Assembly (NCBI RefSeq): GCF_000374645.1
Contig: NZ_KB894801.1
Span: 434,001 to 498,000 of the forward strand
Reading direction: 5' to 3'
DNA length: 64,000 bases
Source: Arhodomonas aquaeolei DSM 8974
Lineage (GTDB): Bacteria; Pseudomonadota; Gammaproteobacteria; Nitrococcales; Nitrococcaceae
Numbering within the stretch: position 1 is the first letter of the stretch; each line of letters starts with the position of its first letter. The notes below the pieces were generated by a model. That model had not been told where the DNA came from. It did no database searches and was given only the letters and a program-made list of their open reading frames with translations. This document shows, one piece after another, positions 1 through 64,000 of the stretch. The translations under genes were made by a program, and so were the position numbers.

Positions 1-56
1 TTCTCCGCGAAGTCGCCGCGGATATGGCCTACCGGGGTCAGGGTCACGGCGTTCAC
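1..56 (-). CDS. trmO: 5' end of a TrmO/TsaA-like tRNA methyltransferase (partial)
   Basis: Only the first 18 codons lie in the window. Read from a GTG at 56 they give MNAVTLTPVGHIRGDFAE. This resembles the N-terminus of TrmO-type proteins (TLTPIGxVRSxFxEKF), which methylate N6-threonylcarbamoyladenosine at tRNA position 37. The GTG overlaps the TGA of the upstream hydrolase gene as GTGA, so the two are probably translationally coupled. A second GTG at 47 is possible. The call rests on a very short match and the gene continues beyond base 1. Confidence 0.45.
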   Translation of the reverse strand, partial: MNAVTLTPVGHIRGDFAE

Positions 57-829
57 GGCCTCCCCAGCCGCTCGGCGAGGAAGCCCTGGAGGGCATCCCA
101 TGACGCCATGTCCGCCTCCGGCCGGTAACGCTCGCCGGACCAGACCGTAAAGGCGTGCGGGGCGCCGCCATAGATCTCCATCCGGTGCGGGACCCCCGCG
201 GCGTCCAGGGCGCCGGCCAGCGCAGCGACGTCGCTCATCGGCGAGGCCCGGTCGGCGGAGCCGTGCAGGATCAGCACCGGGGCGCGAACATCGGCGTAAT
301 CCTGGCCCTCCGGCGTGCCTAGACCACCGTGGAAAGTCACGAATCCCTGCATGTCTGCCCCGCTGCGTGCGAGTTCCAGCACCGCCGAGCCGCCAAAGCA
401 GTAACCGATGGCGACGGCCCGTTCCGGATCCACGCCCTCCAGACCGCGCAGGGCATTCACGGCCGCATTCACGCGCGTGCGCATCAGGGCGCGGTCACCG
501 TAGAGCTCGCCGCTCCGGGCGCGCGCGTCCTCCACCGTTTGCGGGCGTACACCGGCACCGTAGAGATCCGCGGCGAACGCCGCGTAGCCTGCCCGGGCAA
601 GCATCCGCGCCCGGGTGCGCTCGTAGTCGTCGAGCCCGTCCCAGTCGTGAATGATCAGCACGACGGGCTGGGGCCCCGGCAACGCCGTATTGCGGGCATA
701 GTAGCCCTCGAAGCGCGTATCGCCGGAACGGTAGGAAACGTCCTCGCCGACGATGTCGGCCACCGCGACGGCCGGCAGGCACGCGGCGGCGAGCGCAAGG
801 GTGGTGATGACACTGCGGATCGTCGTCAT
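53..829 (-). CDS. exported dienelactone hydrolase family protein
   Basis: The 258-residue protein is an alpha/beta hydrolase of the dienelactone hydrolase family. It starts at the ATG at 829, because a typical signal peptide (hydrophobic 8-23, cleavage near AVA-D25) follows directly; the longer open frame upstream is not coding-like. The Cys-Asp-His triad is visible: C144 in GYCFGGS, D193 in HGSADRAS, H225 in GAPHAFT. The signal peptide predicts a periplasmic enzyme, whereas classical DLH is cytosolic. The natural substrate is unknown. The stop overlaps the start of the TrmO-like gene, suggesting a two-gene operon. Confidence 0.85.
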   Translation of the reverse strand: MTTIRSVITTLALAAACLPAVAVADIVGEDVSYRSGDTRFEGYYARNTALPGPQPVVLIIHDWDGLDDYERTRARMLARAGYAAFAADLYGAGVRPQTVEDARARSGELYGDRALMRTRVNAAVNALRGLEGVDPERAVAIGYCFGGSAVLELARSGADMQGFVTFHGGLGTPEGQDYADVRAPVLILHGSADRASPMSDVAALAGALDAAGVPHRMEIYGGAPHAFTVWSGERYRPEADMASWDALQGFLAERLGRP

Positions 830-987
830 ACGGCCTCCCGTGGCACGTCGTCTGTGCCGGCAGAGATTGCAGTCCTGCGGGACTCGGCCAGACTGTCCCT
901 GCTGGAGTATAGTGGGCGCTCCGGGCCGCTGCGCCGCGACCATGCACGGGCGGCAGACTGCGCCGCCGGGATGACAGGGAGGCCGCC

Positions 988-1341
988 ATGACCCACCGTC
1001 AACGCCTGGCAAGCTGGCTGTTCGCCGGCTGGCACCTCGCACGCATGCCGGTACCCGACGACCCCGCTACGCTCGCCGCACGACGGCGCTGGTGCCGCGA
1101 CCACTGCGGCGATTTCGCCGGCCGCTGGTTCGGCATCGGCGCCGCCCTGTGGCTGTTCTACGTCTTCCCGCTGCGCCCCGCGCTGCCGATGGAGACCGAC
1201 TACGGCTGGCCGGGGATCGCCGCGCTCGTCGCCTTCGTCATCGGCGTGTGGTACATCGTCCGGCAGATCTACGCACAGTCCAAGGTCGGGCCGCCGCCGA
1301 TCGACCCGCCCATGGACATGCGCGGGCCAGACGACCGTTAA
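988..1341 (+). CDS. small inner-membrane protein, function unknown
   Basis: The 117-residue protein has two predicted membrane helices, about residues 46-64 (GIGAALWLFYVFPL region) and 74-93 (GIAALVAFVIGVWYIV). A basic N-terminal segment precedes them and a proline-rich tail (PPPIDPPMD) ends the protein. GGGAGG eight bases before the ATG is a strong ribosome binding site, so the start is secure. I do not recognise the family. It is divergent from the exported hydrolase and convergent with a short gene that begins nine bases after its stop. Confidence 0.6.
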   Translation: MTHRQRLASWLFAGWHLARMPVPDDPATLAARRRWCRDHCGDFAGRWFGIGAALWLFYVFPLRPALPMETDYGWPGIAALVAFVIGVWYIVRQIYAQSKVGPPPIDPPMDMRGPDDR

Positions 1342-1349
1342 CCCCCGCG

Positions 1350-1553
1350 CTAGCCAGTCTGGCGCTGGAGCAGCTGCAGGTAGCCCTCGAGGACGTCGAG
1401 CAGCCGCAGGGCCTCGTCGAGGTCCGCCCTGCCGTCGTCCGCCACCGGCAGGGCATTCAGCCGCTCGCGGATATGGTGAGCATAGTCGGCGGCCGCATCC
1501 AGCGTGGTCGGGCCTTCCTCCCACGCGCCTTCGTCCTGGGTGGAATCCGTCAT
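1350..1553 (-). CDS. small hypothetical acidic protein
   Basis: This 67-residue protein starts MTDSTQDEGAWEEGP. It then forms a predicted helix-rich segment with leucine heptads (LDEALRLLDVLEGYLQLLQ), possibly a short coiled coil. The ATG at 1553 is preceded by GGAGGGGG, which decides the start against a 103-codon extension with no ribosome binding site. No family was recognised. It is convergent with the membrane protein gene ending at 1341. Confidence 0.5.
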   Translation of the reverse strand: MTDSTQDEGAWEEGPTTLDAAADYAHHIRERLNALPVADDGRADLDEALRLLDVLEGYLQLLQRQTG

Positions 1554-1708
1554 AATCCGTTCCCCCTCCAATGCGTCGCATGGCCCGTAGTGCGGCAGTG
1601 TACCCGCCCGCGGCGGCGGAGTTCGAATAACGACCTTGATTTGCGGTGGCGTCGATCCCACCCGGGCAGAGAGACGGTAGTCCCATTCACCCCATCAAGG
1701 AGCCAGCG

Positions 1709-2254
1709 ATGAGCGAATTACTGGCCGGCAAGCGCGTTTGCCTGCTCGCCGAGGACGAGTTCGAGGACATCGAGCTGCTCTATCCGCTGCACCGCTTCGC
1801 CGAGGAAGGCGCTGAGGTCATCGTCGTGGGGCCGCGCAAGGCGACCTATACCGGCAAGCACGGCTGCACCGTGGAGGCCCACATCGCGTCGGCGGAAGCG
1901 GCGAGCCAGGATTTCGACATCGTCGTCGTGCCCGGGGGCTATGCACCGGACCGCATGCGCCGCCACCGCGAGATGCTGGAGATCGTGCGCCGGGCGGATA
2001 CGGAGGGCCACGTGGTCGCCGCCATCTGTCACGCGCCCTGGGTGCTGATTTCCGCACGGGTCGTGGCGGACCGACAGCTGACGGGTTTCTGGTCCATCCG
2101 GGACGATCTCGTCAACGCCGGCGCCCGTTATGTCGATGAGCCGGTGGTCACCGACGGCAATCTGGTCACCTCCCGCCACCCCCCGGACCTCGGTGCCTTC
2201 TGCCGTGCCATCATCGCGCGGAGCACCGGCGCAGCCGGGGGTGCCCCCCGATGA
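1709..2254 (+). CDS. DJ-1/PfpI family protein (putative glyoxalase/deglycase or protease)
   Basis: The 181-residue protein matches the single-domain DJ-1/PfpI superfamily. The nucleophile elbow is AAICHAP with C107, followed by the family histidine H108, and an acidic cluster near residues 15-17 (AEDEFED) supplies the conserved glutamate. PfpI/YhbO/YajL proteins are described as protein/nucleotide deglycases, glyoxalases or proteases; the exact activity cannot be told from sequence. AAGGAG seven bases before the ATG fixes the start. Its stop overlaps the next gene (ATGA at 2251-2254), so it is coupled to a Nudix hydrolase, compatible with a shared role in clearing damaged metabolites. Confidence 0.85.
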   Translation: MSELLAGKRVCLLAEDEFEDIELLYPLHRFAEEGAEVIVVGPRKATYTGKHGCTVEAHIASAEAASQDFDIVVVPGGYAPDRMRRHREMLEIVRRADTEGHVVAAICHAPWVLISARVVADRQLTGFWSIRDDLVNAGARYVDEPVVTDGNLVTSRHPPDLGAFCRAIIARSTGAAGGAPR

Positions 2255-2757
2255 GCGGCGGCGCGCACCCGGGCGCCCCGGAACGCCTGTTCGTCGACCA
2301 CCGCGGCGGCATCCGGCGGTGTCCGCCCGGACAATCGCCACGGACACGGGCGGGGATCCACGGGGTGCTGATCTGCAACGCCCGGGTACTGCTCGTGCGC
2401 CCGCCGGGCGGCAACTGGCTGGAGCTGCCCGGCGGCGGTATCGACCCCGGCGAAGACCCCACCAGGGCCCTACAGCGGGAGCTGCGGGAAGAGGCGGGCG
2501 TGCGCGTTGCGGGGGTGGAACTGGCCGCCACCGCCGAGATCGCCATGCAGACGCGCTACTACGCGGCCAACCACGACGAATACTGGCACTACGACCAGAC
2601 CTTCCGGCTGATCCCGCTGAGCGGTGAGCCAACGCTCCACCCGCCCGAAGAGCACGGCCATGAAGTGCTGTGGCTGCCCCTCGCCGAGCTGCACGGCGAG
2701 GCGCTGCACCATCTTCACCGTGCGGCGCTGGACCGCCTGCTCGGCCTGTGCACCTGA
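2251..2757 (+). CDS. Nudix hydrolase
   Basis: The 168-residue protein carries a complete Nudix box at about residues 62-84, with the GX5EX7REXXEEXGX pattern (RELREEAGV at its end). Nudix enzymes cleave nucleoside diphosphates linked to another moiety and need a divalent metal bound by the box glutamates. Substrate cannot be predicted. The start ATG overlaps the stop of the PfpI gene, so translation is coupled. The first 30 residues are rich in Gly, Pro and Arg. Confidence 0.9.
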   Translation: MSGGAHPGAPERLFVDHRGGIRRCPPGQSPRTRAGIHGVLICNARVLLVRPPGGNWLELPGGGIDPGEDPTRALQRELREEAGVRVAGVELAATAEIAMQTRYYAANHDEYWHYDQTFRLIPLSGEPTLHPPEEHGHEVLWLPLAELHGEALHHLHRAALDRLLGLCT

Positions 2758-2853
2758 ACACCGGGCGCACCGGCCACCCGCCGCCGCCCGGCCCCCGGAC
2801 GGCAGGTTCATTGACACACCGTCACACGGGCGCCCCGGCCGCAGAGGGACGGC

Positions 2854-3411
2854 CTACAGCCGCTCGCGCGCCGCCGCGACCCAACCGTTCACCCGCTCCT
2901 GGGAAACGACCATCTGCCGTGCCTTGAGCTGCTCGGTCAGCCGTGCGGCATCGGTGTCCGCCAGATCGCGGAACGAGTGAATGCCAAGCTCGGCAAGGCG
3001 CTTCTGCACCGCCGCACCGATGCCCTTGATGGCGGTCAGGTCGTCCGCGCTACCGCCAGGGTTAGCCGGGGATTGCCCGGTCGCCGCGTTGGCACCCGCG
3101 CCACCGGTGTCGGGGGCACCCGCCGAGGTGGGAGCACTTGCCGGTGCGGACGCGGGCTTCGGCGAACCCTCGGCGCTGGCGGCCTCGCCGTCCCCCTGCC
3201 CGCCTGCCGGCGTGGCGGAAGCCCGGGGCGCCTGCGGGGTTGCCGGTGCCTCGGCACCCTGCCGTTTCGCCGTGGTCTCGCTCCCGCCCCGGGAACTCGT
3301 GGGCGTCGCCTGCGCCGAGCGTTCGCGGCCCTTCGACTCCGGGGCCTCGTCGATCCGCGGCAGCCACCAGAACACCATCTCCATCCAGCGTTTGAGCCAT
3401 TCCGTCCACAT
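2854..3411 (-). CDS. helix-hairpin-helix protein with tryptophan-rich N-terminus and long linker
   Basis: The 185-residue protein has three parts. An N-terminal aromatic, amphipathic helix (MWTEWLKRWMEMVFWWLP) could lie on a membrane or bind a partner. A low-complexity Ala/Pro/Gly/Ser/Thr linker follows (about 25-120). The C-terminal domain (about 120-180) contains DDLTAIKGIGAAVQKRLAELG, a helix-hairpin-helix motif of the kind found at the C-terminus of some NuoE-like and DUF4332-like proteins. A DNA or protein binding role is an inference from the motif. AGGAGG precedes the ATG. It stands alone, convergent with the Nudix gene. Confidence 0.6.
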   Translation of the reverse strand: MWTEWLKRWMEMVFWWLPRIDEAPESKGRERSAQATPTSSRGGSETTAKRQGAEAPATPQAPRASATPAGGQGDGEAASAEGSPKPASAPASAPTSAGAPDTGGAGANAATGQSPANPGGSADDLTAIKGIGAAVQKRLAELGIHSFRDLADTDAARLTEQLKARQMVVSQERVNGWVAAARERL

Positions 3412-3583
3412 GGCAACCTCCTGCCTATGTCACCCGATCCCCGCTCAATCTAACCGGGACGATGCAGTGCAGCAAACGAAAACCGTCGACCCGATCCGCA
3501 TGGCTGGGTACCAGGGCGCAGACGTGCCCGTGCCCATCGCGTATCCTGCCCGCGGTCGGACACCTGCAGGATAGCCGCCGAAC

Positions 3584-3952
3584 ATGTCCCGTCTACTGAT
3601 CAACCTACGCGACGTCCCCGACGACGAGATCCTGGAGCTGCGCGGCATGCTCGAGGCCAACGGCATCCCCTACTTCGAGACCGAGCCCAACCGCTGGGGC
3701 ATCTCCATGGGGGCGATCTGGCTGGAGGACGACGACGATCTGGAACGGGCCCGGGCGCTGCTCGCCGACTACCAGGCCGAGCGCCAGCGCCGGGAGCGCA
3801 ACGACTACCGCGAGCGGCTCGCACGCGGCGAGGCCGACACCCTCTGGCAGCGCGCGCGGCGCCGGCCGCTGGCAGTCCTCTTCTACTGTGCTGCCGCGGC
3901 GCTCATCCTCTACCTCTCGACCCAGCCCTTCCTGGATCTGGCACTGCCCTGA
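3584..3952 (+). CDS. DUF6164 family membrane protein
   Basis: The 122-residue protein begins MSRLLINLRDVPDDE and contains YFETEPNRWGISMGAIWL, the hallmark of the DUF6164 family. It ends in one predicted membrane helix (about 98-117, LAVLFYCAAAALILYL). The N-terminal 75 residues resemble a small ferredoxin-like fold followed by a basic coiled region. Function is unknown for the family. It is convergent with the macrodomain gene, ten bases apart. Confidence 0.75.
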   Translation: MSRLLINLRDVPDDEILELRGMLEANGIPYFETEPNRWGISMGAIWLEDDDDLERARALLADYQAERQRRERNDYRERLARGEADTLWQRARRRPLAVLFYCAAAALILYLSTQPFLDLALP

Positions 3953-3962
3953 GCGGCGGTGC

Positions 3963-4490
3963 TCAGACCGCATCCAGCAAGCGCTGATGCATCTCCCGGG
4001 CCCGTTCGTCCGGGAGCACGAAACGCACGCGCCGTACCGAGACGAGTCCACGGGCGGCCTCACGGACCGCGCGCATCGCCACCGGCGCGGCCTCCGCCAT
4101 GGGATAACCGAAGGCACCGGTGGACAGCGCCGGGAAGGCGACCGACGCCAGTCCGGCGTCGTCGGCCAGCTCCAGCGCCCGGCGGTAACAGCGCGCCAGC
4201 AGCTCGTCCGAGGGCGTGTCGCGGCCGTACACCGGACCCAGACAGTGGATGACGTGCGGGTTCGGGAGTCCGTGACCGCCGGTCATCACCGCCTCGCCCG
4301 GGGCGATAGGCGCCAGCGGCGCGCACTCCTGCGCGAGGCCGGAGCCAGCCGCGCGGTGGATGGCCCCGGCGACACCACCGCCCGGCATGAGGCGGGCGTT
4401 GGCGGCGTTGACGACAGCGTCCATATCCGGCTGGCGGGTGATGTCGCCGACGACGCACTCGATCTGGACCTTACCCTCTCCTGTGGCCAT
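3963..4490 (-). CDS. macrodomain protein (O-acetyl-ADP-ribose deacetylase family)
   Basis: The 175-residue protein is a stand-alone macrodomain. The ADP-ribose-binding motifs are clear: VVGDITRQPDMDAVVNAAN near residues 13-31, then GGGVAGAIHRAAG, and VAFPALSTGAFGYP for the distal loop. Relatives hydrolyse O-acetyl-ADP-ribose or remove ADP-ribose from proteins. I start it at the ATG at 4490 because upstream residues are compositionally unlike coding sequence. It is divergent from the methyltransferase gene. Confidence 0.9.
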   Translation of the reverse strand: MATGEGKVQIECVVGDITRQPDMDAVVNAANARLMPGGGVAGAIHRAAGSGLAQECAPLAPIAPGEAVMTGGHGLPNPHVIHCLGPVYGRDTPSDELLARCYRRALELADDAGLASVAFPALSTGAFGYPMAEAAPVAMRAVREAARGLVSVRRVRFVLPDERAREMHQRLLDAV

Positions 4491-4679
4491 GACCCATCCT
4501 CCGTGCCTGTCTGTGCGATCGGCCCGGTCACCGGGACCCGGCGCTGGCCGGCGGCGGCGACAGCGCCGGCCCCGCGGGGACGACCGTGCCAATGACCCGG
4601 TCCGTACGGCACACTGTGGCGGCAGCCCGCGCACCGTCAACCCGCGCGTGCCGGGATCACACCGGCAGGGAGACGCCCG

Positions 4680-5318
4680 ATGCCCATCAACACCAACCGC
4701 TGGAACCGCTGGCGTTATACCGTCTACACCCCGATATACGATGCCGTTGCCGGCGGCTTCGCGCGCCAGCGCCGTCGCGCCGTAGCGCTCGCCGGCCTGG
4801 TCCCCGGCGAACGGGTTCTCCTCTCCGGCGCGGGCAGCGGCCTCGACCTGACGGCAATCCCCACGGACAACCCGGTGACCGCCGTGGACATCACCCCGGC
4901 GATGATTGCCCGCCTGCGCCGGCGCGCCCGCCGCGCCGGGCGCCAGGTGGACGCCCGGGTCATGGATGCCGCGGCGCTGACGTTCCCGCCCGCGAGCTTC
5001 GACGTGGTGTTTCTGCACCTGATACTGGCGGTGATCCCGGACCCGGTGGGCTGTATCCGGGAGGCGGCGCGGGTGCTCCGCCCCGGCGGGCGGGTGGTGA
5101 TCTTCGACAAGTTTCTCGCCGACGACGCCCGGCCGGGGCTCGTGCGCCGTGCCCTCGACCCACTGGCGACCGTCCTCGCCACGGGCCTCAACCGCCGCGT
5201 CGGCCCGCTGCTGAACGCCGCCGGACTCGAGCGCGTCCATGACGAGCCCGCCGGCCTCGGCGGGCTTTTCCGGATCGTCGTCGCGCGTCCTGCTCAGGCG
5301 GTCTCCGGCCCGGCATAG
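4680..5318 (+). CDS. class I SAM-dependent methyltransferase
   Basis: The 212-residue protein has SAM-binding motif I as ERVLLSGAGSGLDL (about residues 44-57), an acidic motif II (VTAVDITPAM) and post-motifs FDVVFLHLILAVIPDP and VLRPGGRVVIFDKF. The first 20 residues (RWNRWRYTVYTPIYDAV) resemble UbiE/PmtA-like phospholipid or quinone methyltransferases, but the substrate is uncertain. CAGGGAGA precedes the ATG. Its last 25 bases overlap the 3' end of the convergent Crp/Fnr gene. Confidence 0.8.
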   Translation: MPINTNRWNRWRYTVYTPIYDAVAGGFARQRRRAVALAGLVPGERVLLSGAGSGLDLTAIPTDNPVTAVDITPAMIARLRRRARRAGRQVDARVMDAAALTFPPASFDVVFLHLILAVIPDPVGCIREAARVLRPGGRVVIFDKFLADDARPGLVRRALDPLATVLATGLNRRVGPLLNAAGLERVHDEPAGLGGLFRIVVARPAQAVSGPA

Positions 5319-5956
5319 AGCCGTGCCAGCGCCTGCGGGTCAGCGATACGCAGCCAGCCGCGGTGGCGCTCGATCCAGCCGGCGTGCTCAAAATCCCCGA
5401 GCAGTCGGGTGATCACCTCCCTCGCGGTGCCGAGCTCGGTGGCGAGCTGCTGGTGGGTGGCCCGTACCGTGTCCGCCTCCGCACGGTCCACAAGCAGCTC
5501 GGCGAGACGCGCATCCACCCTACGGAAGGCAAGCTCCTCGACCAGCAGCATCAGCGACTGCAATCGCGCGCCATAGCTGCGCAGCACCATGTCACGGAAG
5601 GCCGGCGAGCCCGACATCAGGTCGTCGAACACCGCCGGGGGCACCAGCAGTGCCTCGCTCGGACGCTCGGCGACGGCGGTGGCGTGATAGAGCCCCTCGT
5701 CGAGGAGACAGCCGATGGACAGCGTACACATCTGCGCCGGCAGGATGCGGTAGAGCACGATCTCGCTGCCGGCCGCGGACAGCATATGAACGCGGATGCT
5801 GCCGCTGTGCAGTATGGGCAGGCCGCTGCAGCGCTCCCCGAGCCCGAACACCCGCTGACCGGCCGCGAAGGCGACCTCCATGCCGTCGGTAATCAGGCGC
5901 TGCCGGGCGCGCTTGTCGAGTTCCGGCAGCCAGTCCATACCCCAGGTCGATGACAC
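5294..5956 (-). CDS. Crp/Fnr family regulator with a C-x5-C motif
   Basis: The 220-residue protein has an N-terminal cyclic-nucleotide-binding-like barrel (about 20-130), a long dimerisation helix and a C-terminal winged helix (THQQLATELGTAREVITRLL). There is no FNR-type cysteine cluster at the N-terminus. Instead the barrel carries AQMCTLSIGCLL, a cysteine pair spaced C-x5-C that I recall from a Crp/Fnr subgroup often found beside DUF2892/YgaP-like proteins. Thiol-based sensing is therefore a reasonable inference. The start is a GTG at 5956 preceded by GGGAGGG. It is divergent from a DUF2892 gene, and a palindrome lies between them. Confidence 0.85.
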   Translation of the reverse strand: MSSTWGMDWLPELDKRARQRLITDGMEVAFAAGQRVFGLGERCSGLPILHSGSIRVHMLSAAGSEIVLYRILPAQMCTLSIGCLLDEGLYHATAVAERPSEALLVPPAVFDDLMSGSPAFRDMVLRSYGARLQSLMLLVEELAFRRVDARLAELLVDRAEADTVRATHQQLATELGTAREVITRLLGDFEHAGWIERHRGWLRIADPQALARLYAGPETA

Positions 5957-5986
5957 GGCACGCCCTCCCTGTCGTGGCGACGAATG

Positions 5987-5999
5987 GTGACAAAGTCAC
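5987..5999. promoter_or_regulatory. palindromic operator GTGAC-AAA-GTCAC, candidate Crp/Fnr site
   Basis: A perfect 13-bp inverted repeat lies between the divergent Crp/Fnr and DUF2892 genes. A plausible promoter for the DUF2892 gene is CTGACC at 5999-6004 with CATTAT at 6023-6028. This places a start near 6035 and the palindrome centre near -42, the classical class II position for Crp/Fnr activators. The same palindrome, differing only in the spacer, occurs at 21011-21023 upstream of cydA. Binding by the adjacent regulator is an inference. Confidence 0.5.
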
Positions 6000-6058
6000 T
6001 GACCGATGCCGTTATTTTCCAGCATTATGACGATGGGAAAAAGGGAGGTTATAAGGAT

Positions 6059-6256
6059 ATGAAGGCAAACGTCGGCACTATCGACCGTGCGGTACGGGCC
6101 ATTGTCGGGATCATTCTGATCGCGCTGGTGTTCGTGGGGCCGCAGACGCCCTGGGGCTGGATCGGCCTCATCCCCCTCGCCACCGCGGCATTCAGCTTCT
6201 GCCCGGCCTACCGGCTGCTCGGTCTCAACACCTGCCGCATCCGCGGCAGCCACTGA
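6059..6256 (+). CDS. DUF2892 (YgaP-like membrane domain) protein
   Basis: This 65-residue protein starts MKANVGTIDRAVRAIVGIIL and has two hydrophobic segments (about 13-28 and 31-48). It ends with FSFCPAYRLLGLNTCRI, including the conserved C-P-x-Y and a second cysteine typical of DUF2892. This domain forms the membrane anchor of the rhodanese YgaP and also occurs alone. AAGGAT before the ATG at 6059 favours this start over a longer frame beginning in the promoter. Partnership with the divergent Crp/Fnr gene suggests a role in sulfur or thiol stress; this is inferred. Confidence 0.8.
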   Translation: MKANVGTIDRAVRAIVGIILIALVFVGPQTPWGWIGLIPLATAAFSFCPAYRLLGLNTCRIRGSH

Positions 6257-6262
6257 AACCCT

Positions 6263-6294
6263 TTCGGAGGGGCGGTCCGCCGCCCCCCTCCGAA
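6263..6294 (+). terminator. hairpin terminator after the DUF2892 gene
   Basis: TTCGGAGGGGCGG pairs with CCGCCCCCCTCCGAA across a very short loop, leaving a two-base bulge. It begins seven bases after the stop at 6256. There is no long T run, so efficiency is uncertain. Confidence 0.55.
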
Positions 6295-6382
6295 GGCCGA
6301 CCGATCGGCTCCTCACAGAGGTCCTGTCGTGCGTCGGTCAGTCGAGCTGACACCTGACAATCCCTCCGGGAAGGTTAGTACA

Positions 6383-6418
6383 ATGGAGGCCGTCGCAGAC
6401 GAGCGGGTGACGAAGTGA
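6383..6418 (+). CDS. putative 11-codon leader peptide overlapping the permease start
   Basis: An ATG at 6383, with AAGG ten bases upstream, opens an 11-codon frame (MEAVADERVTK). Its TGA overlaps the GTG start of the next gene as GTGA. The downstream GTG lacks a good ribosome binding site of its own and no other in-frame start exists before a stop at 6376. Translation of the permease may therefore depend on reinitiation after this leader. No regulatory codon run is evident. Confidence 0.35.
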   Translation: MEAVADERVTK

Positions 6419-7074
6419 CCATTCCCGCGGACCTCTTTCCCGCCTCCTGGCTGTGGCTCGCCAACGCCCTGCTGGCCGCCTTGCTGGTGGCCGCCGTGCG
6501 GCGTGCGCCGTGGCGTCTGCTGAAGCGCTCCGAGCTGCAGCACGTGTTCTATGCCAGTGCCCTGCTGGTCGCGCTGCTCTGGCAGATGCGCGCCGGCATC
6601 GCCCCGGAGCTGCAGCTCCACCTGCTGGGCATGACCAGCCTCACGCTGATGTTCGGCTGGCGGCTCGCGATCGTGGCCGGCACGCTGGCGGCGGCGCTGT
6701 CCATCGTCGCCACCGGCGGTGCATGGCCGACGCTGGGTATCAGCGCGCTGCTCGGCGCCGCCCTGCCGGTGGCCATCACCCACGCGCTCTCCAGGGTGGT
6801 CGAGCGGGTCCTGCCGGCCCACTTCTTCATCTACGTATGGGTGAACGCCTTCCTGGGTGCGATGATCTCGGCGGGCACGGCCTACCTGTGTCTGATCGGC
6901 CTCGCCTCCGCGGCGGCCGCCTCGGCGGCCGCCCTCGCCCCGGACTACCTGCCGGTGCTGCCGCTGCTGATGTTCCCGGAGGGGTTCATCAACGGCGCAG
7001 TCATGACCATGCTCGTCGCTTACCGCCCGGAGTGGGTGAGCAGCTTCGACGACGAGCGCTACCTCAACCGCTGA
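6415..7074 (+). CDS. CbiM-like energy-coupling factor transporter permease
   Basis: The 219-residue membrane protein has six or seven predicted helices and ends with the signature PEGFINGAVMTMLVAYRPEW. This identifies the proteobacterial energy-coupling factor permease family related to CbiM. These proteins are the substrate-binding membrane subunits of nickel, cobalt or similar ECF importers. No transporter ATPase or T component is adjacent, so substrate and partners are unknown. The start is GTG at 6415. Confidence 0.75.
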   Translation: MTIPADLFPASWLWLANALLAALLVAAVRRAPWRLLKRSELQHVFYASALLVALLWQMRAGIAPELQLHLLGMTSLTLMFGWRLAIVAGTLAAALSIVATGGAWPTLGISALLGAALPVAITHALSRVVERVLPAHFFIYVWVNAFLGAMISAGTAYLCLIGLASAAAASAAALAPDYLPVLPLLMFPEGFINGAVMTMLVAYRPEWVSSFDDERYLNR

Positions 7075-7095
7075 GTACGCCCGCGTCGCGCCCGG

Positions 7096-7713
7096 TCAGC
7101 CGGTGACGTCGTCGCGGTGCTCGTCGATCCACAGCACCCGGTCGGAACGGGCCTGCAGGTCCGTGGACACGCCGGCCGAGAAGACCGCCAGCTCGACACG
7201 CTTGCCGCTCTCCGAGAGATGCTCGACGGCGTCGATGAGATCGCCGTCGCCGGACGACAGCAGCAGTGTGTCGTAGCGGTCCCTGTGGATCAGCGCGAGG
7301 GTGGCGAGGCCGACGTCCACGCCCATCTGGCGCTGGTTGACGAGGTTGTGGGCGTCACCGCCGTGGGGACAGGCAAGGTCCACCTTGGTGCCGCAGTCCT
7401 GGCAGTAGGCGTTACGCACCCGTTCGTTCTTCAGCCCGTAGAGCTTGACGATCAGGTTCGGCCCGGCCGGGGCGGCGGTCTGCAGCCAGCCGTGGAACCG
7501 GTCACGGGCCTCGTGGGCCTCGTTCTGCACGCTGTTGAGATAGTAGCCGCGCCAGACCGGGCCGAGCTCGCGTTCGACGAGATCCCGCAGCTTGAGGTAG
7601 TCGACCCGCTGATTGGGGCCGAAGGCCTGCATGTTGACGGCGTGGATGTAGCTGGCATCGATCAGCCAGAGGCGGCGGCCGGGGGCGGTGTGGGTCGGTT
7701 CGTGCTCGCTCAT
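7096..7713 (-). CDS. NYN domain protein (putative PIN-like RNase)
   Basis: The 205-residue protein has the acidic pattern of NYN/LabA-like nucleases: D19 in LWLIDASY, VDVGLATLAL in the middle and LLSSGDGDLIDAVEHL towards the C-terminus. NYN domains are PIN-like metal-dependent ribonucleases. A cysteine/histidine stretch (AYCQDCGTKVDLACPHGGDAH) inserted between the first and second acidic motifs could bind zinc. I start it at the ATG at 7713; the longer frame upstream is not convincing. It is convergent with the permease gene. Confidence 0.75.
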   Translation of the reverse strand: MSEHEPTHTAPGRRLWLIDASYIHAVNMQAFGPNQRVDYLKLRDLVERELGPVWRGYYLNSVQNEAHEARDRFHGWLQTAAPAGPNLIVKLYGLKNERVRNAYCQDCGTKVDLACPHGGDAHNLVNQRQMGVDVGLATLALIHRDRYDTLLLSSGDGDLIDAVEHLSESGKRVELAVFSAGVSTDLQARSDRVLWIDEHRDDVTG

Positions 7714-7762
7714 GGTCCGCCAGCATACAGGAGTCGGGGAGGCGTCGCCGCCATCGCGATCC

Positions 7763-8149
7763 TCACCTGCCGTGACGGCGGGCGGCGCGGTTGATCTGTA
7801 TGGACCAGCTCGCATGGGCGAGCACAGCCCCGAGCCCGAACACCAGCAGCGGCGCGAGTGCGCCCTCGGCGTGCTCCGGGCGGGCCCCGCGCAGCAGCCA
7901 CAGCGCCACCCCACCCACCGCCAGGGTCGGCACCGTAACCACCGCGCGGCTCAACGCCGGGCTGTCCGGCAGGGCCAGTGGCCCGGCGAGCATGATGAAC
8001 GCCGCCAGCGTCCCCACCCAGACCCCGGCCAGGAAGTCGCCGGGCAGCGTACCGGCAGTGAATCCCATCACCGGTGCCACCAGCACCGCCGCCAGCAGCG
8101 TACCCGCGGCAAGACGCCGCCTCAGCGCCAAGAGATCCGTCCCGTTCAC
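7763..8149 (-). CDS. four-helix membrane protein, unknown
   Basis: The 128-residue protein has four predicted membrane helices spread over residues 12-118. The start is a GTG at 8149 with AGGAGG six bases upstream, which rules out the 166-codon extension. Topology and size are reminiscent of small ATP synthase I-like or DUF-type membrane proteins, but no signature motif was recognised. It lies 49 bases upstream of the NYN gene on the same strand and may be cotranscribed with it. Confidence 0.5.
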   Translation of the reverse strand: MNGTDLLALRRRLAAGTLLAAVLVAPVMGFTAGTLPGDFLAGVWVGTLAAFIMLAGPLALPDSPALSRAVVTVPTLAVGGVALWLLRGARPEHAEGALAPLLVFGLGAVLAHASWSIQINRAARRHGR

Positions 8150-8329
8150 GCGTTCCTCCTCACTCCGTGCCGGCCGCACCGGCGCTCTATGACGCCGCGA
8201 TCCTACTAAGGCGGTAACGCCGACGCCACCTCCGGCGGTCAACGCAGGCCGCACACGCGTCATCGGGGTGACGGCACGACGACCGCGCCGGTACCCTCCT
8301 GCAGGGAGGATGCACGAGGGGGCGGCTTG

Positions 8330-8806
8330 ATGCTGGGACGGCTCGCCAAGTCTCTAATGGCGCTGGCGGTCGCGGTGGCGTTCGTGGTGATGGGCTATCG
8401 CTGGCAGCAAAGCGTGAAGGACACGATGGCGGACGCACAGGCGGTCGACGCCACGGTGATCGCCACCGGCATCGAGCGTCAGGAGGACGACACCGGTGGC
8501 CAGACGACGGTCTCCTTCACGCCGACGGTCCGCTACCGCTTCGACTACCGCGGCGAGGGCCACACCACCGACGGGATCTGGCCCGCGGCCACAGTCAGCG
8601 GCGAGCGGGACTGGGCAACGGCGTTCATCGAGGACTACCCGGTGGACGCGACGGTCACGGCGCACGTCCCCGACGGTGAGCCGGACCGCGCCTTTCTCGT
8701 GAACGAACGCACCTACGGGCCGTGGATCCCCATGGGCATCGGCGGCGTGCTGCTGGTGCTCTCGCTCTACGACCTGCTCCGGGCGCTACGCCCCTACCAA
8801 ACCTAG
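8330..8806 (+). CDS. DUF3592-like membrane protein
   Basis: The 158-residue protein has an N-terminal membrane helix (about 5-22), an extracytoplasmic beta-rich region and a second helix near the C-terminus (about 131-150). The middle has alternating strand patterns (TVSFTPTVRYRFDYRGEGH, then ATVTAHVPDGEPDRAFL). This matches the DUF3592 layout, in which a soluble beta domain sits between two helices. An upstream TTG at 8327 is also in frame; I prefer the ATG. Function is unknown. Confidence 0.6.
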   Translation: MLGRLAKSLMALAVAVAFVVMGYRWQQSVKDTMADAQAVDATVIATGIERQEDDTGGQTTVSFTPTVRYRFDYRGEGHTTDGIWPAATVSGERDWATAFIEDYPVDATVTAHVPDGEPDRAFLVNERTYGPWIPMGIGGVLLVLSLYDLLRALRPYQT

Positions 8807-8837
8807 CCGTATAACCCCTCACCCCCGAGACATACAG

Positions 8838-8861
8838 GGTCGGCTGCGCCTGACAGCCAAC
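8838..8861 (+). repeat. REP-like palindrome, copy A
   Basis: GTCGGCTG pairs with CAGCCAAC around a seven-base loop. Its right arm and flank (CAGCCAACATC) are shared with the copy at 45146-45172, and its left part (GGTCGGCTGC) is shared with the inverted copy at 45013-45037. Confidence 0.5.
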
Positions 8862-8884
8862 ATCGTCGCGGACAGGATCCCGGG

Positions 8885-8972
8885 CGGGTAGGTCGTGCAC
8901 GGCCGCAGGCCGTGTGCAACGCTGCCGGAACCGGCCCGGAGTGCCGCAGGCCTGTGGCGCACGACCTACCCG
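8885..8972. repeat. REPIN-like composite element with 14-bp terminal inverted repeats
   Basis: The ends are perfect inverted repeats, CGGGTAGGTCGTGC and GCACGACCTACCCG. Each half has its own short palindrome (ACGGCC-GCA-GGCCGT on the left, a GCAGGC-rich one on the right). The GTAG near each outer end is the conserved tetranucleotide of REP sequences handled by RAYT transposases. Two REP units facing each other within 88 bp is the definition of a REPIN. It sits between the DUF3592-like gene and the K+ channel gene. No RAYT gene is in the window. Confidence 0.55.
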
Positions 8973-9028
8973 GAATTCCATTCGCTACCCTGCAGCAGGG
9001 TCAAAACACTGCGCCCCTATCCGGTCGC

Positions 9029-10759
9029 CTAGCGTTCGCGGCGCGCGGCGAGCCGGCGCCACAGCCAGCCGTCCGGGCGCTGCTCCCCGCTCGCCACGTA
9101 GCGGAAGACGTCCCGATTGGTCACGGTACGCTGCATCCGCACCCGTTCCCCGTGACGCGCGCACAGCAGCACATGGTCGCCGCGGGCAAGGGCGTGATCC
9201 GGCCCGGGCAGCAGCGTCTGGCCACCATCGCGCTCGATCATCAGCACCTCCGCGGCTAGGGCGAGGTCCCGCTCCCGCGGATCGCGCAGCAGCTCCGCCA
9301 CCGTGACGGTCGTGCCCTCGTCCAGGGCCGCGTACAGCGCCGGCGCCTCGCCGGGCTCGACGGTCAGGGTCCAGACCTCCGGCGAAGCCTCACCGACGCG
9401 GGCGTGCCAGCGCTCGAGCAGCGTCCCGATCCACTCGTCGTCTCGCTCGCGGACCGCCTGGAGGAAGCGCGGCAGCATCGGGGTGGCGAGCAGCCGGAGC
9501 ATGCGCACCGCCATGATGCTGCTCGACTCCATGATCCGGTCCACCGCTGCCGCCTCGAACACGGCATGGCTCGCGCGGTCGTTCTGCCGCGCGACCAGGT
9601 AGAGCTCGCCACGAAGCTCGCGGGCGGTCATGACGATGGAGAGATTGTCGGTGTCGTCGTCCGTTGCCGCGATCACCCCGGCCACGTCCGCCGCCTCGAT
9701 ACCCGCCTCGCGCAGGGTCACCGCCTCGGTGCCCTTGCCGCCGATAACCGTGGTCTCCTTCATCACGGAGGCGGGCACGGTATCCGGCGTCACCAGCACC
9801 AGGTCCATGCCGTGCTCGCGCAGGCGCCGGTAGAGGGCGCGGCCCAGGGCGGTGTAGCCGCAGACGATCCAGCGCCCGGCGGGCGGCAGCCGCTCCTCGT
9901 CGGCGGTATCCGCGTGGACGCTCATCCAGCTGTAGAGGCGGTGCGCCTGCGGTGCCTCCATGGCCATGACGAAGCCGCCGGCGAAGGTGAGGTACGGGTC
10001 GATGATGTAGTCGGTGCCGAACGAGGCCATGTTGGCACGGGTCTCGTCGCGCTCGGCACGCGCGATCACCGGCAGCCGGGGGTTGAGCAGCTTGGTGGTT
10101 ATGGCGATGTGCAGGTTGGTGTGATCGTCGTCGGTCACCGCCAGCACCGCCCGGCAGCGCGGATCACCGAGCCCCGCGGCCAGCAGGTTGTCCGTGAAGT
10201 TGGCATCGCCGCAGAGATGCGGCACGAACGAGCGCAGGCCCTCCACGCTGACCCCGTCGAGCTGGCGCTCGTCCCAGTCGATCACCACCGCGCGCCCGCC
10301 CCCGCCGGTGATTTCGCGCACGAGTTGCGAGCCCGTGTCGCCGTAGCCGCAGACCAGTGTGAACGGCTCCACCAGCCGGGAGACGCTGCGGCGGAAGCGG
10401 TTCCAGGTGACCACGCGCTGGAACACCGGATCGCGGATGATGCCCACAATGGTGCCGATCGCGTAGAACCAGCTGATCACCAGCAGGTGCAGACTGACCA
10501 CCACCCACAGGCGCTGGGCCTGGTTGAAGCCGGTGGGCAGCTCGCCGAACCCGATGGTCGTGGCAGTGTAGCTCACGAAGTAGAAGGCGTGGAGGAAGTC
10601 CACGCGATAGGGCTCGCCGGCGGCCGTGGTGCCCTCGATGAGCACCAGCCCGAGCACGGAGACGGCATAGGCGACGATCAGCGTGAGCAGCGGCGCGCGC
10701 ATGCGCCGCAGTACCAGCGGGACGATACGGTGACGCGGGACGTCGATCAGCTCCGACAT
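9029..10759 (-). CDS. K+ channel protein with two RCK/TrkA-N domains
   Basis: The 576-residue protein has two N-terminal transmembrane helices flanking a pore loop with the K+ selectivity filter TTIGFGE (about residues 68-74). Two regulator-of-K+-conductance units follow. The first has Rossmann motif LVCGYGDTGSQLVREI and the second IVCGYTALGRALYRRL, each followed by TrkA-C-like sequence. A single polypeptide carrying two RCK modules resembles fused channel/regulator proteins. The likely role is ligand-gated K+ flux in osmotic or pH homeostasis. It is the last gene of a three-gene minus-strand set with DUF6394 and a small membrane protein. Confidence 0.88.
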   Translation of the reverse strand: MSELIDVPRHRIVPLVLRRMRAPLLTLIVAYAVSVLGLVLIEGTTAAGEPYRVDFLHAFYFVSYTATTIGFGELPTGFNQAQRLWVVVSLHLLVISWFYAIGTIVGIIRDPVFQRVVTWNRFRRSVSRLVEPFTLVCGYGDTGSQLVREITGGGGRAVVIDWDERQLDGVSVEGLRSFVPHLCGDANFTDNLLAAGLGDPRCRAVLAVTDDDHTNLHIAITTKLLNPRLPVIARAERDETRANMASFGTDYIIDPYLTFAGGFVMAMEAPQAHRLYSWMSVHADTADEERLPPAGRWIVCGYTALGRALYRRLREHGMDLVLVTPDTVPASVMKETTVIGGKGTEAVTLREAGIEAADVAGVIAATDDDTDNLSIVMTARELRGELYLVARQNDRASHAVFEAAAVDRIMESSSIMAVRMLRLLATPMLPRFLQAVRERDDEWIGTLLERWHARVGEASPEVWTLTVEPGEAPALYAALDEGTTVTVAELLRDPRERDLALAAEVLMIERDGGQTLLPGPDHALARGDHVLLCARHGERVRMQRTVTNRDVFRYVASGEQRPDGWLWRRLAARRER

Positions 10760-10772
10760 GGCCGCCGCCGCG

Positions 10773-11156
10773 TCAGCGCTGCATGTTGACGGTCTCGATC
10801 ACGAGGATGGTCACCGAGGCCAGGTTCGCCATCAGTGCCCCGCCGGAGAGCGAGACGATGCTGCCCATCACCGCCGGCGTCAGGCCCACGCCGGTGACGT
10901 GCATGGACATGCCCCAGACCACCGCCGCGGTGATGAGCTGCAGGTCCGCGACCAGGCTCGCCGCCAGCAGGATGGCACCGATCTGCGTGCGCTCGCCGAA
11001 CTTGAGCACGGTGGCGATGAGCGAGACCACGAGCGCCGCATACAGCTCGAAGACGTTGTGGTGAGCCGGGTTGTCGAACTCGCCGATGAAGAACCCGAAG
11101 TTCAGCGTCAGCGCGAGCAGGATGAAGAAGCCGAAGACGACCTTTTCCAGATTCAT
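10773..11156 (-). CDS. DUF6394 family membrane protein
   Basis: The 127-residue protein starts MNLEKVVFGFFILLALTLNF and has four predicted helices. The block FELYAALVVSLIATVLKFGERTQIGAILLAASLVADLQLI is diagnostic of DUF6394. The gene ends 13 bases before the K+ channel gene, a pairing I recall from other halophilic gammaproteobacteria. An accessory role for the channel is an inference from that linkage. Confidence 0.8.
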   Translation of the reverse strand: MNLEKVVFGFFILLALTLNFGFFIGEFDNPAHHNVFELYAALVVSLIATVLKFGERTQIGAILLAASLVADLQLITAAVVWGMSMHVTGVGLTPAVMGSIVSLSGGALMANLASVTILVIETVNMQR

Positions 11157-11199
11157 GGCGCGGCACGCTCCCGTCTGCGTTGTGCCCGGCCCGCCCGGT

Positions 11200-11610
11200 T
11201 CAGCCGGGCGGGTCCTCGCGGAGTTCCATGCGATCGGCGTCGCTCAGTGACACGAACCGCCCGTCCACGGTGTGGAACGAACGGCCGCCGATGTCCTTGC
11301 GGTAGACCCGGTACTCCGTGATCCCGCCGGTGCGGGTATCCACCACCCGCACGTGCACCACCTCGTGGGCCTGCTGCCACTCCATCCAGGCCATCCCCGA
11401 GACGCCGGCGAGCAGCACCGCCACCAGCGCATAGCCGGCCAGCGTCCGCGGCGACGGCCGCCGCCACGAACGGCCCGCCCGGCGGGGCGAGGAATCGCGG
11501 CGGGGCGCGGGGTCCTCGCGCCGCTGCGTGCCGGCGGAACCGCCGGCACGCAGGCGCAGCACCACCGCGACCACCACGATCACCGTCACTGTGAGAAGAA
11601 ACTGGTACAC
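11200..11610 (-). CDS. small membrane protein, unknown
   Basis: The 136-residue protein has an N-terminal helix (2-20), a basic linker rich in Arg, and a second helix (about 57-75). A soluble tail follows with the pattern VRVVDTRTGGITEYRVYRKD and GRSFHTVDGRFVSLSDADRMEL. Similar proteins are sometimes labelled antitermination protein NusG in databases, apparently wrongly, because no NusG domain is visible. It heads the cluster that contains the K+ channel. Confidence 0.55.
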   Translation of the reverse strand: MYQFLLTVTVIVVVAVVLRLRAGGSAGTQRREDPAPRRDSSPRRAGRSWRRPSPRTLAGYALVAVLLAGVSGMAWMEWQQAHEVVHVRVVDTRTGGITEYRVYRKDIGGRSFHTVDGRFVSLSDADRMELREDPPG

Positions 11611-11808
11611 ACCGCCTCCCCCATGCGGGTTACGCCACGGATTCTAACCGTCTTCGCCGCCCGCACCCAGACGCGGACGTGACACGGCCCTTCTGACGTC
11701 ATTGAACCGGTCTATCATTGTCATTGGACCGGTGGAATTCACACGGCGGGGTACGGCGGTTAAGGTGAATTGAATGTCAGACTAACTAAAAAGGGGGTAG
11801 GTACGGCC

Positions 11809-12981
11809 ATGCGCGACACCCTGGCCCGAAAGAACAACCAGTCGGAATCGCGCCGCGCACGTCATAATGACAGTGCGCGGCGCATGGTGGAGTCGTTACT
11901 CGAGCACGCGGACGTCCGCATCGACGGCGAGCGTCCGTGGGACATCCAGGTCCACGACCCCCGCGTGTTCGAGCGCGCCCTCACCTACGGCAATCTGGGG
12001 CTCGGCGAGGCCTACATGGACGGCTGGTGGGATGTGGAGTGGCTCGACGAGTTCTTTCACCGCATCCTCGCCAGTGGCATCGAGGACCAGATCCGCCCCA
12101 TGCGGCTCGCCCTCCACGCGCTGCGGGCACGGCTGCTCAACCTGCAGACCAGCCGCAAGGCCTGGGAGGTGGGCGAATCCCACTACGACCTCGGCAACGA
12201 CTTCTACGAGGCCATGCTCGATCGCCGCATGACCTACACCTGCGGCTACTGGCGCGATGCCGAGGACCTCGACAGCGCCCAGGAGGCCAAGCTCGAGCTG
12301 CTCTGCCGCAAGCTCCAGCTCGAACCCGGCATGCGGGTACTCGACATCGGCTGCGGCTGGGGCAGCTTCATGAAGTATGCCGTCGAGCACTACGGTGTCG
12401 AGTGCGTCGGCCTGACCATCTCCGAGGAACAGGTCACCCGGGGCCGCGAGGCCTGCCAGGGCCTGCCGGTGGAGTTCCGCCAGCAGGACTACCGCGAGCT
12501 CGACGAGACGTTCGAGCGCATCGTCAGCGTGGGCATGTTCGAGCACGTCGGACGCAAAAACCACGAGACCTTCATGGAAGTGGCCGAACGGTGCCTGTCC
12601 GTGGACGGGATATTCGTGCTGCACACCATCGGCAAGAACGAGACCCACACGACGCCGGATCCGTGGATCGACAAGTACATCTTCCCCAACGGGGACCTGC
12701 CGTCGCTGGTGCAGATCGGCAACGCCGCGGAGGGCCGGTTCGTCACCGAGGACCTGCACAATTTCGGCGCCGACTACGACCGCACCCTGATGGCCTGGCA
12801 CCAGAACTTCGAGGCGGCGTGGCCGCGTTTCCGCGAGACCTACGGCGAACGCTTCTACCGGATGTGGCGCTATTACCTACTCTCCTGCGCCGGGGCCTTC
12901 CGCGCCCGCGACATCCAGCTCTGGCAGTTCGTGTTCACCCGCAAGGGGCTGCCCGGGGGCTACCGCCGCCCGGACATGTAA
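11809..12981 (+). CDS. cfa: cyclopropane-fatty-acyl-phospholipid synthase
   Basis: The 390-residue protein transfers a methylene group from S-adenosylmethionine to unsaturated acyl chains of membrane phospholipids. Family features are clear: YDLGNDFYEAMLD and MTYTCGYW with the active-site cysteine, SAM motif I VLDIGCGWGSFMKYA, VSVGMFEHVGRKN, and YYLLSCAGAFRARDIQLWQF at the end. I choose the ATG at 11809, with GGGGGTAGG upstream, over a TTG at 11770 that would add 13 residues. Cyclopropanation commonly rises under salt, acid or stationary-phase stress. Confidence 0.93.
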   Translation: MRDTLARKNNQSESRRARHNDSARRMVESLLEHADVRIDGERPWDIQVHDPRVFERALTYGNLGLGEAYMDGWWDVEWLDEFFHRILASGIEDQIRPMRLALHALRARLLNLQTSRKAWEVGESHYDLGNDFYEAMLDRRMTYTCGYWRDAEDLDSAQEAKLELLCRKLQLEPGMRVLDIGCGWGSFMKYAVEHYGVECVGLTISEEQVTRGREACQGLPVEFRQQDYRELDETFERIVSVGMFEHVGRKNHETFMEVAERCLSVDGIFVLHTIGKNETHTTPDPWIDKYIFPNGDLPSLVQIGNAAEGRFVTEDLHNFGADYDRTLMAWHQNFEAAWPRFRETYGERFYRMWRYYLLSCAGAFRARDIQLWQFVFTRKGLPGGYRRPDM

Positions 12982-12987
12982 CCGCGC

Positions 12988-14970
12988 TCAGGCCCGGACC
13001 AGCGCCGCCTCGGCGCGGTCCAGGGCCGCGGCCGTACCGGCGAGTGTCACGATGTCGCCTTCGCTGAGCACCCAGTCACCGCCCGGGGCATCCTCGCGGG
13101 TGTCGTCGCGGGTCACCGCCGAGACGCTCACCCCCATCGCCTCCAGCCCCAGCGCGTCGATGCGCTGGCCGGTGGCACGGGCGTCCGCCGCGATATTGAA
13201 GGCACGCAGCTGCAGGGCATCCGGGTCGCTATCGTCGCGGCCGGGGAAGAGCGCGCGCAGCAGCTCGTAGCGCCCCTGGCGGAGGTCGCGGATACGCCGG
13301 GTCACGGACGCCGGCGGCTCGCCGAGCAGCAGCAGCACATGCGAGCTCACCGTCAGCCCGGCCTCCAGCGTTTCCGGCACCACCTCCGTCGCCCCGGCCT
13401 CCTGGAGCTCGCGGAGGTAGCTGTCATCGCGGGCGCGCACCAGGATGGGCAGATGCGGATGCGAGGCGCACAGCGCCTCCACCGTGTGCACCAGTGCCTG
13501 GGGCGCCTCCAGGGTGAACACCACCGCGCGCACCCGATCGGCACCGGCCGCGCGCAGCACGTCGACCCGCGTGCCGTCGCCATGGGCCACCGGGGCACCG
13601 GCGCCGCGGGCGTTCTCCACACGTACCGGGTCGGCGTCCAGGGCGCTCCAGGGGTAGCCCGCCTCGTCGAGCACGCGGGCGATGTGCTGCCCCACCCGCC
13701 CGAAGCCCACCAGCAGGACCCGTCCCTCGCCACTCGGCAGGGTGTGGACGTCATCCTGGATCTCCCGGGTGGCGGCGCGGCGACCGAGCAGGCGGTCGGC
13801 GAGCGGGCCGTTGAACCGCAGCGCCAGCGGCGCCACCGCCATGGACAGCAGCAGCGCGGCCAGCACCACCTGCCCGTAGGCCGGCGGCAGCAGCTCGTGG
13901 GTCAGCCCCAGGGTGAGCAGCGCAAAGCCGAACTCGCCGCCGTGCGCCAGCGTCAGGCCGGTGCGCACTGCGGTCACCGTGGGCATCCGTGCCGCCCGCC
14001 CGAGGCCGAACACCAGCGCGAACTTGAACACCACCAGGGCGGCGAACAGCAGCAGGATCCACGGCCAGCCCCGGGGCAGTACGCTGAAGTCGAGCAGCAT
14101 GCCGATGCTCACGAAGAACAGCGCCAGCAGCACGTCCCGGAACGGGCGTATCTCCGCCTCCATGGTGTGGCGGAAGGCGCTCTCGCCGAGCATCATCCCC
14201 GCCACGAAGGCGCCGAGCGCCGGCGACAGGCCCAGGAACGCCGTCCACCACGCGGCCCCCAGCGCCACGGTCAGCGCCGCCAGGGTGAACAGCTCCCCGG
14301 AGTACAGCGCGGCCACGTGGTTCAGCGCCCGGTTGAGCACGAACCGGCCCACCAGCAGGATCACCGCCACCGCGAGCACGCCCTTGCCCAGCGCCACCGC
14401 CAGCGCCCAGCCAAGGGAGTCGTCGGAGGGCACGGCGAGCCCGGAGATCACCACCAGGAACGGCACCACCGCCAGGTCCTGAAACAGCAGGATGCCGAGG
14501 GCCGCGCGCCCGTGGGGCTGGCCCAGCTCGACCTGGTCGGTGAGCTGCTTGGTGACCATCGCGGTGGAGGACATCGCCACCACCCCCGCGATCACCAGCC
14601 CACCGGCGATACCGATGGGCGGCGCCCCGGGTACGAGCACGTCCAGCAGCAGCGAGACACCGAAGGCGGCGGCGCCGGCGATCAGCACCTCGCCACCCCC
14701 GAGGCCGAGCAGCGCACCGCGCATGCGCGCCAGGTCCGGCAGCGAGAACTCCAGACCGATGGAGAACAGCAGCAGGACCACGCCGAGCTCGGCGAGGGAG
14801 CGGATCGTCTCGAGATCGTGGACCACCCCCAGCGCGGTGGGGCCCGCCACCAGACCGACGGCGAGGTAGCCGAGTACCGCGGGCAGCCGCAGACGCAGGA
14901 ACACCGCCGCGGCACCCACGGCGATGAGCAGGATGAGCAGGAGTTCGGCGAAACCCTCAGGTGTGTGCAT
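12988..14970 (-). CDS. CPA2 family cation/proton antiporter (Kef-type) with RCK domain
   Basis: The 660-residue protein has about 12 membrane helices in its first 390 residues, including FSIGLEFSLPDL, MSSTAMVTKQL and FLGLSPALGAFVAGMMLGESAFRH, typical of KefB/KefC and related K+/H+ antiporters. A TrkA-N domain follows (VLLVGFGRVGQHIARVL) and then a TrkA-C domain at the C-terminus. No KefF/KefG quinone-reductase partner is adjacent, so glutathione gating cannot be assumed. It is convergent with cfa and lies just downstream of the cyd operon. Confidence 0.88.
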   Translation of the reverse strand: MHTPEGFAELLLILLIAVGAAAVFLRLRLPAVLGYLAVGLVAGPTALGVVHDLETIRSLAELGVVLLLFSIGLEFSLPDLARMRGALLGLGGGEVLIAGAAAFGVSLLLDVLVPGAPPIGIAGGLVIAGVVAMSSTAMVTKQLTDQVELGQPHGRAALGILLFQDLAVVPFLVVISGLAVPSDDSLGWALAVALGKGVLAVAVILLVGRFVLNRALNHVAALYSGELFTLAALTVALGAAWWTAFLGLSPALGAFVAGMMLGESAFRHTMEAEIRPFRDVLLALFFVSIGMLLDFSVLPRGWPWILLLFAALVVFKFALVFGLGRAARMPTVTAVRTGLTLAHGGEFGFALLTLGLTHELLPPAYGQVVLAALLLSMAVAPLALRFNGPLADRLLGRRAATREIQDDVHTLPSGEGRVLLVGFGRVGQHIARVLDEAGYPWSALDADPVRVENARGAGAPVAHGDGTRVDVLRAAGADRVRAVVFTLEAPQALVHTVEALCASHPHLPILVRARDDSYLRELQEAGATEVVPETLEAGLTVSSHVLLLLGEPPASVTRRIRDLRQGRYELLRALFPGRDDSDPDALQLRAFNIAADARATGQRIDALGLEAMGVSVSAVTRDDTREDAPGGDWVLSEGDIVTLAGTAAALDRAEAALVRA

Positions 14971-15041
14971 GCGCGCATTCCCGTCACGTTGACGGGCGCC
15001 ATGCTATCCGAATTCCGCGGACGAACGGAAAACGCCGGGCG

Positions 15042-16727
15042 TTACGCCATCCCGCGCAGGTGCCCGTCCTCCACCGCGAGCACCCGGTCCACCGGCGGCA
15101 GCGCCTCGACGTCGTGGGCGAGCAGCACGGCGGTACGGCCGACGAGCCAGCGGTCCAGCCGCGTCGCTACGGTGGCTGCCGTCTCCCGGTCCAGGCCGGT
15201 GAAGGGCTCGTCCAGCACCACCACCGGCGCGTCCCGGAGCACCACCCGCGCCAGCGCGAGCCGCCGGGCCTGGCCACCGGAGAGACGCTGGCCGTGCTCC
15301 CCCACCCAGGTCGCGAGACCGTCCGGCAACGCCTCGACGAAGGCGGCCAGGTCAGCCACCTCCAGCGCGTGCCAGAGTGCCCCTTCGCCGGCCCCGGGGG
15401 CGGCGATGCGCAGGTTGGCGGCGACGGTGTCGTCGAACAGCTCGGTGCGCTGGGTGAGATAGGCCAGACGCCGGCGCAGGGCCGGGCGGTCGAGGGACAG
15501 CAGCGCCACCCCGCCCAGGCGCACCTCCCCGGCGGTGGGATCGATCAGCCGCGCGCACAGGTCCGCCACCGAACTCTTGCCACTGCCGGACGCGCCGGTG
15601 ACGGCGACCCGCTCTCCCGACGCGACCGTCATCGCGGCACCGTCCAGCACCGGCGGCATCCACGACGCGTAACGCAGGCTCACGCCGGCGAGCTCGAGAC
15701 CCGTATCCGCCGGCGGCGCCGTGGACCTCTCCGGTGTCGGCAGCGCGGACTCGCAGGCGACCTGCGCGGTGAGCCGGCGGGCCGAGGCCCGGACCCGGCC
15801 GAGCTGAACAAAGGCGGAGGGCAGTGCGACGAACAGCTCGCCCAGCCCGAGTACCGCCAGGGCCATGAGCACCACCACCGCGGCGGAGACCGTCCCCGCG
15901 CCGTAAGCGATCGCGCCGAGCCCCAACGCGGTGACACCCGCAAGCTGGATCCCGGCGAGCATCACGGCCTCCCCCGCCGCGGCGCGGCGCGCGAGGCGCC
16001 GCTGGTCCGCGGTGAGGCCCGCCTCCCGGGCAAGCATGGCCTCGCGATGATGCCGGCCACTGCCGAACGCGAGCAGCTCCGCCAGGCCCTCGACGTGGGC
16101 GACCACCGTCACCCGCAACGCCTCGGTCTCCGCTGCCACGCGCTCGGTCAGCGCCAGCCCGCCCCGCGCGGCGGCCGCGTTCACCGCGGCCCAGAGGATC
16201 AGCAACGCCACGGGGACGACGAGCGCGATCATCGGCGCGAACGCAGCGAGCAGTGCGGCCAGCAGCACGACCGCCACGAGCGCCACCAGCGGCGGCGCGA
16301 GCACCCGGAGATAGAGGGTATCCAGCGCATCGATGTCCGCGGTCAGGCGGTTGAGCAGCGTCGCCGCGCGGAAGCGCGCGAGGGTCGCCGGGTCGAGCCG
16401 TGTCAGCCGGGCGAACACGGCAGTGCGCAGCTCGGCGAGCAGACGCAGGACCGTGTCGTGGTTGTACAGCCGCTCCGCGTAGCGGGCCGCGGTCCGGGTC
16501 AGCGCGAACGCACGGATCCCCCCGCCGGGGACGTAGATGTTCAGCGCTGCCGCCGCCCCCGCCGCCCAGAGCGCCGCGGTCACCGCCGTGGCGGTAATGA
16601 ACCAGCCGGATAACGCAAGCAGGCCGGTGGCCGCCACTGTGGTGAGCAACAGCAGCGCGGCTCCGGCAACGAGCCTCAACCGGTAGCCGCGGAGGACGCG
16701 GAGATACGGCCTCAGGTCACGCCACAT
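15042..16727 (-). CDS. cydC: heterodimeric ABC exporter subunit CydC
   Basis: The 561-residue protein has six transmembrane helices (about 1-310) followed by an ABC ATPase with Walker A VTGASGSGKSS, signature LSGGQARRLALA and Walker B VVVLDEPF. CydDC exports glutathione and cysteine to the periplasm and is required to assemble cytochrome bd. The ATG at 16727 overlaps the end of cydD by 11 bases, so the two are coupled. It is the last gene of the cydABDC operon. Confidence 0.88.
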   Translation of the reverse strand: MWRDLRPYLRVLRGYRLRLVAGAALLLLTTVAATGLLALSGWFITATAVTAALWAAGAAAALNIYVPGGGIRAFALTRTAARYAERLYNHDTVLRLLAELRTAVFARLTRLDPATLARFRAATLLNRLTADIDALDTLYLRVLAPPLVALVAVVLLAALLAAFAPMIALVVPVALLILWAAVNAAAARGGLALTERVAAETEALRVTVVAHVEGLAELLAFGSGRHHREAMLAREAGLTADQRRLARRAAAGEAVMLAGIQLAGVTALGLGAIAYGAGTVSAAVVVLMALAVLGLGELFVALPSAFVQLGRVRASARRLTAQVACESALPTPERSTAPPADTGLELAGVSLRYASWMPPVLDGAAMTVASGERVAVTGASGSGKSSVADLCARLIDPTAGEVRLGGVALLSLDRPALRRRLAYLTQRTELFDDTVAANLRIAAPGAGEGALWHALEVADLAAFVEALPDGLATWVGEHGQRLSGGQARRLALARVVLRDAPVVVLDEPFTGLDRETAATVATRLDRWLVGRTAVLLAHDVEALPPVDRVLAVEDGHLRGMA

Positions 16728-18348
16728 CGCGCCGCGCCCCCGCCAGGTGGACCACCCGGTCCGCCAGCGCCGTGAGCACCGGGTCGTGACTGGCGATGAC
16801 CAGCGTGCGGCCGGCCTCGCGCAGCGCCGCAAGCCCCGCGACGACCTGCTGACGGGTCGCGGCATCCAGCGCGCTGGTGGGCTCGTCCAGCAGCACCAGC
16901 GGCGCGGACGACACGAACACCCGCGCGAGGGCCAGGCGCTGCGCCTGGCCGCCGGAAATGCCGTAACCCCGCTCGCCCACCCGGCTATCCAACCCGTCCG
17001 GCATCGCCTCGGCGAACGCCAGCACGCCTGCCCGCCGGGCGGCCTCATGCACCGCGTCGTCATCGACGGGCTGCGCCGAGCCGAGACGGATGTTGCCCGC
17101 CAGGGTGTCCGGCACCACCAGCGGCCGCTGACCGAGCCAGGCGACGGCACCGTCGCCCCCCGCCCGTACCCGGCCCTCGTCGGGCGCCTGGAAACCCGCG
17201 ATCAGTCTCAGCAGCGTAGTCTTGCCCGCCCCGGTCGCCCCGGTGATCACCACGCAGCTGCCCGCCGACACGCTGAGCGACAGGGGCCCGAACACCCGGG
17301 CATGATCCCCCCGGCCCACGGCCACGGCCGCCAGCTCCAGCGCACCCGGCGGCAACGCCGCGTCGGCGGTGTCGCTCACCGCCGACGGACGCTCCAGTAC
17401 CTCCATCAGCTCCGCCGCGGCACCGACGGCCGCGGCGCGGTCATGGTAGTGCTGCGAGAGGGTGCGCAACGGCTGGAAGAATTCCGGCGCGAGCAGCAGG
17501 ATGAACAGCCCGCTGAACAGCGTCAGCGCCGGCGCCGGCCCGAACGCGATGTAGCCGAGCAGGCCGAAGCCGATATAGATAGCGACCACCGCAATCGCCA
17601 CCGACGAGAAGAACTCCAGCACCGCAGAGGAGAGGAAGGCAACGCGCAGGGTCCGCAGGCTCCGCCGGCGATAGCCGTCGGCTGCGGCGGCCACGGCCTC
17701 GATGCTGCGCTCGCCGTGGTCGAACAGCGCCAGCGTCGACAGGCCGCGAATGCGGTCGAGGAAATGGCCCGACAGCCGGCTCAGATCCCGGAACTGGGCG
17801 CGGTTCAGCCGCTCCGCACCCATACCCACCAGCGCCATGAACAGCGGGATCAACGGCGCCGAGGCCACCAGGAAGAGTGCGGCGAGCCAGTCCATCCAGG
17901 CCACCACGACCAGTATCGCCAGCGGCGAGACCACCGCCAGCACCATCTGCGGGAGGAAACGCGCGTAATAGCCCTCCAGCGCCTCCGCCTGCTCGACCAC
18001 CCGGCTGGCAAGCCCGGCGGAGGGCTCCGCCGCCACCCCGACCGGGCCGAGGGCGTCCAGGCGGGCGAGCAGCTCGCGGCGTACGTCGCCGCGCACCCGA
18101 AGACCCGCCTCGAAACCGGCGTGCTGACGGGCGTACTCGGCGCCGGCACGCACCAGCACCGCGGCGACGAGGACCACGAACGCGAGGGTGGGAACCCCGA
18201 CGCCGCGGTCGAGCATCGCCGCGACGATCCACGCGAAGGTCCCGGCCTGGATGATGACCGCGGCGGTCTGCACCAGCCCCGCAGCCACCGCCGCGACCAG
18301 CGGCCCGCGCACGCTGCGTGCGCGGGCATCGAGCCACCGCCGGGGCAT
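16717..18348 (-). CDS. cydD: heterodimeric ABC exporter subunit CydD
   Basis: The 543-residue ABC half-transporter has an N-terminal membrane domain and an ATPase with Walker A VITGATGAGKTT, signature ISGGQAQRLALA and Walker B LVLLDEPTSALD. A GTG at 18363 is in frame, but the GGGGGAG just before the ATG at 18348 makes that the better start. It begins 21 bases after the cydB stop. There is no room for a cydX-like small subunit between cydB and cydD. Confidence 0.88.
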   Translation of the reverse strand: MPRRWLDARARSVRGPLVAAVAAGLVQTAAVIIQAGTFAWIVAAMLDRGVGVPTLAFVVLVAAVLVRAGAEYARQHAGFEAGLRVRGDVRRELLARLDALGPVGVAAEPSAGLASRVVEQAEALEGYYARFLPQMVLAVVSPLAILVVVAWMDWLAALFLVASAPLIPLFMALVGMGAERLNRAQFRDLSRLSGHFLDRIRGLSTLALFDHGERSIEAVAAAADGYRRRSLRTLRVAFLSSAVLEFFSSVAIAVVAIYIGFGLLGYIAFGPAPALTLFSGLFILLLAPEFFQPLRTLSQHYHDRAAAVGAAAELMEVLERPSAVSDTADAALPPGALELAAVAVGRGDHARVFGPLSLSVSAGSCVVITGATGAGKTTLLRLIAGFQAPDEGRVRAGGDGAVAWLGQRPLVVPDTLAGNIRLGSAQPVDDDAVHEAARRAGVLAFAEAMPDGLDSRVGERGYGISGGQAQRLALARVFVSSAPLVLLDEPTSALDAATRQQVVAGLAALREAGRTLVIASHDPVLTALADRVVHLAGARRDVA

Positions 18349-18369
18349 GGTCTCCCCCGCCACCGGCGG

Positions 18370-19371
18370 TCAGTGGTAGCCGGCGTCGGCGCTGACTTTG
18401 CCGCGGAAGACCCAGTAGGTCCAGGCGGTATAGGTCAGCACGATGGGGATGACGAAGAGCACGCCGATGAGCAGGAACAACTGCGACTCCGGCGCGGACG
18501 CCGCCTCGCGGAAGGTGAATGCCGGCGGCACCACGTACGGCCACTTGCTCACCAGCAGGCTCAGGTACGTGAACACGAACACCGCCATGGTCGCCACGAA
18601 GGGCACGCCCTCCTGGCGCCGGCGCACGGCCCGGTAGAGGACACCGGCGGCGGCCAGGGTGAGCGCAGGCAGGATCCAGATCGTGCTGAGATTGCCGAAC
18701 CAGCGCTCCCGCACCATGTCATCCACCAGCGGCGTCCACACGCCGATGATCGCGAACACCACCAGCACCGCGGCGAGCAGCCTCGGGCTCAGCCGGTATG
18801 CCCACTCCTGGAGCTCGCCCTCGGTCTTGAGAATCAGCCAGTTGGTACCGAGCAGCGCGTAACCGAGCAGCAGCCCGACGCCCGTGAGCACGGTGAACGG
18901 CGTCAGCCAGTCGAGGGCACCGCCGGCGTAGACGCCGTCAACAGTGTTGAAGCCCTGGATGTAGGCGCCGACCACGGCCCCCTGGGCGAACGCGGCCACC
19001 GTCGAGCCACCGGCGAACGCCCAGTTCCACAGGTAGCGCGAACGCTGCGCCTTGAAGCGGAACTCGAAGGCCACCCCGCGGAATATCAACCCGGCGAGCA
19101 GCAGGAACACGCCGATGTAGAGCGCCGGCAGCAGCACCGAGTAGACCCGCGGGAACGCCCCCAGCAGCCCGGCGCCGCCGAGCACCAGCCAGGTCTCGTT
19201 GCCGTCCCACACGGGGGCCACCGAGTTCATCATGGTGTCCCGCGAGCGCTCGTCGGGGGCAAAGGGGAAGAGCACCCCCACCCCCAGGTCGAAGCCGTCC
19301 ATCAGCACGTACATCACCACGCCGAAGGCGATGATGACGGCCCAGATCATCGTGATATCGATCGTTCCCAT
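18370..19371 (-). CDS. cydB: cytochrome bd-type ubiquinol oxidase subunit II
   Basis: The 333-residue membrane protein starts MGTIDITMIWAVIIAFGVVMYVLMDGFDLGVG. It contains PVWDGNETWLVLGG and RGVAFEFRFKAQ, hallmarks of subunit II. Its length fits CioB of cyanide-insensitive oxidases (about 335 residues) rather than the 379-residue E. coli CydB. With CydA it oxidises ubiquinol and reduces oxygen to water without proton pumping. It is six bases downstream of cydA. Confidence 0.93.
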   Translation of the reverse strand: MGTIDITMIWAVIIAFGVVMYVLMDGFDLGVGVLFPFAPDERSRDTMMNSVAPVWDGNETWLVLGGAGLLGAFPRVYSVLLPALYIGVFLLLAGLIFRGVAFEFRFKAQRSRYLWNWAFAGGSTVAAFAQGAVVGAYIQGFNTVDGVYAGGALDWLTPFTVLTGVGLLLGYALLGTNWLILKTEGELQEWAYRLSPRLLAAVLVVFAIIGVWTPLVDDMVRERWFGNLSTIWILPALTLAAAGVLYRAVRRRQEGVPFVATMAVFVFTYLSLLVSKWPYVVPPAFTFREAASAPESQLFLLIGVLFVIPIVLTYTAWTYWVFRGKVSADAGYH

Positions 19372-19377
19372 GACTGC

Positions 19378-20778
19378 TTACCTCCCGGCCCGGGCCGTGT
19401 CCTCGTCGAATGGCGTGTGCGCTGCCGACAGCGGGCGTTTCGGCCGGTCGGACTCGTCCTCCGACTCCTCCGAGATGCCCTGGTGCACCACCCGGGTGAG
19501 GTAGTAGCCGCCCGAGACGAAAACCACGGCGTAGACGAGCACGTAGCCGATGAGGCTGAACAGGGCCATGCCGCCGGTGAGCGACGGCGTCACCCCCTCG
19601 GCCTGGGTCATCACGCCGTAGACCAGCCACGGCGCGCGGCCGATCTCGGTGGTAAACCACCCGGCCAGCACCGCCAGAAACGGGGCGAGCGCCATCAGCC
19701 GCAGCCCCTGAAGATAGCCCCTGGCGTCATACAACCGCCCCTTCCAGCGCAGCCATGCGCCCCAGAAGGCGAAGCCGATCATCAGCAGCCCGAGGCCGAC
19801 CATCACGCGGAAGGACCAGAACACGATCGCCACCGGCGGCTGCTCGTCACGGGGCACCTCGGAGACCCCCGGGACCTCGCCGTTCCAGTCGTGGGTCAGG
19901 ATCAGGCTCGCCAGGTTGGGGATGCCCACCTCGATGGCGTTGTCCTGGGCCTGCTGGTCCGGGAGCGCGAACAGCAGCATCGGCGCGCCGGCCTCGCGCT
20001 CCCAGTTGCCCTCCATGGCGGCCACCTTGGTCGGCTGGTGCTCCAGGGTCATCAGCCCGTGCAGATCCCCTACCAGGAGCTGCCCCGGGGCGATGAACAG
20101 GAGCAGCCACAGCGTCATCGACAGGGCGCGGCGGTTGGCCGGCACGTCGTGCCCGCGCAGGAGGTAGTACGCGCTCACACCGGTGACCACGAACCCGCCG
20201 GTGAGGAACGAGGCCAGCGCCATGTGGAAGAAGCGATACCAGAAGGAGGGATTGAAGATCGCCTCGCCCCAGGCGGTGACGTGAAAGACCCCGTCGCGCA
20301 GCTCCACGCCTGCCGGCGTCTGCATCCAGCTGTTCGCCGACAGGATCCAGAACGAGGAGATGAAAGTGCCGAGCGCGACCATCACCGCGGCGAACAGGTG
20401 GGTGCCCGGCGGGACCTTGTTGCGCCCGAACAGCAGCACCCCGAGGAACGCCGCCTCCAGGAAGAACGCGGTGACCACCTCGTAGGAGAGCACCGGCCCC
20501 ATGAAGTTCGCCGTGGCCTGGGAGAAGTTGCTCCAGTTCGTGCCGAACTGGAACGACATCACGATGCCCGAGACCACGCCCATGCCGAACACGACGGCGA
20601 ACACGCGGCTCCAGAAGCCCGACAGCCGTGCCCAGACCGGGTCCTCGGTGCGGTAGAACAGCCCTTCGAGGACCGCGATATAGGATGCGAGCCCGATCGT
20701 GAAGACGGGAAATATGGCGTGAAATGAGACAACGAACGCGAACTGTATTCGCGACAGGAGCAATGGGTCGAGTTCCAT
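19378..20778 (-). CDS. cydA: cytochrome bd-type ubiquinol oxidase subunit I
   Basis: The 466-residue subunit starts MELDPLLLSRIQFAFVVSFH, whose terminal histidine matches a haem ligand. It is of CIO/short Q-loop size rather than the long E. coli form. The haem and quinol region reads GWFTTEIGRAPWLVYGV, so the usual GRQPW motif is GRAPW here. Downstream come cydB, cydD and cydC. The start ATG at 20778 has only a weak GGGG ribosome binding site. A long upstream region with two inverted repeats suggests oxygen- or redox-responsive control. Confidence 0.92.
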   Translation of the reverse strand: MELDPLLLSRIQFAFVVSFHAIFPVFTIGLASYIAVLEGLFYRTEDPVWARLSGFWSRVFAVVFGMGVVSGIVMSFQFGTNWSNFSQATANFMGPVLSYEVVTAFFLEAAFLGVLLFGRNKVPPGTHLFAAVMVALGTFISSFWILSANSWMQTPAGVELRDGVFHVTAWGEAIFNPSFWYRFFHMALASFLTGGFVVTGVSAYYLLRGHDVPANRRALSMTLWLLLFIAPGQLLVGDLHGLMTLEHQPTKVAAMEGNWEREAGAPMLLFALPDQQAQDNAIEVGIPNLASLILTHDWNGEVPGVSEVPRDEQPPVAIVFWSFRVMVGLGLLMIGFAFWGAWLRWKGRLYDARGYLQGLRLMALAPFLAVLAGWFTTEIGRAPWLVYGVMTQAEGVTPSLTGGMALFSLIGYVLVYAVVFVSGGYYLTRVVHQGISEESEDESDRPKRPLSAAHTPFDEDTARAGR

Positions 20779-20886
20779 GACGATACCCCGGTTTCTAAAG
20801 AGACATTCCCTGGCGACAGGCCTTGTCAGGACGCCGCGCCCGCCCTCGGAGGTCCGTCGTACCGCTCCTCCCCCTCGATGACATCT

Positions 20887-20902
20887 ATTGTTCTGTGACA
20901 AT
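20887..20902. promoter_or_regulatory. inverted repeat ATTGT-N6-ACAAT upstream of cydA
   Basis: The 16-bp inverted repeat ATTGT-TCTGTG-ACAAT lies 109 bases before the cydA start. It is not a canonical FNR box (TTGAT-N4-ATCAA). It may be a regulator site or a leader hairpin. Confidence 0.3.
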
Positions 20903-21010
20903 GCGAGCGAACACCCGTTCACTCACCATGGAGGTCATTGCCCGACCCCGCAGGCGGTGCCCTTGCTGCACCGCACCCCCCATGAGACTACGCCGGCTGC
21001 AACCGTGACT

Positions 21011-21023
21011 GTGACTAAGTCAC
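21011..21023. promoter_or_regulatory. palindromic operator GTGAC-TAA-GTCAC upstream of cydA
   Basis: This perfect 13-bp inverted repeat has the same arms as the site at 5987-5999. Relative to the candidate cydA -10 at 20990-20985, its centre falls at about -39 to -41, again near the class II activator position. I infer that both sites are read by the same Crp/Fnr-type regulator. Confidence 0.45.
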
Positions 21024-21381
21024 GAACCACCACGTCCGGCGGACCCGCCACCCCGATCCGGCCGCGAGCGACAACGCGAACCCCCTACCCGTCCCGACCA
21101 CGCACGATACACGCCGCCTGGCCCTTCCCATGATCGGGATGGCAACACCCGCGGCGTCAAGCCTGTCGACCAGACGGTGCCCGCGTTCATAACCGGGCAG
21201 GGCCGCCAGCCGGAGGTCCCTGCCGGGCGATTACGGCCTCCCGGGTCATCCTGTAAACCGGGACGCACCGGAGCGCCCACATCGTGAATCCGGGTCCCAC
21301 AGCGCGGCCGGCGGTGACGACGCGGGCAGGCCTGCGCTACCGTTCCGCGCATAGAACGCACCGCAAGGGAGACCCGACGCC

Positions 21382-23403
21382 GTGTCTGATACCACTCCGT
21401 CCACCGCCGCCGGGGTCCGCAGCATCGAGCACACGAACATCCCCATGCCGGACGGCACCCGGCTCGCCGCCCGCATCTGGCTGCCGGCGGACGCCGGCGA
21501 CGTGCCGGTGCCGGCGATCCTGGAGTACATCCCGTACCGCAAGCGCGACATCACCCGCGCCCGCGACGAGACCCTGCACCCCTGGTTCGCCGCGAACGGT
21601 TACGCGGCGATCCGGGTGGACCTGCGCGGCAGCGGCGACTCCGAAGGGGTGCTCACCGACGAATACCTGCCCATCGAGCAGGACGACGGCATCGCGGTGA
21701 TCGAATGGCTTGCCAGCCAGCCCTGGTGCGACGGCAGCGTCGGCATGCTCGGCATCTCCTGGGGCGGCTTCAACGGCCTGCAGATCGCCGCCCGCCAGCC
21801 GCCGGCGCTCAAGGCGGTGGTGACCGTGTGCTCCACCGACGACCGCTACGCCGACGACGTCCACTACATGGGCGGCTGCCTCCTCGGCGACAACCTCTCC
21901 TGGGCCTCGGTGATGTTCGCGTTCAACGCCCTGCCACCGGACCCGGCACTGGTGGGCGACGACTGGCGCCGCATGTGGATGGAACGGCTGGAGGGCAGCG
22001 GCCTGTGGCTCGACACCTGGCTGCGCCATCCCCACCGGGACGATTACTGGCGCCACGGCTCGGTCTGCGAGGACTACACCGACGTGCGTTGCCCGGTCAT
22101 GGCGGTCAGCGGCTGGGCGGACGGCTACACCAACACGGTATTCCGTCTGCTGGAGAACCTGCCCGGACCGCGCCTCGGGCTGGTGGGGCCGTGGAGCCAC
22201 AAGTATCCCCACGAGGGCGTACCGGGCCCGGCGATCGGCTTCCAGCAGGAGGTCCTGCGCTTCTGGGACCGCTGGCTCAAGGGCCGGGATACCGGCATCG
22301 ACGCCGAGCCCATGCTGCGGGCCTGGGTCCAGGACAGCACCGCACCCGCGGCCCAGTACGAGCATCGTCCCGGTCGCTGGGTGAGCGAGCGGCAATGGCC
22401 GTCACCGGACATCACGGCCACGCCGTACCACCTGAATCCCGGGTGCGACCTCGCTCGGACCGCGGCGCCGTCACCGGGCAGCGAGACCGTGCAGTCCCCC
22501 CTCAGCGTGGGCCTGTTCGCCGGCAAGTGGTGCTCCTATGCCGCCGGCCCGGATCTGCCTTACGACCAGCGCGAGGAGGATGGCGGTGCGCTGGTGTTCG
22601 ACACCGCGCCGCTGGAGGCCCCCCTGGAGCTGCTCGGTGCGCCGGAGCTGGAGCTCGCCTTCTCCGTGGACCGGCCGGTGGCGATGGTCGCCGTGCGTCT
22701 CTCCGACGTCGCACCGGACGACAAGGCAACACGCACCACCTACGGCCTGCTGAACCTTACCCACCGCGACAGCCACGCCGAGCCGGAGCCGCTGACACCG
22801 GGGCGGCGTTACCGGGTCCGCGTCCCGCTCAACAACGTGGGCCACGCCTTCGCCACCGGCCACCGCGTGCGGCTCGCGATCTCCACCTCCTACTGGCCGC
22901 TGGCCTGGCCGTCCCCGGAACCCGTCCGGCTCACCGTGGACCTTGGGGACACGCGCCTGTGGCTGCCGGTGCGCAGCGCCCAGACGAACGCGCCGGCGGT
23001 ACGCCTGCCTGCACCGGACTACCCGGCCCCGTCGCCGGTAACACGGCTGCACGAGGCGGAGTACCGCTGGCTGGTGCACCGCGACCTTGAAGGGGACTAC
23101 GCGACCCTGGAGGTGATCAAGGACGAAGGCACCGTGCGCATCGAGGACGCCGACATCGAGCTGACCGACGAGACCCGGGAGTACTACCGCTACACGGGCG
23201 ACGACTTCAGCTCGCCCAGCGGCGAAGTGGTCACCCGCCAGCGCCTGCGCCGCGAGGGCTGGGATATCGAGACCCGCGCCCGCACCCTGCTCACCGCGGA
23301 CGGCGGGCACTTCCACGTGCACGCCGAGCTGGACGCCTACGAGAACGGCCGGCGCGTGTTCTCGCGCAACTGGAACCGCCGCATCCGCCGCCAGCTGCTG
23401 TGA
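21382..23403 (+). CDS. CocE/NonD family acyl hydrolase
   Basis: The 673-residue protein has an N-terminal alpha/beta hydrolase with nucleophile elbow GISWGGF. Other family residues lie in VSGWADGYTN (Asp) and GPWSHKYPHEG (His). A beta-sandwich typical of X-Pro dipeptidyl-peptidase and cocaine esterase follows (VGHAFATGHRVRLAISTSYW). The last 110 residues form an additional domain not in CocE. Natural substrates of this bacterial family are mostly unknown. The start is GTG at 21382 with AAGGGAG upstream. Confidence 0.85.
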   Translation: MSDTTPSTAAGVRSIEHTNIPMPDGTRLAARIWLPADAGDVPVPAILEYIPYRKRDITRARDETLHPWFAANGYAAIRVDLRGSGDSEGVLTDEYLPIEQDDGIAVIEWLASQPWCDGSVGMLGISWGGFNGLQIAARQPPALKAVVTVCSTDDRYADDVHYMGGCLLGDNLSWASVMFAFNALPPDPALVGDDWRRMWMERLEGSGLWLDTWLRHPHRDDYWRHGSVCEDYTDVRCPVMAVSGWADGYTNTVFRLLENLPGPRLGLVGPWSHKYPHEGVPGPAIGFQQEVLRFWDRWLKGRDTGIDAEPMLRAWVQDSTAPAAQYEHRPGRWVSERQWPSPDITATPYHLNPGCDLARTAAPSPGSETVQSPLSVGLFAGKWCSYAAGPDLPYDQREEDGGALVFDTAPLEAPLELLGAPELELAFSVDRPVAMVAVRLSDVAPDDKATRTTYGLLNLTHRDSHAEPEPLTPGRRYRVRVPLNNVGHAFATGHRVRLAISTSYWPLAWPSPEPVRLTVDLGDTRLWLPVRSAQTNAPAVRLPAPDYPAPSPVTRLHEAEYRWLVHRDLEGDYATLEVIKDEGTVRIEDADIELTDETREYYRYTGDDFSSPSGEVVTRQRLRREGWDIETRARTLLTADGGHFHVHAELDAYENGRRVFSRNWNRRIRRQLL

Positions 23404-23416
23404 CCGGTGCGGCCCC

Positions 23417-23857
23417 TCAGGGCCGCTCGTCCACCTCGCGGTCACGCTGGCGCTCGACCACGGCGGCGAGGTCTTCGAGCACCTCCCCGAGCAGGCCGAC
23501 AACGTCGTCCACAGCGATGATCCCGGCGAGATCGCCAGCCTCGTCCACCACCGGCACCCGCCGCACGCCGCGCCCGCGCATCACCTCCAGCGCGTCGAAG
23601 AGGCTGTCGCCCTCGTGCACGAAGAACGCGGAGTGGGTAACGATGTCACGCACCGCGAGCGTCTGAGGGTCGAGCCCCGGTGCCAGGACCTCGACCACCA
23701 GGTCCCGGTCGGTGATGATCGCCGCCGGCGGCCGGCCGGGTTCGAGCACGACGAGATCGCCCACGTGGTGACGCCGCATGAGCTCCGCCGCCGCACGCAC
23801 TGACTCGTCGGCATCGATGGTGATCACGTTGCGGTTACAGTACTCGCCCACCGTCAT
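23417..23857 (-). CDS. CBS domain pair protein
   Basis: The 146-residue protein consists of two CBS motifs, about residues 8-58 (MRRHHVGDLVVLEPGRPPAAIITDRDL) and 72-125 (MRGRGVRRVPVVDEAGDLAGIIAVDDV). CBS pairs bind adenine nucleotides and regulate partner enzymes or channels. As a stand-alone protein, its partner is unknown. It is convergent with the CocE gene (13 bases) and divergent from the phosphoribosyltransferase gene. Confidence 0.88.
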   Translation of the reverse strand: MTVGEYCNRNVITIDADESVRAAAELMRRHHVGDLVVLEPGRPPAAIITDRDLVVEVLAPGLDPQTLAVRDIVTHSAFFVHEGDSLFDALEVMRGRGVRRVPVVDEAGDLAGIIAVDDVVGLLGEVLEDLAAVVERQRDREVDERP

Positions 23858-24003
23858 GCCTCACTCCTCCCTGAGAACATTCCCAGGATGACCGCTCCGG
23901 AACCATACTGTTCGGCAGGGCGCGCGCCGACGGTGTCACGCCCACCGCTCAGGCAATAGCACACCACGAAGACAATGCCCAGCATCCGGGGAGGACGCCC
24001 GCC

Positions 24004-24654
24004 ATGTTCAGGGATCGCACCGACGCCGCAGAACAGCTCGCCACACGACTCGGCCACCTCGCCGGGACCCATCCGCTGGTCCTCGGCATCCCGCGGGGCG
24101 GCGTCCCCATGGCCGCCGCGGTGGCCGACGCACTGGACGGCGAGCTGGACGTGGTGCTCGTGCACAAGCTCGGCGCCCCCGGCAACCCGGAGTACGCCAT
24201 CGGTGCGGTGAGCGAGGACGGCACCACGGACCTCTCCGAGGACGCACGCCGCCACCTCGGCGCCGATTACGTGGATGCCGAGGTCTCCGCCCAGCTCGAC
24301 ACCCTGCGCGGGCGCCGCCGGCGATATACCCCTGTGCGCCCGCCGGTGGATCCGGCGGGACGCACCGTGGTGATCGTCGACGACGGCAGCGCCACCGGCG
24401 CCACGATGGCGGCCGCCCTGCGCGCGGTCCGGCGGCGGAAACCGGCGCGGCTGGTCGCCGCACTCGCCGTCGCGCCGCCGGAGGCGGTCGAGACCCTGGA
24501 CGCGCTGGCGGACGAGGTCGTCTGCCTCGCCACACCCGGCGACTTCATGGCCGTGGGCCAGTACTTCCGCGATTTCGGCCAGGTCAGCGACGACGCCGTG
24601 ATCCACTGCCTGGCGGGCCGCGCCGGCCCCCGGCACACCGACGGGCCGGGCTGA
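24004..24654 (+). CDS. phosphoribosyltransferase family protein
   Basis: The 216-residue protein has the PRPP-binding motif VVIVDDGSATGATM (about 122-135) and an N-terminal VLGIPRGGVPMAAAVADAL. This matches the stand-alone phosphoribosyltransferases often found near erythromycin esterase or CBS genes. The base or substrate is not known. CAYAIGAVSEDG-like sequence (here EYAIGAVSEDG) is typical of the group. GGGGAGG before the ATG supports the start. Confidence 0.85.
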   Translation: MFRDRTDAAEQLATRLGHLAGTHPLVLGIPRGGVPMAAAVADALDGELDVVLVHKLGAPGNPEYAIGAVSEDGTTDLSEDARRHLGADYVDAEVSAQLDTLRGRRRRYTPVRPPVDPAGRTVVIVDDGSATGATMAAALRAVRRRKPARLVAALAVAPPEAVETLDALADEVVCLATPGDFMAVGQYFRDFGQVSDDAVIHCLAGRAGPRHTDGPG

Positions 24655-24662
24655 GACGGCGC

Positions 24663-25454
24663 TCAGGCGATGCTGTCCACCACCCCGCCGTCCACGCGCA
24701 GCGCCGCCCCGGTGGTAGCGGAGGACAGCGGCGAGGCCACGTAGACCACCATGTTCGCAACCTCCTCGACCGTCGCCGCACGCCGGATGATCGAACTCGG
24801 GCGCTCACGGCGCACGAACGAGGCCGCCGTCTCCTCCAGGGACTCCCCCGCCTGCTGCGCGTCCGCAAGCATCGCGCCCACCCCCTCGGAGAGCGTCGGC
24901 CCGGGCAGCACGGCGTTGACGGTGACACCGGTACCGGCCATGCGCTTGGCAAGCCCTCGGGAGAGCGACAGATCCGCCGTCTTGGTGACGCCGTAGTGGA
25001 TCATGTCCGCGGGGATATTGAGCGCGGACTCGGAGGAGAGGAAGATCACACGCCCCCAGCCCCGCTCGGCCATGCCGGGGAGATAGGCCCGGGAGAGGCG
25101 CACGCCGGAGAGCACGTTCACCGCGAGAAAGTGCTCCCAGACGGCATCGTCGGTCTCGAAGAAGTCCTGCGGGCCGAAGATGCCCACGTTGTTGACCAGG
25201 ATGTCCGCCGATGGGGCCTCGGCGACCAGGGCGTCGCAGCCCTCCGCGGTGCCGAGGTCAGCGGCCACACCGCGCACCTCGGCACCCGGGACCTCGTCGC
25301 GCAGGCGGGCGACGGCCGCGTCGACGGATTCGCTGCGCCGCCCGTTGACCACCACCGACGCCCCGGCGCCCGCCAGGCCGCGGGCGGTGGCGAACCCGAT
25401 ACCCGCGGTCGAGCCGGTGACGACGGCAATGCGGCCGGTAAGATCGATCTGCAT
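24663..25454 (-). CDS. short-chain dehydrogenase/reductase
   Basis: The 263-residue protein has the cofactor motif TGSTAGIG, NNVG, the catalytic serine in LSSESAL and YGVTK (YxxxK). It is a classical SDR of unknown substrate. Residues VVNGRR after the second strand suggest NADP preference, which is an inference. I start at the ATG at 25454 (MQIDLTGRIAVVTG). It is convergent with the phosphoribosyltransferase gene. Confidence 0.88.
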   Translation of the reverse strand: MQIDLTGRIAVVTGSTAGIGFATARGLAGAGASVVVNGRRSESVDAAVARLRDEVPGAEVRGVAADLGTAEGCDALVAEAPSADILVNNVGIFGPQDFFETDDAVWEHFLAVNVLSGVRLSRAYLPGMAERGWGRVIFLSSESALNIPADMIHYGVTKTADLSLSRGLAKRMAGTGVTVNAVLPGPTLSEGVGAMLADAQQAGESLEETAASFVRRERPSSIIRRAATVEEVANMVVYVASPLSSATTGAALRVDGGVVDSIA

Positions 25455-25580
25455 GGCATTACTCCCGGTTGCTGAAAGGCGACCGCGACCCCGGCCAGGG
25501 CGGCACGGGGTCATCAGTTTGCAACCGGACTATCGCCTTTCGGACGGCGACCGATCAAGCGGCGATGCACGCCGAACCGG

Positions 25581-26006
25581 TCATTCGTCGCCGGCACCCA
25601 TGCGGTTCTCGTACTCCCACATGTGGTTCATGAGGCGCTGCATGCGCTCCGTGCGGTTCTCCATGTAACGCAGCCGCTCGGCATCGCTGGCATTGGGGCC
25701 CGGCCCCTGCCCCCGGCGCATCATCTTGAAGTCCTGATCGATGCGCTGACGATAGGTCCGCATCAGGCGCTGGCGTTCAGCGGGATCGTTCGTATTGTGA
25801 ATCCGGTCGCGAAGCTGATCCAGCTCACGCAGACGGTCCTGGTCCAGGCCGCGAACCCCGCCGCCGCCCTGCCCATCGGTCATCATCTGCCGGTGACCGG
25901 AACCGCCGCCACCACCCGCGGCCGCCACGTCCGGCATGGTTAACACCGCCCAGGTCACCGCTACCGCTACCGCGGCCACACGCATACCGCTGCTGACGGT
26001 CCTCAT
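25581..26006 (-). CDS. small exported protein rich in Arg, Met and Gln
   Basis: The 141-residue protein has a signal peptide (hydrophobic about 10-28, cleavage near AAAG), a Gly-rich linker and a charged helical region (ELDQLRDRIHNTNDPAERQR). The composition resembles Spy/CpxP-type or LTxxQ periplasmic proteins, but the LTxxQ motif itself is absent. AGGAGG precedes the ATG at 26006 and rules out a 14-residue extension. It lies downstream of the FNR-type gene on the same strand. Confidence 0.5.
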   Translation of the reverse strand: MRTVSSGMRVAAVAVAVTWAVLTMPDVAAAGGGGGSGHRQMMTDGQGGGGVRGLDQDRLRELDQLRDRIHNTNDPAERQRLMRTYRQRIDQDFKMMRRGQGPGPNASDAERLRYMENRTERMQRLMNHMWEYENRMGAGDE

Positions 26007-26097
26007 CCCGAATTCCTCCTGAAAAATCGTCCCTGCCCCAATCCTCACCGGTCAAAGGCGTTCCGCCCGCCGGGCCGTCACAGGCGGACACGCACGA

Positions 26098-26904
26098 TCA
26101 GGAGCCGCCGCCGGAACGCCCCGCTCCGACAGCGCGCAAGGCTTCATCGCCGGAAGACCCTGACGGTACGCGGCGCTGACGCCGGGCCACTGCCCGGATC
26201 GCGCCGATATCGAGAAGCTCGCATTCCCGTCCGGTACCATCGAGCCAGCCCTGCTCGCGGAAGCGGCGGAACAGCCGGCTGACCGTCTCCGGAGCGAGTC
26301 CGAGATAGCTGCCGAGCTCAGCCTGGGACATGGCCAGACGCAGGGCGGTCGGTGACAGACCCCGGCCCGCGAAGCGCTCGGACAGGCTCACCAGACCCAC
26401 GGCGAAACGCTCCTCCGCGGTACGCTTGAGCAGGGCCAGCCGCATCTCGTGCTCGGCGGCGATCTGGCGGCTCATCGCCTGAAGGAGGCGGTGCTGCAGG
26501 GCGGGCACCTCGCTGAGGAGCGGCTGCAGACGGGCGAAGGGGATGACACCGACACTCGCGGTCTCGAGCACGCAGGCATCCGTCAGGTAGGTGCTGCCGC
26601 CGATCGCATCAAGACCGACGATGTCACCGGGGAAACTGAAGCCGATGACGCGCTCCTCCCCGTCCTCGGTGACGGCGCAGGTTTTGACCGTACCCGCGCG
26701 GACCGTGTACAGCGCTGCGAACGGCGAGCCGGCGTGGTAGAGGTACTGCCCCCGGACCATCGGGCGTCCCACTTCCACGATCCGGCGGAGCGTCCTCGCC
26801 TCGGTACACTCATCCCTGCAGTGGAATACGCACGGTGAGCTGCCGCACAGGGGGCAGTCCGGGCGGAATTCGACAACGGCGTCTCTGCCCTGGCGTGTGT
26901 CCAT
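26098..26904 (-). CDS. FNR/ANR-type oxygen-responsive regulator
   Basis: The 268-residue protein is an FNR-type member of the Crp/Fnr family. The N-terminal cysteine cluster is CPLCGSSPCVFHCRDEC, and a central cysteine lies in TDACVLET at the position of E. coli FNR C122, together sufficient for a [4Fe-4S] oxygen sensor. The recognition helix LAPETVSRLFRRF has the FNR E-x2-SR pattern that reads TTGAT-N4-ATCAA. AGGGAGGG before the ATG at 26904 decides the start. It probably governs the shift to low oxygen; no obvious FNR box was seen in the intergenic regions I scanned. Confidence 0.87.
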   Translation of the reverse strand: MDTRQGRDAVVEFRPDCPLCGSSPCVFHCRDECTEARTLRRIVEVGRPMVRGQYLYHAGSPFAALYTVRAGTVKTCAVTEDGEERVIGFSFPGDIVGLDAIGGSTYLTDACVLETASVGVIPFARLQPLLSEVPALQHRLLQAMSRQIAAEHEMRLALLKRTAEERFAVGLVSLSERFAGRGLSPTALRLAMSQAELGSYLGLAPETVSRLFRRFREQGWLDGTGRECELLDIGAIRAVARRQRRVPSGSSGDEALRAVGAGRSGGGS

Positions 26905-27008
26905 ACCGCGTCCCTCCCTAAACGCCACCCCCTCGATGGCGATGCCCTGTCGGCACCCGTGCTCGATCAGGCCCCATCCCTGGTCAAGAAGACACCATCG
27001 ACGCGGGG

Positions 27009-27042
27009 ACGCTGTCCACCGGCGCGCGCCGGTGGACAGCGT
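27009..27042. terminator. 34-bp perfect palindrome, likely bidirectional hairpin
   Basis: The sequence from 27009 to 27042 is identical to its reverse complement. It is centred on GGCGCGCGCC with flanks CGCTGTCCACC and GGTGGACAGCG. It lies between the small gene ending at 27176 and the FNR-type gene starting at 26904, so it may terminate the upstream transcript. No T run follows. A half-match (ATCCACCGGCGCGC) occurs at about 28684. Confidence 0.45.
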
Positions 27043-27175
27043 TTCACGGGGTTTCCCGGAAAATATAGACGCATCACGCCACAGGCAAAACGGAATAACT
27101 TCTCAGAAATTCAGATCATTGCCGGAATCGACGCGTTAGTGGACCGGTGGCCGGCATACGCCGACGAGCGTTGTA

Positions 27176-27481
27176 TCAGCGCGCCGTCGGCGGCCACCGC
27201 ATGCGCACGGCGTCCGTTCCATAGCCGCGCTTCAGGGCATACGCCCGGGCACGCTGCGGGGTACAGAAACGCAACGGTGCGCCGTCCTCATGATCAAGCA
27301 GGGTCCACTCGCATTCACCCTCCTGCTCCACCCAGGCCCAGAGCACGTAGCAACCACTGCCGTCCCAGGCGGGATGGATCTCGCAGCCGAAGCGCCGACG
27401 GCGTCGTGCCGCCAGAGCGGTACGGGCCGTGGGCGCCCGCCGCGGCCACGCAAACACCGCTGTCCGATCGATATCGGGCAT
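27176..27481 (-). CDS. small basic protein, unknown
   Basis: The 101-residue protein has no recognised domain. It combines an Arg-rich N-terminal third, a tryptophan/glutamate block (CYVLWAWVEQEGECEWTLLDHEDG) and a basic tail. GGGGAGGAG before the ATG at 27481 indicates that it is translated. It lies 41 bases downstream of the phasin-like gene in a same-strand series with hsp20, which suggests a stress-related context. Confidence 0.45.
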   Translation of the reverse strand: MPDIDRTAVFAWPRRAPTARTALAARRRRRFGCEIHPAWDGSGCYVLWAWVEQEGECEWTLLDHEDGAPLRFCTPQRARAYALKRGYGTDAVRMRWPPTAR

Positions 27482-27522
27482 GACTCTCTCCTCCCCGGCG
27501 ATTCGGGGCTTCCGGGTCCCGA

Positions 27523-28047
27523 CTAGCTCTGGGCCGCCGACTGTCCGCCGGTTTCCGACCCCGGTTGTCCACGGGACGCCGTGCGCCCGCCGCGGGTGGC
27601 CCGTGTCGACGATTTCGACGTCGTGGCCCCCCTTTCATCCGCCTCGCTCCGGGCGGCCCTGCCTGCCTCTCCCCACATAGCCGGCATCGCACCGGTCAAC
27701 GCGTTCACGGACGCACCCTCGAGGGCGCGGAACCACGCCGTCCAGAGGCGTTCCCGGGTGTCGATACCCTGCTCAATGAGGCCAAGCGCGGATTCCCAGA
27801 GGGCGCCGCTTGCCGGCTGCTCACGGGCCTGGGCTCGCCAGGCGTGAACCATCGCACGCTCGAGCCCGATGGTCCGCTCCACCGCGTTGCGGGCCACGGC
27901 GACGCCCTCACGGTAGGCGCGCTCCGGACCGTCCGCCCCGTAACCGAGGCAGGCGGCGCTGCGCATCGCGCCCTCCGAGATATCGCGCCCGACATCCAGC
28001 ATCTCGTGGTTGAACGTGTTCAGAGATCGTAACGATGATGTCGTCAT
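27523..28047 (-). CDS. phasin-like protein, putative
   Basis: The 174-residue protein has long predicted helices (about 1-125) and a Ser/Thr/Arg/Gly-rich tail (TTSKSSTRATRGGRTASRG). This architecture resembles PHA-granule phasins of the PhaF type, whose basic tail binds DNA, but no definitive phasin signature is visible and no pha genes are adjacent. GGAGGAAAGG before the ATG at 28047 sets the start. It lies between hsp20 and a small unknown gene on the same strand. Confidence 0.4.
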   Translation of the reverse strand: MTTSSLRSLNTFNHEMLDVGRDISEGAMRSAACLGYGADGPERAYREGVAVARNAVERTIGLERAMVHAWRAQAREQPASGALWESALGLIEQGIDTRERLWTAWFRALEGASVNALTGAMPAMWGEAGRAARSEADERGATTSKSSTRATRGGRTASRGQPGSETGGQSAAQS

Positions 28048-28104
28048 CGTCCTTTCCTCCATGCGGTCCTCGCCCTAGGGGCGACACGGCGATCAAGCCC
28101 GCCC

Positions 28105-28617
28105 TCAGCGCACCTCGATACGCCGGCGGCGGGCTTCCTTCACCTTGGGCAGCGTGATCTCGAGGATGCCGTCCGCGAAGCGGGCATCCGCCTTGTCCGC
28201 GTCGACCTTGGCCGGCAGGGACACCGTTCGACTGAACGCCCCGCGGGCGATCTCGCTGCGAAAAAAGGCCCCTTCTTCCGTACGCTTCTCGCTCGCCGTT
28301 GCCCCCCGGATGGTGACCGTGGCGTCCGTCACCGAGACGTCGAGGTCCCTGCGCTGCACCCCCGGCAGCTCGGCGCGCAGCAGCACGTCGCTGTCGCGCT
28401 CGAGCAGGTCCACCCGCGGGATCCGGCCCTCGCCGCCCCCTGCGATGCGCTCCCACAGCGGATGTTCCCAGCGGAACGGGCGCATCCACCCGCGTTCGAA
28501 CACCGTATCCAAGAACCGGTCGACATCGTCGAAGACACCCATCGTGCGACCCGTCGGCGCCGGCGTCTGCTCCGCCGGCACCGCCTTCGGCACGTCCGCC
28601 TTCATCTCCTTGGCCAT
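28105..28617 (-). CDS. Hsp20/alpha-crystallin small heat-shock protein
   Basis: The 170-residue chaperone has a variable N-terminus, an alpha-crystallin domain (about 68-160: PRVDLLERDSDVLLRAELPG, then ADARFADGILEITLPK) and a C-terminal IEV that fits the I-x-I/V oligomerisation motif. It holds unfolding proteins without ATP. Its ribosome binding site lies inside a small hairpin (see 28623-28636), so translation may be temperature sensitive. Confidence 0.92.
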   Translation of the reverse strand: MAKEMKADVPKAVPAEQTPAPTGRTMGVFDDVDRFLDTVFERGWMRPFRWEHPLWERIAGGGEGRIPRVDLLERDSDVLLRAELPGVQRRDLDVSVTDATVTIRGATASEKRTEEGAFFRSEIARGAFSRTVSLPAKVDADKADARFADGILEITLPKVKEARRRRIEVR

Positions 28618-29009
28618 CTCGCATTCCTCCCGGAATCACCCAACATCACGACCCCGGAGTTCCGACTCCGGCGCGCCCCGGTTATCCACCGGCGCGCACT
28701 GGGAATCACGTTATGCCCGGCCCTGGTGCGCCGGGGATGACGGCGGTCAATTACGGTGCCTGCGGCCGCGAAGCGCCGATGAGCGGAGACCGCGCCGCCG
28801 CCGGCCCCCATACGGCCGCAGCGCCCGCCGCAACCGGCCCGGTGGTATCGAACCGCCGGCGGCCTGTCTCCGAACAGCGACAGCCGCCAAGCTGATCCAG
28901 CTCAAGAGGCGGCGGTCCCGGCCCGGTAGAATCCGAAATGGACTAAACAAGGACCCCGACGTGCCGATAAGACCGGGGCAAAGGGACGAGGGGGCAGAAA
29001 GGACGGGGC
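28618..29009. other. 390-bp divergent intergenic region between hsp20 and the chemoreceptor gene
   Basis: Besides the ribosome-binding-site hairpin, it holds a perfect stem CCGGAGT-TCCG-ACTCCGG at 28654-28671, within the probable hsp20 leader. I see no gene here. The frames on both strands that cross it are shadows. Confidence 0.5.
28623..28636 (-). promoter_or_regulatory. hairpin masking the hsp20 ribosome binding site (candidate RNA thermometer)
   Basis: On the coding strand ATTCC-GGGA-GGAAT forms a five-pair stem whose loop and 3' arm contain the GGGAGGAA ribosome binding site, five bases before the ATG. Masking of the site by a weak stem is the hallmark of ROSE and fourU thermometers on hsp20 genes. 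This stem is short, so the claim is tentative. Confidence 0.35.
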
Positions 29010-30617
29010 ATGCGACGTATATCCATCAAGCTGAAGATCCTGCCGGCGATTGCCGGCGTATTCCTGCTCGCGATGGCGCTGGTGACGGTCTACTCGGCAC
29101 ACCGCCAGCGCGCCCGGGTGCTCGACAACGCCGTGGCACAGGCCGACACCCTGATCTCCAGCCACCTGGACAGCCTCAATGCACTGATGCTGACCGGGCA
29201 GATGAAACGCCGCCGTATCCTCTTCCGTAAGCTCGAGTCCCACCAGAACGTAATCTCCGCGCGCACCCTGCGCGGCAAGCCTGTCCAGGCGCTCTACGGC
29301 CCCGGCATGGACGAGGAGCAGCCCCGGGACGCCATCGACCGTCGTGTCCTCTCCGGCGAGCGCGTCGTCTCGGTGGCACAGGGCGAGGACGGCCGCGCCC
29401 TCACCGTGGCCGTCCCCCACCTCAACCTCACCGACTATCACGGCACCAACTGCACCGGCTGCCATGCGAACGCCGACGAGGGCGCCGTGCTCGGCGCCAC
29501 GCGCGTCCGTTTCTCCATGGCCGGCATGGACACAGCGGTCTGGCGGGACATCACCACCACGGTGGGCATCAACCTCGCCATTTTCCTCGCCGGACTGGCG
29601 GTGCTAAGCGCCGTTATCGGCCGGGTGGTGATCCGGCCGCTGCGGGCCCTGCGCGACACCACCGAGGCCGTCGCCTCCGAGGAAGACCTGCGTCCACGCA
29701 TCGACGTGCGCGGCAACGACGAGTTCCGCAGCGTGGCCGATGCGGTCAACCGGCTGCTGGAGCACTTCCAGTCCACCGTGCGCAGCCTGGCCGGAGAAAC
29801 GGAGCGCCTGCGCGACGCCGCCTCCACGCTCACCGAACAGACCCAGCGCACCCGCGAGGGCGCGAACACGGAGGCCGAGCGGATCGAGAGCCTGAATCAG
29901 GCGATGACCGAGGTACGCGAGGCCGCACGGGAAGTCGCCGACAACGCCGACGAGGCCAGCCGCGCCGCCGACGACGCCCGGGACCAGGCCAACAACGGCC
30001 ACGCCCGCGTCGATGAGGTCTCCCGGGCGATCAGCCGGCTCGCGGACGGCGTCGCCGAGGCCGGCCGGATGGTGGAGTCGCTGGCGCAGGGCACGGAGAG
30101 CGCCAAGGAGGTCCTCGGGGTGATCGACAACATCGCCGAGCGCACCAACCTGCTCGCCCTCAACGCCGCCATCGAGGCGGCCCGCGCCGGCGAGCAGGGT
30201 CGCGGCTTCGCCGTGGTCGCCGAGGAAGTGCGCTCCCTCGCCGCCCGCACGCAGGAGGCCACCGGCGACGTGGCCGAGACCATCGAGAAGCTCGTCGCCT
30301 CATCCCGCGAGGCTGCACAGGCGATGGCACGCAGCCGTGACGACGCGGGGACCACGGTCAGTGCAGTCGACACGGCCGGCGAGGCCCTTCGCGCCATCAA
30401 CGAGGCCGTGGACGCGATTACCGGGATAAACCACCGTATCGCCGACGCCGCGGGCCGCCAGAACGAGACGGTCACCGTCGCCGACGGCCACACCCGGGAC
30501 ATCGCCGAGGTCAGCGAGGAGACGGTGACCGGGGCGCAGCATACGGAACAGGCCGGTGGACAGGTGGCGCAGAGCGCCGAGGCACTGGAGCGGGTGGTCA
30601 CACGCTTCCGCACCTGA
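29010..30617 (+). CDS. methyl-accepting chemotaxis protein with periplasmic c-type haem motif
   Basis: The 535-residue receptor has membrane helices at about 8-28 and 178-200. Its periplasmic domain contains NCTGCHAN, a CxxCH haem c attachment site (C148, C151, H152). A HAMP domain follows (about 201-255), then a signalling domain with the hairpin tip [33 protein letters not shown]. The haem could sense redox state, oxygen, NO or CO, as reported for other haem-c chemoreceptors. No C-terminal CheR-binding pentapeptide is visible. No other che genes are in the window. Confidence 0.9.
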
Positions 30618-30640
30618 AGGCGGCGGACGGCACGGCGGCG

Positions 30641-30940
30641 CTACATCTCCCAGCGGCTCGGCGGGACGTGGCGCAGATGAATACGGTGCGCGAGCCGGAG
30701 CGTCGGGCGCAGCATGAACTGCGCACTGCCGATAATGAACAGCCACACACCGACCGGCTCCCAGTCCGGGTAAAGGAAAAGGATACTGCCCACCAGGAAC
30801 CAGCCGGCGACGAGGAAGTCGTTGAAGATGCTGGCCGCCTCGTAGCGCCGGCGGATCACCAGCTGCTCGGGGCCGAGGGTGAGGGTCATGGCGCTCGGAT
30901 CGTCACCGTCGCCATAGCCGATGTGTCGTGCACGGGCCAT
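30641..30940 (-). CDS. YrhK-like domain membrane protein
   Basis: The 99-residue protein contains RRRYEAASIFNDFLVAGWFL, VGSILFLYPDWEPVGVWLFI and IGSAQFMLRPTLRL, the pattern of the YrhK domain. It has two predicted membrane helices. Function is unknown. It is convergent with the chemoreceptor gene. The start at 30940 is followed by a short polar leader. Confidence 0.75.
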   Translation of the reverse strand: MARARHIGYGDGDDPSAMTLTLGPEQLVIRRRYEAASIFNDFLVAGWFLVGSILFLYPDWEPVGVWLFIIGSAQFMLRPTLRLAHRIHLRHVPPSRWEM

Positions 30941-31055
30941 GGGGCGCTCCTCTCTGCCGGGTGGGTACCGTGGCAGTCTCCCCTATCACCCGGCAACGCG
31001 CAAAGCCCCGCCCCTCGGCGGTGTTGTCCCGGCATACAACGCACGGCGCGGGCGC

Positions 31056-31259
31056 TCAGTCACCGATATCCCGGGCCGCCTCGTCGATGGCCGCACGGAC
31101 CCGCTCGCCGTCGCCCACACGGTGGGCAAGCGCCAGGGAGAGCTTGGCCAGGAACAGCGACGTCTGCCGCTCCGGCAACCTATCCAACGTCTCCGCGATT
31201 CGCTCGTAGGCCGCCTCCAGCTCCGGGAACGGCAGGTGCTCTTCAGTATGCGACGCCAT
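31056..31259 (-). CDS. DUF2783 family small protein
   Basis: The 67-residue protein matches DUF2783, a helical family encoded right after MhpA-like flavin monooxygenases (FPELEAAYERIAETLDRLP and SLFLAKLSLALAHRVGD). The ATG at 31259 overlaps the TGA of the monooxygenase gene by one base, so the two are translationally coupled. A role as a small partner of the monooxygenase is an inference. Confidence 0.75.
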   Translation of the reverse strand: MASHTEEHLPFPELEAAYERIAETLDRLPERQTSLFLAKLSLALAHRVGDGERVRAAIDEAARDIGD

Positions 31260-32950
31260 CAGGACATTCCTCCGGTAGCGGTGGCCAGGGCTCGGTACAG
31301 GGCGGCCGTGTCGAGGTCGCGCCAACGCGCGGCGACGTGCCGGTCCGGGCGCACGAGATAGCAGCTCCCGGCCCGCGCGCCGTAGGCAGCGGCGATACCG
31401 CGGTCGGGATCCGGAACCGGCGTCCACGGTGCGTGTTCGTCGACCCGCGCGCCCACGACGAGGCAGTGCAGCGGCATCGCCCCGCCGGCGAGTGCCTCCA
31501 GTGACTCCCGGTGTGCCGGCTCGACGTCCCCCGCGTCGCTGAAGTACAGCAGGTTGAAGCCCGGGCCGAGGTGATCCAGGAGGTAGTCGTCCTCACCGAG
31601 CCGGCGGTTCACCAGCGGTGCCCCCGGCGCAGGCCCCGCCGCGAACCCCGGCACCGTGTCCGGCGTGGTCAATGGGCTGTCGGCGTAGGTGTAGGGTGTG
31701 ACCTGGCGGGGGTTGGCGAAACCGCCGGCATAGTCACAGCTCAGCGAGAGCGACAGCGCTGCATCGCGCATGAGCCGATAGCCCCGCGTCGGCGGGGTCA
31801 TGAAGCGGGTGCTGCGCCCGGCGTTGGCGAAGACGTCCAGCGTCGCGCCGCGGCGCTCCGGGGTATAGCTCGCCAGCAGACCATCTCCACCCCAGCCCCG
31901 GATCCGCCAGGCGAGCTTCCAGCCCGCGTCCATGGCGTCGGCAAAGCCGTTGTTGAGACCGCGCACGCCGAATATCGGCACCAGGTGGGCGGCATCACCG
32001 ATGAACATCACCCGGCCGTGGCGGTAATCATCCAGGGCCAGGGTGTAGGCCTTGTAAAGGCTCCACCACTCCAGCTCCCAGTCGTCGGCCTCGCCAAGCA
32101 TCTCCACGACGGCACCCACGTTTCGCCGGATGCTCGCCTCCTTCAGCGCCTCGTCGGGGTCGTCATCGGGACCGAGCTGGTAGTCGATACGCCAGATGTC
32201 GTCCGGCTGACGGTGGACCAGCAGGGTCGAGTCCGGTAGCGCCGGCGGGTTGAAGAACGCCCGGCGTTCCGTGGGGAAGTCCGAGCGCATGCGTATGTCG
32301 GCGATGACATAGCGCCCCTCGTAGGCCTCGCCCTGGAGGCCGAGCCCTAACGCCCGCCGTACCCCGCTGCGCGCCCCGTCGGCAGCCAGGACGTAGTCGG
32401 CGTCCAGGCGATACCATCCCTCCGGCGTGTCCACGGACAGGCTCACGCCGTCGTCGCCGGCATCCACGTCACGCACCCGGCTGCGCCAGCGCAGCGCTAC
32501 CAGCCCGGTCTCCTGTGCACGCTCGATGAGGAAGCGCTCGATGTACTGCTGCTGGATGTTGTACATCGGCATGAACCGCTCCTGCTCGGAGTGCGCCATT
32601 TCCAGACGGAACACCTCCCGCTCGCCGAAGTAGGTGCGCCCGTAACGCCAGCCCAGCGCCTTGTCGGTGAAGCGCCCGGCGACACCGAGCTGCTGGAGGA
32701 TCTCCAGGCTGTGACGGGAGATGCAGATGGCTCGGGAGCCATCGTTGACGGTGTCCTTGTCGTCGAGCACCACGCTCGCCACCCCGTGGCGTGCCAGCTC
32801 CAGGGCGGCGGTCACACCCACCGGCCCGGCGCCGACGATGGCCACCGTGTGTCGCCGGTGGGTGCCGTCCAACTCCGGTGGACGCTCGAAGGCATAGTAT
32901 GGATAGTCGAAATACAGCGAGTCGTACTCGCCGCGTCCGGCAGGCCGCAT
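31259..32950 (-). CDS. FAD-dependent aromatic monooxygenase, MhpA-like
   Basis: The 563-residue protein is a group A flavin monooxygenase. It has the FAD-binding motif VAIVGAGPVGVTAALELARHG (about 36-56), the DG motif VLAADGARSGVRRALG and the GD motif GRVMFIGDAAHLVPIFGVRGLNNG. A thioredoxin-like C-terminal domain follows. Relatives hydroxylate 3-(3-hydroxyphenyl)propionate or similar phenols using NAD(P)H and O2. The extended N-terminus (SLYFDYPYYAFERPPEL) is typical of the DUF2783-linked branch. It is divergent from a LuxR-type regulator. Confidence 0.87.
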   Translation of the reverse strand: MRPAGRGEYDSLYFDYPYYAFERPPELDGTHRRHTVAIVGAGPVGVTAALELARHGVASVVLDDKDTVNDGSRAICISRHSLEILQQLGVAGRFTDKALGWRYGRTYFGEREVFRLEMAHSEQERFMPMYNIQQQYIERFLIERAQETGLVALRWRSRVRDVDAGDDGVSLSVDTPEGWYRLDADYVLAADGARSGVRRALGLGLQGEAYEGRYVIADIRMRSDFPTERRAFFNPPALPDSTLLVHRQPDDIWRIDYQLGPDDDPDEALKEASIRRNVGAVVEMLGEADDWELEWWSLYKAYTLALDDYRHGRVMFIGDAAHLVPIFGVRGLNNGFADAMDAGWKLAWRIRGWGGDGLLASYTPERRGATLDVFANAGRSTRFMTPPTRGYRLMRDAALSLSLSCDYAGGFANPRQVTPYTYADSPLTTPDTVPGFAAGPAPGAPLVNRRLGEDDYLLDHLGPGFNLLYFSDAGDVEPAHRESLEALAGGAMPLHCLVVGARVDEHAPWTPVPDPDRGIAAAYGARAGSCYLVRPDRHVAARWRDLDTAALYRALATATGGMS

Positions 32951-33003
32951 GGCTCTCCTCCCCTGGCTTGCGGTGACCGGGACGGTCGTTTACCAACCTT
33001 TCA

Positions 33004-33018
33004 GGACATATCGTGTCC
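33004..33018. promoter_or_regulatory. inverted repeat GGACA-N5-TGTCC between monooxygenase and LuxR genes
   Basis: A perfect 15-bp inverted repeat lies midway in the 123-bp divergent region. A second, oppositely arranged pair (TGTCC at 33046-33050, GGACA at 33062-33066) lies just before the LuxR gene. This is a plausible operator for the adjacent regulator, including autoregulation. Confidence 0.35.
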
Positions 33019-33073
33019 ATGCTAGAGGAGAGAGGGACTTCAGCCTGTCCCGTGAAATGCAGGACATCCCGTT

Positions 33074-33859
33074 ATGGCGACGCTAACCGATAGAGACGAC
33101 CGCATGGGCGCGACGGCGTTCCGGGCCGCCGGAGCATGCGTGGACGCCATCGGTCGCCCGGAGTTCGAGGACGCCCTGCTCGCGCTGCTGAGGCGCCAGA
33201 CCGGCATTGAGCAGTGCATGCTCTTCGCCTACGGACACGGCGACCGCATGGGCTGCCTGCTCGCCGCAAACCCGCGCAAGCCGGCGCTCGCCCAGAGGCT
33301 CGCCCGGCGCTACGTCGGCGGCGGGTTCCGCAGCGACCCGAACTACCCACGGCTGCGCCAGCTGCTGACGCGCCCCACTGACGATGCCGCGCCGGAGGCG
33401 ATGCGGACGACGGCGATGCCGGACGCCTATCGCGACGAGTTCTTTGCCCGACCCGCGCTGGTGGACAAGGTCTCGCTGCGGGTGCCCGGCGAGGGCGTGG
33501 CCTACTACCTCAACCTCTATCGCGGTCGCGGCGAAGGGGCCTTCACCGGCGACGAGGTCCACGAGATCTCGGCGCTCGCCCCCCTGCTGGCAAGCCTGAT
33601 GCGCCGCCACTACAGCGACGGCCCACCGACGGAGGGCGCCGGCACGGCGGAGAGCCGGCTGCTGGAGACGCTCTCAACGCGCGAGCGCGAGCTGTGTACG
33701 CTGTTGCTACGCGGCCACACGCTCAAGAGCGCGGCGGCAGCGGCCGGGATGAACCCGGGCACCGCCGAGACCTACCGGCGCCGGGCCTATCACAAGCTCG
33801 GCGTGCACTCGCGCGCCGAACTCGCCCGGCGCTGCCACCCGCATCCGCCCGCCGGCTGA
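33074..33859 (+). CDS. LuxR family transcriptional regulator
   Basis: The 261-residue protein ends in a LuxR-type helix-turn-helix (LSTRERELCTLLLRGHTLKSAAAAAGMNPGTAETYRRRAYHKLGV). The first 170 residues form an unassigned sensor domain, possibly GAF-like. It lacks the acyl-homoserine-lactone binding signature. Its divergent position suggests control of the MhpA-like monooxygenase and DUF2783 genes. Confidence 0.8.
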   Translation: MATLTDRDDRMGATAFRAAGACVDAIGRPEFEDALLALLRRQTGIEQCMLFAYGHGDRMGCLLAANPRKPALAQRLARRYVGGGFRSDPNYPRLRQLLTRPTDDAAPEAMRTTAMPDAYRDEFFARPALVDKVSLRVPGEGVAYYLNLYRGRGEGAFTGDEVHEISALAPLLASLMRRHYSDGPPTEGAGTAESRLLETLSTRERELCTLLLRGHTLKSAAAAAGMNPGTAETYRRRAYHKLGVHSRAELARRCHPHPPAG

Positions 33860-33879
33860 ACCGGCCTCCCACCGGGGGA

Positions 33880-35628
33880 TCACAGCCGCCAGCGCGCACT
33901 GCGCTGCTTCATCCAGCGAAGCAGATCCCGCGCCGGCATCGGACGACCGAAGAGAAACCCCTGAACGCTGTATACCTCAAGGGAGCGCAGGTAACGTGCC
34001 TCGTCCGGGGTCTCTATCCCTTCGGCGACGGTCTCGAGACCGAAATTGTGCGCGAGCCACAGGATGGTGCGGGTGATCGCGGCGTTGGTCTCGTCCCGGT
34101 GCACGTCGGTGATGAATGCGCGGTCGATCTTGAGCGTGGTGATGGGCAGGCGATGGAGGTAGCTCAATGAGGAGTAGCCGGTACCGAAGTCGTCCACGGC
34201 GATGCTGACGCCGAGGCCCCTGAGATCGTTGAGCTTCTGGAGGTTCTCGTCAGAGATGTCGAACAGCGCCGTCTCCGTGAGCTCGAGCTCCAGGGACGGC
34301 GGCGGCAGCTGGTAATGCTCCAGGGTGTCGCGGATCGTTGCGGCAAACCCGGGGGCACGCACGTCCTCGGCGGAGACGTTCACCGCAACCCGCTCGATCC
34401 CCACCCCCTGCCGACGCCATTCGCTCATGGTCGCGCACACGTTCACAAGCATGCAGTGATCGATTCGGGGCATGAGGCCGCACGTCTCGGCAACGGCAAG
34501 GAACTCCCCGGGCGGGACCAGCTCCCCGCTGGGCAGACGCCATCGCACCAGCGCCTCGACCCCCAGTATCCTGCCCGTCTCCAGACACAGCTGGGGCTGG
34601 AACCACTGCTCGAACTCGCCTTTCTCCAGCGCCTCCAGCAGCCGTGCCTCCGTGCGCACGAACCGTAACGCCTCCTGCTGGACCTGGCGGGAGTAAAATA
34701 CCGGCCCGACATCGTCGGTCTCCGAGAGGGCGCTGGTCGCCCGGTCGAGGACCGTCGCGGCATCCGCCCCGTCCTCCGGGTAAAGGCCGACGCCGACCCG
34801 CGGGGTAATGCGCACGCGCTCGTCACCGATCTCCACCGGCGATTCCGCGATCTGGCGGATTCTCCCGCACACCTCCAGCACCTCGTTCACCGTGGTGCCC
34901 GGGCGATGCAGCAGCCCCCATTCGTCCGTGGACAGCCGCGCCAGCGAGGCGGTATCACCCAGTAACGTCTGCAGGCGCCGGGAACAGGCGGTCACCGCCC
35001 GTTCAAGCGCATGGTGGCCGAAGGACTTGAGCACCCGGCCCAGGGGGATACGGATCACGGTCACCGGCAGCTGCCGGTTGAGCACCGACGCCTCACGTAT
35101 GGCGGCGACCAGGCGGTCGAGGAACAGGCTCTTGTTCGGCAGCCCGGTCACACTGTCGTAGTTGACCAGGTAAGCCAGGTGATCGCGCTGGGCGATGGCC
35201 ATGGAACGGGCGCGTAACAGCATGGCCACGCGCTCGCTGAACTCGCGGCGCTCGATCGGTGTGACGATGAACTCGTCGGCCACATCCCATAACGCCGCCA
35301 GCCGGCGATCCAGCTCGGAGCGCGAGAGCAGCAGCACGACCGGCAGGAAGGTCGGCGCCTCGCGCCGCTTCGCCTCCTGTAGCCGGCGGCGCCAGTGCCG
35401 GAATCCGCCGACGTCGGCGATGGCCAGATCGAAGCCGTCCTCAGGCAACCCGCACTTGCCCGGCTCGAGCACCGTGCAGTGATCCTGTAGGTGGCCCTCG
35501 AGAAGGCGCCGGTTGCCGGAGGCGCCGAGCAGGAGCAGAACGCGGTCGGCAGGCACGGTATCGTCCACCGTGTCCGTCGCCACCCCGCGCCACGCTACCC
35601 CGTGGAGATCATCATACCGGTAGTTCAA
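33880..35628 (-). CDS. receiver-like/degenerate GGDEF/EAL protein, predicted c-di-GMP phosphodiesterase
   Basis: The 582-residue protein has an N-terminal receiver-like domain (about 28-140), a GGDEF domain whose motif is degraded to STDEW (near 228-240), and a complete EAL domain. All EAL catalytic residues are visible: EALVRW, NVS, ELTETAL, DDFGTGYSS, KIDRAF, EGIET and QGFLFG. It should hydrolyse cyclic-di-GMP, with the GGDEF domain regulatory at most. The start is TTG at 35628, with GGGAGG seven bases upstream; no ATG lies near. It is the third gene of an operon with a receiver protein and a KaiC-like ATPase. Confidence 0.85.
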   Translation of the reverse strand: MNYRYDDLHGVAWRGVATDTVDDTVPADRVLLLLGASGNRRLLEGHLQDHCTVLEPGKCGLPEDGFDLAIADVGGFRHWRRRLQEAKRREAPTFLPVVLLLSRSELDRRLAALWDVADEFIVTPIERREFSERVAMLLRARSMAIAQRDHLAYLVNYDSVTGLPNKSLFLDRLVAAIREASVLNRQLPVTVIRIPLGRVLKSFGHHALERAVTACSRRLQTLLGDTASLARLSTDEWGLLHRPGTTVNEVLEVCGRIRQIAESPVEIGDERVRITPRVGVGLYPEDGADAATVLDRATSALSETDDVGPVFYSRQVQQEALRFVRTEARLLEALEKGEFEQWFQPQLCLETGRILGVEALVRWRLPSGELVPPGEFLAVAETCGLMPRIDHCMLVNVCATMSEWRRQGVGIERVAVNVSAEDVRAPGFAATIRDTLEHYQLPPPSLELELTETALFDISDENLQKLNDLRGLGVSIAVDDFGTGYSSLSYLHRLPITTLKIDRAFITDVHRDETNAAITRTILWLAHNFGLETVAEGIETPDEARYLRSLEVYSVQGFLFGRPMPARDLLRWMKQRSARWRL

Positions 35629-35674
35629 GCCCTGCCTCCCCGTCGTCCGACGGTGTGCAAGTGGTTACACTGCT

Positions 35675-36046
35675 TCATCCCGGACCTGCCAGATCGCGGA
35701 CGATTCGCAACAGGGCCACCTTGGCGACGGGTTTCTGCACCACGGTGCGGGCACCGCTCGCAACGGCACGACCACCGAGAGAGAGTTCCTCGGGCGCGGA
35801 GAGCACCACGAAAGGCACCTCGTTCGCCTGGAGGACCGCGCACATGGACCAGACCGAGGGGCCGAAGCCCGAGACGTCCACGAGCGCGAGCGCCGGCATC
35901 GGCGGCGCCGCCACCGCATCCGCGAGCGCGGTCTCGTCGTCGATGCCGATACCGCGATAACCGAGGCCCACCAGCGCCTCGCGGATCACGGCGACGTTGC
36001 CCGGGCGCTTCATCACGAGAAGGACGTCCTTGCCCCTGTCCGTCAT
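35675..36046 (-). CDS. single-domain response regulator (receiver) protein
   Basis: The 123-residue protein has a receiver-fold pattern: phosphoacceptor candidate in LALVDVSG, the switch Ser in FVVLSAPEE and the conserved Lys in VVQKPVAK. The paired N-terminal acidic residues are replaced by VMKRPGN, so metal binding may be weak. The ATG follows the kaiC-like stop by two bases (TAG-TC-ATG), indicating coupling. It probably links the KaiC-like ATPase to the downstream EAL protein; this is inferred. Confidence 0.75.
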   Translation of the reverse strand: MTDRGKDVLLVMKRPGNVAVIREALVGLGYRGIGIDDETALADAVAAPPMPALALVDVSGFGPSVWSMCAVLQANEVPFVVLSAPEELSLGGRAVASGARTVVQKPVAKVALLRIVRDLAGPG

Positions 36047-36048
36047 GA

Positions 36049-37494
36049 CTAAGGGTTCCGCTGTCGCGCCTGCGCGGTCATGAGGCCGTCTCCCAGACCA
36101 CGCAGCGGTTCCCCCCGACGGATGCTGCCCTCGTTCAGCTCGAAGGCGTAGAGCGTGTGGTCGAAATCGCTAAGCCGCTTCTTGAGCACGCTGATCGACT
36201 TGCACATCTCACCATCCAGCTCGACATAGCGCAGACAGATCACGTTATCGGCCAGATAGCTGATACTGCGCTCGGAGATGCTGCTCTGCCCGCTCATGGC
36301 CTCGATCTCGTTGATCAGCAGCACCGTCACTCCGACACGCGCCAGGGATTTTGCCAGCGCGTGCAGTCGCGCCTTGATGCCCTCGCCGTCCAGGGCCAGC
36401 TCGAAGCCGGCGATGCTGTCGAGCACCACCAGCTCCACACCCTCCTTGTCGACGTGTTCGCGCACACGCAGGGCGAACTCGTCGGCCAGGTAGCGCATCG
36501 GCTCGATCTGCTCAATGGTGAGCCGTCCTTTACGCGCAGGCTCACGCAACTCGATACCGAACCCCTCGGCACGCGTCAGGTACGAGGCCATCTCCTCCTC
36601 GAAGAGATAGATTCCGGCACGCATCCCACGGCGCAGCGCCTGCGCGACGAACAGCGAGGCAAAGGTCGACTTGCCGATACCGGACGGACCCGTGACGAGC
36701 GAAACCGTCCCGGCCTCCAGCCCGCCGCTGAGCATGTCGTCGAACGCCGCGATCCCCGTCGACCAGATCCCCCGCTGCTGCTCGGTGAGCTTGCTCTCGG
36801 GCGGACTCGGGCGCGGAAACACCTCCAGCCCACGTGCGCTCACGCGCATCTGATGAGGCCCTTCCCGGAACCCGGAACCGCGGAATTTGGTAACGCTCAG
36901 GGACGCGCCGATATCGTCACGGCCCAGCGCGATCACACCGTCGGCCATAAACTGGAGGTCGTCGTCGGGCAGGTCCCGGCTGCTCTCCGAGGAGAACAGT
37001 ACGGTGGCGCCCCGGTCGCGCAGAAAGCGCAGGAACGAAAGCACCTGCTTTCGATACTGGAAAACGTCGCTGGAGAGAAACCGCAGCTGGGTGAGCGAGT
37101 CGACGAACACGCGTGTCGGCGTCTCGGCCTCCACCGCGGAGACCACGAGCTCCGCCAGCGGCTGCTGCTCGACGTCCGACGAGGTGAACACATCGTAGCC
37201 CTGCTGGCCGGTGAAGAATTCCTCGTCCGGGGCCAGGCTGAGAAACCGGATGCCGTCTACATCGATACCCACCGAGGCGGCATTCGTGCGCAGCTGGTCC
37301 TCGGCCTCCTGAAAGCCGATGAACAGTGCGTTGCCCTCATCCCCGGCCGCTGCGAGAAAATTCAGGCCGAGCGTGGTTTTGCCAAGGCCCGGCCCGCCAC
37401 GCACCAGATACGCCGAGCGCGGCAGCAGCCCGCCGTCGAGGATGGTATCCAGCCCACCAATCCCGGTGGACAGTCGGTCTCCGTCTCCACGCAT
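36049..37494 (-). CDS. KaiC-like double RecA-domain ATPase
   Basis: The 481-residue protein has two KaiC-type domains with Walker A motifs GGPGLGKT (33-40) and GPSGIGKS (269-276), and the paired glutamates of the second domain near 299-301 (LFEEEM). The C-terminal segment SISERSISYLADNVICLRY aligns with the KaiC autophosphorylation region, where cyanobacterial S431-T432 become S412-Y413 here. No kaiA or kaiB gene is in the window. Non-cyanobacterial KaiC homologues are usually signalling ATPases rather than clocks. It heads an operon with a receiver and an EAL protein. Confidence 0.88.
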   Translation of the reverse strand: MRGDGDRLSTGIGGLDTILDGGLLPRSAYLVRGGPGLGKTTLGLNFLAAAGDEGNALFIGFQEAEDQLRTNAASVGIDVDGIRFLSLAPDEEFFTGQQGYDVFTSSDVEQQPLAELVVSAVEAETPTRVFVDSLTQLRFLSSDVFQYRKQVLSFLRFLRDRGATVLFSSESSRDLPDDDLQFMADGVIALGRDDIGASLSVTKFRGSGFREGPHQMRVSARGLEVFPRPSPPESKLTEQQRGIWSTGIAAFDDMLSGGLEAGTVSLVTGPSGIGKSTFASLFVAQALRRGMRAGIYLFEEEMASYLTRAEGFGIELREPARKGRLTIEQIEPMRYLADEFALRVREHVDKEGVELVVLDSIAGFELALDGEGIKARLHALAKSLARVGVTVLLINEIEAMSGQSSISERSISYLADNVICLRYVELDGEMCKSISVLKKRLSDFDHTLYAFELNEGSIRRGEPLRGLGDGLMTAQARQRNP

Positions 37495-37769
37495 GCCCCC
37501 TCCTTGAACCTGCCCATCGCACAGCTTGCCTTACGATGCCGGCACCTGTTTTTCGCGCTTCCCGCACCTGCAAATTAGTTCAGCACACGAATAGTGCAAA
37601 TCATTATCGGAAAAGGCACTTAACGCCGAACGACGGTTTTTTCTGCAACCAGTTCAGCAGCGCCCCACCGGCGGCGTTTGCCCCATGCGTTGATTTCCGG
37701 ATAACGCTCGTCAAAAATCGTCGCGGGGACGTTCACTGCCGCTCGATCGGCGACACAGCAGGGGCATCG

Positions 37770-39002
37770 ATGACGGAGACAGCGACCCAGGTGCTCATGG
37801 CCCGCCAGCCTATCTTCGACACCGGGGTGAACGTCGTCGCCTACGAGCTCCTCTACCGCAGTCCGGACGGCCGCGGCCCATGCGGCCTGGTCGACGGCGA
37901 CCGGGCGACGAGCGAGGTCCTGATCAGCCGCTACACCAGCCTGCACTGGTCCGGCGGCAGCAGTGTCGTGCCCGCCTTCGTCAATCTGCCGCAGGACATG
38001 CTCGAGGCCGAGTCTCTGCCCGCCGTTCCCCCGGCGGAGCTGGTCATCGAGGTCCTCGAGGACGCCTCGCCCACACCGGCACTGATCACCGCCCTGAAAC
38101 GCTACCGCGAGACCGGCTACCGCATCGCACTGGACGATTTCGCCCATGCAGGACACCTCGAGCCCCTGATCGCCCTGGCGGACGTCGTGAAGCTCGATGT
38201 GCAGGCGCTCGGCGAACGCGGGCTGGCCGAACAGGTCCGGCTGCTCGCACCCCACAACGTAACGCTGCTCGCCGAGAAGGTGGAGACGCGCGAGGAGTTC
38301 GAGCACTGCCGCACGCTCGGCTGCACGCTCTTCCAGGGGTACTTCCTGCGCCGTCCGGAGCTGCTCACCGGGCGTGTGCCCGAGAGCAACCGCATCGTCC
38401 TGCTACAGCTGCTGGCCGCATTCGCTGACCCGGACGTGTCCACCCGGCAACTGATCGAGCTCATCGAACGCGACCCGCCGCTGACCTATCGCCTGCTGCG
38501 CGTGCTCAATTCCTGCGCCCTGGGTGTGCGTCATCCGGTAAGCAGCCTCAAGGACGCGCTGGTGCTGCTCGGGCGCCGGGAGGTACACAAGTGGGTCGCC
38601 CTGCTGGTGCTCGGCGCCCGGGACGGCACGCCCACGGAGCTCGTGCGCCAGGCACTCACCGTCTCGCGTATGTCCGAGTTGCTGGCCGGACGCAGCGGCC
38701 GCGCCGATCCCGACCAGGCGTTCTTCGCGGGTCTGCTCCGCCACATGGACGCCCTGCTCGACATCCCGCGGGAGACACTGTTTGCCGAGATCGATATCGG
38801 AACGGAGATTCGGGAGGCACTGGAAGGCGGACACAACGACGTCGGCGACGTCCTGGGCAAGGTATGCCTGTTCGTCGACGGCCGCTGGACCGAGCTGCCG
38901 CGCGGGGACGACCCGGCGATGCTGCAGGGCTGCTACGCGGACAGCCTGGACTGGACCAACGAGACCATGCAGAGCATGTTTTCGGTGGCATCCGATCCGT
39001 AG
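37770..39002 (+). CDS. EAL-HDOD (YuxH-type) signalling protein
   Basis: The 410-residue protein joins a divergent EAL domain (about 1-205) to an HDOD domain (about 205-400). The EAL part starts LMARQPIFDTGVNVVAYELLYRS, so the EAL motif itself is YELLYR. Other residues such as EVLED, LDDFAHAG, KLD and LLAEKVET are kept. The HDOD part has DPPLTYRLLRVLNSCALG. Such proteins generally bind rather than degrade cyclic-di-GMP. It is divergent from the KaiC-like operon across 275 bp, suggesting shared regulation. Confidence 0.85.
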   Translation: MTETATQVLMARQPIFDTGVNVVAYELLYRSPDGRGPCGLVDGDRATSEVLISRYTSLHWSGGSSVVPAFVNLPQDMLEAESLPAVPPAELVIEVLEDASPTPALITALKRYRETGYRIALDDFAHAGHLEPLIALADVVKLDVQALGERGLAEQVRLLAPHNVTLLAEKVETREEFEHCRTLGCTLFQGYFLRRPELLTGRVPESNRIVLLQLLAAFADPDVSTRQLIELIERDPPLTYRLLRVLNSCALGVRHPVSSLKDALVLLGRREVHKWVALLVLGARDGTPTELVRQALTVSRMSELLAGRSGRADPDQAFFAGLLRHMDALLDIPRETLFAEIDIGTEIREALEGGHNDVGDVLGKVCLFVDGRWTELPRGDDPAMLQGCYADSLDWTNETMQSMFSVASDP

Positions 39003-39093
39003 TCGCCGTCACCGTCACGACCCATTGTGCACCACCCGGCGGGCCTTCCCCGGGCATCCACGCGGAACCGGGCGAAAACACGGCATGGGCCGG

Positions 39094-40014
39094 CTAGTCG
39101 CCCGGATGCCCCTCCCGGAACCGGGCCACTTCCCCCATCAGCCAGTCGATGAAACGAACCGCCAACGGCGGCGGCTCGCCGGCCGCCGGTGTGATCAGGC
39201 TATAGCCGAACGGCGAAGGGAATGCATAGCGCTCGCCGAACGGGCGCACCAGTACCCCGCTGTCCAGGCGGTCCGCCGCCACGACCCGTCCCACCAGCGC
39301 AACACCGCGGCCGGCGATGGCCTGGTCCAGGGCATGACTGAATAGGGAATAGTGCCACTGCACCGGGGCCGGCACCCCGGCGGCCCCGACGTGGTCCAGC
39401 CAGTGCCGCCAGGTGGGAATCGCCGGCTCGGTGCAGGAGACATGAATCAACGTGTGCGCCGCCAGGTCAGCCGGCTCCTGCAGCGGCGGACCACGCTCCA
39501 GCAACGCCGGCGAACACACCGGAAACATGGGGTCGGAGAGCAGCGGCCGGTCCTCCACGCCGGGCCATGGCCCGGTACCGTAGCGGATGGCGAGACGGGC
39601 ACGGCCGTCGTCCCATTCCGGCTGCGTGAGCACCTCGCTTGCCTCCAGCGCGACCTCCTCCCCGCGGGCATCAAAGCCCGCCAGCCGGGGCAGCAGCCAG
39701 TGCTGCACGAACGAGGGTGGAGCGGAGATCGACAGGCCGGCGCGCGGCAAGCGCTGGGCCTCCCGGTAGGCCTCGGCGAGCCGGTCCAGCCCTGCCCCGG
39801 CACTCTCCGCGAGACGCCGGCCCGCCGCGTTGAGACGCACGCCGTGGGCGTTGCGCTCGAACACCGGAAAGGCCAGCCGGGACTCCAGCTCCTTGACCTG
39901 CCGGCTCACCGCACCGGCGGTGACGTGCAGCTCCGCAGCGGCCTGCTGGAAACTCTCATGGCGCGCGGCAACAACGAACGCACGCAACGCATTGAGTGGC
40001 AGGCGCTCGATCAT
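39094..40014 (-). CDS. LysR family regulator, GcvA-like
   Basis: The 306-residue protein has an N-terminal LysR helix-turn-helix (LPLNALRAFVVAARHESFQQAAAELHVTAGAVSRQVKELE) and a substrate-binding domain with LAIRYGTGPWPGVEDRPL, typical of the GcvA subgroup. It is divergent from an EamA transporter gene across 111 bp, so it probably controls that gene. The ATG at 40014 begins the HTH-bearing N-terminus. Confidence 0.87.
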   Translation of the reverse strand: MIERLPLNALRAFVVAARHESFQQAAAELHVTAGAVSRQVKELESRLAFPVFERNAHGVRLNAAGRRLAESAGAGLDRLAEAYREAQRLPRAGLSISAPPSFVQHWLLPRLAGFDARGEEVALEASEVLTQPEWDDGRARLAIRYGTGPWPGVEDRPLLSDPMFPVCSPALLERGPPLQEPADLAAHTLIHVSCTEPAIPTWRHWLDHVGAAGVPAPVQWHYSLFSHALDQAIAGRGVALVGRVVAADRLDSGVLVRPFGERYAFPSPFGYSLITPAAGEPPPLAVRFIDWLMGEVARFREGHPGD

Positions 40015-40125
40015 AGGTTGAGTATTCCTGACCCTCGTGCGGTGAATATATCGTTCGTCCGGCCGTCGGGCCAGTGCTAGCCTTCCCCGGACAATGGTCG
40101 AACCCAACAGAGGAGAATCGGCATC

Positions 40126-41034
40126 GTGGCGGAGCAGGCTGGCGGAGGTGTCGCGATAAGGCAGGGACTGGACGGTCAGGCCATCGCGCTGATGACGGTC
40201 TTCTGCATCGCCCTGGGTCTGCAGCAGGTCGCCATCAAGGCCGTGGCCGGGGACGTCGCGCCCCTCGCCCAGATTGCGCTGCGCTCAACCGCTGCCATGG
40301 TTCTGGTATGGATTCTCGCCCGCCTGCGCGGCCTGACACTGTTCGATCCCTCGCGCTTTGGCCCCGGCGTGCTGGTAGGGCTCGGCTTCACCAGCGAATT
40401 CGCCTTCGTCGCGATCGGACTGAACTACACGCTGGCCTCGCACATGGTCGTCTTTCTCTATACTGCGCCGGTGTTCGCGGCACTCGGACTGCACCTGCTC
40501 GTTCCCGGCGAACAACTCGCGCCGCGCCACTGGCTCGCGGTCGCGCTCGCCTTCATCGGCCTGGTCATCGCGATAGCACCTACTGCCTCCGACGGCGACG
40601 GCACGAGCGCCATCGCCTTCGGCGACTTCCTCGGGGTCCTCGCCGGGCTCTGCTGGGCCGCCACGACCCTCGTGGTCCGCCGCAGCGGGCTCTCCGAGGC
40701 GCCGGCGCTACAGACGCTGTTCTACCAGCTCCTGACCGCCGCCACACTGCTTATCCCCGCGGCCTGGATCGCCGGCGACCTCGCCGGGGCACGCCTGACC
40801 GGCGAAGCCATGGCGAGCCTGGGCTACCAGACGCTCATCGTCTCCTTCGCCGCCCTGCTCATGTGGTTCGCCCTGCTGCGGCGCTACCTCGCCTCCCGGC
40901 TCGGCGTGCTCTCCTTCCTCTCGCCCCTGTTCGGCGTGGCCTTTGGCGCGCTGCTGCTCGGCGAACCGCTGAGCATGAACTTCATGGTCGGCGGCGCGGC
41001 GATCCTCGCCGGCGTGGTCTGCATCAACCTGTAG
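40126..41034 (+). CDS. EamA/DMT family transporter
   Basis: The 302-residue protein has ten predicted membrane helices in two EamA repeats (about 15-140 and 155-300). Family features are FTSEFAFVAIGLNYTLASHMVVFLYTAP and LSPLFGVAFGALLLGEPLS. Members export amino acids or related metabolites; the substrate is unknown. The start is GTG at 40126 with GAGGAGA upstream. Its 3' end overlaps the convergent LysR gene by 11 bases. Confidence 0.85.
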   Translation: MAEQAGGGVAIRQGLDGQAIALMTVFCIALGLQQVAIKAVAGDVAPLAQIALRSTAAMVLVWILARLRGLTLFDPSRFGPGVLVGLGFTSEFAFVAIGLNYTLASHMVVFLYTAPVFAALGLHLLVPGEQLAPRHWLAVALAFIGLVIAIAPTASDGDGTSAIAFGDFLGVLAGLCWAATTLVVRRSGLSEAPALQTLFYQLLTAATLLIPAAWIAGDLAGARLTGEAMASLGYQTLIVSFAALLMWFALLRRYLASRLGVLSFLSPLFGVAFGALLLGEPLSMNFMVGGAAILAGVVCINL

Positions 41035-41944
41035 GCGGCCCCCCATCGCCTGTATCGAGCGCGGCATCCAGCGCCCGCAGAAAGCGCTCGACCACCGGCG
41101 AATGGGCCGGCACGGCACGCCGGACACACCACAGGGGGCGTCGCAGCGAGAGCTCCGGCACGTCGACGAAGCGCACCCCGCCCCGGACACTCGCCTGGGC
41201 CGCGGCCAGCCGGCTCACACAGGCCAGCCCCGCGCCGGACGCCACCGCACGCACGATCGCGCCGCTGTCGTCCATCACCAGGCCACCCCGGGGCACCGGG
41301 TGCCCGGCAAGTGCCAGGCTCTGCTCGAACACCGCCCGGGTCCCGGACCCGGGCTCGCGCACGACCCAGGGATGCTCGGCCAGCGTCGCCGCCGACAGCC
41401 CCTCCACCGGATAGTCGGCCGGCGCGATCACCTGCAGCGCATCGGTACGCCAGGCGGAGACGTCGACATCGTCCCGCTGGGCCGGTCCCTCGATGAAACC
41501 CACGTCCGCCTCCAGTGCAGCGACGCGCGCCTCCACCGCCGCGCTGTTGCCCGAGAGCACCGTAATCCGCAGGCCCGGGTGCTGCTGGCCGAGCCGTGCC
41601 AGCGCGGCGGGCAGAACGTAGCGGGCAATGGTGTTGGAGGCGGCAACCTGCACCTCCCCGCTCAGCTCTGCCGCGGCATCCCCCGGCGCGAGCTGCGCGG
41701 GGACGTCCTCCAGCGCCGCCATCGGGGCCGCCACGAGTTCCAGCAGCTGACGCGCCGCCGCCGTGGGCACGATCTCCCGGCCGCGACGCTCGAACAGCGT
41801 GATCCCGAGGGCGTCGGCGAGCTCGTGCACGGCCTGGCTGACCGCCGCCTGACTGAGGTGCAGCGTCGACGCCGCACGCTTGACCTGGCCGGTGCGCACG
41901 ACCGTCGCGAATATCTCGAGCTGGCGCAGGGTGAAGCGGTTCAT
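41024..41944 (-). CDS. LysR family regulator, YeiE-like
   Basis: The 306-residue protein starts MNRFTLRQLEIFATVVRTGQ and has a LysR helix-turn-helix and effector-binding domain. It is divergent from a YeiH-type gene, the same arrangement as yeiE-yeiH in enteric bacteria, which supports the YeiE-like label. A GTG at 41950 would add two residues. The intergenic region has an unusually AT-rich stretch (about 41970-41995), suitable for LysR binding. Confidence 0.83.
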   Translation of the reverse strand: MNRFTLRQLEIFATVVRTGQVKRAASTLHLSQAAVSQAVHELADALGITLFERRGREIVPTAAARQLLELVAAPMAALEDVPAQLAPGDAAAELSGEVQVAASNTIARYVLPAALARLGQQHPGLRITVLSGNSAAVEARVAALEADVGFIEGPAQRDDVDVSAWRTDALQVIAPADYPVEGLSAATLAEHPWVVREPGSGTRAVFEQSLALAGHPVPRGGLVMDDSGAIVRAVASGAGLACVSRLAAAQASVRGGVRFVDVPELSLRRPLWCVRRAVPAHSPVVERFLRALDAALDTGDGGPPTG

Positions 41945-42051
41945 CGGCACAACAATTCGGCGTCACCTAAGTTATAAATAAATAATAATCGATTTTGCGA
42001 AATGATTCCCGCCGGTACCGTCTCGCCATCCTTTACCGACGGAGACTGGAC

Positions 42052-43104
42052 ATGCCCGCCGACACCACTACCGCCCGCCGGCCGTCCCCGGCGCTGGATC
42101 GCTTTGCCGCCGTCGCCCCGGGGCTCGCCCTGTGCGCCGTGCTCGCCGGCCTGTCCTACGCCATCGCCGCCTGGCCGGCGCTCAACCAGGCCGTCCCCCT
42201 GAGCGCGTTGACCGTGGGCATCCTCGCCGGTGTGCTCGTGCGCCTGTGCGTGCCGATCCCGGCGTCCATGGAACCCGGGATCCGCTGGACGCTGCACTAC
42301 GTGCTGCGCACCGGCATCGTACTGCTGGGCTTCCGGCTGGTGCTGCAGGACATGCTCTCGGTCGGCATGGGCGGGCTCGCACTGGTGGTGCTCGCGGTGG
42401 GCAGCACCCTGACCCTGGCGGTGGTGCTCGGACGGGCGCTCCGGCTGCCGGACACCCTGAGCGTGCTCGTCGGCTCCGGCACCGGGATCTGCGGCGCCTC
42501 CGCCGTGGTGGCGGTGGACGGCGTGGTCCGCGGCCGGGAGGAGGATGTCGCCTGCGCCATTGCCATCGTCACCGTCTTCGGCACCATCGCGATGTTCCTA
42601 TACCCGGCCCTGGCGCCGTCGCTGGGGCTCAACGAGGCCACGTACTCCGCCTGGGCCGGCAGCTCCATCCACGAGGTCGCCCAGGTCGTGGCCGCCGGCT
42701 TCGCCTTCAACGACCAGGCCGGCGTCGACGCGAGCCTGTACAAGCTCTCCCGCGTCGCCATGCTGGCCCCGGCCTGCGCCGCCCTGGCGATATGGTGGCG
42801 CCGCCGGGAGCGGGACACGACGAAGGACACCACCACGGCCCGGCGCGCGCCGGTACCGCTGTTCGTCGCCCTGTTCGTCGTGATGGTGGGCGTGAACTCC
42901 TTCGCCCCGGTTCCCGCACAGCTCCATGACACCCTCGTGACCGTCGACTCCGGCCTGCTCGCCGCCGCCATGGTCGCCATGGGCCTGCACACCCGGCTGG
43001 TGGCCGTCGCGCGTCTCGGCTGGCGGCCCCTCGCCCTGGGCCTGGCCATGGCGATATGGATCAGCCTGCTGGCACTGGCAGGTGCCGTGCTCACAACCGG
43101 GTGA
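42052..43104 (+). CDS. yeiH: YeiH/YeeH family putative sulfate exporter
   Basis: The 350-residue membrane protein has about ten helices. Signatures include LRTGIVLLGFRLVLQDM, GSGTGICGASAVVAV and WAGSSIHEVAQVVAAGFAF of the conserved hypothetical 698/YeiH family. A sulfate or sulfonate export role is proposed for the family but not proven. GGAGA precedes the ATG at 42052, so the 19-residue upstream extension is rejected. Confidence 0.87.
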   Translation: MPADTTTARRPSPALDRFAAVAPGLALCAVLAGLSYAIAAWPALNQAVPLSALTVGILAGVLVRLCVPIPASMEPGIRWTLHYVLRTGIVLLGFRLVLQDMLSVGMGGLALVVLAVGSTLTLAVVLGRALRLPDTLSVLVGSGTGICGASAVVAVDGVVRGREEDVACAIAIVTVFGTIAMFLYPALAPSLGLNEATYSAWAGSSIHEVAQVVAAGFAFNDQAGVDASLYKLSRVAMLAPACAALAIWWRRRERDTTKDTTTARRAPVPLFVALFVVMVGVNSFAPVPAQLHDTLVTVDSGLLAAAMVAMGLHTRLVAVARLGWRPLALGLAMAIWISLLALAGAVLTTG

Positions 43105-43122
43105 GACCACCGGAATGGCAAT

Positions 43123-43148
43123 AAAGGCCGCATGACCATGCGGTCTTT
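43123..43148 (+). terminator. rho-independent terminator after yeiH
   Basis: GGCCGCATG and CATGCGGTC form a stem with a short loop, flanked by AAA and TTT. It lies 18 bases after the yeiH stop and could serve both strands. Confidence 0.65.
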
Positions 43149-43243
43149 GAATTCCGTCACTTAAGTGCTGAATCCCCGGGGGAGCGGAGGTTCGCGACGC
43201 TCGCCCTCGCGGCATTAGGATCGCGATCACGGAAGGAGGGAAA

Positions 43244-43320
43244 TGGCGTCCCCAACGGGATTCGAACCCGTGTCGCCACCTTGAAAGGGTGGTGTCCTAG
43301 GCCGGCTAGACGATGGGGAC
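43244..43320 (-). tRNA. tRNA-Glu (UUC)
   Basis: The 77-base gene folds into a cloverleaf: acceptor GTCCCCA with TGGGGAC, a T-arm with GGTTCGAATCC, and the anticodon loop CTTTCAA, giving anticodon TTC. The 3' CCA is encoded. In pseudomonads tRNA-Glu directly follows tRNA-Ala and gltX. Here about 2.4 kb separates them. Confidence 0.95.
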
Positions 43321-43480
43321 GCTGCCGTGCAAGCGGGCGAAATACTAGGCGGGCGACCCCACGGTGTCAAGCGACGCCGGACCGCAGTGCCCGGCGCTGT
43401 CGAGGGGTGCGACCTGCCCCACGGAAACGCCCCGTTGCCCTGCTACACTCGTCGCCGCAATACCGCGACAGAGGACCACC

Positions 43481-44941
43481 ATGCAGGACGCTGACAGTCT
43501 CCTCCAGGAAAACGGCGACATCGCCGCACGTCTCGACCTGGCGTGTTACCTGCTGCGGTGCACGAGCAATGTCGTCATCGTCACCCTGGACGGCGAACTG
43601 ACCGCCAGCGGAGTGGCTGCCCAGCTGGCCCGGGCCCTTGCCGGCGGGAGTGAAACAGCGGCCGCGATCATCGACGTGACGACGGCGCACAACAACGACC
43701 ACCTGGCCGAACGCCTGCTCCTCGACCCGGGCACGGACCCGGGGGAACCGGCAGCGGCGGATCAGCTCTCGCGCCGGCTCAGGAGCCGTAATCTCTCCCT
43801 GGCCGTGGTCGTGGAGGATGCGCACGGGCTCTCGGCACGCATCCTCCAGTCCCTGCTCACCCTGAGCCGACTCGTCAGCCAGCGCGACGCGAACATGCCC
43901 ATCGCCCTGCTCTGTCCCGAGGCGGAGGCGGACCGGCTGGAGGTCCTCGCCCAGGAGGCCGGACGGGCGGCGGACCAGATCCAGCGCATCCGCCTGGCGC
44001 CGCCGGAATCAGAAGCAACCGCAGCCGCGGCAGCACCCGTGACGCGGCGCCGCCGTATTCATCCCGTCTGGCTCGCGCCGCCGCTCGGCGCGGTGGCGGT
44101 CGCCGTCCTCACCTACGCACTCCTCGCCGGCGGACCGGACACCGGGGACACCAGGACCACCTCGCTCGATATCGAGCCGGAGCCGGCGTCCAACACCGCG
44201 AGCGCAACGGTCGCGGACGACTCAACTACCGACGGAGACCAGGGCTCCGCCGATCCGGTAGCCGGCGCCGATACGAAGCGCGTCGACGTCCCCGACACGG
44301 GTGACACGCCGCCCTCGGTGAGCCTCCCGCCGGAGATCGCCGCGGGCAGCGCCCTGCTCAACCGGCCCATCCCGGCGCTGCCCGACGCACTGATTGAGAC
44401 GATCGAACGCAACGAGACCGACACAACCGACAACGGCGAGGGGGAGACCGCCACCGAAATCGCGAGCGCGGACGCCGCCGCACCGCCAGCCAGCGGCGCG
44501 GGTTCGAGTGACGGCGAGACCGGGACGTCCGCAGGTGAGCCCACGCCGGCCGCCGAGGAGAACGGGACACCGGAGACGCAGACCGCCTCCACCGACACGG
44601 CGGCAGAGCCCGCGCCGGAGACGGCGAAGGAAGAGCCTGACGAGGAGGCACCCGCCGAGCAGCCCCGGACAGGCGAGGACTGGCTGGCCAGCCGCGACGG
44701 CGGACGCTACACGCTGCAGCTCATCGCCGGACGGAAGAAGCAGACCACCGCGAACTTCCTGGACGCCCACCCGGAGGTCCGCGACTCGGCCCGGGTGGTC
44801 ACGGTGAGCGGCGACAACGGCACGTGGCATCTCGTACTGCTCGGCGACTACCCTTCCCGATCGGCGGCGATGCGGGACGTCCCCGCAAGCATCGGGGCCG
44901 ACAACGTCTATCCCCGGCGCTTCTCGTCAGTGCGCAACTGA
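43481..44941 (+). CDS. SPOR-domain protein with degenerate ATPase-like N-terminus (DamX-like)
   Basis: The 486-residue protein has an N-terminal region (1-185) resembling the ExeA/DamX ATPase fold. It has a Walker B-like strand (LSLAVVVEDAHGLSARILQSLL) but no Walker A. A membrane helix follows (about 190-208), then a 190-residue Asp/Glu/Thr/Ala-rich periplasmic linker, and a SPOR domain (about 405-485: YTLQLIAGRKKQTTANFL, WHLVLLGDYPSRSAAM). SPOR domains bind denuded peptidoglycan at the division septum. The acidic linker fits a high-salt organism. GAGG before the ATG at 43481 supports this start. Confidence 0.78.
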   Translation: MQDADSLLQENGDIAARLDLACYLLRCTSNVVIVTLDGELTASGVAAQLARALAGGSETAAAIIDVTTAHNNDHLAERLLLDPGTDPGEPAAADQLSRRLRSRNLSLAVVVEDAHGLSARILQSLLTLSRLVSQRDANMPIALLCPEAEADRLEVLAQEAGRAADQIQRIRLAPPESEATAAAAAPVTRRRRIHPVWLAPPLGAVAVAVLTYALLAGGPDTGDTRTTSLDIEPEPASNTASATVADDSTTDGDQGSADPVAGADTKRVDVPDTGDTPPSVSLPPEIAAGSALLNRPIPALPDALIETIERNETDTTDNGEGETATEIASADAAAPPASGAGSSDGETGTSAGEPTPAAEENGTPETQTASTDTAAEPAPETAKEEPDEEAPAEQPRTGEDWLASRDGGRYTLQLIAGRKKQTTANFLDAHPEVRDSARVVTVSGDNGTWHLVLLGDYPSRSAAMRDVPASIGADNVYPRRFSSVRN

Positions 44942-45012
44942 GCGCCCACGACGGACGCCATGACCAGACAGGGACGTCGCGCACGGCCTAACCTGCTTCG
45001 CAGCCACGAGCA

Positions 45013-45037
45013 GGTCGGTTGCCAGGGGCAGCCGACC
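45013..45037 (-). repeat. REP-like palindrome, copy B
   Basis: The arms GTCGGTTGCC and GGCAGCCGAC flank AGG. Read on the minus strand it gives GGTCGGCTGCCCCTGG, close to copy A at 8838-8861. It shares its upstream flank with copy D at 45412-45436. Confidence 0.55.
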
Positions 45038-45052
45038 CACGGACGTGCCACG

Positions 45053-45077
45053 CCCCTCTCCCCCTGCGGGAGAGGGG
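45053..45077. repeat. CCCCTCTCCC hairpin repeat
   Basis: CCCCTCTCCC and GGGAGAGGGG form a perfect ten-pair stem with a five-base loop, followed by CCGGGCGAGAGGGG. I recognise this as a palindromic unit widely dispersed in proteobacterial intergenic regions. Confidence 0.6.
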
Positions 45078-45145
45078 CCGGGCGAGAGGGGGTCTCCCAG
45101 GGCCGACGGGTCTTGTGAACCCCGTGCCCGTGAACGGCCGGTGCG

Positions 45146-45172
45146 GTAGGTTGACTGCTCCTGGCAGCCAAC
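45146..45172 (+). repeat. REP element, copy C, with GTAG head
   Basis: GTAG is followed by GTTGACTGC and, after a short loop, GCAGCCAAC, with one mismatch in the stem. This is the standard REP layout of a GTAG tetranucleotide plus imperfect palindrome. It shares GCAGCCAACATC-like sequence with copy A. Confidence 0.55.
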
Positions 45173-45411
45173 ATCCCGTCCCGCGTGCGCGGGCAACATC
45201 GGCAGCCTTGAGCGGCCGGCCTTATAACCCTGATGTCCGCGCGTTCCTCCAGCGTCTAAGCAGGCGGGGCGAAGCCAGCATGGCCGCGTTGGGGCGGCCA
45301 TGCGCAAGCCCGTCCACATATGTTCCGGCGTCATCAGGGACAGACCCTCTATACTCCGCAAATCGCCTGATCCGCGAGACAGTCCCTACCTGAACGTCGG
45401 GATCACGAGCA

Positions 45412-45436
45412 GGCCGATTGCCCGCAGGCAACCGAC
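45412..45436 (-). repeat. REP-like palindrome, copy D
   Basis: GGCCGATTGCC and GGCAACCGAC flank CGCA. It is in the same orientation as copy B and shares GAGCAGG immediately upstream. Confidence 0.5.
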
Positions 45437-45631
45437 TTCATGTAACGGCCTTACCGGCCACCCCCGCGGGTCGGGCGCTGAAGGCGCGCGACCCCGCCGA
45501 GCGGTTTACGGGAAACGTCGCACGCGGCCTGAACCGCCGTGCACGACCCCGCCGGATACACCGTCCCGGGCACCATGACGGCCCGCTGCCTCGCCATCCT
45601 GAATGAAGGGGAAAGGTAATGATTCCGGAGG

Positions 45632-45668
45632 TCCAAAACAAAACGGGCGGATCCGAGGATCCGCCCGT
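45632..45668 (-). terminator. rho-independent terminator of gltX-tRNA-Ala
   Basis: ACGGGCGGATCC and GGATCCGCCCGT form a 12-pair stem. On the minus strand it is followed by TTTTGTTTTGG, a good T run. It lies about 50 bases after the 3' end of tRNA-Ala. Confidence 0.85.
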
Positions 45669-45680
45669 CTTAAAGTAGAA

Positions 45681-45701
45681 ACGCCCTGAGGTTCAGGGCG
45701 T
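45681..45701 (-). terminator. second hairpin between tRNA-Ala and the terminator
   Basis: ACGCCCTGA and TCAGGGCGT form a perfect nine-pair stem with loop GGT. It may help tRNA 3' processing or termination. No T run follows directly. Confidence 0.5.
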
Positions 45702-45717
45702 AACCACCGGTTTTGTT

Positions 45718-45793
45718 TGGTGGAGCCAGGCGGGATCGAACCGCCGACCTCCTGCATGCCATGCAGGCGCTCTCCCAGCTGAGCTATGGCCCC
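45718..45793 (-). tRNA. tRNA-Ala (GGC)
   Basis: The 76-base gene has acceptor GGGGCCA/TGGCTCC, the D-arm TAGCTCAGCTGGGAGAGC, anticodon loop ATGGCAT giving GGC, a T-arm GGTTCGATCCC and an encoded CCA. It lies 41 bases downstream of gltX and is probably on the same transcript. Confidence 0.95.
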
Positions 45794-45834
45794 GTGCGTT
45801 GGAGTGCGTATCCTATCGACCGGCCCGGGGGTCG

Positions 45835-47265
45835 TCAACCCTCCTGGGGCTGATCGACCACATTCTCCGCGATCCACGCCTCCGCGGCCTCGATACGGCG
45901 CAGCGTGGCCTCGCGACCGAGCAGGGCCAGGGTCTCGTCGATCGGCGGCGAGACGGGGCCGCCGGAGACCGCGACGCGCAGGGGCTGCGCCACCTTGCCG
46001 AGCTTGAGCTCCTGGCCCTCCGCCACCCCGCTGACCGTCTCGTGGATCGCCTCGGTCTGCCACTGACCGAGCCCGGACAGGGCCTCGCGCAACGCCGCGA
46101 GGACGGGTGCCGCCCCGGCCTTGAGGTTCTTGCGTGCCGCCTTCTCGTCGTAGCCCTCCGGCTCACGGAAGAAGAACAGGCTGTTCTGCGCCATCTCCCG
46201 CAGGGTCTTTGTACGCTCGGCCTGCGCACTGACCAGGGCCTCCAGCGACGGTCCCCCGGCCGGATCGACACCCATCTCGCCCAGGTGCCAGGCCAGGTGG
46301 CGTGCCACGTGGGCCGGGTCGCCGGTCTTCATGTAGTGCTGGTTCAGCCACTGGAGCTTGGAGCTGTTGAGGCTGGAAGCGGAGTGGTTGATGTCGTCGA
46401 TGTCGAAGAGCTGGATGAGCTCATCCAGGGTGAAGATCTCCTGGTCCCCGTGGGACCATCCCAGCCGCGCGAGATAGTTCAGCACCGCCTCGGGCAGGTA
46501 GCCCTGATCGCGGTAGTCCATGACGCTCGCCGCGCCGGTGCGCTTGGACAGCTTCTTGCCGTCCTCGTCCAGGATCATCGGCACGTGGGCGTACACCGGC
46601 GGCTCCACGCCCAGGGCCTGGAGGATGTTCACCTGGCGCGCGGTATTGTTGACGTGGTCGTCGCCGCGGATGACATGGCTGATGCCCATGTCCATGTCGT
46701 CCACCACCACGACGAAGTTGTACGTCGGCGAGCCGTCGGCACGGGCGATGATGAGGTCGTCGAGCTCGCGGTTGGCGAACACGATGCGGCCCTTCACCCG
46801 GTCGTTGACCACCGTCTCCCCCTCCAGCGGGGTCCGGAAACGGATCACCGGGTCTCCACTCGCGTCCGCCGGCGGCTCGGTGAGGTGACGGCAGCGCCCG
46901 TCGTAGCGGGGCTTCTCCTTGCGCGCCATCTGCGCCTCGCGCAGCGACTCCAGCCGCTCGCGGGAGCAGTAGCAGCGATACGCCCTGCCCTCCTCCAGGA
47001 GGCGGTCGATCACCTCCGCGTAGCGGTCGAAGCGCTCGGTCTGGTAGAACGGCCCCTCGTCGTAGTCGAGTCCGAGCCAGGCCATGCCCTCGAGGATCGC
47101 ATTGATCGCCTCGGGGGTGGAGCGCTCACGGTCGGTATCCTCGATGCGCAGCACGAAGTGGCCGCCGTGCCGCCGGGCATACAGCCAGGAGAACAGCGCC
47201 GTGCGTGCACCACCGATATGGAGATAGCCGGTGGGACTGGGGGCGAAACGGGTCTTTACGGTCAT
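45835..47265 (-). CDS. gltX: glutamyl-tRNA synthetase
   Basis: The 476-residue class I synthetase charges tRNA-Glu. The HIGH-type motif is PTGYLHIGGART (about 11-22) and the KMSKS-type motif is KKLSKRTGAAS. A zinc-binding region with CYCS and RCRH (about 97-127) is as in GluRS1 of gammaproteobacteria. The C-terminal anticodon-binding domain is complete. It is followed by tRNA-Ala and a terminator. Confidence 0.96.
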   Translation of the reverse strand: MTVKTRFAPSPTGYLHIGGARTALFSWLYARRHGGHFVLRIEDTDRERSTPEAINAILEGMAWLGLDYDEGPFYQTERFDRYAEVIDRLLEEGRAYRCYCSRERLESLREAQMARKEKPRYDGRCRHLTEPPADASGDPVIRFRTPLEGETVVNDRVKGRIVFANRELDDLIIARADGSPTYNFVVVVDDMDMGISHVIRGDDHVNNTARQVNILQALGVEPPVYAHVPMILDEDGKKLSKRTGAASVMDYRDQGYLPEAVLNYLARLGWSHGDQEIFTLDELIQLFDIDDINHSASSLNSSKLQWLNQHYMKTGDPAHVARHLAWHLGEMGVDPAGGPSLEALVSAQAERTKTLREMAQNSLFFFREPEGYDEKAARKNLKAGAAPVLAALREALSGLGQWQTEAIHETVSGVAEGQELKLGKVAQPLRVAVSGGPVSPPIDETLALLGREATLRRIEAAEAWIAENVVDQPQEG

Positions 47266-47432
47266 GTGCGCCTTCCGGAAAAGGGGGTTCGAACTCGGGC
47301 CCGCTCGGCAGGGCCCGCCGCCGCTGAAAGGCCCGTTATGCTAGCAACTCACGGAGCAAAGGCGAAGCGCGAACGCGCACCCGAGCGTTGACAGCGCGGC
47401 GGCGGCCGAAGTACTCTACGCCCCGCGCTTTC

Positions 47433-47507
47433 GGGCGGTTAGCTCAGCGGGAGAGCACTGCCTTCACACGGCAGGGGTCGCTGGTTCGAACCCAGCACCG
47501 CCCACCA
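47433..47507 (+). tRNA. tRNA-Val (CAC)
   Basis: The 75-base gene has acceptor GGGCGGT/ACCGCCC, the D-arm TAGCTCAGCGGGAGAGC, anticodon loop TTCACAC giving CAC, the T-arm GGTTCGAACCC and an encoded CCA. CAC-reading tRNA-Val is useful in a genome in which most Val codons are GTG or GTC. Confidence 0.95.
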
Positions 47508-47516
47508 GAATATCAA

Positions 47517-47548
47517 GGGCTTGGGAATCAACACCCAAGCCCTTTTTT
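47517..47548 (+). terminator. rho-independent terminator after tRNA-Val
   Basis: GGGCTTGGG and CCCAAGCCC form a nine-pair stem with an eight-base loop followed by TTTTTT. It begins ten bases after the tRNA. Confidence 0.92.
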
Positions 47549-48108
47549 ATTGCCCGCTCTCACCGGAGACGCGGGGCGCCTACTCGGGGCCGGCCGCAGA
47601 CGGCACAGGGCTGCGGCTCCGTGGTGACAGGATAAGCTCCGGCGACACCTCTTCCCATCGGCCGGGGCCGCTACCCGGACACCGGCATGCGACGACAATG
47701 CGGCTACCGGTGAAAACGTCATCCCCGCCGCGGCGCCCCCGAGCGCACAGCGGGACGAGGCCTACCTGTCTCACGTCACGGGTAAAACCACCAACTCGCC
47801 GGCCCAGAACCTCCACGACCCGGATTCCTCCGCGCCACCATCCCCGGGCGCACCGTCAGTCCCCCGGTTTCGACCCTTCGCGGCATTGCCTTCCCGTTAC
47901 CCCGGCATACGGACGGATAAGCGCAACGGCCTGTCGCGATTTCCGATAAGCTGTCATGCACGCCACAGGGACGTCGCCGTGGGCCCTTCCGCCGCACACT
48001 TGGCGAAGGGCCGCCGGCACCGGACCGGCACGGGCAGGCCAGCCGCTGAGCCGTGACGCAAACAGGCCCGGAAGCGGGCAACAGGGGGAGGCCACTGGAG
48101 GGCAGCCA
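47549..48108. other. 560-bp region between tRNA-Val terminator and mprF
   Basis: No convincing gene is present. Frames on both strands are rich in Pro, Arg and Thr and have no ribosome binding site. One imperfect stem, GGCCCTTC-CGCC with GGCGAAGGGCC, lies at 47982-48012. It falls in the possible leader of mprF. Confidence 0.5.
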
Positions 48109-50682
48109 ATGCCAGCTGGGTCCGCCGGCCAGAACGTGAACCGGCATCACCTCGTATGGAGTGGCATCTCCCTCGTGCTGTTCCTGGCTGCCCTGGCGGC
48201 ACTGCATCATCTGCTTGCCGAGGTCCGGATTCGGGACATAGGTGCCGCCCTCAAGAACGTGCGACCGCTTCTTCTCGGCATGGCGCTGGCAGCGACAGTG
48301 GCCTCTTACTGCGTCCTCACGGTGTACGAGGTGCTGTCTCTCCATTACGTACGAAAGCCCCTGCCGTACCGGCAGCTCGCGGTCACGGCCTTTATCAGCT
48401 ACGCATTCAGCCACAATATCGGGCTACCATTGCTCACCGGAGGCTCGATCCGCTACCGGATCTACTCCGCTGCCGGCCTTTCGGGGGCCGAAATCGCGAC
48501 CGTCACGGGCTTCTCCACGCTCACCTTCGGCCTGGGTGCGATACTCCTCCTGGCCGTGGCGCTCACGTTCGAACCAGCCACCCTTGCGCAGATCCTGCCC
48601 CTCCCTGCGGCCGTGGCCCGGCTGGCAGGCATCACCCTGCTCGGCGTCACCGTGTCTTACACGCTCTGGACCGCGCTGCGCCGATCACCGATACGACTGC
48701 ACCGTTGGCAACTGGCTGTACCCGCCGTGCCGGTCACCCTTACCCAGTTCGCCCTTGGGGTGCTGGACATCGGGTTCGCCGCAACCGCCCTCTACATACT
48801 CCTCCCTGCTGACGCCACCCCGACCCTGCCCGCTTTCGTCGGGATATATACCGGCGCGATGGTGATCGCCATCCTCAGCCACAGCCCCGGCGGCGTGGGT
48901 GTGTTCGAGGCACTGATGCTGATCGCGCTGCCCGACGGCGACAGCGCCGCCGTCGTGGCCGCATTGCTGGTGTACCGGGTCATTTACTACCTGCTGCCTT
49001 TCGCGTTGGCGGCGATCCTGTTGGCTAGCCGGGAAGTCACGCTGCGCTGGCCGCGTGCGGCGGAGCGCCCGTCATGGCCACTCGGTGCAATCGACGCACT
49101 GGTACCTCCGGTCATGGCGGCCGCCGTATTTCTTGGTGGACTGGTTCTCCTCATATCCTCGGCAACACCGACGCTCGGTGGCCGGCTGGCAATGCTCCGG
49201 GACGTGCTGCCCCTGCCCTTCGTCGAGGCGTCCCACCTGCTGAGCAGTATCGTCGGCCTGTGGCTGCTGCTTCTCGCACACGGCCTTCTCCGGCGGCTCG
49301 ATTCCGCCTGGCAGCTCACGGTGCTGCTGCTCACCGCCGCGATCCCGTTCTCGCTACTAAAGGGTCTCGACTGGGAGGAGGCGCTGATTGCGGGCGTGGT
49401 CCTGACATGCCTGGTGATGGCCCGAAGCGCGTTTTTCCGCAAAGGCTCCCTGACCGGACACGCCTACACCCGGGGCTGGCTGGCCCTGGTACTGGGCGCG
49501 ATCGCCCTCACGGGCTTCGTCAGTGTCCTCGCGCTGCGCCACGTCCCTTACGAGGACTCGCTTTGGTGGCAATTCGCCTTTCACGCGGACGCCTCGCGCA
49601 TACTCCGCACTCAGCTGGTCGTGGTGGTCCTGACCAGCACCTGGGTCCTGCGCGAGCTGATACGCCCCGCACCACCCTTTGATACCGGGAAGGTCGGGGA
49701 GACAGCAGATGTCGCCCGGCTGGTGGCCTCTGCCACGCGAACCGGCGCGGCCCTGGCCCTGACCGGAGACAAGCGCTTTCTTCTAAACCCGGATCGCAAC
49801 GCCTTCATCATGTACCGGATACAGGGGCGCAGCTGGATCTCACTCGGCGATCCCGTCGGCCCTGACTCGGCATGGCCCGATATCGTCTGGCGATTCCGGG
49901 AACTGTGTGACCTCCACGCTGGCAGACCCGTGTTCTACCAGGTGCCGCCGACAACCCTGCCCCTGTACCTCGACCTCGGCCTCGCACCGCTCAAGCTCGG
50001 CGAAGAGGCCCGTGTCGACCTCGCGGACTTCTCCCTCCAGGGGCACCGACGCAGCGATCTGCGACACTCCGCGCGGCGGGCGGAACGCGAGGGTGCCGAG
50101 TTCGCGATCGCGCCCCGCGGGACAATTGACGAGCGCCTGATCGGGGAAATGGGCGAGGTCTCCCGCCAATGGCTGGACCGCCGCGGGACACGGGAGAAGG
50201 GGTTTTCGCTGGGCCACTTCTCGCCCGCCTATCTCCGGCTATTCGACTGCGCCACGGTCCGGCGCAACGGGCGGCTGGTCGCCTTTGCCAACCTGCTGAC
50301 GGCCCCGGCGGGCGGGGAACTGTCCGTCGACCTGATGCGTCACGGCGACGACGCCCCATATGGCGTCATGGACTACCTGTTTACGCACCTGATGCTATGG
50401 GGTCAGGAAGCGGGCTACCGGTGGTTCAACCTCGGAATGGCCCCTTTGTCCGGCCTCGACGATCAGTCCCTCGGCCCGACCTGGCAACGGCTGGGCACGC
50501 TGCTGTTCGAGCATGGGGAGCATTTCTACAACTTCCGCGGGCTGCGCCGCTACAAGGAAAAGTATGCACCGGTCTGGGAACCACGCTACCTGATCGCCCC
50601 CAGCGGCCTGGCGTTACCCCGGGCGCTGATCGACGTGGCGACGCTGATCGCCGGAGGCAACCGCGGGCTGGTCCTGCGATAG
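48109..50682 (+). CDS. mprF: MprF-type aminoacyl-phosphatidylglycerol synthase/flippase
   Basis: The 857-residue protein has about 14 membrane helices (residues 12-545), forming the lipid flippase part (FISYAFSHNIGLPLLTGGSIRYR, SHSPGGVGVFEALML). A C-terminal DUF2156 synthase domain follows (about 565-850, ending YRWFNLGMAPLSGL, FYNFRGLRRYKEKYAP). MprF transfers Lys or Ala from tRNA to phosphatidylglycerol and flips the product, lowering surface negative charge. CTGGAGG before the ATG at 48109 rejects a 51-residue extension. It is monocistronic, with ftsH 340 bp downstream. Confidence 0.92.
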   Translation: MPAGSAGQNVNRHHLVWSGISLVLFLAALAALHHLLAEVRIRDIGAALKNVRPLLLGMALAATVASYCVLTVYEVLSLHYVRKPLPYRQLAVTAFISYAFSHNIGLPLLTGGSIRYRIYSAAGLSGAEIATVTGFSTLTFGLGAILLLAVALTFEPATLAQILPLPAAVARLAGITLLGVTVSYTLWTALRRSPIRLHRWQLAVPAVPVTLTQFALGVLDIGFAATALYILLPADATPTLPAFVGIYTGAMVIAILSHSPGGVGVFEALMLIALPDGDSAAVVAALLVYRVIYYLLPFALAAILLASREVTLRWPRAAERPSWPLGAIDALVPPVMAAAVFLGGLVLLISSATPTLGGRLAMLRDVLPLPFVEASHLLSSIVGLWLLLLAHGLLRRLDSAWQLTVLLLTAAIPFSLLKGLDWEEALIAGVVLTCLVMARSAFFRKGSLTGHAYTRGWLALVLGAIALTGFVSVLALRHVPYEDSLWWQFAFHADASRILRTQLVVVVLTSTWVLRELIRPAPPFDTGKVGETADVARLVASATRTGAALALTGDKRFLLNPDRNAFIMYRIQGRSWISLGDPVGPDSAWPDIVWRFRELCDLHAGRPVFYQVPPTTLPLYLDLGLAPLKLGEEARVDLADFSLQGHRRSDLRHSARRAEREGAEFAIAPRGTIDERLIGEMGEVSRQWLDRRGTREKGFSLGHFSPAYLRLFDCATVRRNGRLVAFANLLTAPAGGELSVDLMRHGDDAPYGVMDYLFTHLMLWGQEAGYRWFNLGMAPLSGLDDQSLGPTWQRLGTLLFEHGEHFYNFRGLRRYKEKYAPVWEPRYLIAPSGLALPRALIDVATLIAGGNRGLVLR

Positions 50683-51021
50683 CCAGTGCGGATGCCGGAA
50701 CGGCCGGAACCGTTCAGGCGGATGCCAGCTCGCGCAGCAGCGCCAATACCACCCGGACCTTCTTTCCCGGTCCGGACCCCCGGGTCACGCGTCCGGCGAT
50801 GATTCCAGCGGTAATGACGCGCCGGCAACCGATGTCCGGGCACGTCCGCCGTCCCGACATGCCGCGAACGTCGACGAACCCCGTCCACGCGGCTGCTCCG
50901 GGGGTCGCAGGCCGTGTGCCGTGGCTATTGCCGGAAACCCCGCCCGCGCCGGCGCTCGTGTTACACGCCCCTCCCGGGAGACTAAGCTAGCCTTAGGAGT
51001 CGTTAGGGCAGGGCGAGCGAC
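50683..51021. other. 340-bp intergenic region between mprF and ftsH
   Basis: It holds two hairpins: GAACGG-N6-CCGTTC at 50698-50715, and CCGGACC-N9-GGTCCGG at 50753-50775. They probably end the mprF transcript. The rest shows no gene. Confidence 0.5.
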
Positions 51022-52866
51022 ATGGACAGGAAGGCCCGGATCAATGCTGTCTACGTGGCGATCGCGGTGTTTCTGCTGCTCGCGTTCCAGAGCTGGTGGA
51101 ATGCCTATCGCCTGGTGGAAACCGTCCCCTACAGCGAATTCGAAACGCTCCTCAAGGACGGCCGCATAAGCGAAGTGAGGGTGCACCAGGACTACCTGGA
51201 AGGCCGTTTGAAGAGCCCGACACCTGACGGGCACACATTCGTCGCAACCACCCGCGTGGAGCCGGCCATGGCGGCGCAGTTGCAGCGCTACGGGGTCAGC
51301 TTCAGCGGGGTGGTTGAGAGCACCTTCCTGCGGGACCTGCTCTCCTGGGTCGTTCCGGCACTTGTATTCGTCGCGATCTGGATGTTTTTCATCCGGCGCA
51401 TGGCCGAAAAGCAGGGCCTTGGCGGTCTGACATCCGTCGGCAGATCCCGGGCCAAAATCTACGTCGAGACGGATACCCGTGTGACTTTCGCCGACGTGGC
51501 CGGTGTCGACGAGGCCAAGGCGGAGCTCGCGGAGGTGGTCAACTTCCTGAGCGATCCCGCGTCCTACGGACGGCTCGGCGCCCACGTCCCCAAAGGCGTT
51601 CTGCTCGTGGGGCCGCCGGGCACCGGCAAGACGCTACTGGCACGGGCGGTGGCCGGCGAGGCCGGGGTGCCGTTCTACTCCATATCGGGCTCCGAGTTCG
51701 TGGAGATGTTCGTGGGCGTGGGTGCCGCGCGGGTACGCGACCTCTTCGAGCAGGCCCGCAAGACGGCGCCGTGCATCATCTTCATCGACGAGCTGGATGC
51801 GCTCGGCCGGGCCCGGGGGCTTTCCCCCGTTGGCGGGCACGACGAGAAGGAGCAGACCCTCAATCAGCTTCTCACCGAGCTGGACGGCTTCGATCCGAGC
51901 CAGGGCATCGTACTGCTCGCCGCGACCAACCGCCCGGAGATCCTGGATCCCGCACTCCTGCGCGCCGGACGCTTCGACCGGCAGGTCCTGGTCGACCGCC
52001 CCGATCGAACCGGCCGCCTCGCCATCCTCAGGGTACACGCAGCGAGGATCCGGTTGGCGGAAAACGTGCGTCTGGAGGACGTTGCCGCATTGACCCCCGG
52101 TTTCACCGGCGCCGACCTCGCCAACCTGGTGAACGAAGCGGCCATCCTGGCCACACGCCGGGGCGGCGACGCGGTGACCGGCGACGACTTCAGTAACGGT
52201 GTCGAGCGCATCGTGGCCGGACTGGAGAAGCGCAGCCGGCTGCTCAATGCCCTCGAACGACGGGTCGTCGCCTACCACGAAATGGGCCACGCGCTGGTCG
52301 CCGCATCGCTGCCGGGCATGGACCCGGTGCACAAGGTCTCGATCATTCCCCGCGGCATCGGGGCGCTCGGCTACACCATCCAGCGCCCCACCGAGGACCG
52401 CTTCCTCATGACGCGCACGGAACTGCGCGACAAGATGGCAGTGCTGCTCGGTGGCCGCGCGTGCGAGGCGCTCGTGTTCGGGGAGATATCCACCGGCGCC
52501 TCCGACGATCTGGACAAGGCGACGGATATCGCCCGCAACATGGTCACCCGCTACGGGATGTCCACGAAAGCGGGTCAGATGGTCTACGAACCCCGCCGGA
52601 CGAGCTTTCTCGGCGACGCGGGCACCGGCTCCCCGGCGCCGGAGTACAGCGAGGCGAGCGCGCACGTGATCGACACCGAGGTACGCGCACTGGTGGACGA
52701 GGCGTTCGAACGGGCGACGGACATACTCACCCGCCGGCGCCAGGAGCTGGAACGGGGTGCGGCGCTGCTGCTGGAACGGGAAACCCTGACAGCGGACGAA
52801 TTCCCGCCACTCCAGGGCTCCGCTACGGCGCAGACACCGGCCTCGGGCACCGCGACACCCCGGTGA
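51022..52866 (+). CDS. ftsH: FtsH-type ATP-dependent zinc metalloprotease, probably an accessory copy
   Basis: The 614-residue protein has membrane helices at about 8-26 and 106-124. An AAA+ module follows with Walker A GPPGTGKT (197-204), Walker [10 protein letters not shown] and [23 protein letters not shown]. The M41 protease site is HEMGH (419-423), with [10 protein letters not shown] supplying the third ligand. It degrades membrane and regulatory proteins. The housekeeping copy normally follows rlmE/rrmJ. Here the neighbours are mprF and HtrA proteases, so this is probably a second copy resembling those in stress-tolerance islands. Confidence 0.92.
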
Positions 52867-52872
52867 ATACCT

Positions 52873-53907
52873 TCAGGACGCCGCCCCGGCGACGCCCGGC
52901 GCCTCCCGCAGCGCCAGGGAGATCGTCAGCCGCGTGGTTCGTCGCAGGATGTCCAGTTGCAGGATGCCGTCGGGCACCGCGCCGCTCAGCACCCGGAAGA
53001 GCGCGTCCATCCCGGGGGTGGCGGTCCCGTCGGCGGCGAGAATATAGTCACCCGTACGCAGCCCTGCTCCCGCTGCCGGCCCGCCGGCGGTCACTTCCGC
53101 CACCTCGACCGCCGAATCCGCGGGAAGCCCCAGCGTACGTACCAGGCGCCGGTCCAGCCGACGGACACGCCCGGCAATACCGAGGTGGGCACGGCGCACG
53201 CGCCCGAACGCCAGGATCTGGGCGAGGACGACCCGGGCCGTCGTGGCGGGAATGGCGAAACCGATGGCCTGCGCCGGTGCGACGATCGCCGTATTGATGC
53301 CTATCAGCCGGCCGTGACTGTCGAGCAGTGCCCCGCCGGAGTTGCCCGGATTCAGCGGCGCCGTGTGCTGTATGACGTTGTCGATAAGCCGCCCGTCCAC
53401 GCCGCGCAGGACCCGGCCGAGGGCGCTGATCACACCGGTGGAGACGCTGGCGTCATAACCGTAGGGGTTGCCGATGGCGATGGCGAGCTGGCCGGGCTTT
53501 AGCGGCGGTGTCTCCTCCAGCGCCAGACAGGGCATCCGTCCGCCACGGGTCCATACCACCGCCAGGTCCGTGGACGGGTCGTTCCCGATGACATCCCCCG
53601 TTCGCGTGGCGCCATCATTCATACGCACTTCCACCGCCCTGGCACCGGTCACCACATGACTGTTGGTGAGAACGTGCCCATCGGGTGTCAGCACCACGCC
53701 GGAGCCACTGCCGGACACCGCGCCGCCATCACGCCCGCCCGTTACGGCAAGGCTCACCACCGCCGGTGCGACCGCGTCCACGACCGCGGTGACGGCACGG
53801 GAGTATGCGTCGAGCAACACCGCATCGGCGCGGCACCCGACGTCCTCACCGCCGCCGCGACTGCACCGCGGGGCGTCGTTTACAGGGACCGGCCAACGGT
53901 CGGGCAT
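52873..53907 (-). CDS. HtrA-type serine protease without a visible signal peptide
   Basis: The 344-residue protein has a trypsin-like domain with H84 (LTNSHVV), D114 (DPSTDLAVV) and S190 (NPGNSGGAL), and one PDZ domain (about 235-335). The N-terminus (MPDRWPVPVNDAPRCSRGGG) has neither a hydrophobic signal sequence nor a membrane helix. It may act in the cytoplasm, unlike DegP/DegQ/DegS. GGAGG before the ATG at 53907 sets the start. It is convergent with ftsH (six bases) and divergent from a secreted HtrA. Confidence 0.83.
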   Translation of the reverse strand: MPDRWPVPVNDAPRCSRGGGEDVGCRADAVLLDAYSRAVTAVVDAVAPAVVSLAVTGGRDGGAVSGSGSGVVLTPDGHVLTNSHVVTGARAVEVRMNDGATRTGDVIGNDPSTDLAVVWTRGGRMPCLALEETPPLKPGQLAIAIGNPYGYDASVSTGVISALGRVLRGVDGRLIDNVIQHTAPLNPGNSGGALLDSHGRLIGINTAIVAPAQAIGFAIPATTARVVLAQILAFGRVRRAHLGIAGRVRRLDRRLVRTLGLPADSAVEVAEVTAGGPAAGAGLRTGDYILAADGTATPGMDALFRVLSGAVPDGILQLDILRRTTRLTISLALREAPGVAGAAS

Positions 53908-54098
53908 GGAGAACCTCCGGGACGGAACGGGTAATACATGGGGGCGGGATGCGGCATGCGCTGCGCCACTCGTCGGCCCGGCGACGTTCGCGTTGACCGC
54001 CGTCAATCGCCCCGTCCCCCCGGTCTCCGATATTCGATGCAGATGCCGGGGCAGAGCTCGACGGCGTGTTGCCACCGCCCCAAGCAGGAGGATGCGCG

Positions 54099-55322
54099 AT
54101 GACAGTGTCACTCTGGCCTTCGGCCCGCGCGCATCACTGGATCCTGTCCGTCGGGAGCGCCGCCCTCCTCGTACTCGCGGTACCCGCCTCGGCGGAACAC
54201 GCACTCGACGAGCAGAACACGATCGATATAGTGCGCCGGTTCGGTCCGAGCGTGGTGGCGGTGACGGTCACGATCGAAGGCCAACCGGTGGATCCTCTGC
54301 AGAACGTGCCACCGGAGCTGCGGCCCTTCTTCCCGCGTTTCGGCGTGCCCGGCGGGACGGACGAACCCGGAACCTACACCGAGCGGGCAGCGGGGAGCGG
54401 GTTCGTCGCGACCGATGAGGGCCTGCTGGTGACGAATTTCCACGTCGTGAGCGAGGCCCTGGAGCCGGGGAAGGTCACGCTCAGACAAGGCGCGACAATA
54501 ACGGTGCGCTTTCCCGGTGACGAACTGGACCGGCCCGTGACGGTGCTTGGCGCCGACCAGTCCTACGACCTCGCGCTATTGCGTCTGCAGGACCCCGAGA
54601 GCCGTCCGGCGAACGCCATCGCGATACCTGTCGGCGACTCTGACACCGTCGAGGTGGGCCAGAAGGCCATCGCGATCGGCAACCCCTTCGGCCTCCAGTC
54701 CACGGTGACCAGTGGCATCGTCTCCGCGGTGAACCGTCGCGCGCCGAGCGCCGGCAGCGGTATTCCGATCGACTTCGTGCAGACTGACGCCGCAGTGAAT
54801 CCCGGCAACTCCGGCGGGCCACTGCTTGACTCTTCGGGCAGGCTGATTGGCGTCAACGACGCCATTCTCGCGCCCAATGGGACCTTCGTCGGCGTCGGCC
54901 TCGCGATCCCGAGCAACCTCCTGAAGATCCGCCTCGCCGACCTGCAGGCCGGCGGCTACCTCGCAAAGGCACAGCTCGGGGTCCAGGTCCTGGATATGGC
55001 CGCCTATCCCGCGGAAGTTCGAACGCTGCTAAAACTGCCGGAAAACGGGGTGATGATCGTCTCCGTCGCCGAAAACGGCCCGGCGGAGAGTGCCGGTCTG
55101 CATGGTGCCGAATACACGCTGACCGCCTCGGGACAACAGTGGCCGGCGGGTGGCGACATCGTCATCGAGGCGGACGGCACCCGTATCGCCAGCGGCGGTG
55201 ATCTCCAGGACGTGGTCCTCGCGACAAAGAAGGACCAGACCGTGCGGCTGGTCTACCTGCGGGACGGACAGCGACGCCAGGCTACCGTGCGGCCGGACAT
55301 CCTTGTCCCTGCGGACGACTGA
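54099..55322 (+). CDS. periplasmic HtrA/Do-like serine protease
   Basis: The 407-residue protein has a signal peptide (cleavage near ASA-E33) and a trypsin-like domain with H115 (VTNFHVV), D157 (SYDLALL) and S238 (NPGNSGGPL). One PDZ-like domain (about 300-400) follows, rather than the two of DegP. It should degrade misfolded exported proteins. AGGAGG before the ATG at 54099 fixes the start. A 191-bp divergent region separates it from the other HtrA gene. Confidence 0.88.
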   Translation: MTVSLWPSARAHHWILSVGSAALLVLAVPASAEHALDEQNTIDIVRRFGPSVVAVTVTIEGQPVDPLQNVPPELRPFFPRFGVPGGTDEPGTYTERAAGSGFVATDEGLLVTNFHVVSEALEPGKVTLRQGATITVRFPGDELDRPVTVLGADQSYDLALLRLQDPESRPANAIAIPVGDSDTVEVGQKAIAIGNPFGLQSTVTSGIVSAVNRRAPSAGSGIPIDFVQTDAAVNPGNSGGPLLDSSGRLIGVNDAILAPNGTFVGVGLAIPSNLLKIRLADLQAGGYLAKAQLGVQVLDMAAYPAEVRTLLKLPENGVMIVSVAENGPAESAGLHGAEYTLTASGQQWPAGGDIVIEADGTRIASGGDLQDVVLATKKDQTVRLVYLRDGQRRQATVRPDILVPADD

Positions 55323-55420
55323 GGCGCCGGGGCTGAGGCGCCCGGCCGGTATCGCGGCCGGCCCCCCCGGAACGGCACGGGAGGATCGACGGCATTGCCC
55401 GGGCGGAGGGAGACATCGCC

Positions 55421-56179
55421 ATGACCGATATTCGTGCCTCCGCGACGCGGTCCCCCACCGGGGACGACGCGACGGGAGACAACGACCTCGCAGCATTTGC
55501 GTTGCTTCCGGCGTTCCGACGACGGCAGTTCCAGCCGGACCAGGAGGTCATCCGGGAGGGCGATCCGGCACCCCACGCCTACGCCCTCGTCAGCGGCTGG
55601 GCGTTCTCCTACAGGCTGCTGGCCGACGGCACCCGCCAGGTACTCGCGTTCCACATTCCCGGGGATATGCCGGGCCTTGCCGACGCGCTGCTCGGCCGCT
55701 CCAGCGCCGGGTGCAAGGCCGCGACGCCGATCGTGGCGAACAGTCTTCCGGCGTACCAGCTCCGCGCCGCTCTGACTCACGACCCGGGCCTCGCCGCCCC
55801 GGTACTGCGGGCATTGTCGCGCGAGGCGGTCGCCGCGCAAGAACGCATGGTGGACCTGGGGCGCCGCAGCGCCGTGGCCCGCACCGTCCACATGCTGCTG
55901 GAGCTGGGAGAACGGCTGCAACGCGCAGGAATGGCCGTGGGAAACGGCTATGCGTGTCCGATATCGCAGATCCTCCTGGCCGACGCCCTGGGATTGAGCG
56001 CCATCCACCTGAACCGCGTGCTGCGGCGGCTACGCGAGGACGGTGTGCTCCGGTTTCGCGCCGGCCACGTCGTGTTCGACGATCCCGCCCGGGCCCGCCG
56101 TCTGGCGCTGTCCAGCCGCCAGGACACGCCTGAACCGTATCCGGGTCGACCCCGGCACTCCACTCTGCCGGGTCCCTGA
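55421..56179 (+). CDS. Crp/Fnr family regulator
   Basis: The 252-residue protein has a cNMP-binding-like barrel (about 22-140; EGDPAPHAYALVSGWAFSYRLL, FHIPGDMPGLADALL) and a winged helix with SQILLADALGLSAIHLNRVLRRLRE. It has no FNR cysteine cluster. The subgroup with IHLNRVLRRLRE often controls stress or nodulation-type genes, but its ligand is unknown. GGAGG before the ATG supports the start. It follows the periplasmic protease by 98 bases. Confidence 0.82.
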   Translation: MTDIRASATRSPTGDDATGDNDLAAFALLPAFRRRQFQPDQEVIREGDPAPHAYALVSGWAFSYRLLADGTRQVLAFHIPGDMPGLADALLGRSSAGCKAATPIVANSLPAYQLRAALTHDPGLAAPVLRALSREAVAAQERMVDLGRRSAVARTVHMLLELGERLQRAGMAVGNGYACPISQILLADALGLSAIHLNRVLRRLREDGVLRFRAGHVVFDDPARARRLALSSRQDTPEPYPGRPRHSTLPGP

Positions 56180-56285
56180 CCTTCCCGGGGACGCACGGCG
56201 CCAGCGCCGCCCCCGGGCGGCGCCGGATCACGCGAGCGCCGGAGACCGGAGGCGTCGCACAGCCGCGGTAACCGACGGTGCCTGT

Positions 56286-56603
56286 TTACGACTCGTCGTC
56301 CATTCCGGACCCGCCGCCCTTGTGAGAGCCCTCGCCCGTCTCACGCATAAGCGACTGGCGTGCCTTGGCTACTTCGTCCCGGCAGGTCTTCTCCTCATTC
56401 GCCTCCATCGCCTTTTGTGCCGCGTCGTAGTGACTCTGGACAGCGTTCCTGTGCATCCCCTCCGGCATGACATCCAGGCGCTTGTTGAGCATCTTCAGAT
56501 CATCGGCACAGCCCATGGATTCCCCGGCAAGCGCGACGCCACTCATCATGGTCACCGTGGTCACGGCAGCGAGGGTCAGGGCGATTGCGTAACGACTCTT
56601 CAT
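56286..56603 (-). CDS. small exported protein, unknown
   Basis: The 105-residue protein has a signal peptide (hydrophobic 6-25, cleavage near ALA-G). A helical, charged mature part has two cysteines (MGCADDL, KTCRDEV) that could form a disulfide. The tail is Gly/Ser/His-rich (GSHKGGGSGMDDES). GAGG lies 12 bases before the ATG at 56603. No family was recognised. It is convergent with the Crp/Fnr gene. Confidence 0.55.
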   Translation of the reverse strand: MKSRYAIALTLAAVTTVTMMSGVALAGESMGCADDLKMLNKRLDVMPEGMHRNAVQSHYDAAQKAMEANEEKTCRDEVAKARQSLMRETGEGSHKGGGSGMDDES

Positions 56604-56781
56604 GATGTCGAACCTCACGACTATCACGGACAAACATCCAACCCACGGTTGGCAGAACAACGCTATGCCTCTTCCGCGGACTTGGCATTAGCCCAGGTTA
56701 ATCGGACGGATACACCGTCCTGAAACCCGTTAAAGTCCCCCCGCGAGATGCAGCCCGGATCCCGGGGGCGGCAGACGGGAC

Positions 56782-57110
56782 CTGACCGCAGCGCCTTATC
56801 CGGAGCAGCTGGAGCGGATCCAATCCTGTATGGGCCGTTTCAGGGGGACGCAGCCGGCGACCATGGAGACGTTCAATGCCCTGCACGCCGCCGGCGGCTA
56901 CGACGGTGCGCTCAGCGCCAGGCACAAGGACTCATCGCGCTGGCCATCCCGGCCAGCGACGGCTGGATCTCGTTCCACACCCACGATTCGGTGAAGGCCG
57001 GGGCGTCGCCGGAGGGGCTCGCGGAGGCCCTGAGCGTTGCGGACCTCATGGGGGGCGGACCGGCGATGCTCTACGCGACCCGCGTGCCCATGATGGAGGC
57101 GATGGCGTAG
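56782..57110 (+). pseudogene. carboxymuconolactone decarboxylase/AhpD-like gene, frameshifted
   Basis: The first half reads YPEQLERIQSCMGRFRGTQP and GALSARHK in one frame. The second half reads LIALAIPASDGWISFHTHDS and LSVADLMGGGPAMLYA in the next frame. Together they match a small AhpD-like protein. A one-base deletion near 56930 (AAG-GA-CTC, where the family has Lys-Glu-Leu) separates them. The first half also has no ATG, GTG or TTG after the in-frame stop at 56731. The active-site CxxC of the family is replaced by S-D-G-W, so the gene looks decayed beyond a simple sequencing error. Confidence 0.75.
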
Positions 57111-57278
57111 TGTCGGTCCACCGGAGGCTGAGCCGGCGTCCACAAACGGAACACGGAAGAAGACGGGGCCGCCGGACGGCGACCCCGCTGCAGATAAGAC
57201 CGTCGGCCGGGCCCGCAACCCGGAGACGGACGTGCCGCCAGCCCTGCCCGCGCACGGCCCCCGGGCCGTCCCGACGGG

Positions 57279-58706
57279 TCAGTCCGCCTCGACCCCCTCG
57301 CGGGTGATGCCCTCGGCGATGGTCGAGCGGCGCACGCGCAGGCTGCCGGCGCCGTCGTCCTCCTGGACGGCCTCGATGCCGGTGTCCTCGCCGTCGTCGT
57401 TGCCGGCGGTGGTGGCGTGCGAGACGGTGGCGAACAGGCTGCCCGCGCTCTCTTCCTCCAGGACGATGCCGTTGCCGCCGTTGCCCACGGCCCTCACGCG
57501 ATCCAGCATCCCGGTCACGCCGCCGGCGTCCTCCTCGGAGAGCTTGAAGCCGTCGTCGTGATTGCCGCTGGCGTCGGTCGCGATGAAACGCACCCGGGCG
57601 TCGCCGTCGCCGCCCTCGTCGAAGTCCACGCCCTCGTCGAGGTTGCCGCGCACGATCGAGCCGTTCATGGTCGCCGTCAGCGAACCCTCGCCGGCCTCGT
57701 CGAAGTCGATGCCGTCGTCCAGGTCGATCCCGAACTCGTAGGCCGCGACGCTGCCGGACGCGTATGTCGAGACCTCGCGCTCGAAGCAGCTGTCGTCCAG
57801 CGTGCCGGTCACGACGGGTGGGACGTCGTCCCCGACGGTCGCGCCGTCGGCCTCGTTGAACTCGCGCTCCGCCGGCTCCGGCAGGTGACCGGCCAGCAGC
57901 CCAGGGTCGCAGTAGCCGCCGTTGTCACGGAACTCGCTGGCGTTGACCTCGGCATAGACATCGCCGCTGTCGCCCTCATCGAGCTCGAGCCCGTCGGCAC
58001 CGATATTGGTGAACGAGGAATCGTCGACGAACAGGTAGATGCCGCCTGGACCGCGGTCGTCCACGCGCACGCCGTCGGCGTCGAAGCCGCCGTAGCCCAC
58101 ATGGTCGACGCGCACGCCGTTGAGCGTGAGGGAGACCGAGGCGTCCGAGCCCTGGCCGCCGCCCCCGCTGCCGGCGCCGCAGTCGTCGGCGAGGCTGCAG
58201 TCGGATATGTGCACCCCGTGCCCCGCGACACCGGCCACGGAGACCCGGTCCAGCTCGACGCTGACCATGCCGGTCTGATCGTCGCGCACGTCGACGAAGA
58301 TGCCCTTGCCGGCCTCGCCGTCGATGTCGCCGCGGTTCTCGATGCTGTAGTCCCCGCGGCCCTCGAACGCGAGGTCGGAGACGGTGAGATCGGCGCCCTC
58401 GGTCACCGCGAGCAGGGTGACGTTGCGCCCGGTGCGCACCGTCTGCCCGCTGCCCTCGAGGGTCAGCGCCGCGCGTGCCGAGTAGGTGAGCGGGCTCTCG
58501 ATAGTGACGGTGGTCACCGACGGCGCGATGAACACGTGGCTCGCCTGCTGACGCTCGAGGGCGTCGCGCAGCGAGCCCTTGCCGGAGTCGTTGCCGTTGG
58601 TCACGAGGGCGGTCCCGTCGGCCGCCGCCGTCGCGGGGGAGAGGATGGCGCCGGCGAGCACCAGCGCTGCCGCCAGCGCGCCGCCGTTGCGGATTGCCGT
58701 TTTCAT
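57279..58706 (-). CDS. exported acidic parallel beta-helix protein
   Basis: The 475-residue protein has a signal peptide (cleavage near AAA-D30). A repetitive Asp/Gly/Val-rich sequence follows, with turns such as GIDLDDGIDFDEAGEGSL, GNLDEGVDFDEGGDGDAR and GNHDDGFKLSEEDAGG, spaced about 20-45 residues apart. This pattern fits a right-handed parallel beta-helix. The high Asp/Glu content suggests calcium binding or high-salt adaptation. Two Cys-containing segments (DCSLADDCG, DDSCFERE) may form disulfides. No catalytic polysaccharide-lyase motif was recognised. AGGAG before the ATG at 58706 supports the start. Confidence 0.7.
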   Translation of the reverse strand: MKTAIRNGGALAAALVLAGAILSPATAAADGTALVTNGNDSGKGSLRDALERQQASHVFIAPSVTTVTIESPLTYSARAALTLEGSGQTVRTGRNVTLLAVTEGADLTVSDLAFEGRGDYSIENRGDIDGEAGKGIFVDVRDDQTGMVSVELDRVSVAGVAGHGVHISDCSLADDCGAGSGGGGQGSDASVSLTLNGVRVDHVGYGGFDADGVRVDDRGPGGIYLFVDDSSFTNIGADGLELDEGDSGDVYAEVNASEFRDNGGYCDPGLLAGHLPEPAEREFNEADGATVGDDVPPVVTGTLDDSCFEREVSTYASGSVAAYEFGIDLDDGIDFDEAGEGSLTATMNGSIVRGNLDEGVDFDEGGDGDARVRFIATDASGNHDDGFKLSEEDAGGVTGMLDRVRAVGNGGNGIVLEEESAGSLFATVSHATTAGNDDGEDTGIEAVQEDDGAGSLRVRRSTIAEGITREGVEAD

Positions 58707-58797
58707 TCCGTTCTGCTCCTGTGTACGCCATGGTGCAAAGGCACCGGTGACCATGGCAGAACGGTGTTCCAGTCCCGTTACACTGGCGGTGGCGGCA

Positions 58798-60042
58798 TCA
58801 GCCCCCGGACCCCGAATCGATCCGCTGCCAGCGCTCGGCACGCCAGACCATGCGCAGCCGCGAGCGCACCTCGTCGCGCTCCTGGTAGGCGCCCTGCAGC
58901 CAGCGTGCACCGGAGCCGCCCTCGAAGGCGTCGCGGGCGTGGAGCAGCCGGCGGTTGTCGAAGATCACCAGGTCCCCGGGCTCATAGTCGAAGCGCATGG
59001 CCAGGTCCGGTTCGCGCAGCAGTCGCTGCAACGCCATCAGCGCCTCGTAGGCAGGCTCCACCTCCTCGAACGCCGTCATCAGCGGACCACGGAGAAAGTC
59101 GGCAATGCGCACCTCCTGCAGCCTGCCCCGCGCGTCGACGCGGATCACCGGACTGTGCCAGACGTAATCTGTGGTCCGGGCGGTGTTCGCAAAGCACCAG
59201 GACACGCGGGTCAGGGTCTCGTAGGCCGCCGGCTCGGTCTCGCGCAGGCGCTCGGCGACCGCGAAGCCGTCCACCATCACCGCCTGGCCGCCAACGGCAG
59301 TGTTCTCCAGGCAGTGCAGCATCTGCAGTCCCGGCTGGTACTCCCGGGTGGGCAGATCGACGTGCAGCGGCAGGGCAATGGACGTGTAGGCGTTGCTGTC
59401 CGGCTCCGGCTTGGCGCGCACGTTGAAGATCTCACCGAAGTTCGTCGGCCGCAGCGGTCCGATGCGCGCGGCGACCCGCCGGACCGTATCCGGCTCGGCC
59501 GGCAGCCGGCGCAGGCGGACGACGCCGTCGCCGAGCAGCACCTCGAGCGCGCGGCCGAGCAGGCCCTCCGCCTCGGCGCTGTCCTCCGCCTGGCCCAGCC
59601 AGTCGCCCGCGTCCAGGGTCACCGGGGCGGTCCGTTCGCGGCCCGTCCAGGTCGTGACCGGCACCAGCGGCGCCTCGGGGTCGCCGGCGTTGGAGTAGTC
59701 GTTGGCACGGAGCCAGCCGGGATGGAAACGCAGGGTCCGGCCTTCGGGGCGGAACGTCACCCACAGCGCGCCGGCGTCGTCCAGGCCGGCGGCCTCGACG
59801 GTCGGCCATGCGCCCAGGCCCGAGAGATCCAGGATGCGCTCGCGGGTGTCCGGGTTGACGGTGCTCTCGTCCGCGGCGTTCTCGCGCAGCCACACGCTGT
59901 GGTAGCGGCTCACCCGGCCGTCTGTCCAGCGCAGGGTCAGGACGCGGTCGTCGTGATCCACCGAGTGGAGGGCGACCTCCACCGGCCAGGCGTCGTAATC
60001 CGGCGTCGGCGGCAGGCTCGTCTTCGCCAGCGCATCCGTCAT
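58798..60042 (-). CDS. gamma-butyrobetaine dioxygenase (Fe(II)/2-oxoglutarate-dependent)
   Basis: The 414-residue protein has the N-terminal DUF971-like domain of BBOX enzymes (about 20-115) and a TauD/TfdA-type core. The iron ligands are visible as H227-x-D229 (PLHVDL) and H368 (RRLLHARDAF). Gamma-butyrobetaine hydroxylase makes L-carnitine using O2 and 2-oxoglutarate. The gene is divergent from cdhC-cdhA-cdhB, the carnitine degradation genes, across 340 bp. Together they give a route from gamma-butyrobetaine to glycine betaine. Trimethyllysine dioxygenase is a less likely alternative. The ATG at 60042 begins MTDALAK. Confidence 0.87.
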   Translation of the reverse strand: MTDALAKTSLPPTPDYDAWPVEVALHSVDHDDRVLTLRWTDGRVSRYHSVWLRENAADESTVNPDTRERILDLSGLGAWPTVEAAGLDDAGALWVTFRPEGRTLRFHPGWLRANDYSNAGDPEAPLVPVTTWTGRERTAPVTLDAGDWLGQAEDSAEAEGLLGRALEVLLGDGVVRLRRLPAEPDTVRRVAARIGPLRPTNFGEIFNVRAKPEPDSNAYTSIALPLHVDLPTREYQPGLQMLHCLENTAVGGQAVMVDGFAVAERLRETEPAAYETLTRVSWCFANTARTTDYVWHSPVIRVDARGRLQEVRIADFLRGPLMTAFEEVEPAYEALMALQRLLREPDLAMRFDYEPGDLVIFDNRRLLHARDAFEGGSGARWLQGAYQERDEVRSRLRMVWRAERWQRIDSGSGG

Positions 60043-60382
60043 CGGTGATGCTCCTGTATCAACGTGTCCAGCGAACAGGATGCCCGCGGGATTCATACAC
60101 AGTTTGCCTTGATTCGCCGGGAAATTTGCGCCATTCGCCGTCGCCGTGCATTCCGGTATACCCCGCCGCATTGACGGCTCAATACAAAAACACGGCGAAT
60201 ACAATCAACATCCCCGCACAGCGGCCACGGACACTATTGTGTCAGCGGACACCGGCATGCCGTCGTTCACGAGCGAACCGGGGCCGGCGCGGCCCCGTCG
60301 TCATCCGGCGTGGCGCCGTGATGGCCGTGACGGCCCGCCCCGCCAAGGCGGTCCGCGATGCGTAGACCACACAGGAGTAGTC
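60043..60382. other. 340-bp divergent control region of the carnitine genes
   Basis: The central part (about 60090-60260) is AT-richer than its surroundings. It contains the inverted repeat GACAC-TATT-GTGTC at 60230-60243 with a further GGACAC at 60248. I see no gene in this region. CdhR is the obvious candidate to bind here. Confidence 0.5.
60230..60243. promoter_or_regulatory. inverted repeat GACAC-TATT-GTGTC in the carnitine control region
   Basis: The two five-base arms are perfect, and an additional GGACAC lies five bases downstream. It is 140 bases before cdhC and 188 bases before the dioxygenase start. Binding by CdhR is inferred from location only. Confidence 0.3.
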
Positions 60383-61267
60383 ATGAACCGCGATGTGATC
60401 ATCAGTTGCGCCGTCACCGGTGCCGGTGACACCCCGGGCAAACACCCCGGGGTGCCGGTCACCCCGGCCGCGATCGCCAAGGCCGCCGTCGAGGCGGCCC
60501 GCGCCGGCGCCGCCATCGCCCACATCCACGTGCGTGACCCGGACACGGGCGCCCCCAGCCACGACCCGGCCCTCTACCGGGAGGTGGTCGAGCGGGTCCG
60601 CGCCGCCGACACGGACGTGGTCCTCAACATCACCGCCGGTGGCGGCGGCGACTGGGTCCCCAGCGCGGAGGACCCGAGCCGCGGCGGGCCCGGCACCAGC
60701 CTGCAGACCCCGGCGGAGCGGCACGCCCCGGTCGCCGAGCTGCGCCCGGAGATCTGCACGCTGGACTGCGGCACGTACAACGCCGGGGACGCCGTATACC
60801 TGAGTACCGCACCCTGGCTTCGCGAGCAGGCGGGACTCATCCAGGCGAGCGGCGTGAAGCCGGAGCTGGAGTGCTTCGACCTGGGCCAGGTCCGCTTCGC
60901 CCGGCAGCTCGTCTCCGAGGGGCTCATCGACGGCGATCCCCTGTTCCAGCTCTGCCTGGGCATTCCCTGGGGCGCCGAGGCGGACCCGGAGACCATGCTG
61001 GCGATGCGCAACAAGCTCCCGGCCAACGCGAGCTGGACGGCGTTCGGGATCGGCCGGATGCAGATGCCCATGGCCGCGCAGTCCGTGCTCCTGGGCGGAC
61101 ACGTGCGTGTCGGCCTGGAAGACAATCTCTACCTCGACAAGGGCGTATTCGCCAGCAACGCCCAGCTCGTCGAGCGCGCCGCCGGCATCATCACGCGCCT
61201 GGGCGCCCGGGCGGTCACACCGATGGACGCCCGCCGCATGCTCGGCCTTCGCAACCCCCATGAGTGA
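60383..61267 (+). CDS. cdhC: BKACE family 3-dehydrocarnitine cleavage enzyme
   Basis: The 294-residue protein belongs to the beta-keto acid cleavage enzyme family. It has the zinc ligands in AHIHVRDP (H47, H49), NITAGGG and [13 protein letters not shown]. CdhC condenses 3-dehydrocarnitine with acetyl-CoA and yields betainyl-CoA plus acetoacetate. AGGAG precedes the ATG at 60383. It is the first gene of cdhC-cdhA-cdhB, the order known from Pseudomonas carnitine catabolism. Confidence 0.9.
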
Positions 61268-61271
61268 GGCA

Positions 61272-62249
61272 ATGACGGACACTGCACAGACTCCCGCCAT
61301 CGACCGGGTGGCCATCGTCGGCGCCGGCGTCATCGGCGCCGGCTGGGCCGCCCGCTTTCTCGCCAACGGCCTGGACGTCACGGTGACCGACCCGGACCCG
61401 GACGCCGAGGCACGGCTCAACGCCGCCGTCGACACCGCCTGGGCCACGCTGGCCGGGCGCGGCCTCGCCCCCGGCGCGAGCCGCGAGCGGCTGCACTTCA
61501 CCACCGATCTGGAGGCGGCCGTCGCCGGCGCGGGGCTCATCCAGGAGAACGCCCCGGAGCGCGAGGCCCTCAAGCGGGAGCTTCTCGCCCGCATCGACGC
61601 GGCCGCGGAGCCGAACGCGCTGATCGCCTCCAGCACCTCCGGGCTGAAGCCGAGCACCCTGCAGGCGGACTGCGTCCACCCGCAGCGCGTGCTGGTCGCA
61701 CACCCCTTCAACCCGGTATACCTGCTGCCGCTGGTGGAGCTGGTGGGTGGCGAGCGCACCGACCCCGCCGCAGTGGAGCGCGCCACCGCCGTCTACCGCG
61801 CCGCCGGGATGCGGCCGCTGGTGGTACGTCGCGAGATCGAGGGCCACGTCGCCGACCGCCTCATGGAGGCGCTGTGGCGCGAGGCGCTGCATCTGGTCAA
61901 CGACGGCGTGGCGACCACCGAGGAGGTGGACGCCGCGGTGGTCTACGGCGCGGGCCTGCGCTGGTCGCTGATGGGTACCTTCCTCACATTCCACCTCGCC
62001 GGCGGCGACGCGGGCATGCGCCACATGCTCCACCAGTTCGGTCCGGCCCTTAAGCTGCCGTGGACCCGGCTGGAGGCCCCCGAGCTCACCGACTCGCTCA
62101 TCGAACGCGTGGTCGAGGGCTGCGAGCATCAGGCCGCCGGGCGTTCCGTCGCCGAGCTGGCCTCGCGGCGCGACGAGTTCCTCTCCCGCCTCATCGACCT
62201 GGTGAGCGAGTACTGGCCGGAGGCCGAGGGCATTGAAGGCAGGATCTGA
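61272..62249 (+). CDS. cdhA: L-carnitine dehydrogenase
   Basis: The 325-residue protein is a 3-hydroxyacyl-CoA-dehydrogenase-type enzyme. It has an NAD-binding motif [17 protein letters not shown] (about 13-29), STSGLKPS and the catalytic [16 protein letters not shown]-carnitine dehydrogenase oxidises L-carnitine to 3-dehydrocarnitine with NAD+. An ATG at 61260 overlaps the cdhC stop, but the ATG at 61272 has GTGAGG just upstream and is preferred. The thioesterase gene overlaps its 3' end. Confidence 0.9.
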
Positions 62250-62733
62250 GGCGCCCGCCGGCGCGGCGCTGACCGTCCTGGAGACCGCCGTCGCGCCGGC
62301 CTGGGTGGATTACAACGGCCACATGAACGATGTCGCCTACGCCGGCGTGTTCAGCCAGGCCACGGACGCGCTGATGGAGTGGCTCGGCATGGACGCCGCC
62401 TTCCGGTCCGCCGCAGGCTACACGATCTACACCCTGGAGAGCCACATCCGCTACCGGCAGGAGGCCCACGAAGGCGATGGCCTGCGCGTCGAGGCCTGGC
62501 TGGCGGACCACGACGCCAAACGGTTGCAGGTGCTGATGCGGCTGTGCGATGCCGCCGACGGCACCGTGCTCGCCACGGGCGAACAGATGCTCATGGGCAT
62601 CGACACGGGGAGCGCACGACCGGCGCCCTTTCCCGCCCCGGTGGCCGCAAACGTGGACCGGTTGTGGCAGGGCCATGCCCTGCCCGCCGGGCACGACTAC
62701 GGTCCGCTCACGACGCGGATCCGTCGTCGTTGA
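62233..62733 (+). CDS. cdhB: betainyl-CoA thioesterase (4HBT hotdog fold)
   Basis: The 166-residue protein has the hotdog signature [16 protein letters not shown] (about 25-40) and [14 protein letters not shown]. In carnitine catabolism this thioesterase releases glycine betaine from betainyl-CoA. The start is TTG at 62233, 17 bases inside the end of cdhA, because no ATG or GTG lies before the conserved domain. A GAGGG sits just upstream. Its end overlaps the convergent cdhR by 26 bases. Confidence 0.85.
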
Positions 62734-63703
62734 CCGCACCCCCGACCGGCGCCGCCAGGCCACTGCGGTCCCGGCTCGGGGGCGCCCCGAAGCGACGGCG
62801 GTAGGCCCGGGAGAAGCTCGCCGTGGAGCCGAAACCGCAGGCCAGTGCCACCTCGAGCACGCTGCGGTCCGTCTCCTGCAGGAGCTGGCGGGCGTGCGCC
62901 AGGCGCAGCTGCAGGTAGTACCCCACCGGGCTGGTCCCGAGCCGCTCGGCGAACAGCCGCTCCAGCTGTCGCTGGGAGATGCAGCAGTGGGCCGCAATGT
63001 CCGCCACGGCAACGGGCTGGGCCACGTTCACGCTCATGTACTCGATCGCGTTGACCAGGATCGGGTTGTGCACGCCCAGCCGTGCGGCGACGCTCATGCG
63101 CTGGTGATCGGAGCGCTCGCGGATGCGCTGGTAGATGAGCTGCTCCGAGACGGCCATCGCCAGCCCCGGCCCGTGATCGGCGGCGATGAAGCGCAGCGCG
63201 AGGTCCATGGTCGCGGTCCCCCCGGAACAGGTGACCCGGCGGCCGTCGATCTCGTACAGCGCGGTGGTGGTCTCGATGCCCGGGAACAGCTCCTCGAATG
63301 CGGGGATGCTCTCCCAGTGAAGGGTCACCCGGCGCCCCTCCAGCAGCCCGGCACGGGCGAGTACGAATGCGCCCGTATCCACGCCGCCGAGGGTCCCGCC
63401 CTGCCCGGCCAGCCATTTCAGCCACTGCAGGACCGCCGCCGAGGTGTGGCGCTCGTGGTTGAAACCGCTGCACACGAACACGGTCGGCTCGCTGGCGTCC
63501 TCGCCAATGGACGCGTCGGTGAGCAGGGTCATGCCGTTGCTTGCCGCCACGGGCATGCCGTCGACGGAGTACAGCGACCACTCGTAGAGCGGCTCGCCGG
63601 CGCAGCGGTTGGCGATGCGGAAGGGCTCGACGGCGGCGACGAAGGCCATCATCGAGAATTCCGGGAGCAGCAGAAAGCCGAGGCGCCGGGGCCCGGCGGT
63701 CAT
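62708..63703 (-). CDS. cdhR: GlxA family AraC-type regulator, CdhR-like
   Basis: The 331-residue protein has an N-terminal DJ-1/PfpI-like domain (about 8-180; RRLGFLLLPEFSMMAFVAAVEPFRIAN, GGVDTGAFVLARAGLL) and a C-terminal AraC domain with two helix-turn-helices (SQRQLERLFAERLGTSPVGYYLQLRL, ALACGFGSTASFSRAYRRRFG). CdhR of Pseudomonas activates carnitine genes and shares this architecture. Location beside cdhCAB supports the same role. GGGAGGGG precedes the ATG at 63703. Confidence 0.87.
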   Translation of the reverse strand: MTAGPRRLGFLLLPEFSMMAFVAAVEPFRIANRCAGEPLYEWSLYSVDGMPVAASNGMTLLTDASIGEDASEPTVFVCSGFNHERHTSAAVLQWLKWLAGQGGTLGGVDTGAFVLARAGLLEGRRVTLHWESIPAFEELFPGIETTTALYEIDGRRVTCSGGTATMDLALRFIAADHGPGLAMAVSEQLIYQRIRERSDHQRMSVAARLGVHNPILVNAIEYMSVNVAQPVAVADIAAHCCISQRQLERLFAERLGTSPVGYYLQLRLAHARQLLQETDRSVLEVALACGFGSTASFSRAYRRRFGAPPSRDRSGLAAPVGGAVNDDGSAS

Positions 63704-63771
63704 CGCCCCTCCCCGGCGTAGCCCCTGCGGGTCAACGGCGCTGTCGCCTCGCCAGACACGGTGAGACCCGC

Positions 63772-64000
63772 TCAGCGCCGCGCGGCAGGCACGATCTTGA
63801 GGGTGTTCGTGCCACCCCGTTCACCGGCGCGATCGCCCTTGGTGATGATCACCAGCTCGCCCTCGGTCACGGCGCCGATCTCCAGTAGCTGACCGACCGC
63901 CTCGCCGTCCAGCACGTCCCGGCCCGGCACCGTCGGGTCGAAGCTCACCGGGTGCACACCGCGGTAGAGCGTCACCCGCCCGCGTGTGCGCTCGTGTTCG
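63772..64000 (-). CDS. pyk: pyruvate kinase, C-terminal part (partial)
   Basis: Only the last 75 codons are present; the gene continues beyond base 64000. EHERTRGRVTLYRGVHPVSF and TKGDRAGERGGTNTLKIV are diagnostic of the pyruvate kinase C-terminal domain. The enzyme makes pyruvate and ATP from phosphoenolpyruvate in glycolysis. The apparent ATG at 63975 is internal. Confidence 0.9.
   Translation of the reverse strand, partial: EHERTRGRVTLYRGVHPVSFDPTVPGRDVLDGEAVGQLLEIGAVTEGELVIITKGDRAGERGGTNTLKIVPAARR

Follow-up and report, generated by a model that had tools for sequence, protein, structure and literature searches.

Why should a KaiC-family ATPase lie in a row of genes with a small receiver-like protein and an EAL protein? 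The question arises in the window, that is, the whole 64,000-nucleotide stretch of Arhodomonas aquaeolei DSM 8974 DNA that was analyzed. An earlier note on this DNA, which placed the locus at 36049-39002, had proposed that the ATPase controls cyclic-di-GMP (c-di-GMP) through a phosphorylatable intermediary. All the features it named were found, but the receiver-like gene (REC1) and the EAL gene, at 33880-36046, fall outside that interval. The features of the region are as follows.

37770-39002, plus strand: EAL-HDOD gene, with EAL and HDOD domains
36049-37494, minus strand: kaiC, SY type, 481 aa, two RecA-like domains (PF06745 and residue conservation in 98 relatives)
35675-36046, minus strand: REC1, stand-alone pseudo-receiver, 123 aa (AlphaFold2 receiver fold)
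33880-35628, minus strand: NREC-GGDEF(dead)-EAL(intact) protein, 582 aa (TTG start with GGAGG ahead of it)
35167-35568, minus strand: NREC, the N-terminal pseudo-receiver adaptor of the EAL protein (PleD profile match and AlphaFold2)
34720-35163, minus strand: degenerate GGDEF domain, with STDEW replacing GGDEF (PF00990, 57 bits, residues 156-303)
33940-34644, minus strand: EAL domain with a complete catalytic set (PF00563, 245 bits, residues 329-563)

On the minus strand, the genes run in the order kaiC, REC1, NREC-GGDEF-EAL. The gap from the kaiC stop codon (TAG) to the REC1 ATG is exactly 2 bases, and PF06745 matches the ATPase in two stretches (218.9 bits), confirming a double-domain KaiC closely followed by a receiver-like protein. 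The third protein was also as the earlier note described it, with a receiver-like domain, a dead GGDEF, and an intact EAL domain. Judged from sequence and arrangement, the chances are about even that the three minus-strand genes constitute one operon for a KaiC-driven c-di-GMP phosphodiesterase. No sigma-70 promoter in the divergent gap and no terminators were found above chance.

The EAL-HDOD gene is divergent from kaiC with 275 bases between them. Its start was assigned to 37770; the longest open reading frame begins at 37326 and overlaps kaiC. Although the divergent gene is real, it was excluded from the module because it was not found adjoining kaiC in the relatives examined. By eye, its protein apparently keeps E, N, E, DD, K, E, and Q at the EAL positions and has DDFAHAG where DDFGTGYSS is expected, which makes its predicted activity uncertain. 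A defence system was also considered and rejected, as PADLOC gave only a weak P-loop match of KaiC to mads_8.

The window KaiC has two RecA-like KaiC domains with Walker A intact in both. Its second domain carries Glu300, Ser412, and Tyr413, which we take, from the alignment and general knowledge, to be the counterparts of the catalytic Glu pair, S431, and T432 in the cyanobacterial protein, and the kinase residues of this domain are intact. Glu300 was kept in 98/98 relatives, Ser412 in 95/98 (Thr in the other 3), and Tyr413 in 95/98, placing the protein in the SY subfamily. Against the NCBIfam model circ_KaiC it scored 120 bits, where the cut-off is 546. With Tyr in place of T432, the cyanobacterial cycle of ordered Ser-Thr phosphorylation cannot run unchanged. 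The locus does not correspond to a circadian KaiABC oscillator: the phosphosite pair is Ser-Tyr, a search of the genome found no kaiA, and kaiB occurs only at other loci. The earlier remark that neither gene is nearby was thus right, yet two kaiB genes are present elsewhere in the genome, one of them overlapping a second kaiC.

Next, the two receiver-like domains were compared with known receivers. AlphaFold2 predicted a receiver fold for REC1 (pLDDT 89.5) and for NREC (pLDDT 88.6), the second helix of the latter being indistinct and its C-terminal helix 27 residues long. Foldseek searches against the PDB returned receivers for both, and among the NREC matches listed, PleD had the highest query TM-score (0.75). 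The NREC domain was unrecognised by Pfam; its profile search gave PleD as top match, with both PleD receivers aligning (E about 1e-18), and the REC1 profile also matched the PleD receivers. Given the predicted fold, a KaiB/SasA thioredoxin-like domain was rejected for NREC. REC1 can thus be called a stand-alone receiver as regards its predicted fold, but not by its residues: it scored 16.7 bits against PF00072 (cut-off 30.2), and its acidic pair is replaced by Met-Lys, with Asp57 and Lys105 retained. In window NREC, the acidic pair is Leu-Gly and the Lys position is Thr. Across the relatives, the second, metal-binding acidic residue of REC1 was non-acidic in 32/32 and the first was acidic in 6/32, while NREC had lost the first acidic residue in 86/86 and retained the Lys in 18/86. 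Neither domain therefore has the features of a phosphorylatable receiver (PF00072 match; acidic pair, Asp, Thr/Ser, and Lys), and because of these losses both are, by sequence, pseudo-receivers as defined in the review of Bourret et al., 2025 (PMC12632262).

This bears on the idea, put forward in the earlier note, of a phosphorylatable intermediary, which the two pseudo-receivers leave unsupported. In its full form, REC1 would be a true phosphorelay intermediate, phosphorylated on Asp57 and carrying the signal from KaiC, or from a kinase, to the EAL protein. Every REC1 in the set has Asp57 and nearly every one has Lys105, which could allow some phosphorylation chemistry, and receivers with substitutions in the acidic pair can retain some phosphorylation (PMC12632262). 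However, the second acidic residue, which would contact the metal directly, is lost in 32/32 REC1 proteins, KaiC is not a histidine kinase, and the operon contains no kinase. We consider a phosphorelay unlikely.

In the window protein, the EAL positions E, N, E, DD, K, E, and Q are all kept, as expected of a phosphodiesterase, and the catalytic residues were intact in 16/16 NREC-linked EAL proteins. The STDEW motif of its GGDEF domain is neither GGDEF nor GGEEF, the forms expected of a diguanylate cyclase; this site was dead in 10/10 proteins of the window type, whereas the other EAL type kept it in 6/6. These counts fit the previously suggested role of the protein in c-di-GMP breakdown.

To survey the linkage across genomes, KaiC relatives were collected from GTDB genomes, the window's order, a draw of its class, and plasmids, giving a table of 98 loci, 93 of which had at least 1 kb downstream of kaiC. 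An NREC protein lay directly downstream of kaiC in 87 of these 93 loci, a sample that is uneven since the relatives were gathered with the window's own KaiC as the query; REC1 was present in 32 of the 93. KaiC-NREC loci occurred in cyanobacteria, Chloroflexota, haloarchaea, gammaproteobacteria, and others. When 3840 open reading frames were screened, 85 of 88 NREC matches and all 34 REC1 matches fell in the gene or genes immediately after kaiC; two of the three NREC exceptions sit just upstream of it. Intergenic gaps in the module were often -4 to +17 bp. A search led by the NREC profile over 398 genomes of the phylum, a less biased but small check, gave four matches, three adjoining kaiC, all with EAL outputs. 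In Acaryochloris (L128, 3657-6386) and another cyanobacterium (L080, 2629-5389), kaiC and the gene for the NREC histidine kinase are oriented divergently, the latter not lying downstream.

Nine further loci carry KaiC-REC1-NREC-GGDEF-EAL, and eight additional loci carry KaiC-NREC-GGDEF-EAL without REC1. The KaiC-receiver-EAL linkage is thus conserved and not unique to this genome; uniqueness was the outcome that the earlier note said would refute its reading. Genome G494 encodes an NREC-GGDEF-EAL protein (L141, 4196-6499) and has no KaiC of this type, and an order-level relative (L009/L110) has a KaiC with no adjoining REC1 or NREC; therefore, neither partner strictly requires the other. KaiC and NREC distances were correlated (Spearman rho 0.79 overall, with 0/999 permutations as high), with rho 0.61 among locus pairs that have different outputs; for KaiC and REC1, rho was 0.88. 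As shared operon descent contributes to this co-divergence, the correlation supports KaiC-NREC contact and does not prove it.

The domains attached to NREC were diverse. The outputs, tallied with regular expressions and phmmer and cross-checked with Pfam counts, comprised about 56 histidine kinases, 16 GGDEF-EAL proteins, 5 HD-GYP proteins, 5-6 BAT/HTH_10 proteins, and 3 PP2C proteins. Pfam, applied to 86 NREC proteins, found HisKA in 55, HATPase_c in 55, GGDEF in 17, EAL in 15, HD-GYP in 5, HTH_10 or BAT in 5-6, and SpoIIE (PP2C-type phosphatase) in 3. The kinase count of 56, compared with 55 for HisKA, includes proteins assigned by reading sequences, and the EAL set reaches 16 once L111 is added to 15. 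NREC is homologous to the N-termini of the KaiC-linked histidine kinases in the surveyed loci. At least five outputs thus sit on a KaiC-pseudo-receiver front end: histidine kinase, EAL, HD-GYP, PP2C, and HTH. The KaiC-linked NREC proteins with a PP2C-type (SpoIIE) phosphatase (L055, 7827-8957; L061, 2432-3562; L041, 7580-8668) occur in Marinobacterium and a verrucomicrobial MAG.

On the KaiC tree, there were at least 10 changes of output class and at least 9 changes of REC1 presence. The clade that contains the window has full support (100) and comprises 13 rows, ten of which are KaiC-REC1-NREC-GGDEF-EAL, from the window's family, Halomonadaceae (Modicisalibacter, Vreelandella), Salinivibrio, and genome G413. 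A second clade (support 99) has KaiC-NREC-GGDEF-EAL without REC1 and with an intact GGDEF; both members scanned have a GAF domain. An AU test with both EAL types as one clade gave p = 0.36 and did not reject that grouping. Two loci from the window's own order (L114 and L115) carry KaiC-NREC-HD-GYP and lie near the second EAL clade. As the HD-GYP fold is unrelated to EAL, c-di-GMP phosphodiesterase outputs were acquired at least twice. The named carriers of KaiC-REC1-NREC-GGDEF-EAL (L010-L014, L105-L109, and L124) are halophile genera of different families, such as Halomonadaceae and Salinivibrio. Together with the grouping of the Salinivibrio KaiC with the window KaiC (support 99), this suggests that the whole operon was transferred between salt-loving bacteria.

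Simple co-expression has to be weighed against these data. KaiC, REC1, and the EAL protein might share one regulon and act independently of each other; operon linkage by itself shows no interaction, and both orphan KaiC and orphan NREC-EAL proteins exist. However, NREC stays constant while the output swaps among five types, nearly always after the same KaiC subfamily, and a dedicated adaptor domain is not predicted by co-regulation. Hence, co-expression without allostery seems improbable.

A broader reading, somewhat less likely than not (probability roughly 0.4), is that KaiC directly switches phosphorylation-independent pseudo-receivers, that this front end is a general plug-in for at least five outputs, and that in gammaproteobacteria of the window type c-di-GMP breakdown depends on KaiC. 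We infer that the state of KaiC would be relayed by protein contact through PleD-like pseudo-receivers to the c-di-GMP phosphodiesterase. In this scheme, KaiC would form a ring and change state via ATP turnover and autophosphorylation at Ser412, and REC1 and NREC would sense this through direct contact, without phosphoryl transfer to either of them. In PleD, contact between receiver and pseudo-receiver sets the dimerisation of the output (PMC12632262). REC1 and NREC may act like the two receivers of PleD, divided between two polypeptides, and their contact could alter dimerisation via the long helix that follows NREC, thereby raising or lowering EAL activity; the dead GGDEF might serve as a dimerisation or GTP-sensing element. 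As REC1 is absent from about two thirds of the loci, the REC1-NREC pair cannot be the general mechanism. In relatives, the KaiC-NREC front end carries other outputs instead: a histidine kinase, an HD-GYP domain, a PP2C-type phosphatase, or an HTH protein. The simplest guess for the input signal is the ATP/ADP balance, and the most likely physiological effect would be that the c-di-GMP level changes with the state of KaiC. The recurrence of the KaiC-adaptor unit with different enzymes, in both bacteria and archaea, gives it the look of a plug-in signalling switch.

Several known systems resemble this proposed switch. PleD, with its order receiver, pseudo-receiver, GGDEF, likewise has a receiver pair ahead of a c-di-GMP enzyme; in the window, however, the first receiver is a separate protein and has likewise lost its acidic pair, the output acts as a phosphodiesterase by its residues, and KaiC stands where PleD would have a sensor kinase. 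In the cyanobacterial KaiABC-SasA/CikA system, partners read the state of KaiC and pass it to an enzyme, as proposed here, whereas the window operon has no KaiA or KaiB, has Tyr at T432, and has no SasA-type thioredoxin-fold domain.

Closer relatives were described by De Luca et al., 2011 (PMC3164672), who distinguished three contexts: kaiC-kaiB with a histidine kinase or a GGDEF/EAL gene after it; an SY-type kaiC that lacks kaiB and shares a transcript with the gene of a histidine kinase whose N-terminus is receiver-like; and kaiC genes that often precede a receiver gene or lie close to GGDEF/EAL genes. The KaiC-Nt_HK operon of Ramlibacter tataouinensis (Rta_04330/Rta_04340) has a KaiC of the SY/TY/SF group followed by a receiver-like N-terminal module, as in the window, and its genes were found to be co-transcribed, but its output is a histidine kinase instead of an EAL domain. 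The Ramlibacter module was likened there to KaiB/SasA, whereas window NREC is a predicted receiver, the two being compared by description. As its output is GGDEF-EAL, the window protein falls outside the KaiC-Nt_HK (RtaNt) family. The third, 'black' context group has the same gene types near kaiC, with SY members NOC_1328, Caur_0239, and rrnAC0131; the shared N-terminal adaptor of the GGDEF/EAL proteins and the pseudo-receiver status of the receivers come from the present analysis.

For the Ramlibacter operon, the authors suggested an hourglass (PMC3164672), and the window operon could likewise be a KaiB-less hourglass or proto-clock driving daily c-di-GMP rhythms. The retained kinase residues of the second domain and the two kaiB genes elsewhere in the genome are in line with such a timer; however, the operon has no kaiB, the genome has no kaiA, the Tyr at T432 bars an unchanged Ser-Thr cycle, and the kaiB genes have other partners, which makes it very unlikely. 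A reverse flow, in which the EAL domain takes in the signal by binding c-di-GMP and NREC/REC1 then act on KaiC in the manner of the cyanobacterial KaiA pseudo-receiver, has a precedent in KaiA and CikA, whose pseudo-receivers belong to the input side of KaiC (PMC12632262), but is very unlikely, since the EAL catalytic residues are fully kept (16/16), unlike those of typical c-di-GMP receptors, and the kinases, phosphatases, and DNA-binding domains at the same place in relatives read as outputs.

How much of the module is new? A study from 2023 by Terrettaz et al. reportedly concerns Pseudomonas KaiC and biofilm. No paper on a KaiC-EAL module was found in the literature searched. The earlier view that the module is undescribed is nevertheless partly wrong, since the 2011 paper already reports KaiC with a histidine kinase and KaiC near REC or GGDEF/EAL genes (PMC3164672). 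Archaeal KaiC-family ATPases have been proposed as hubs of signal networks (Makarova et al., 2017, as cited in PMC5847659); as far as that citation conveys the proposal, the KaiC-NREC unit differs in spanning several bacterial phyla and including c-di-GMP outputs. What appears to be new, on sequence evidence, is that one adaptor domain joins SY-type KaiC to all these outputs, that the module has pseudo-receivers at both receiver positions, and that it acquired EAL and HD-GYP separately. A 2025 review (PMC12632262) describes the on/off switching of bacterial pseudo-receivers as a mystery, and gene order points to KaiC as the likely switch of a large pseudo-receiver family with easily assayed enzymatic outputs. 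If so, KaiC homologues in non-photosynthetic bacteria would have a concrete job, the clock ATPase family would be tied to c-di-GMP without KaiA or KaiB, and one adaptor domain would serve interchangeable outputs in bacteria and archaea.

Finally, the other Kai loci of the same genome were analyzed, with the following genes.

L118 (G000:C7), plus strand: kaiC at 5429-7156, kaiB at 7122-7436, and a GGDEF-EAL gene at 7433-10927
L119 (G000:C5), minus strand: kaiB at 4331-4648 and a PAS-PAS-GGDEF gene at 2954-4255

The KaiC of the first locus is of the ST type, and its kaiB overlaps both kaiC and the gene for the output protein, which has 1164 residues in the order PAS-GAF-PAS-GGDEF-EAL with an intact GGDEF motif. 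At the second locus, kaiB lies 75 bp upstream of the gene for a PAS-PAS-GGDEF diguanylate cyclase. Counting the window operon, Kai proteins and c-di-GMP enzymes are therefore linked three times in this genome.
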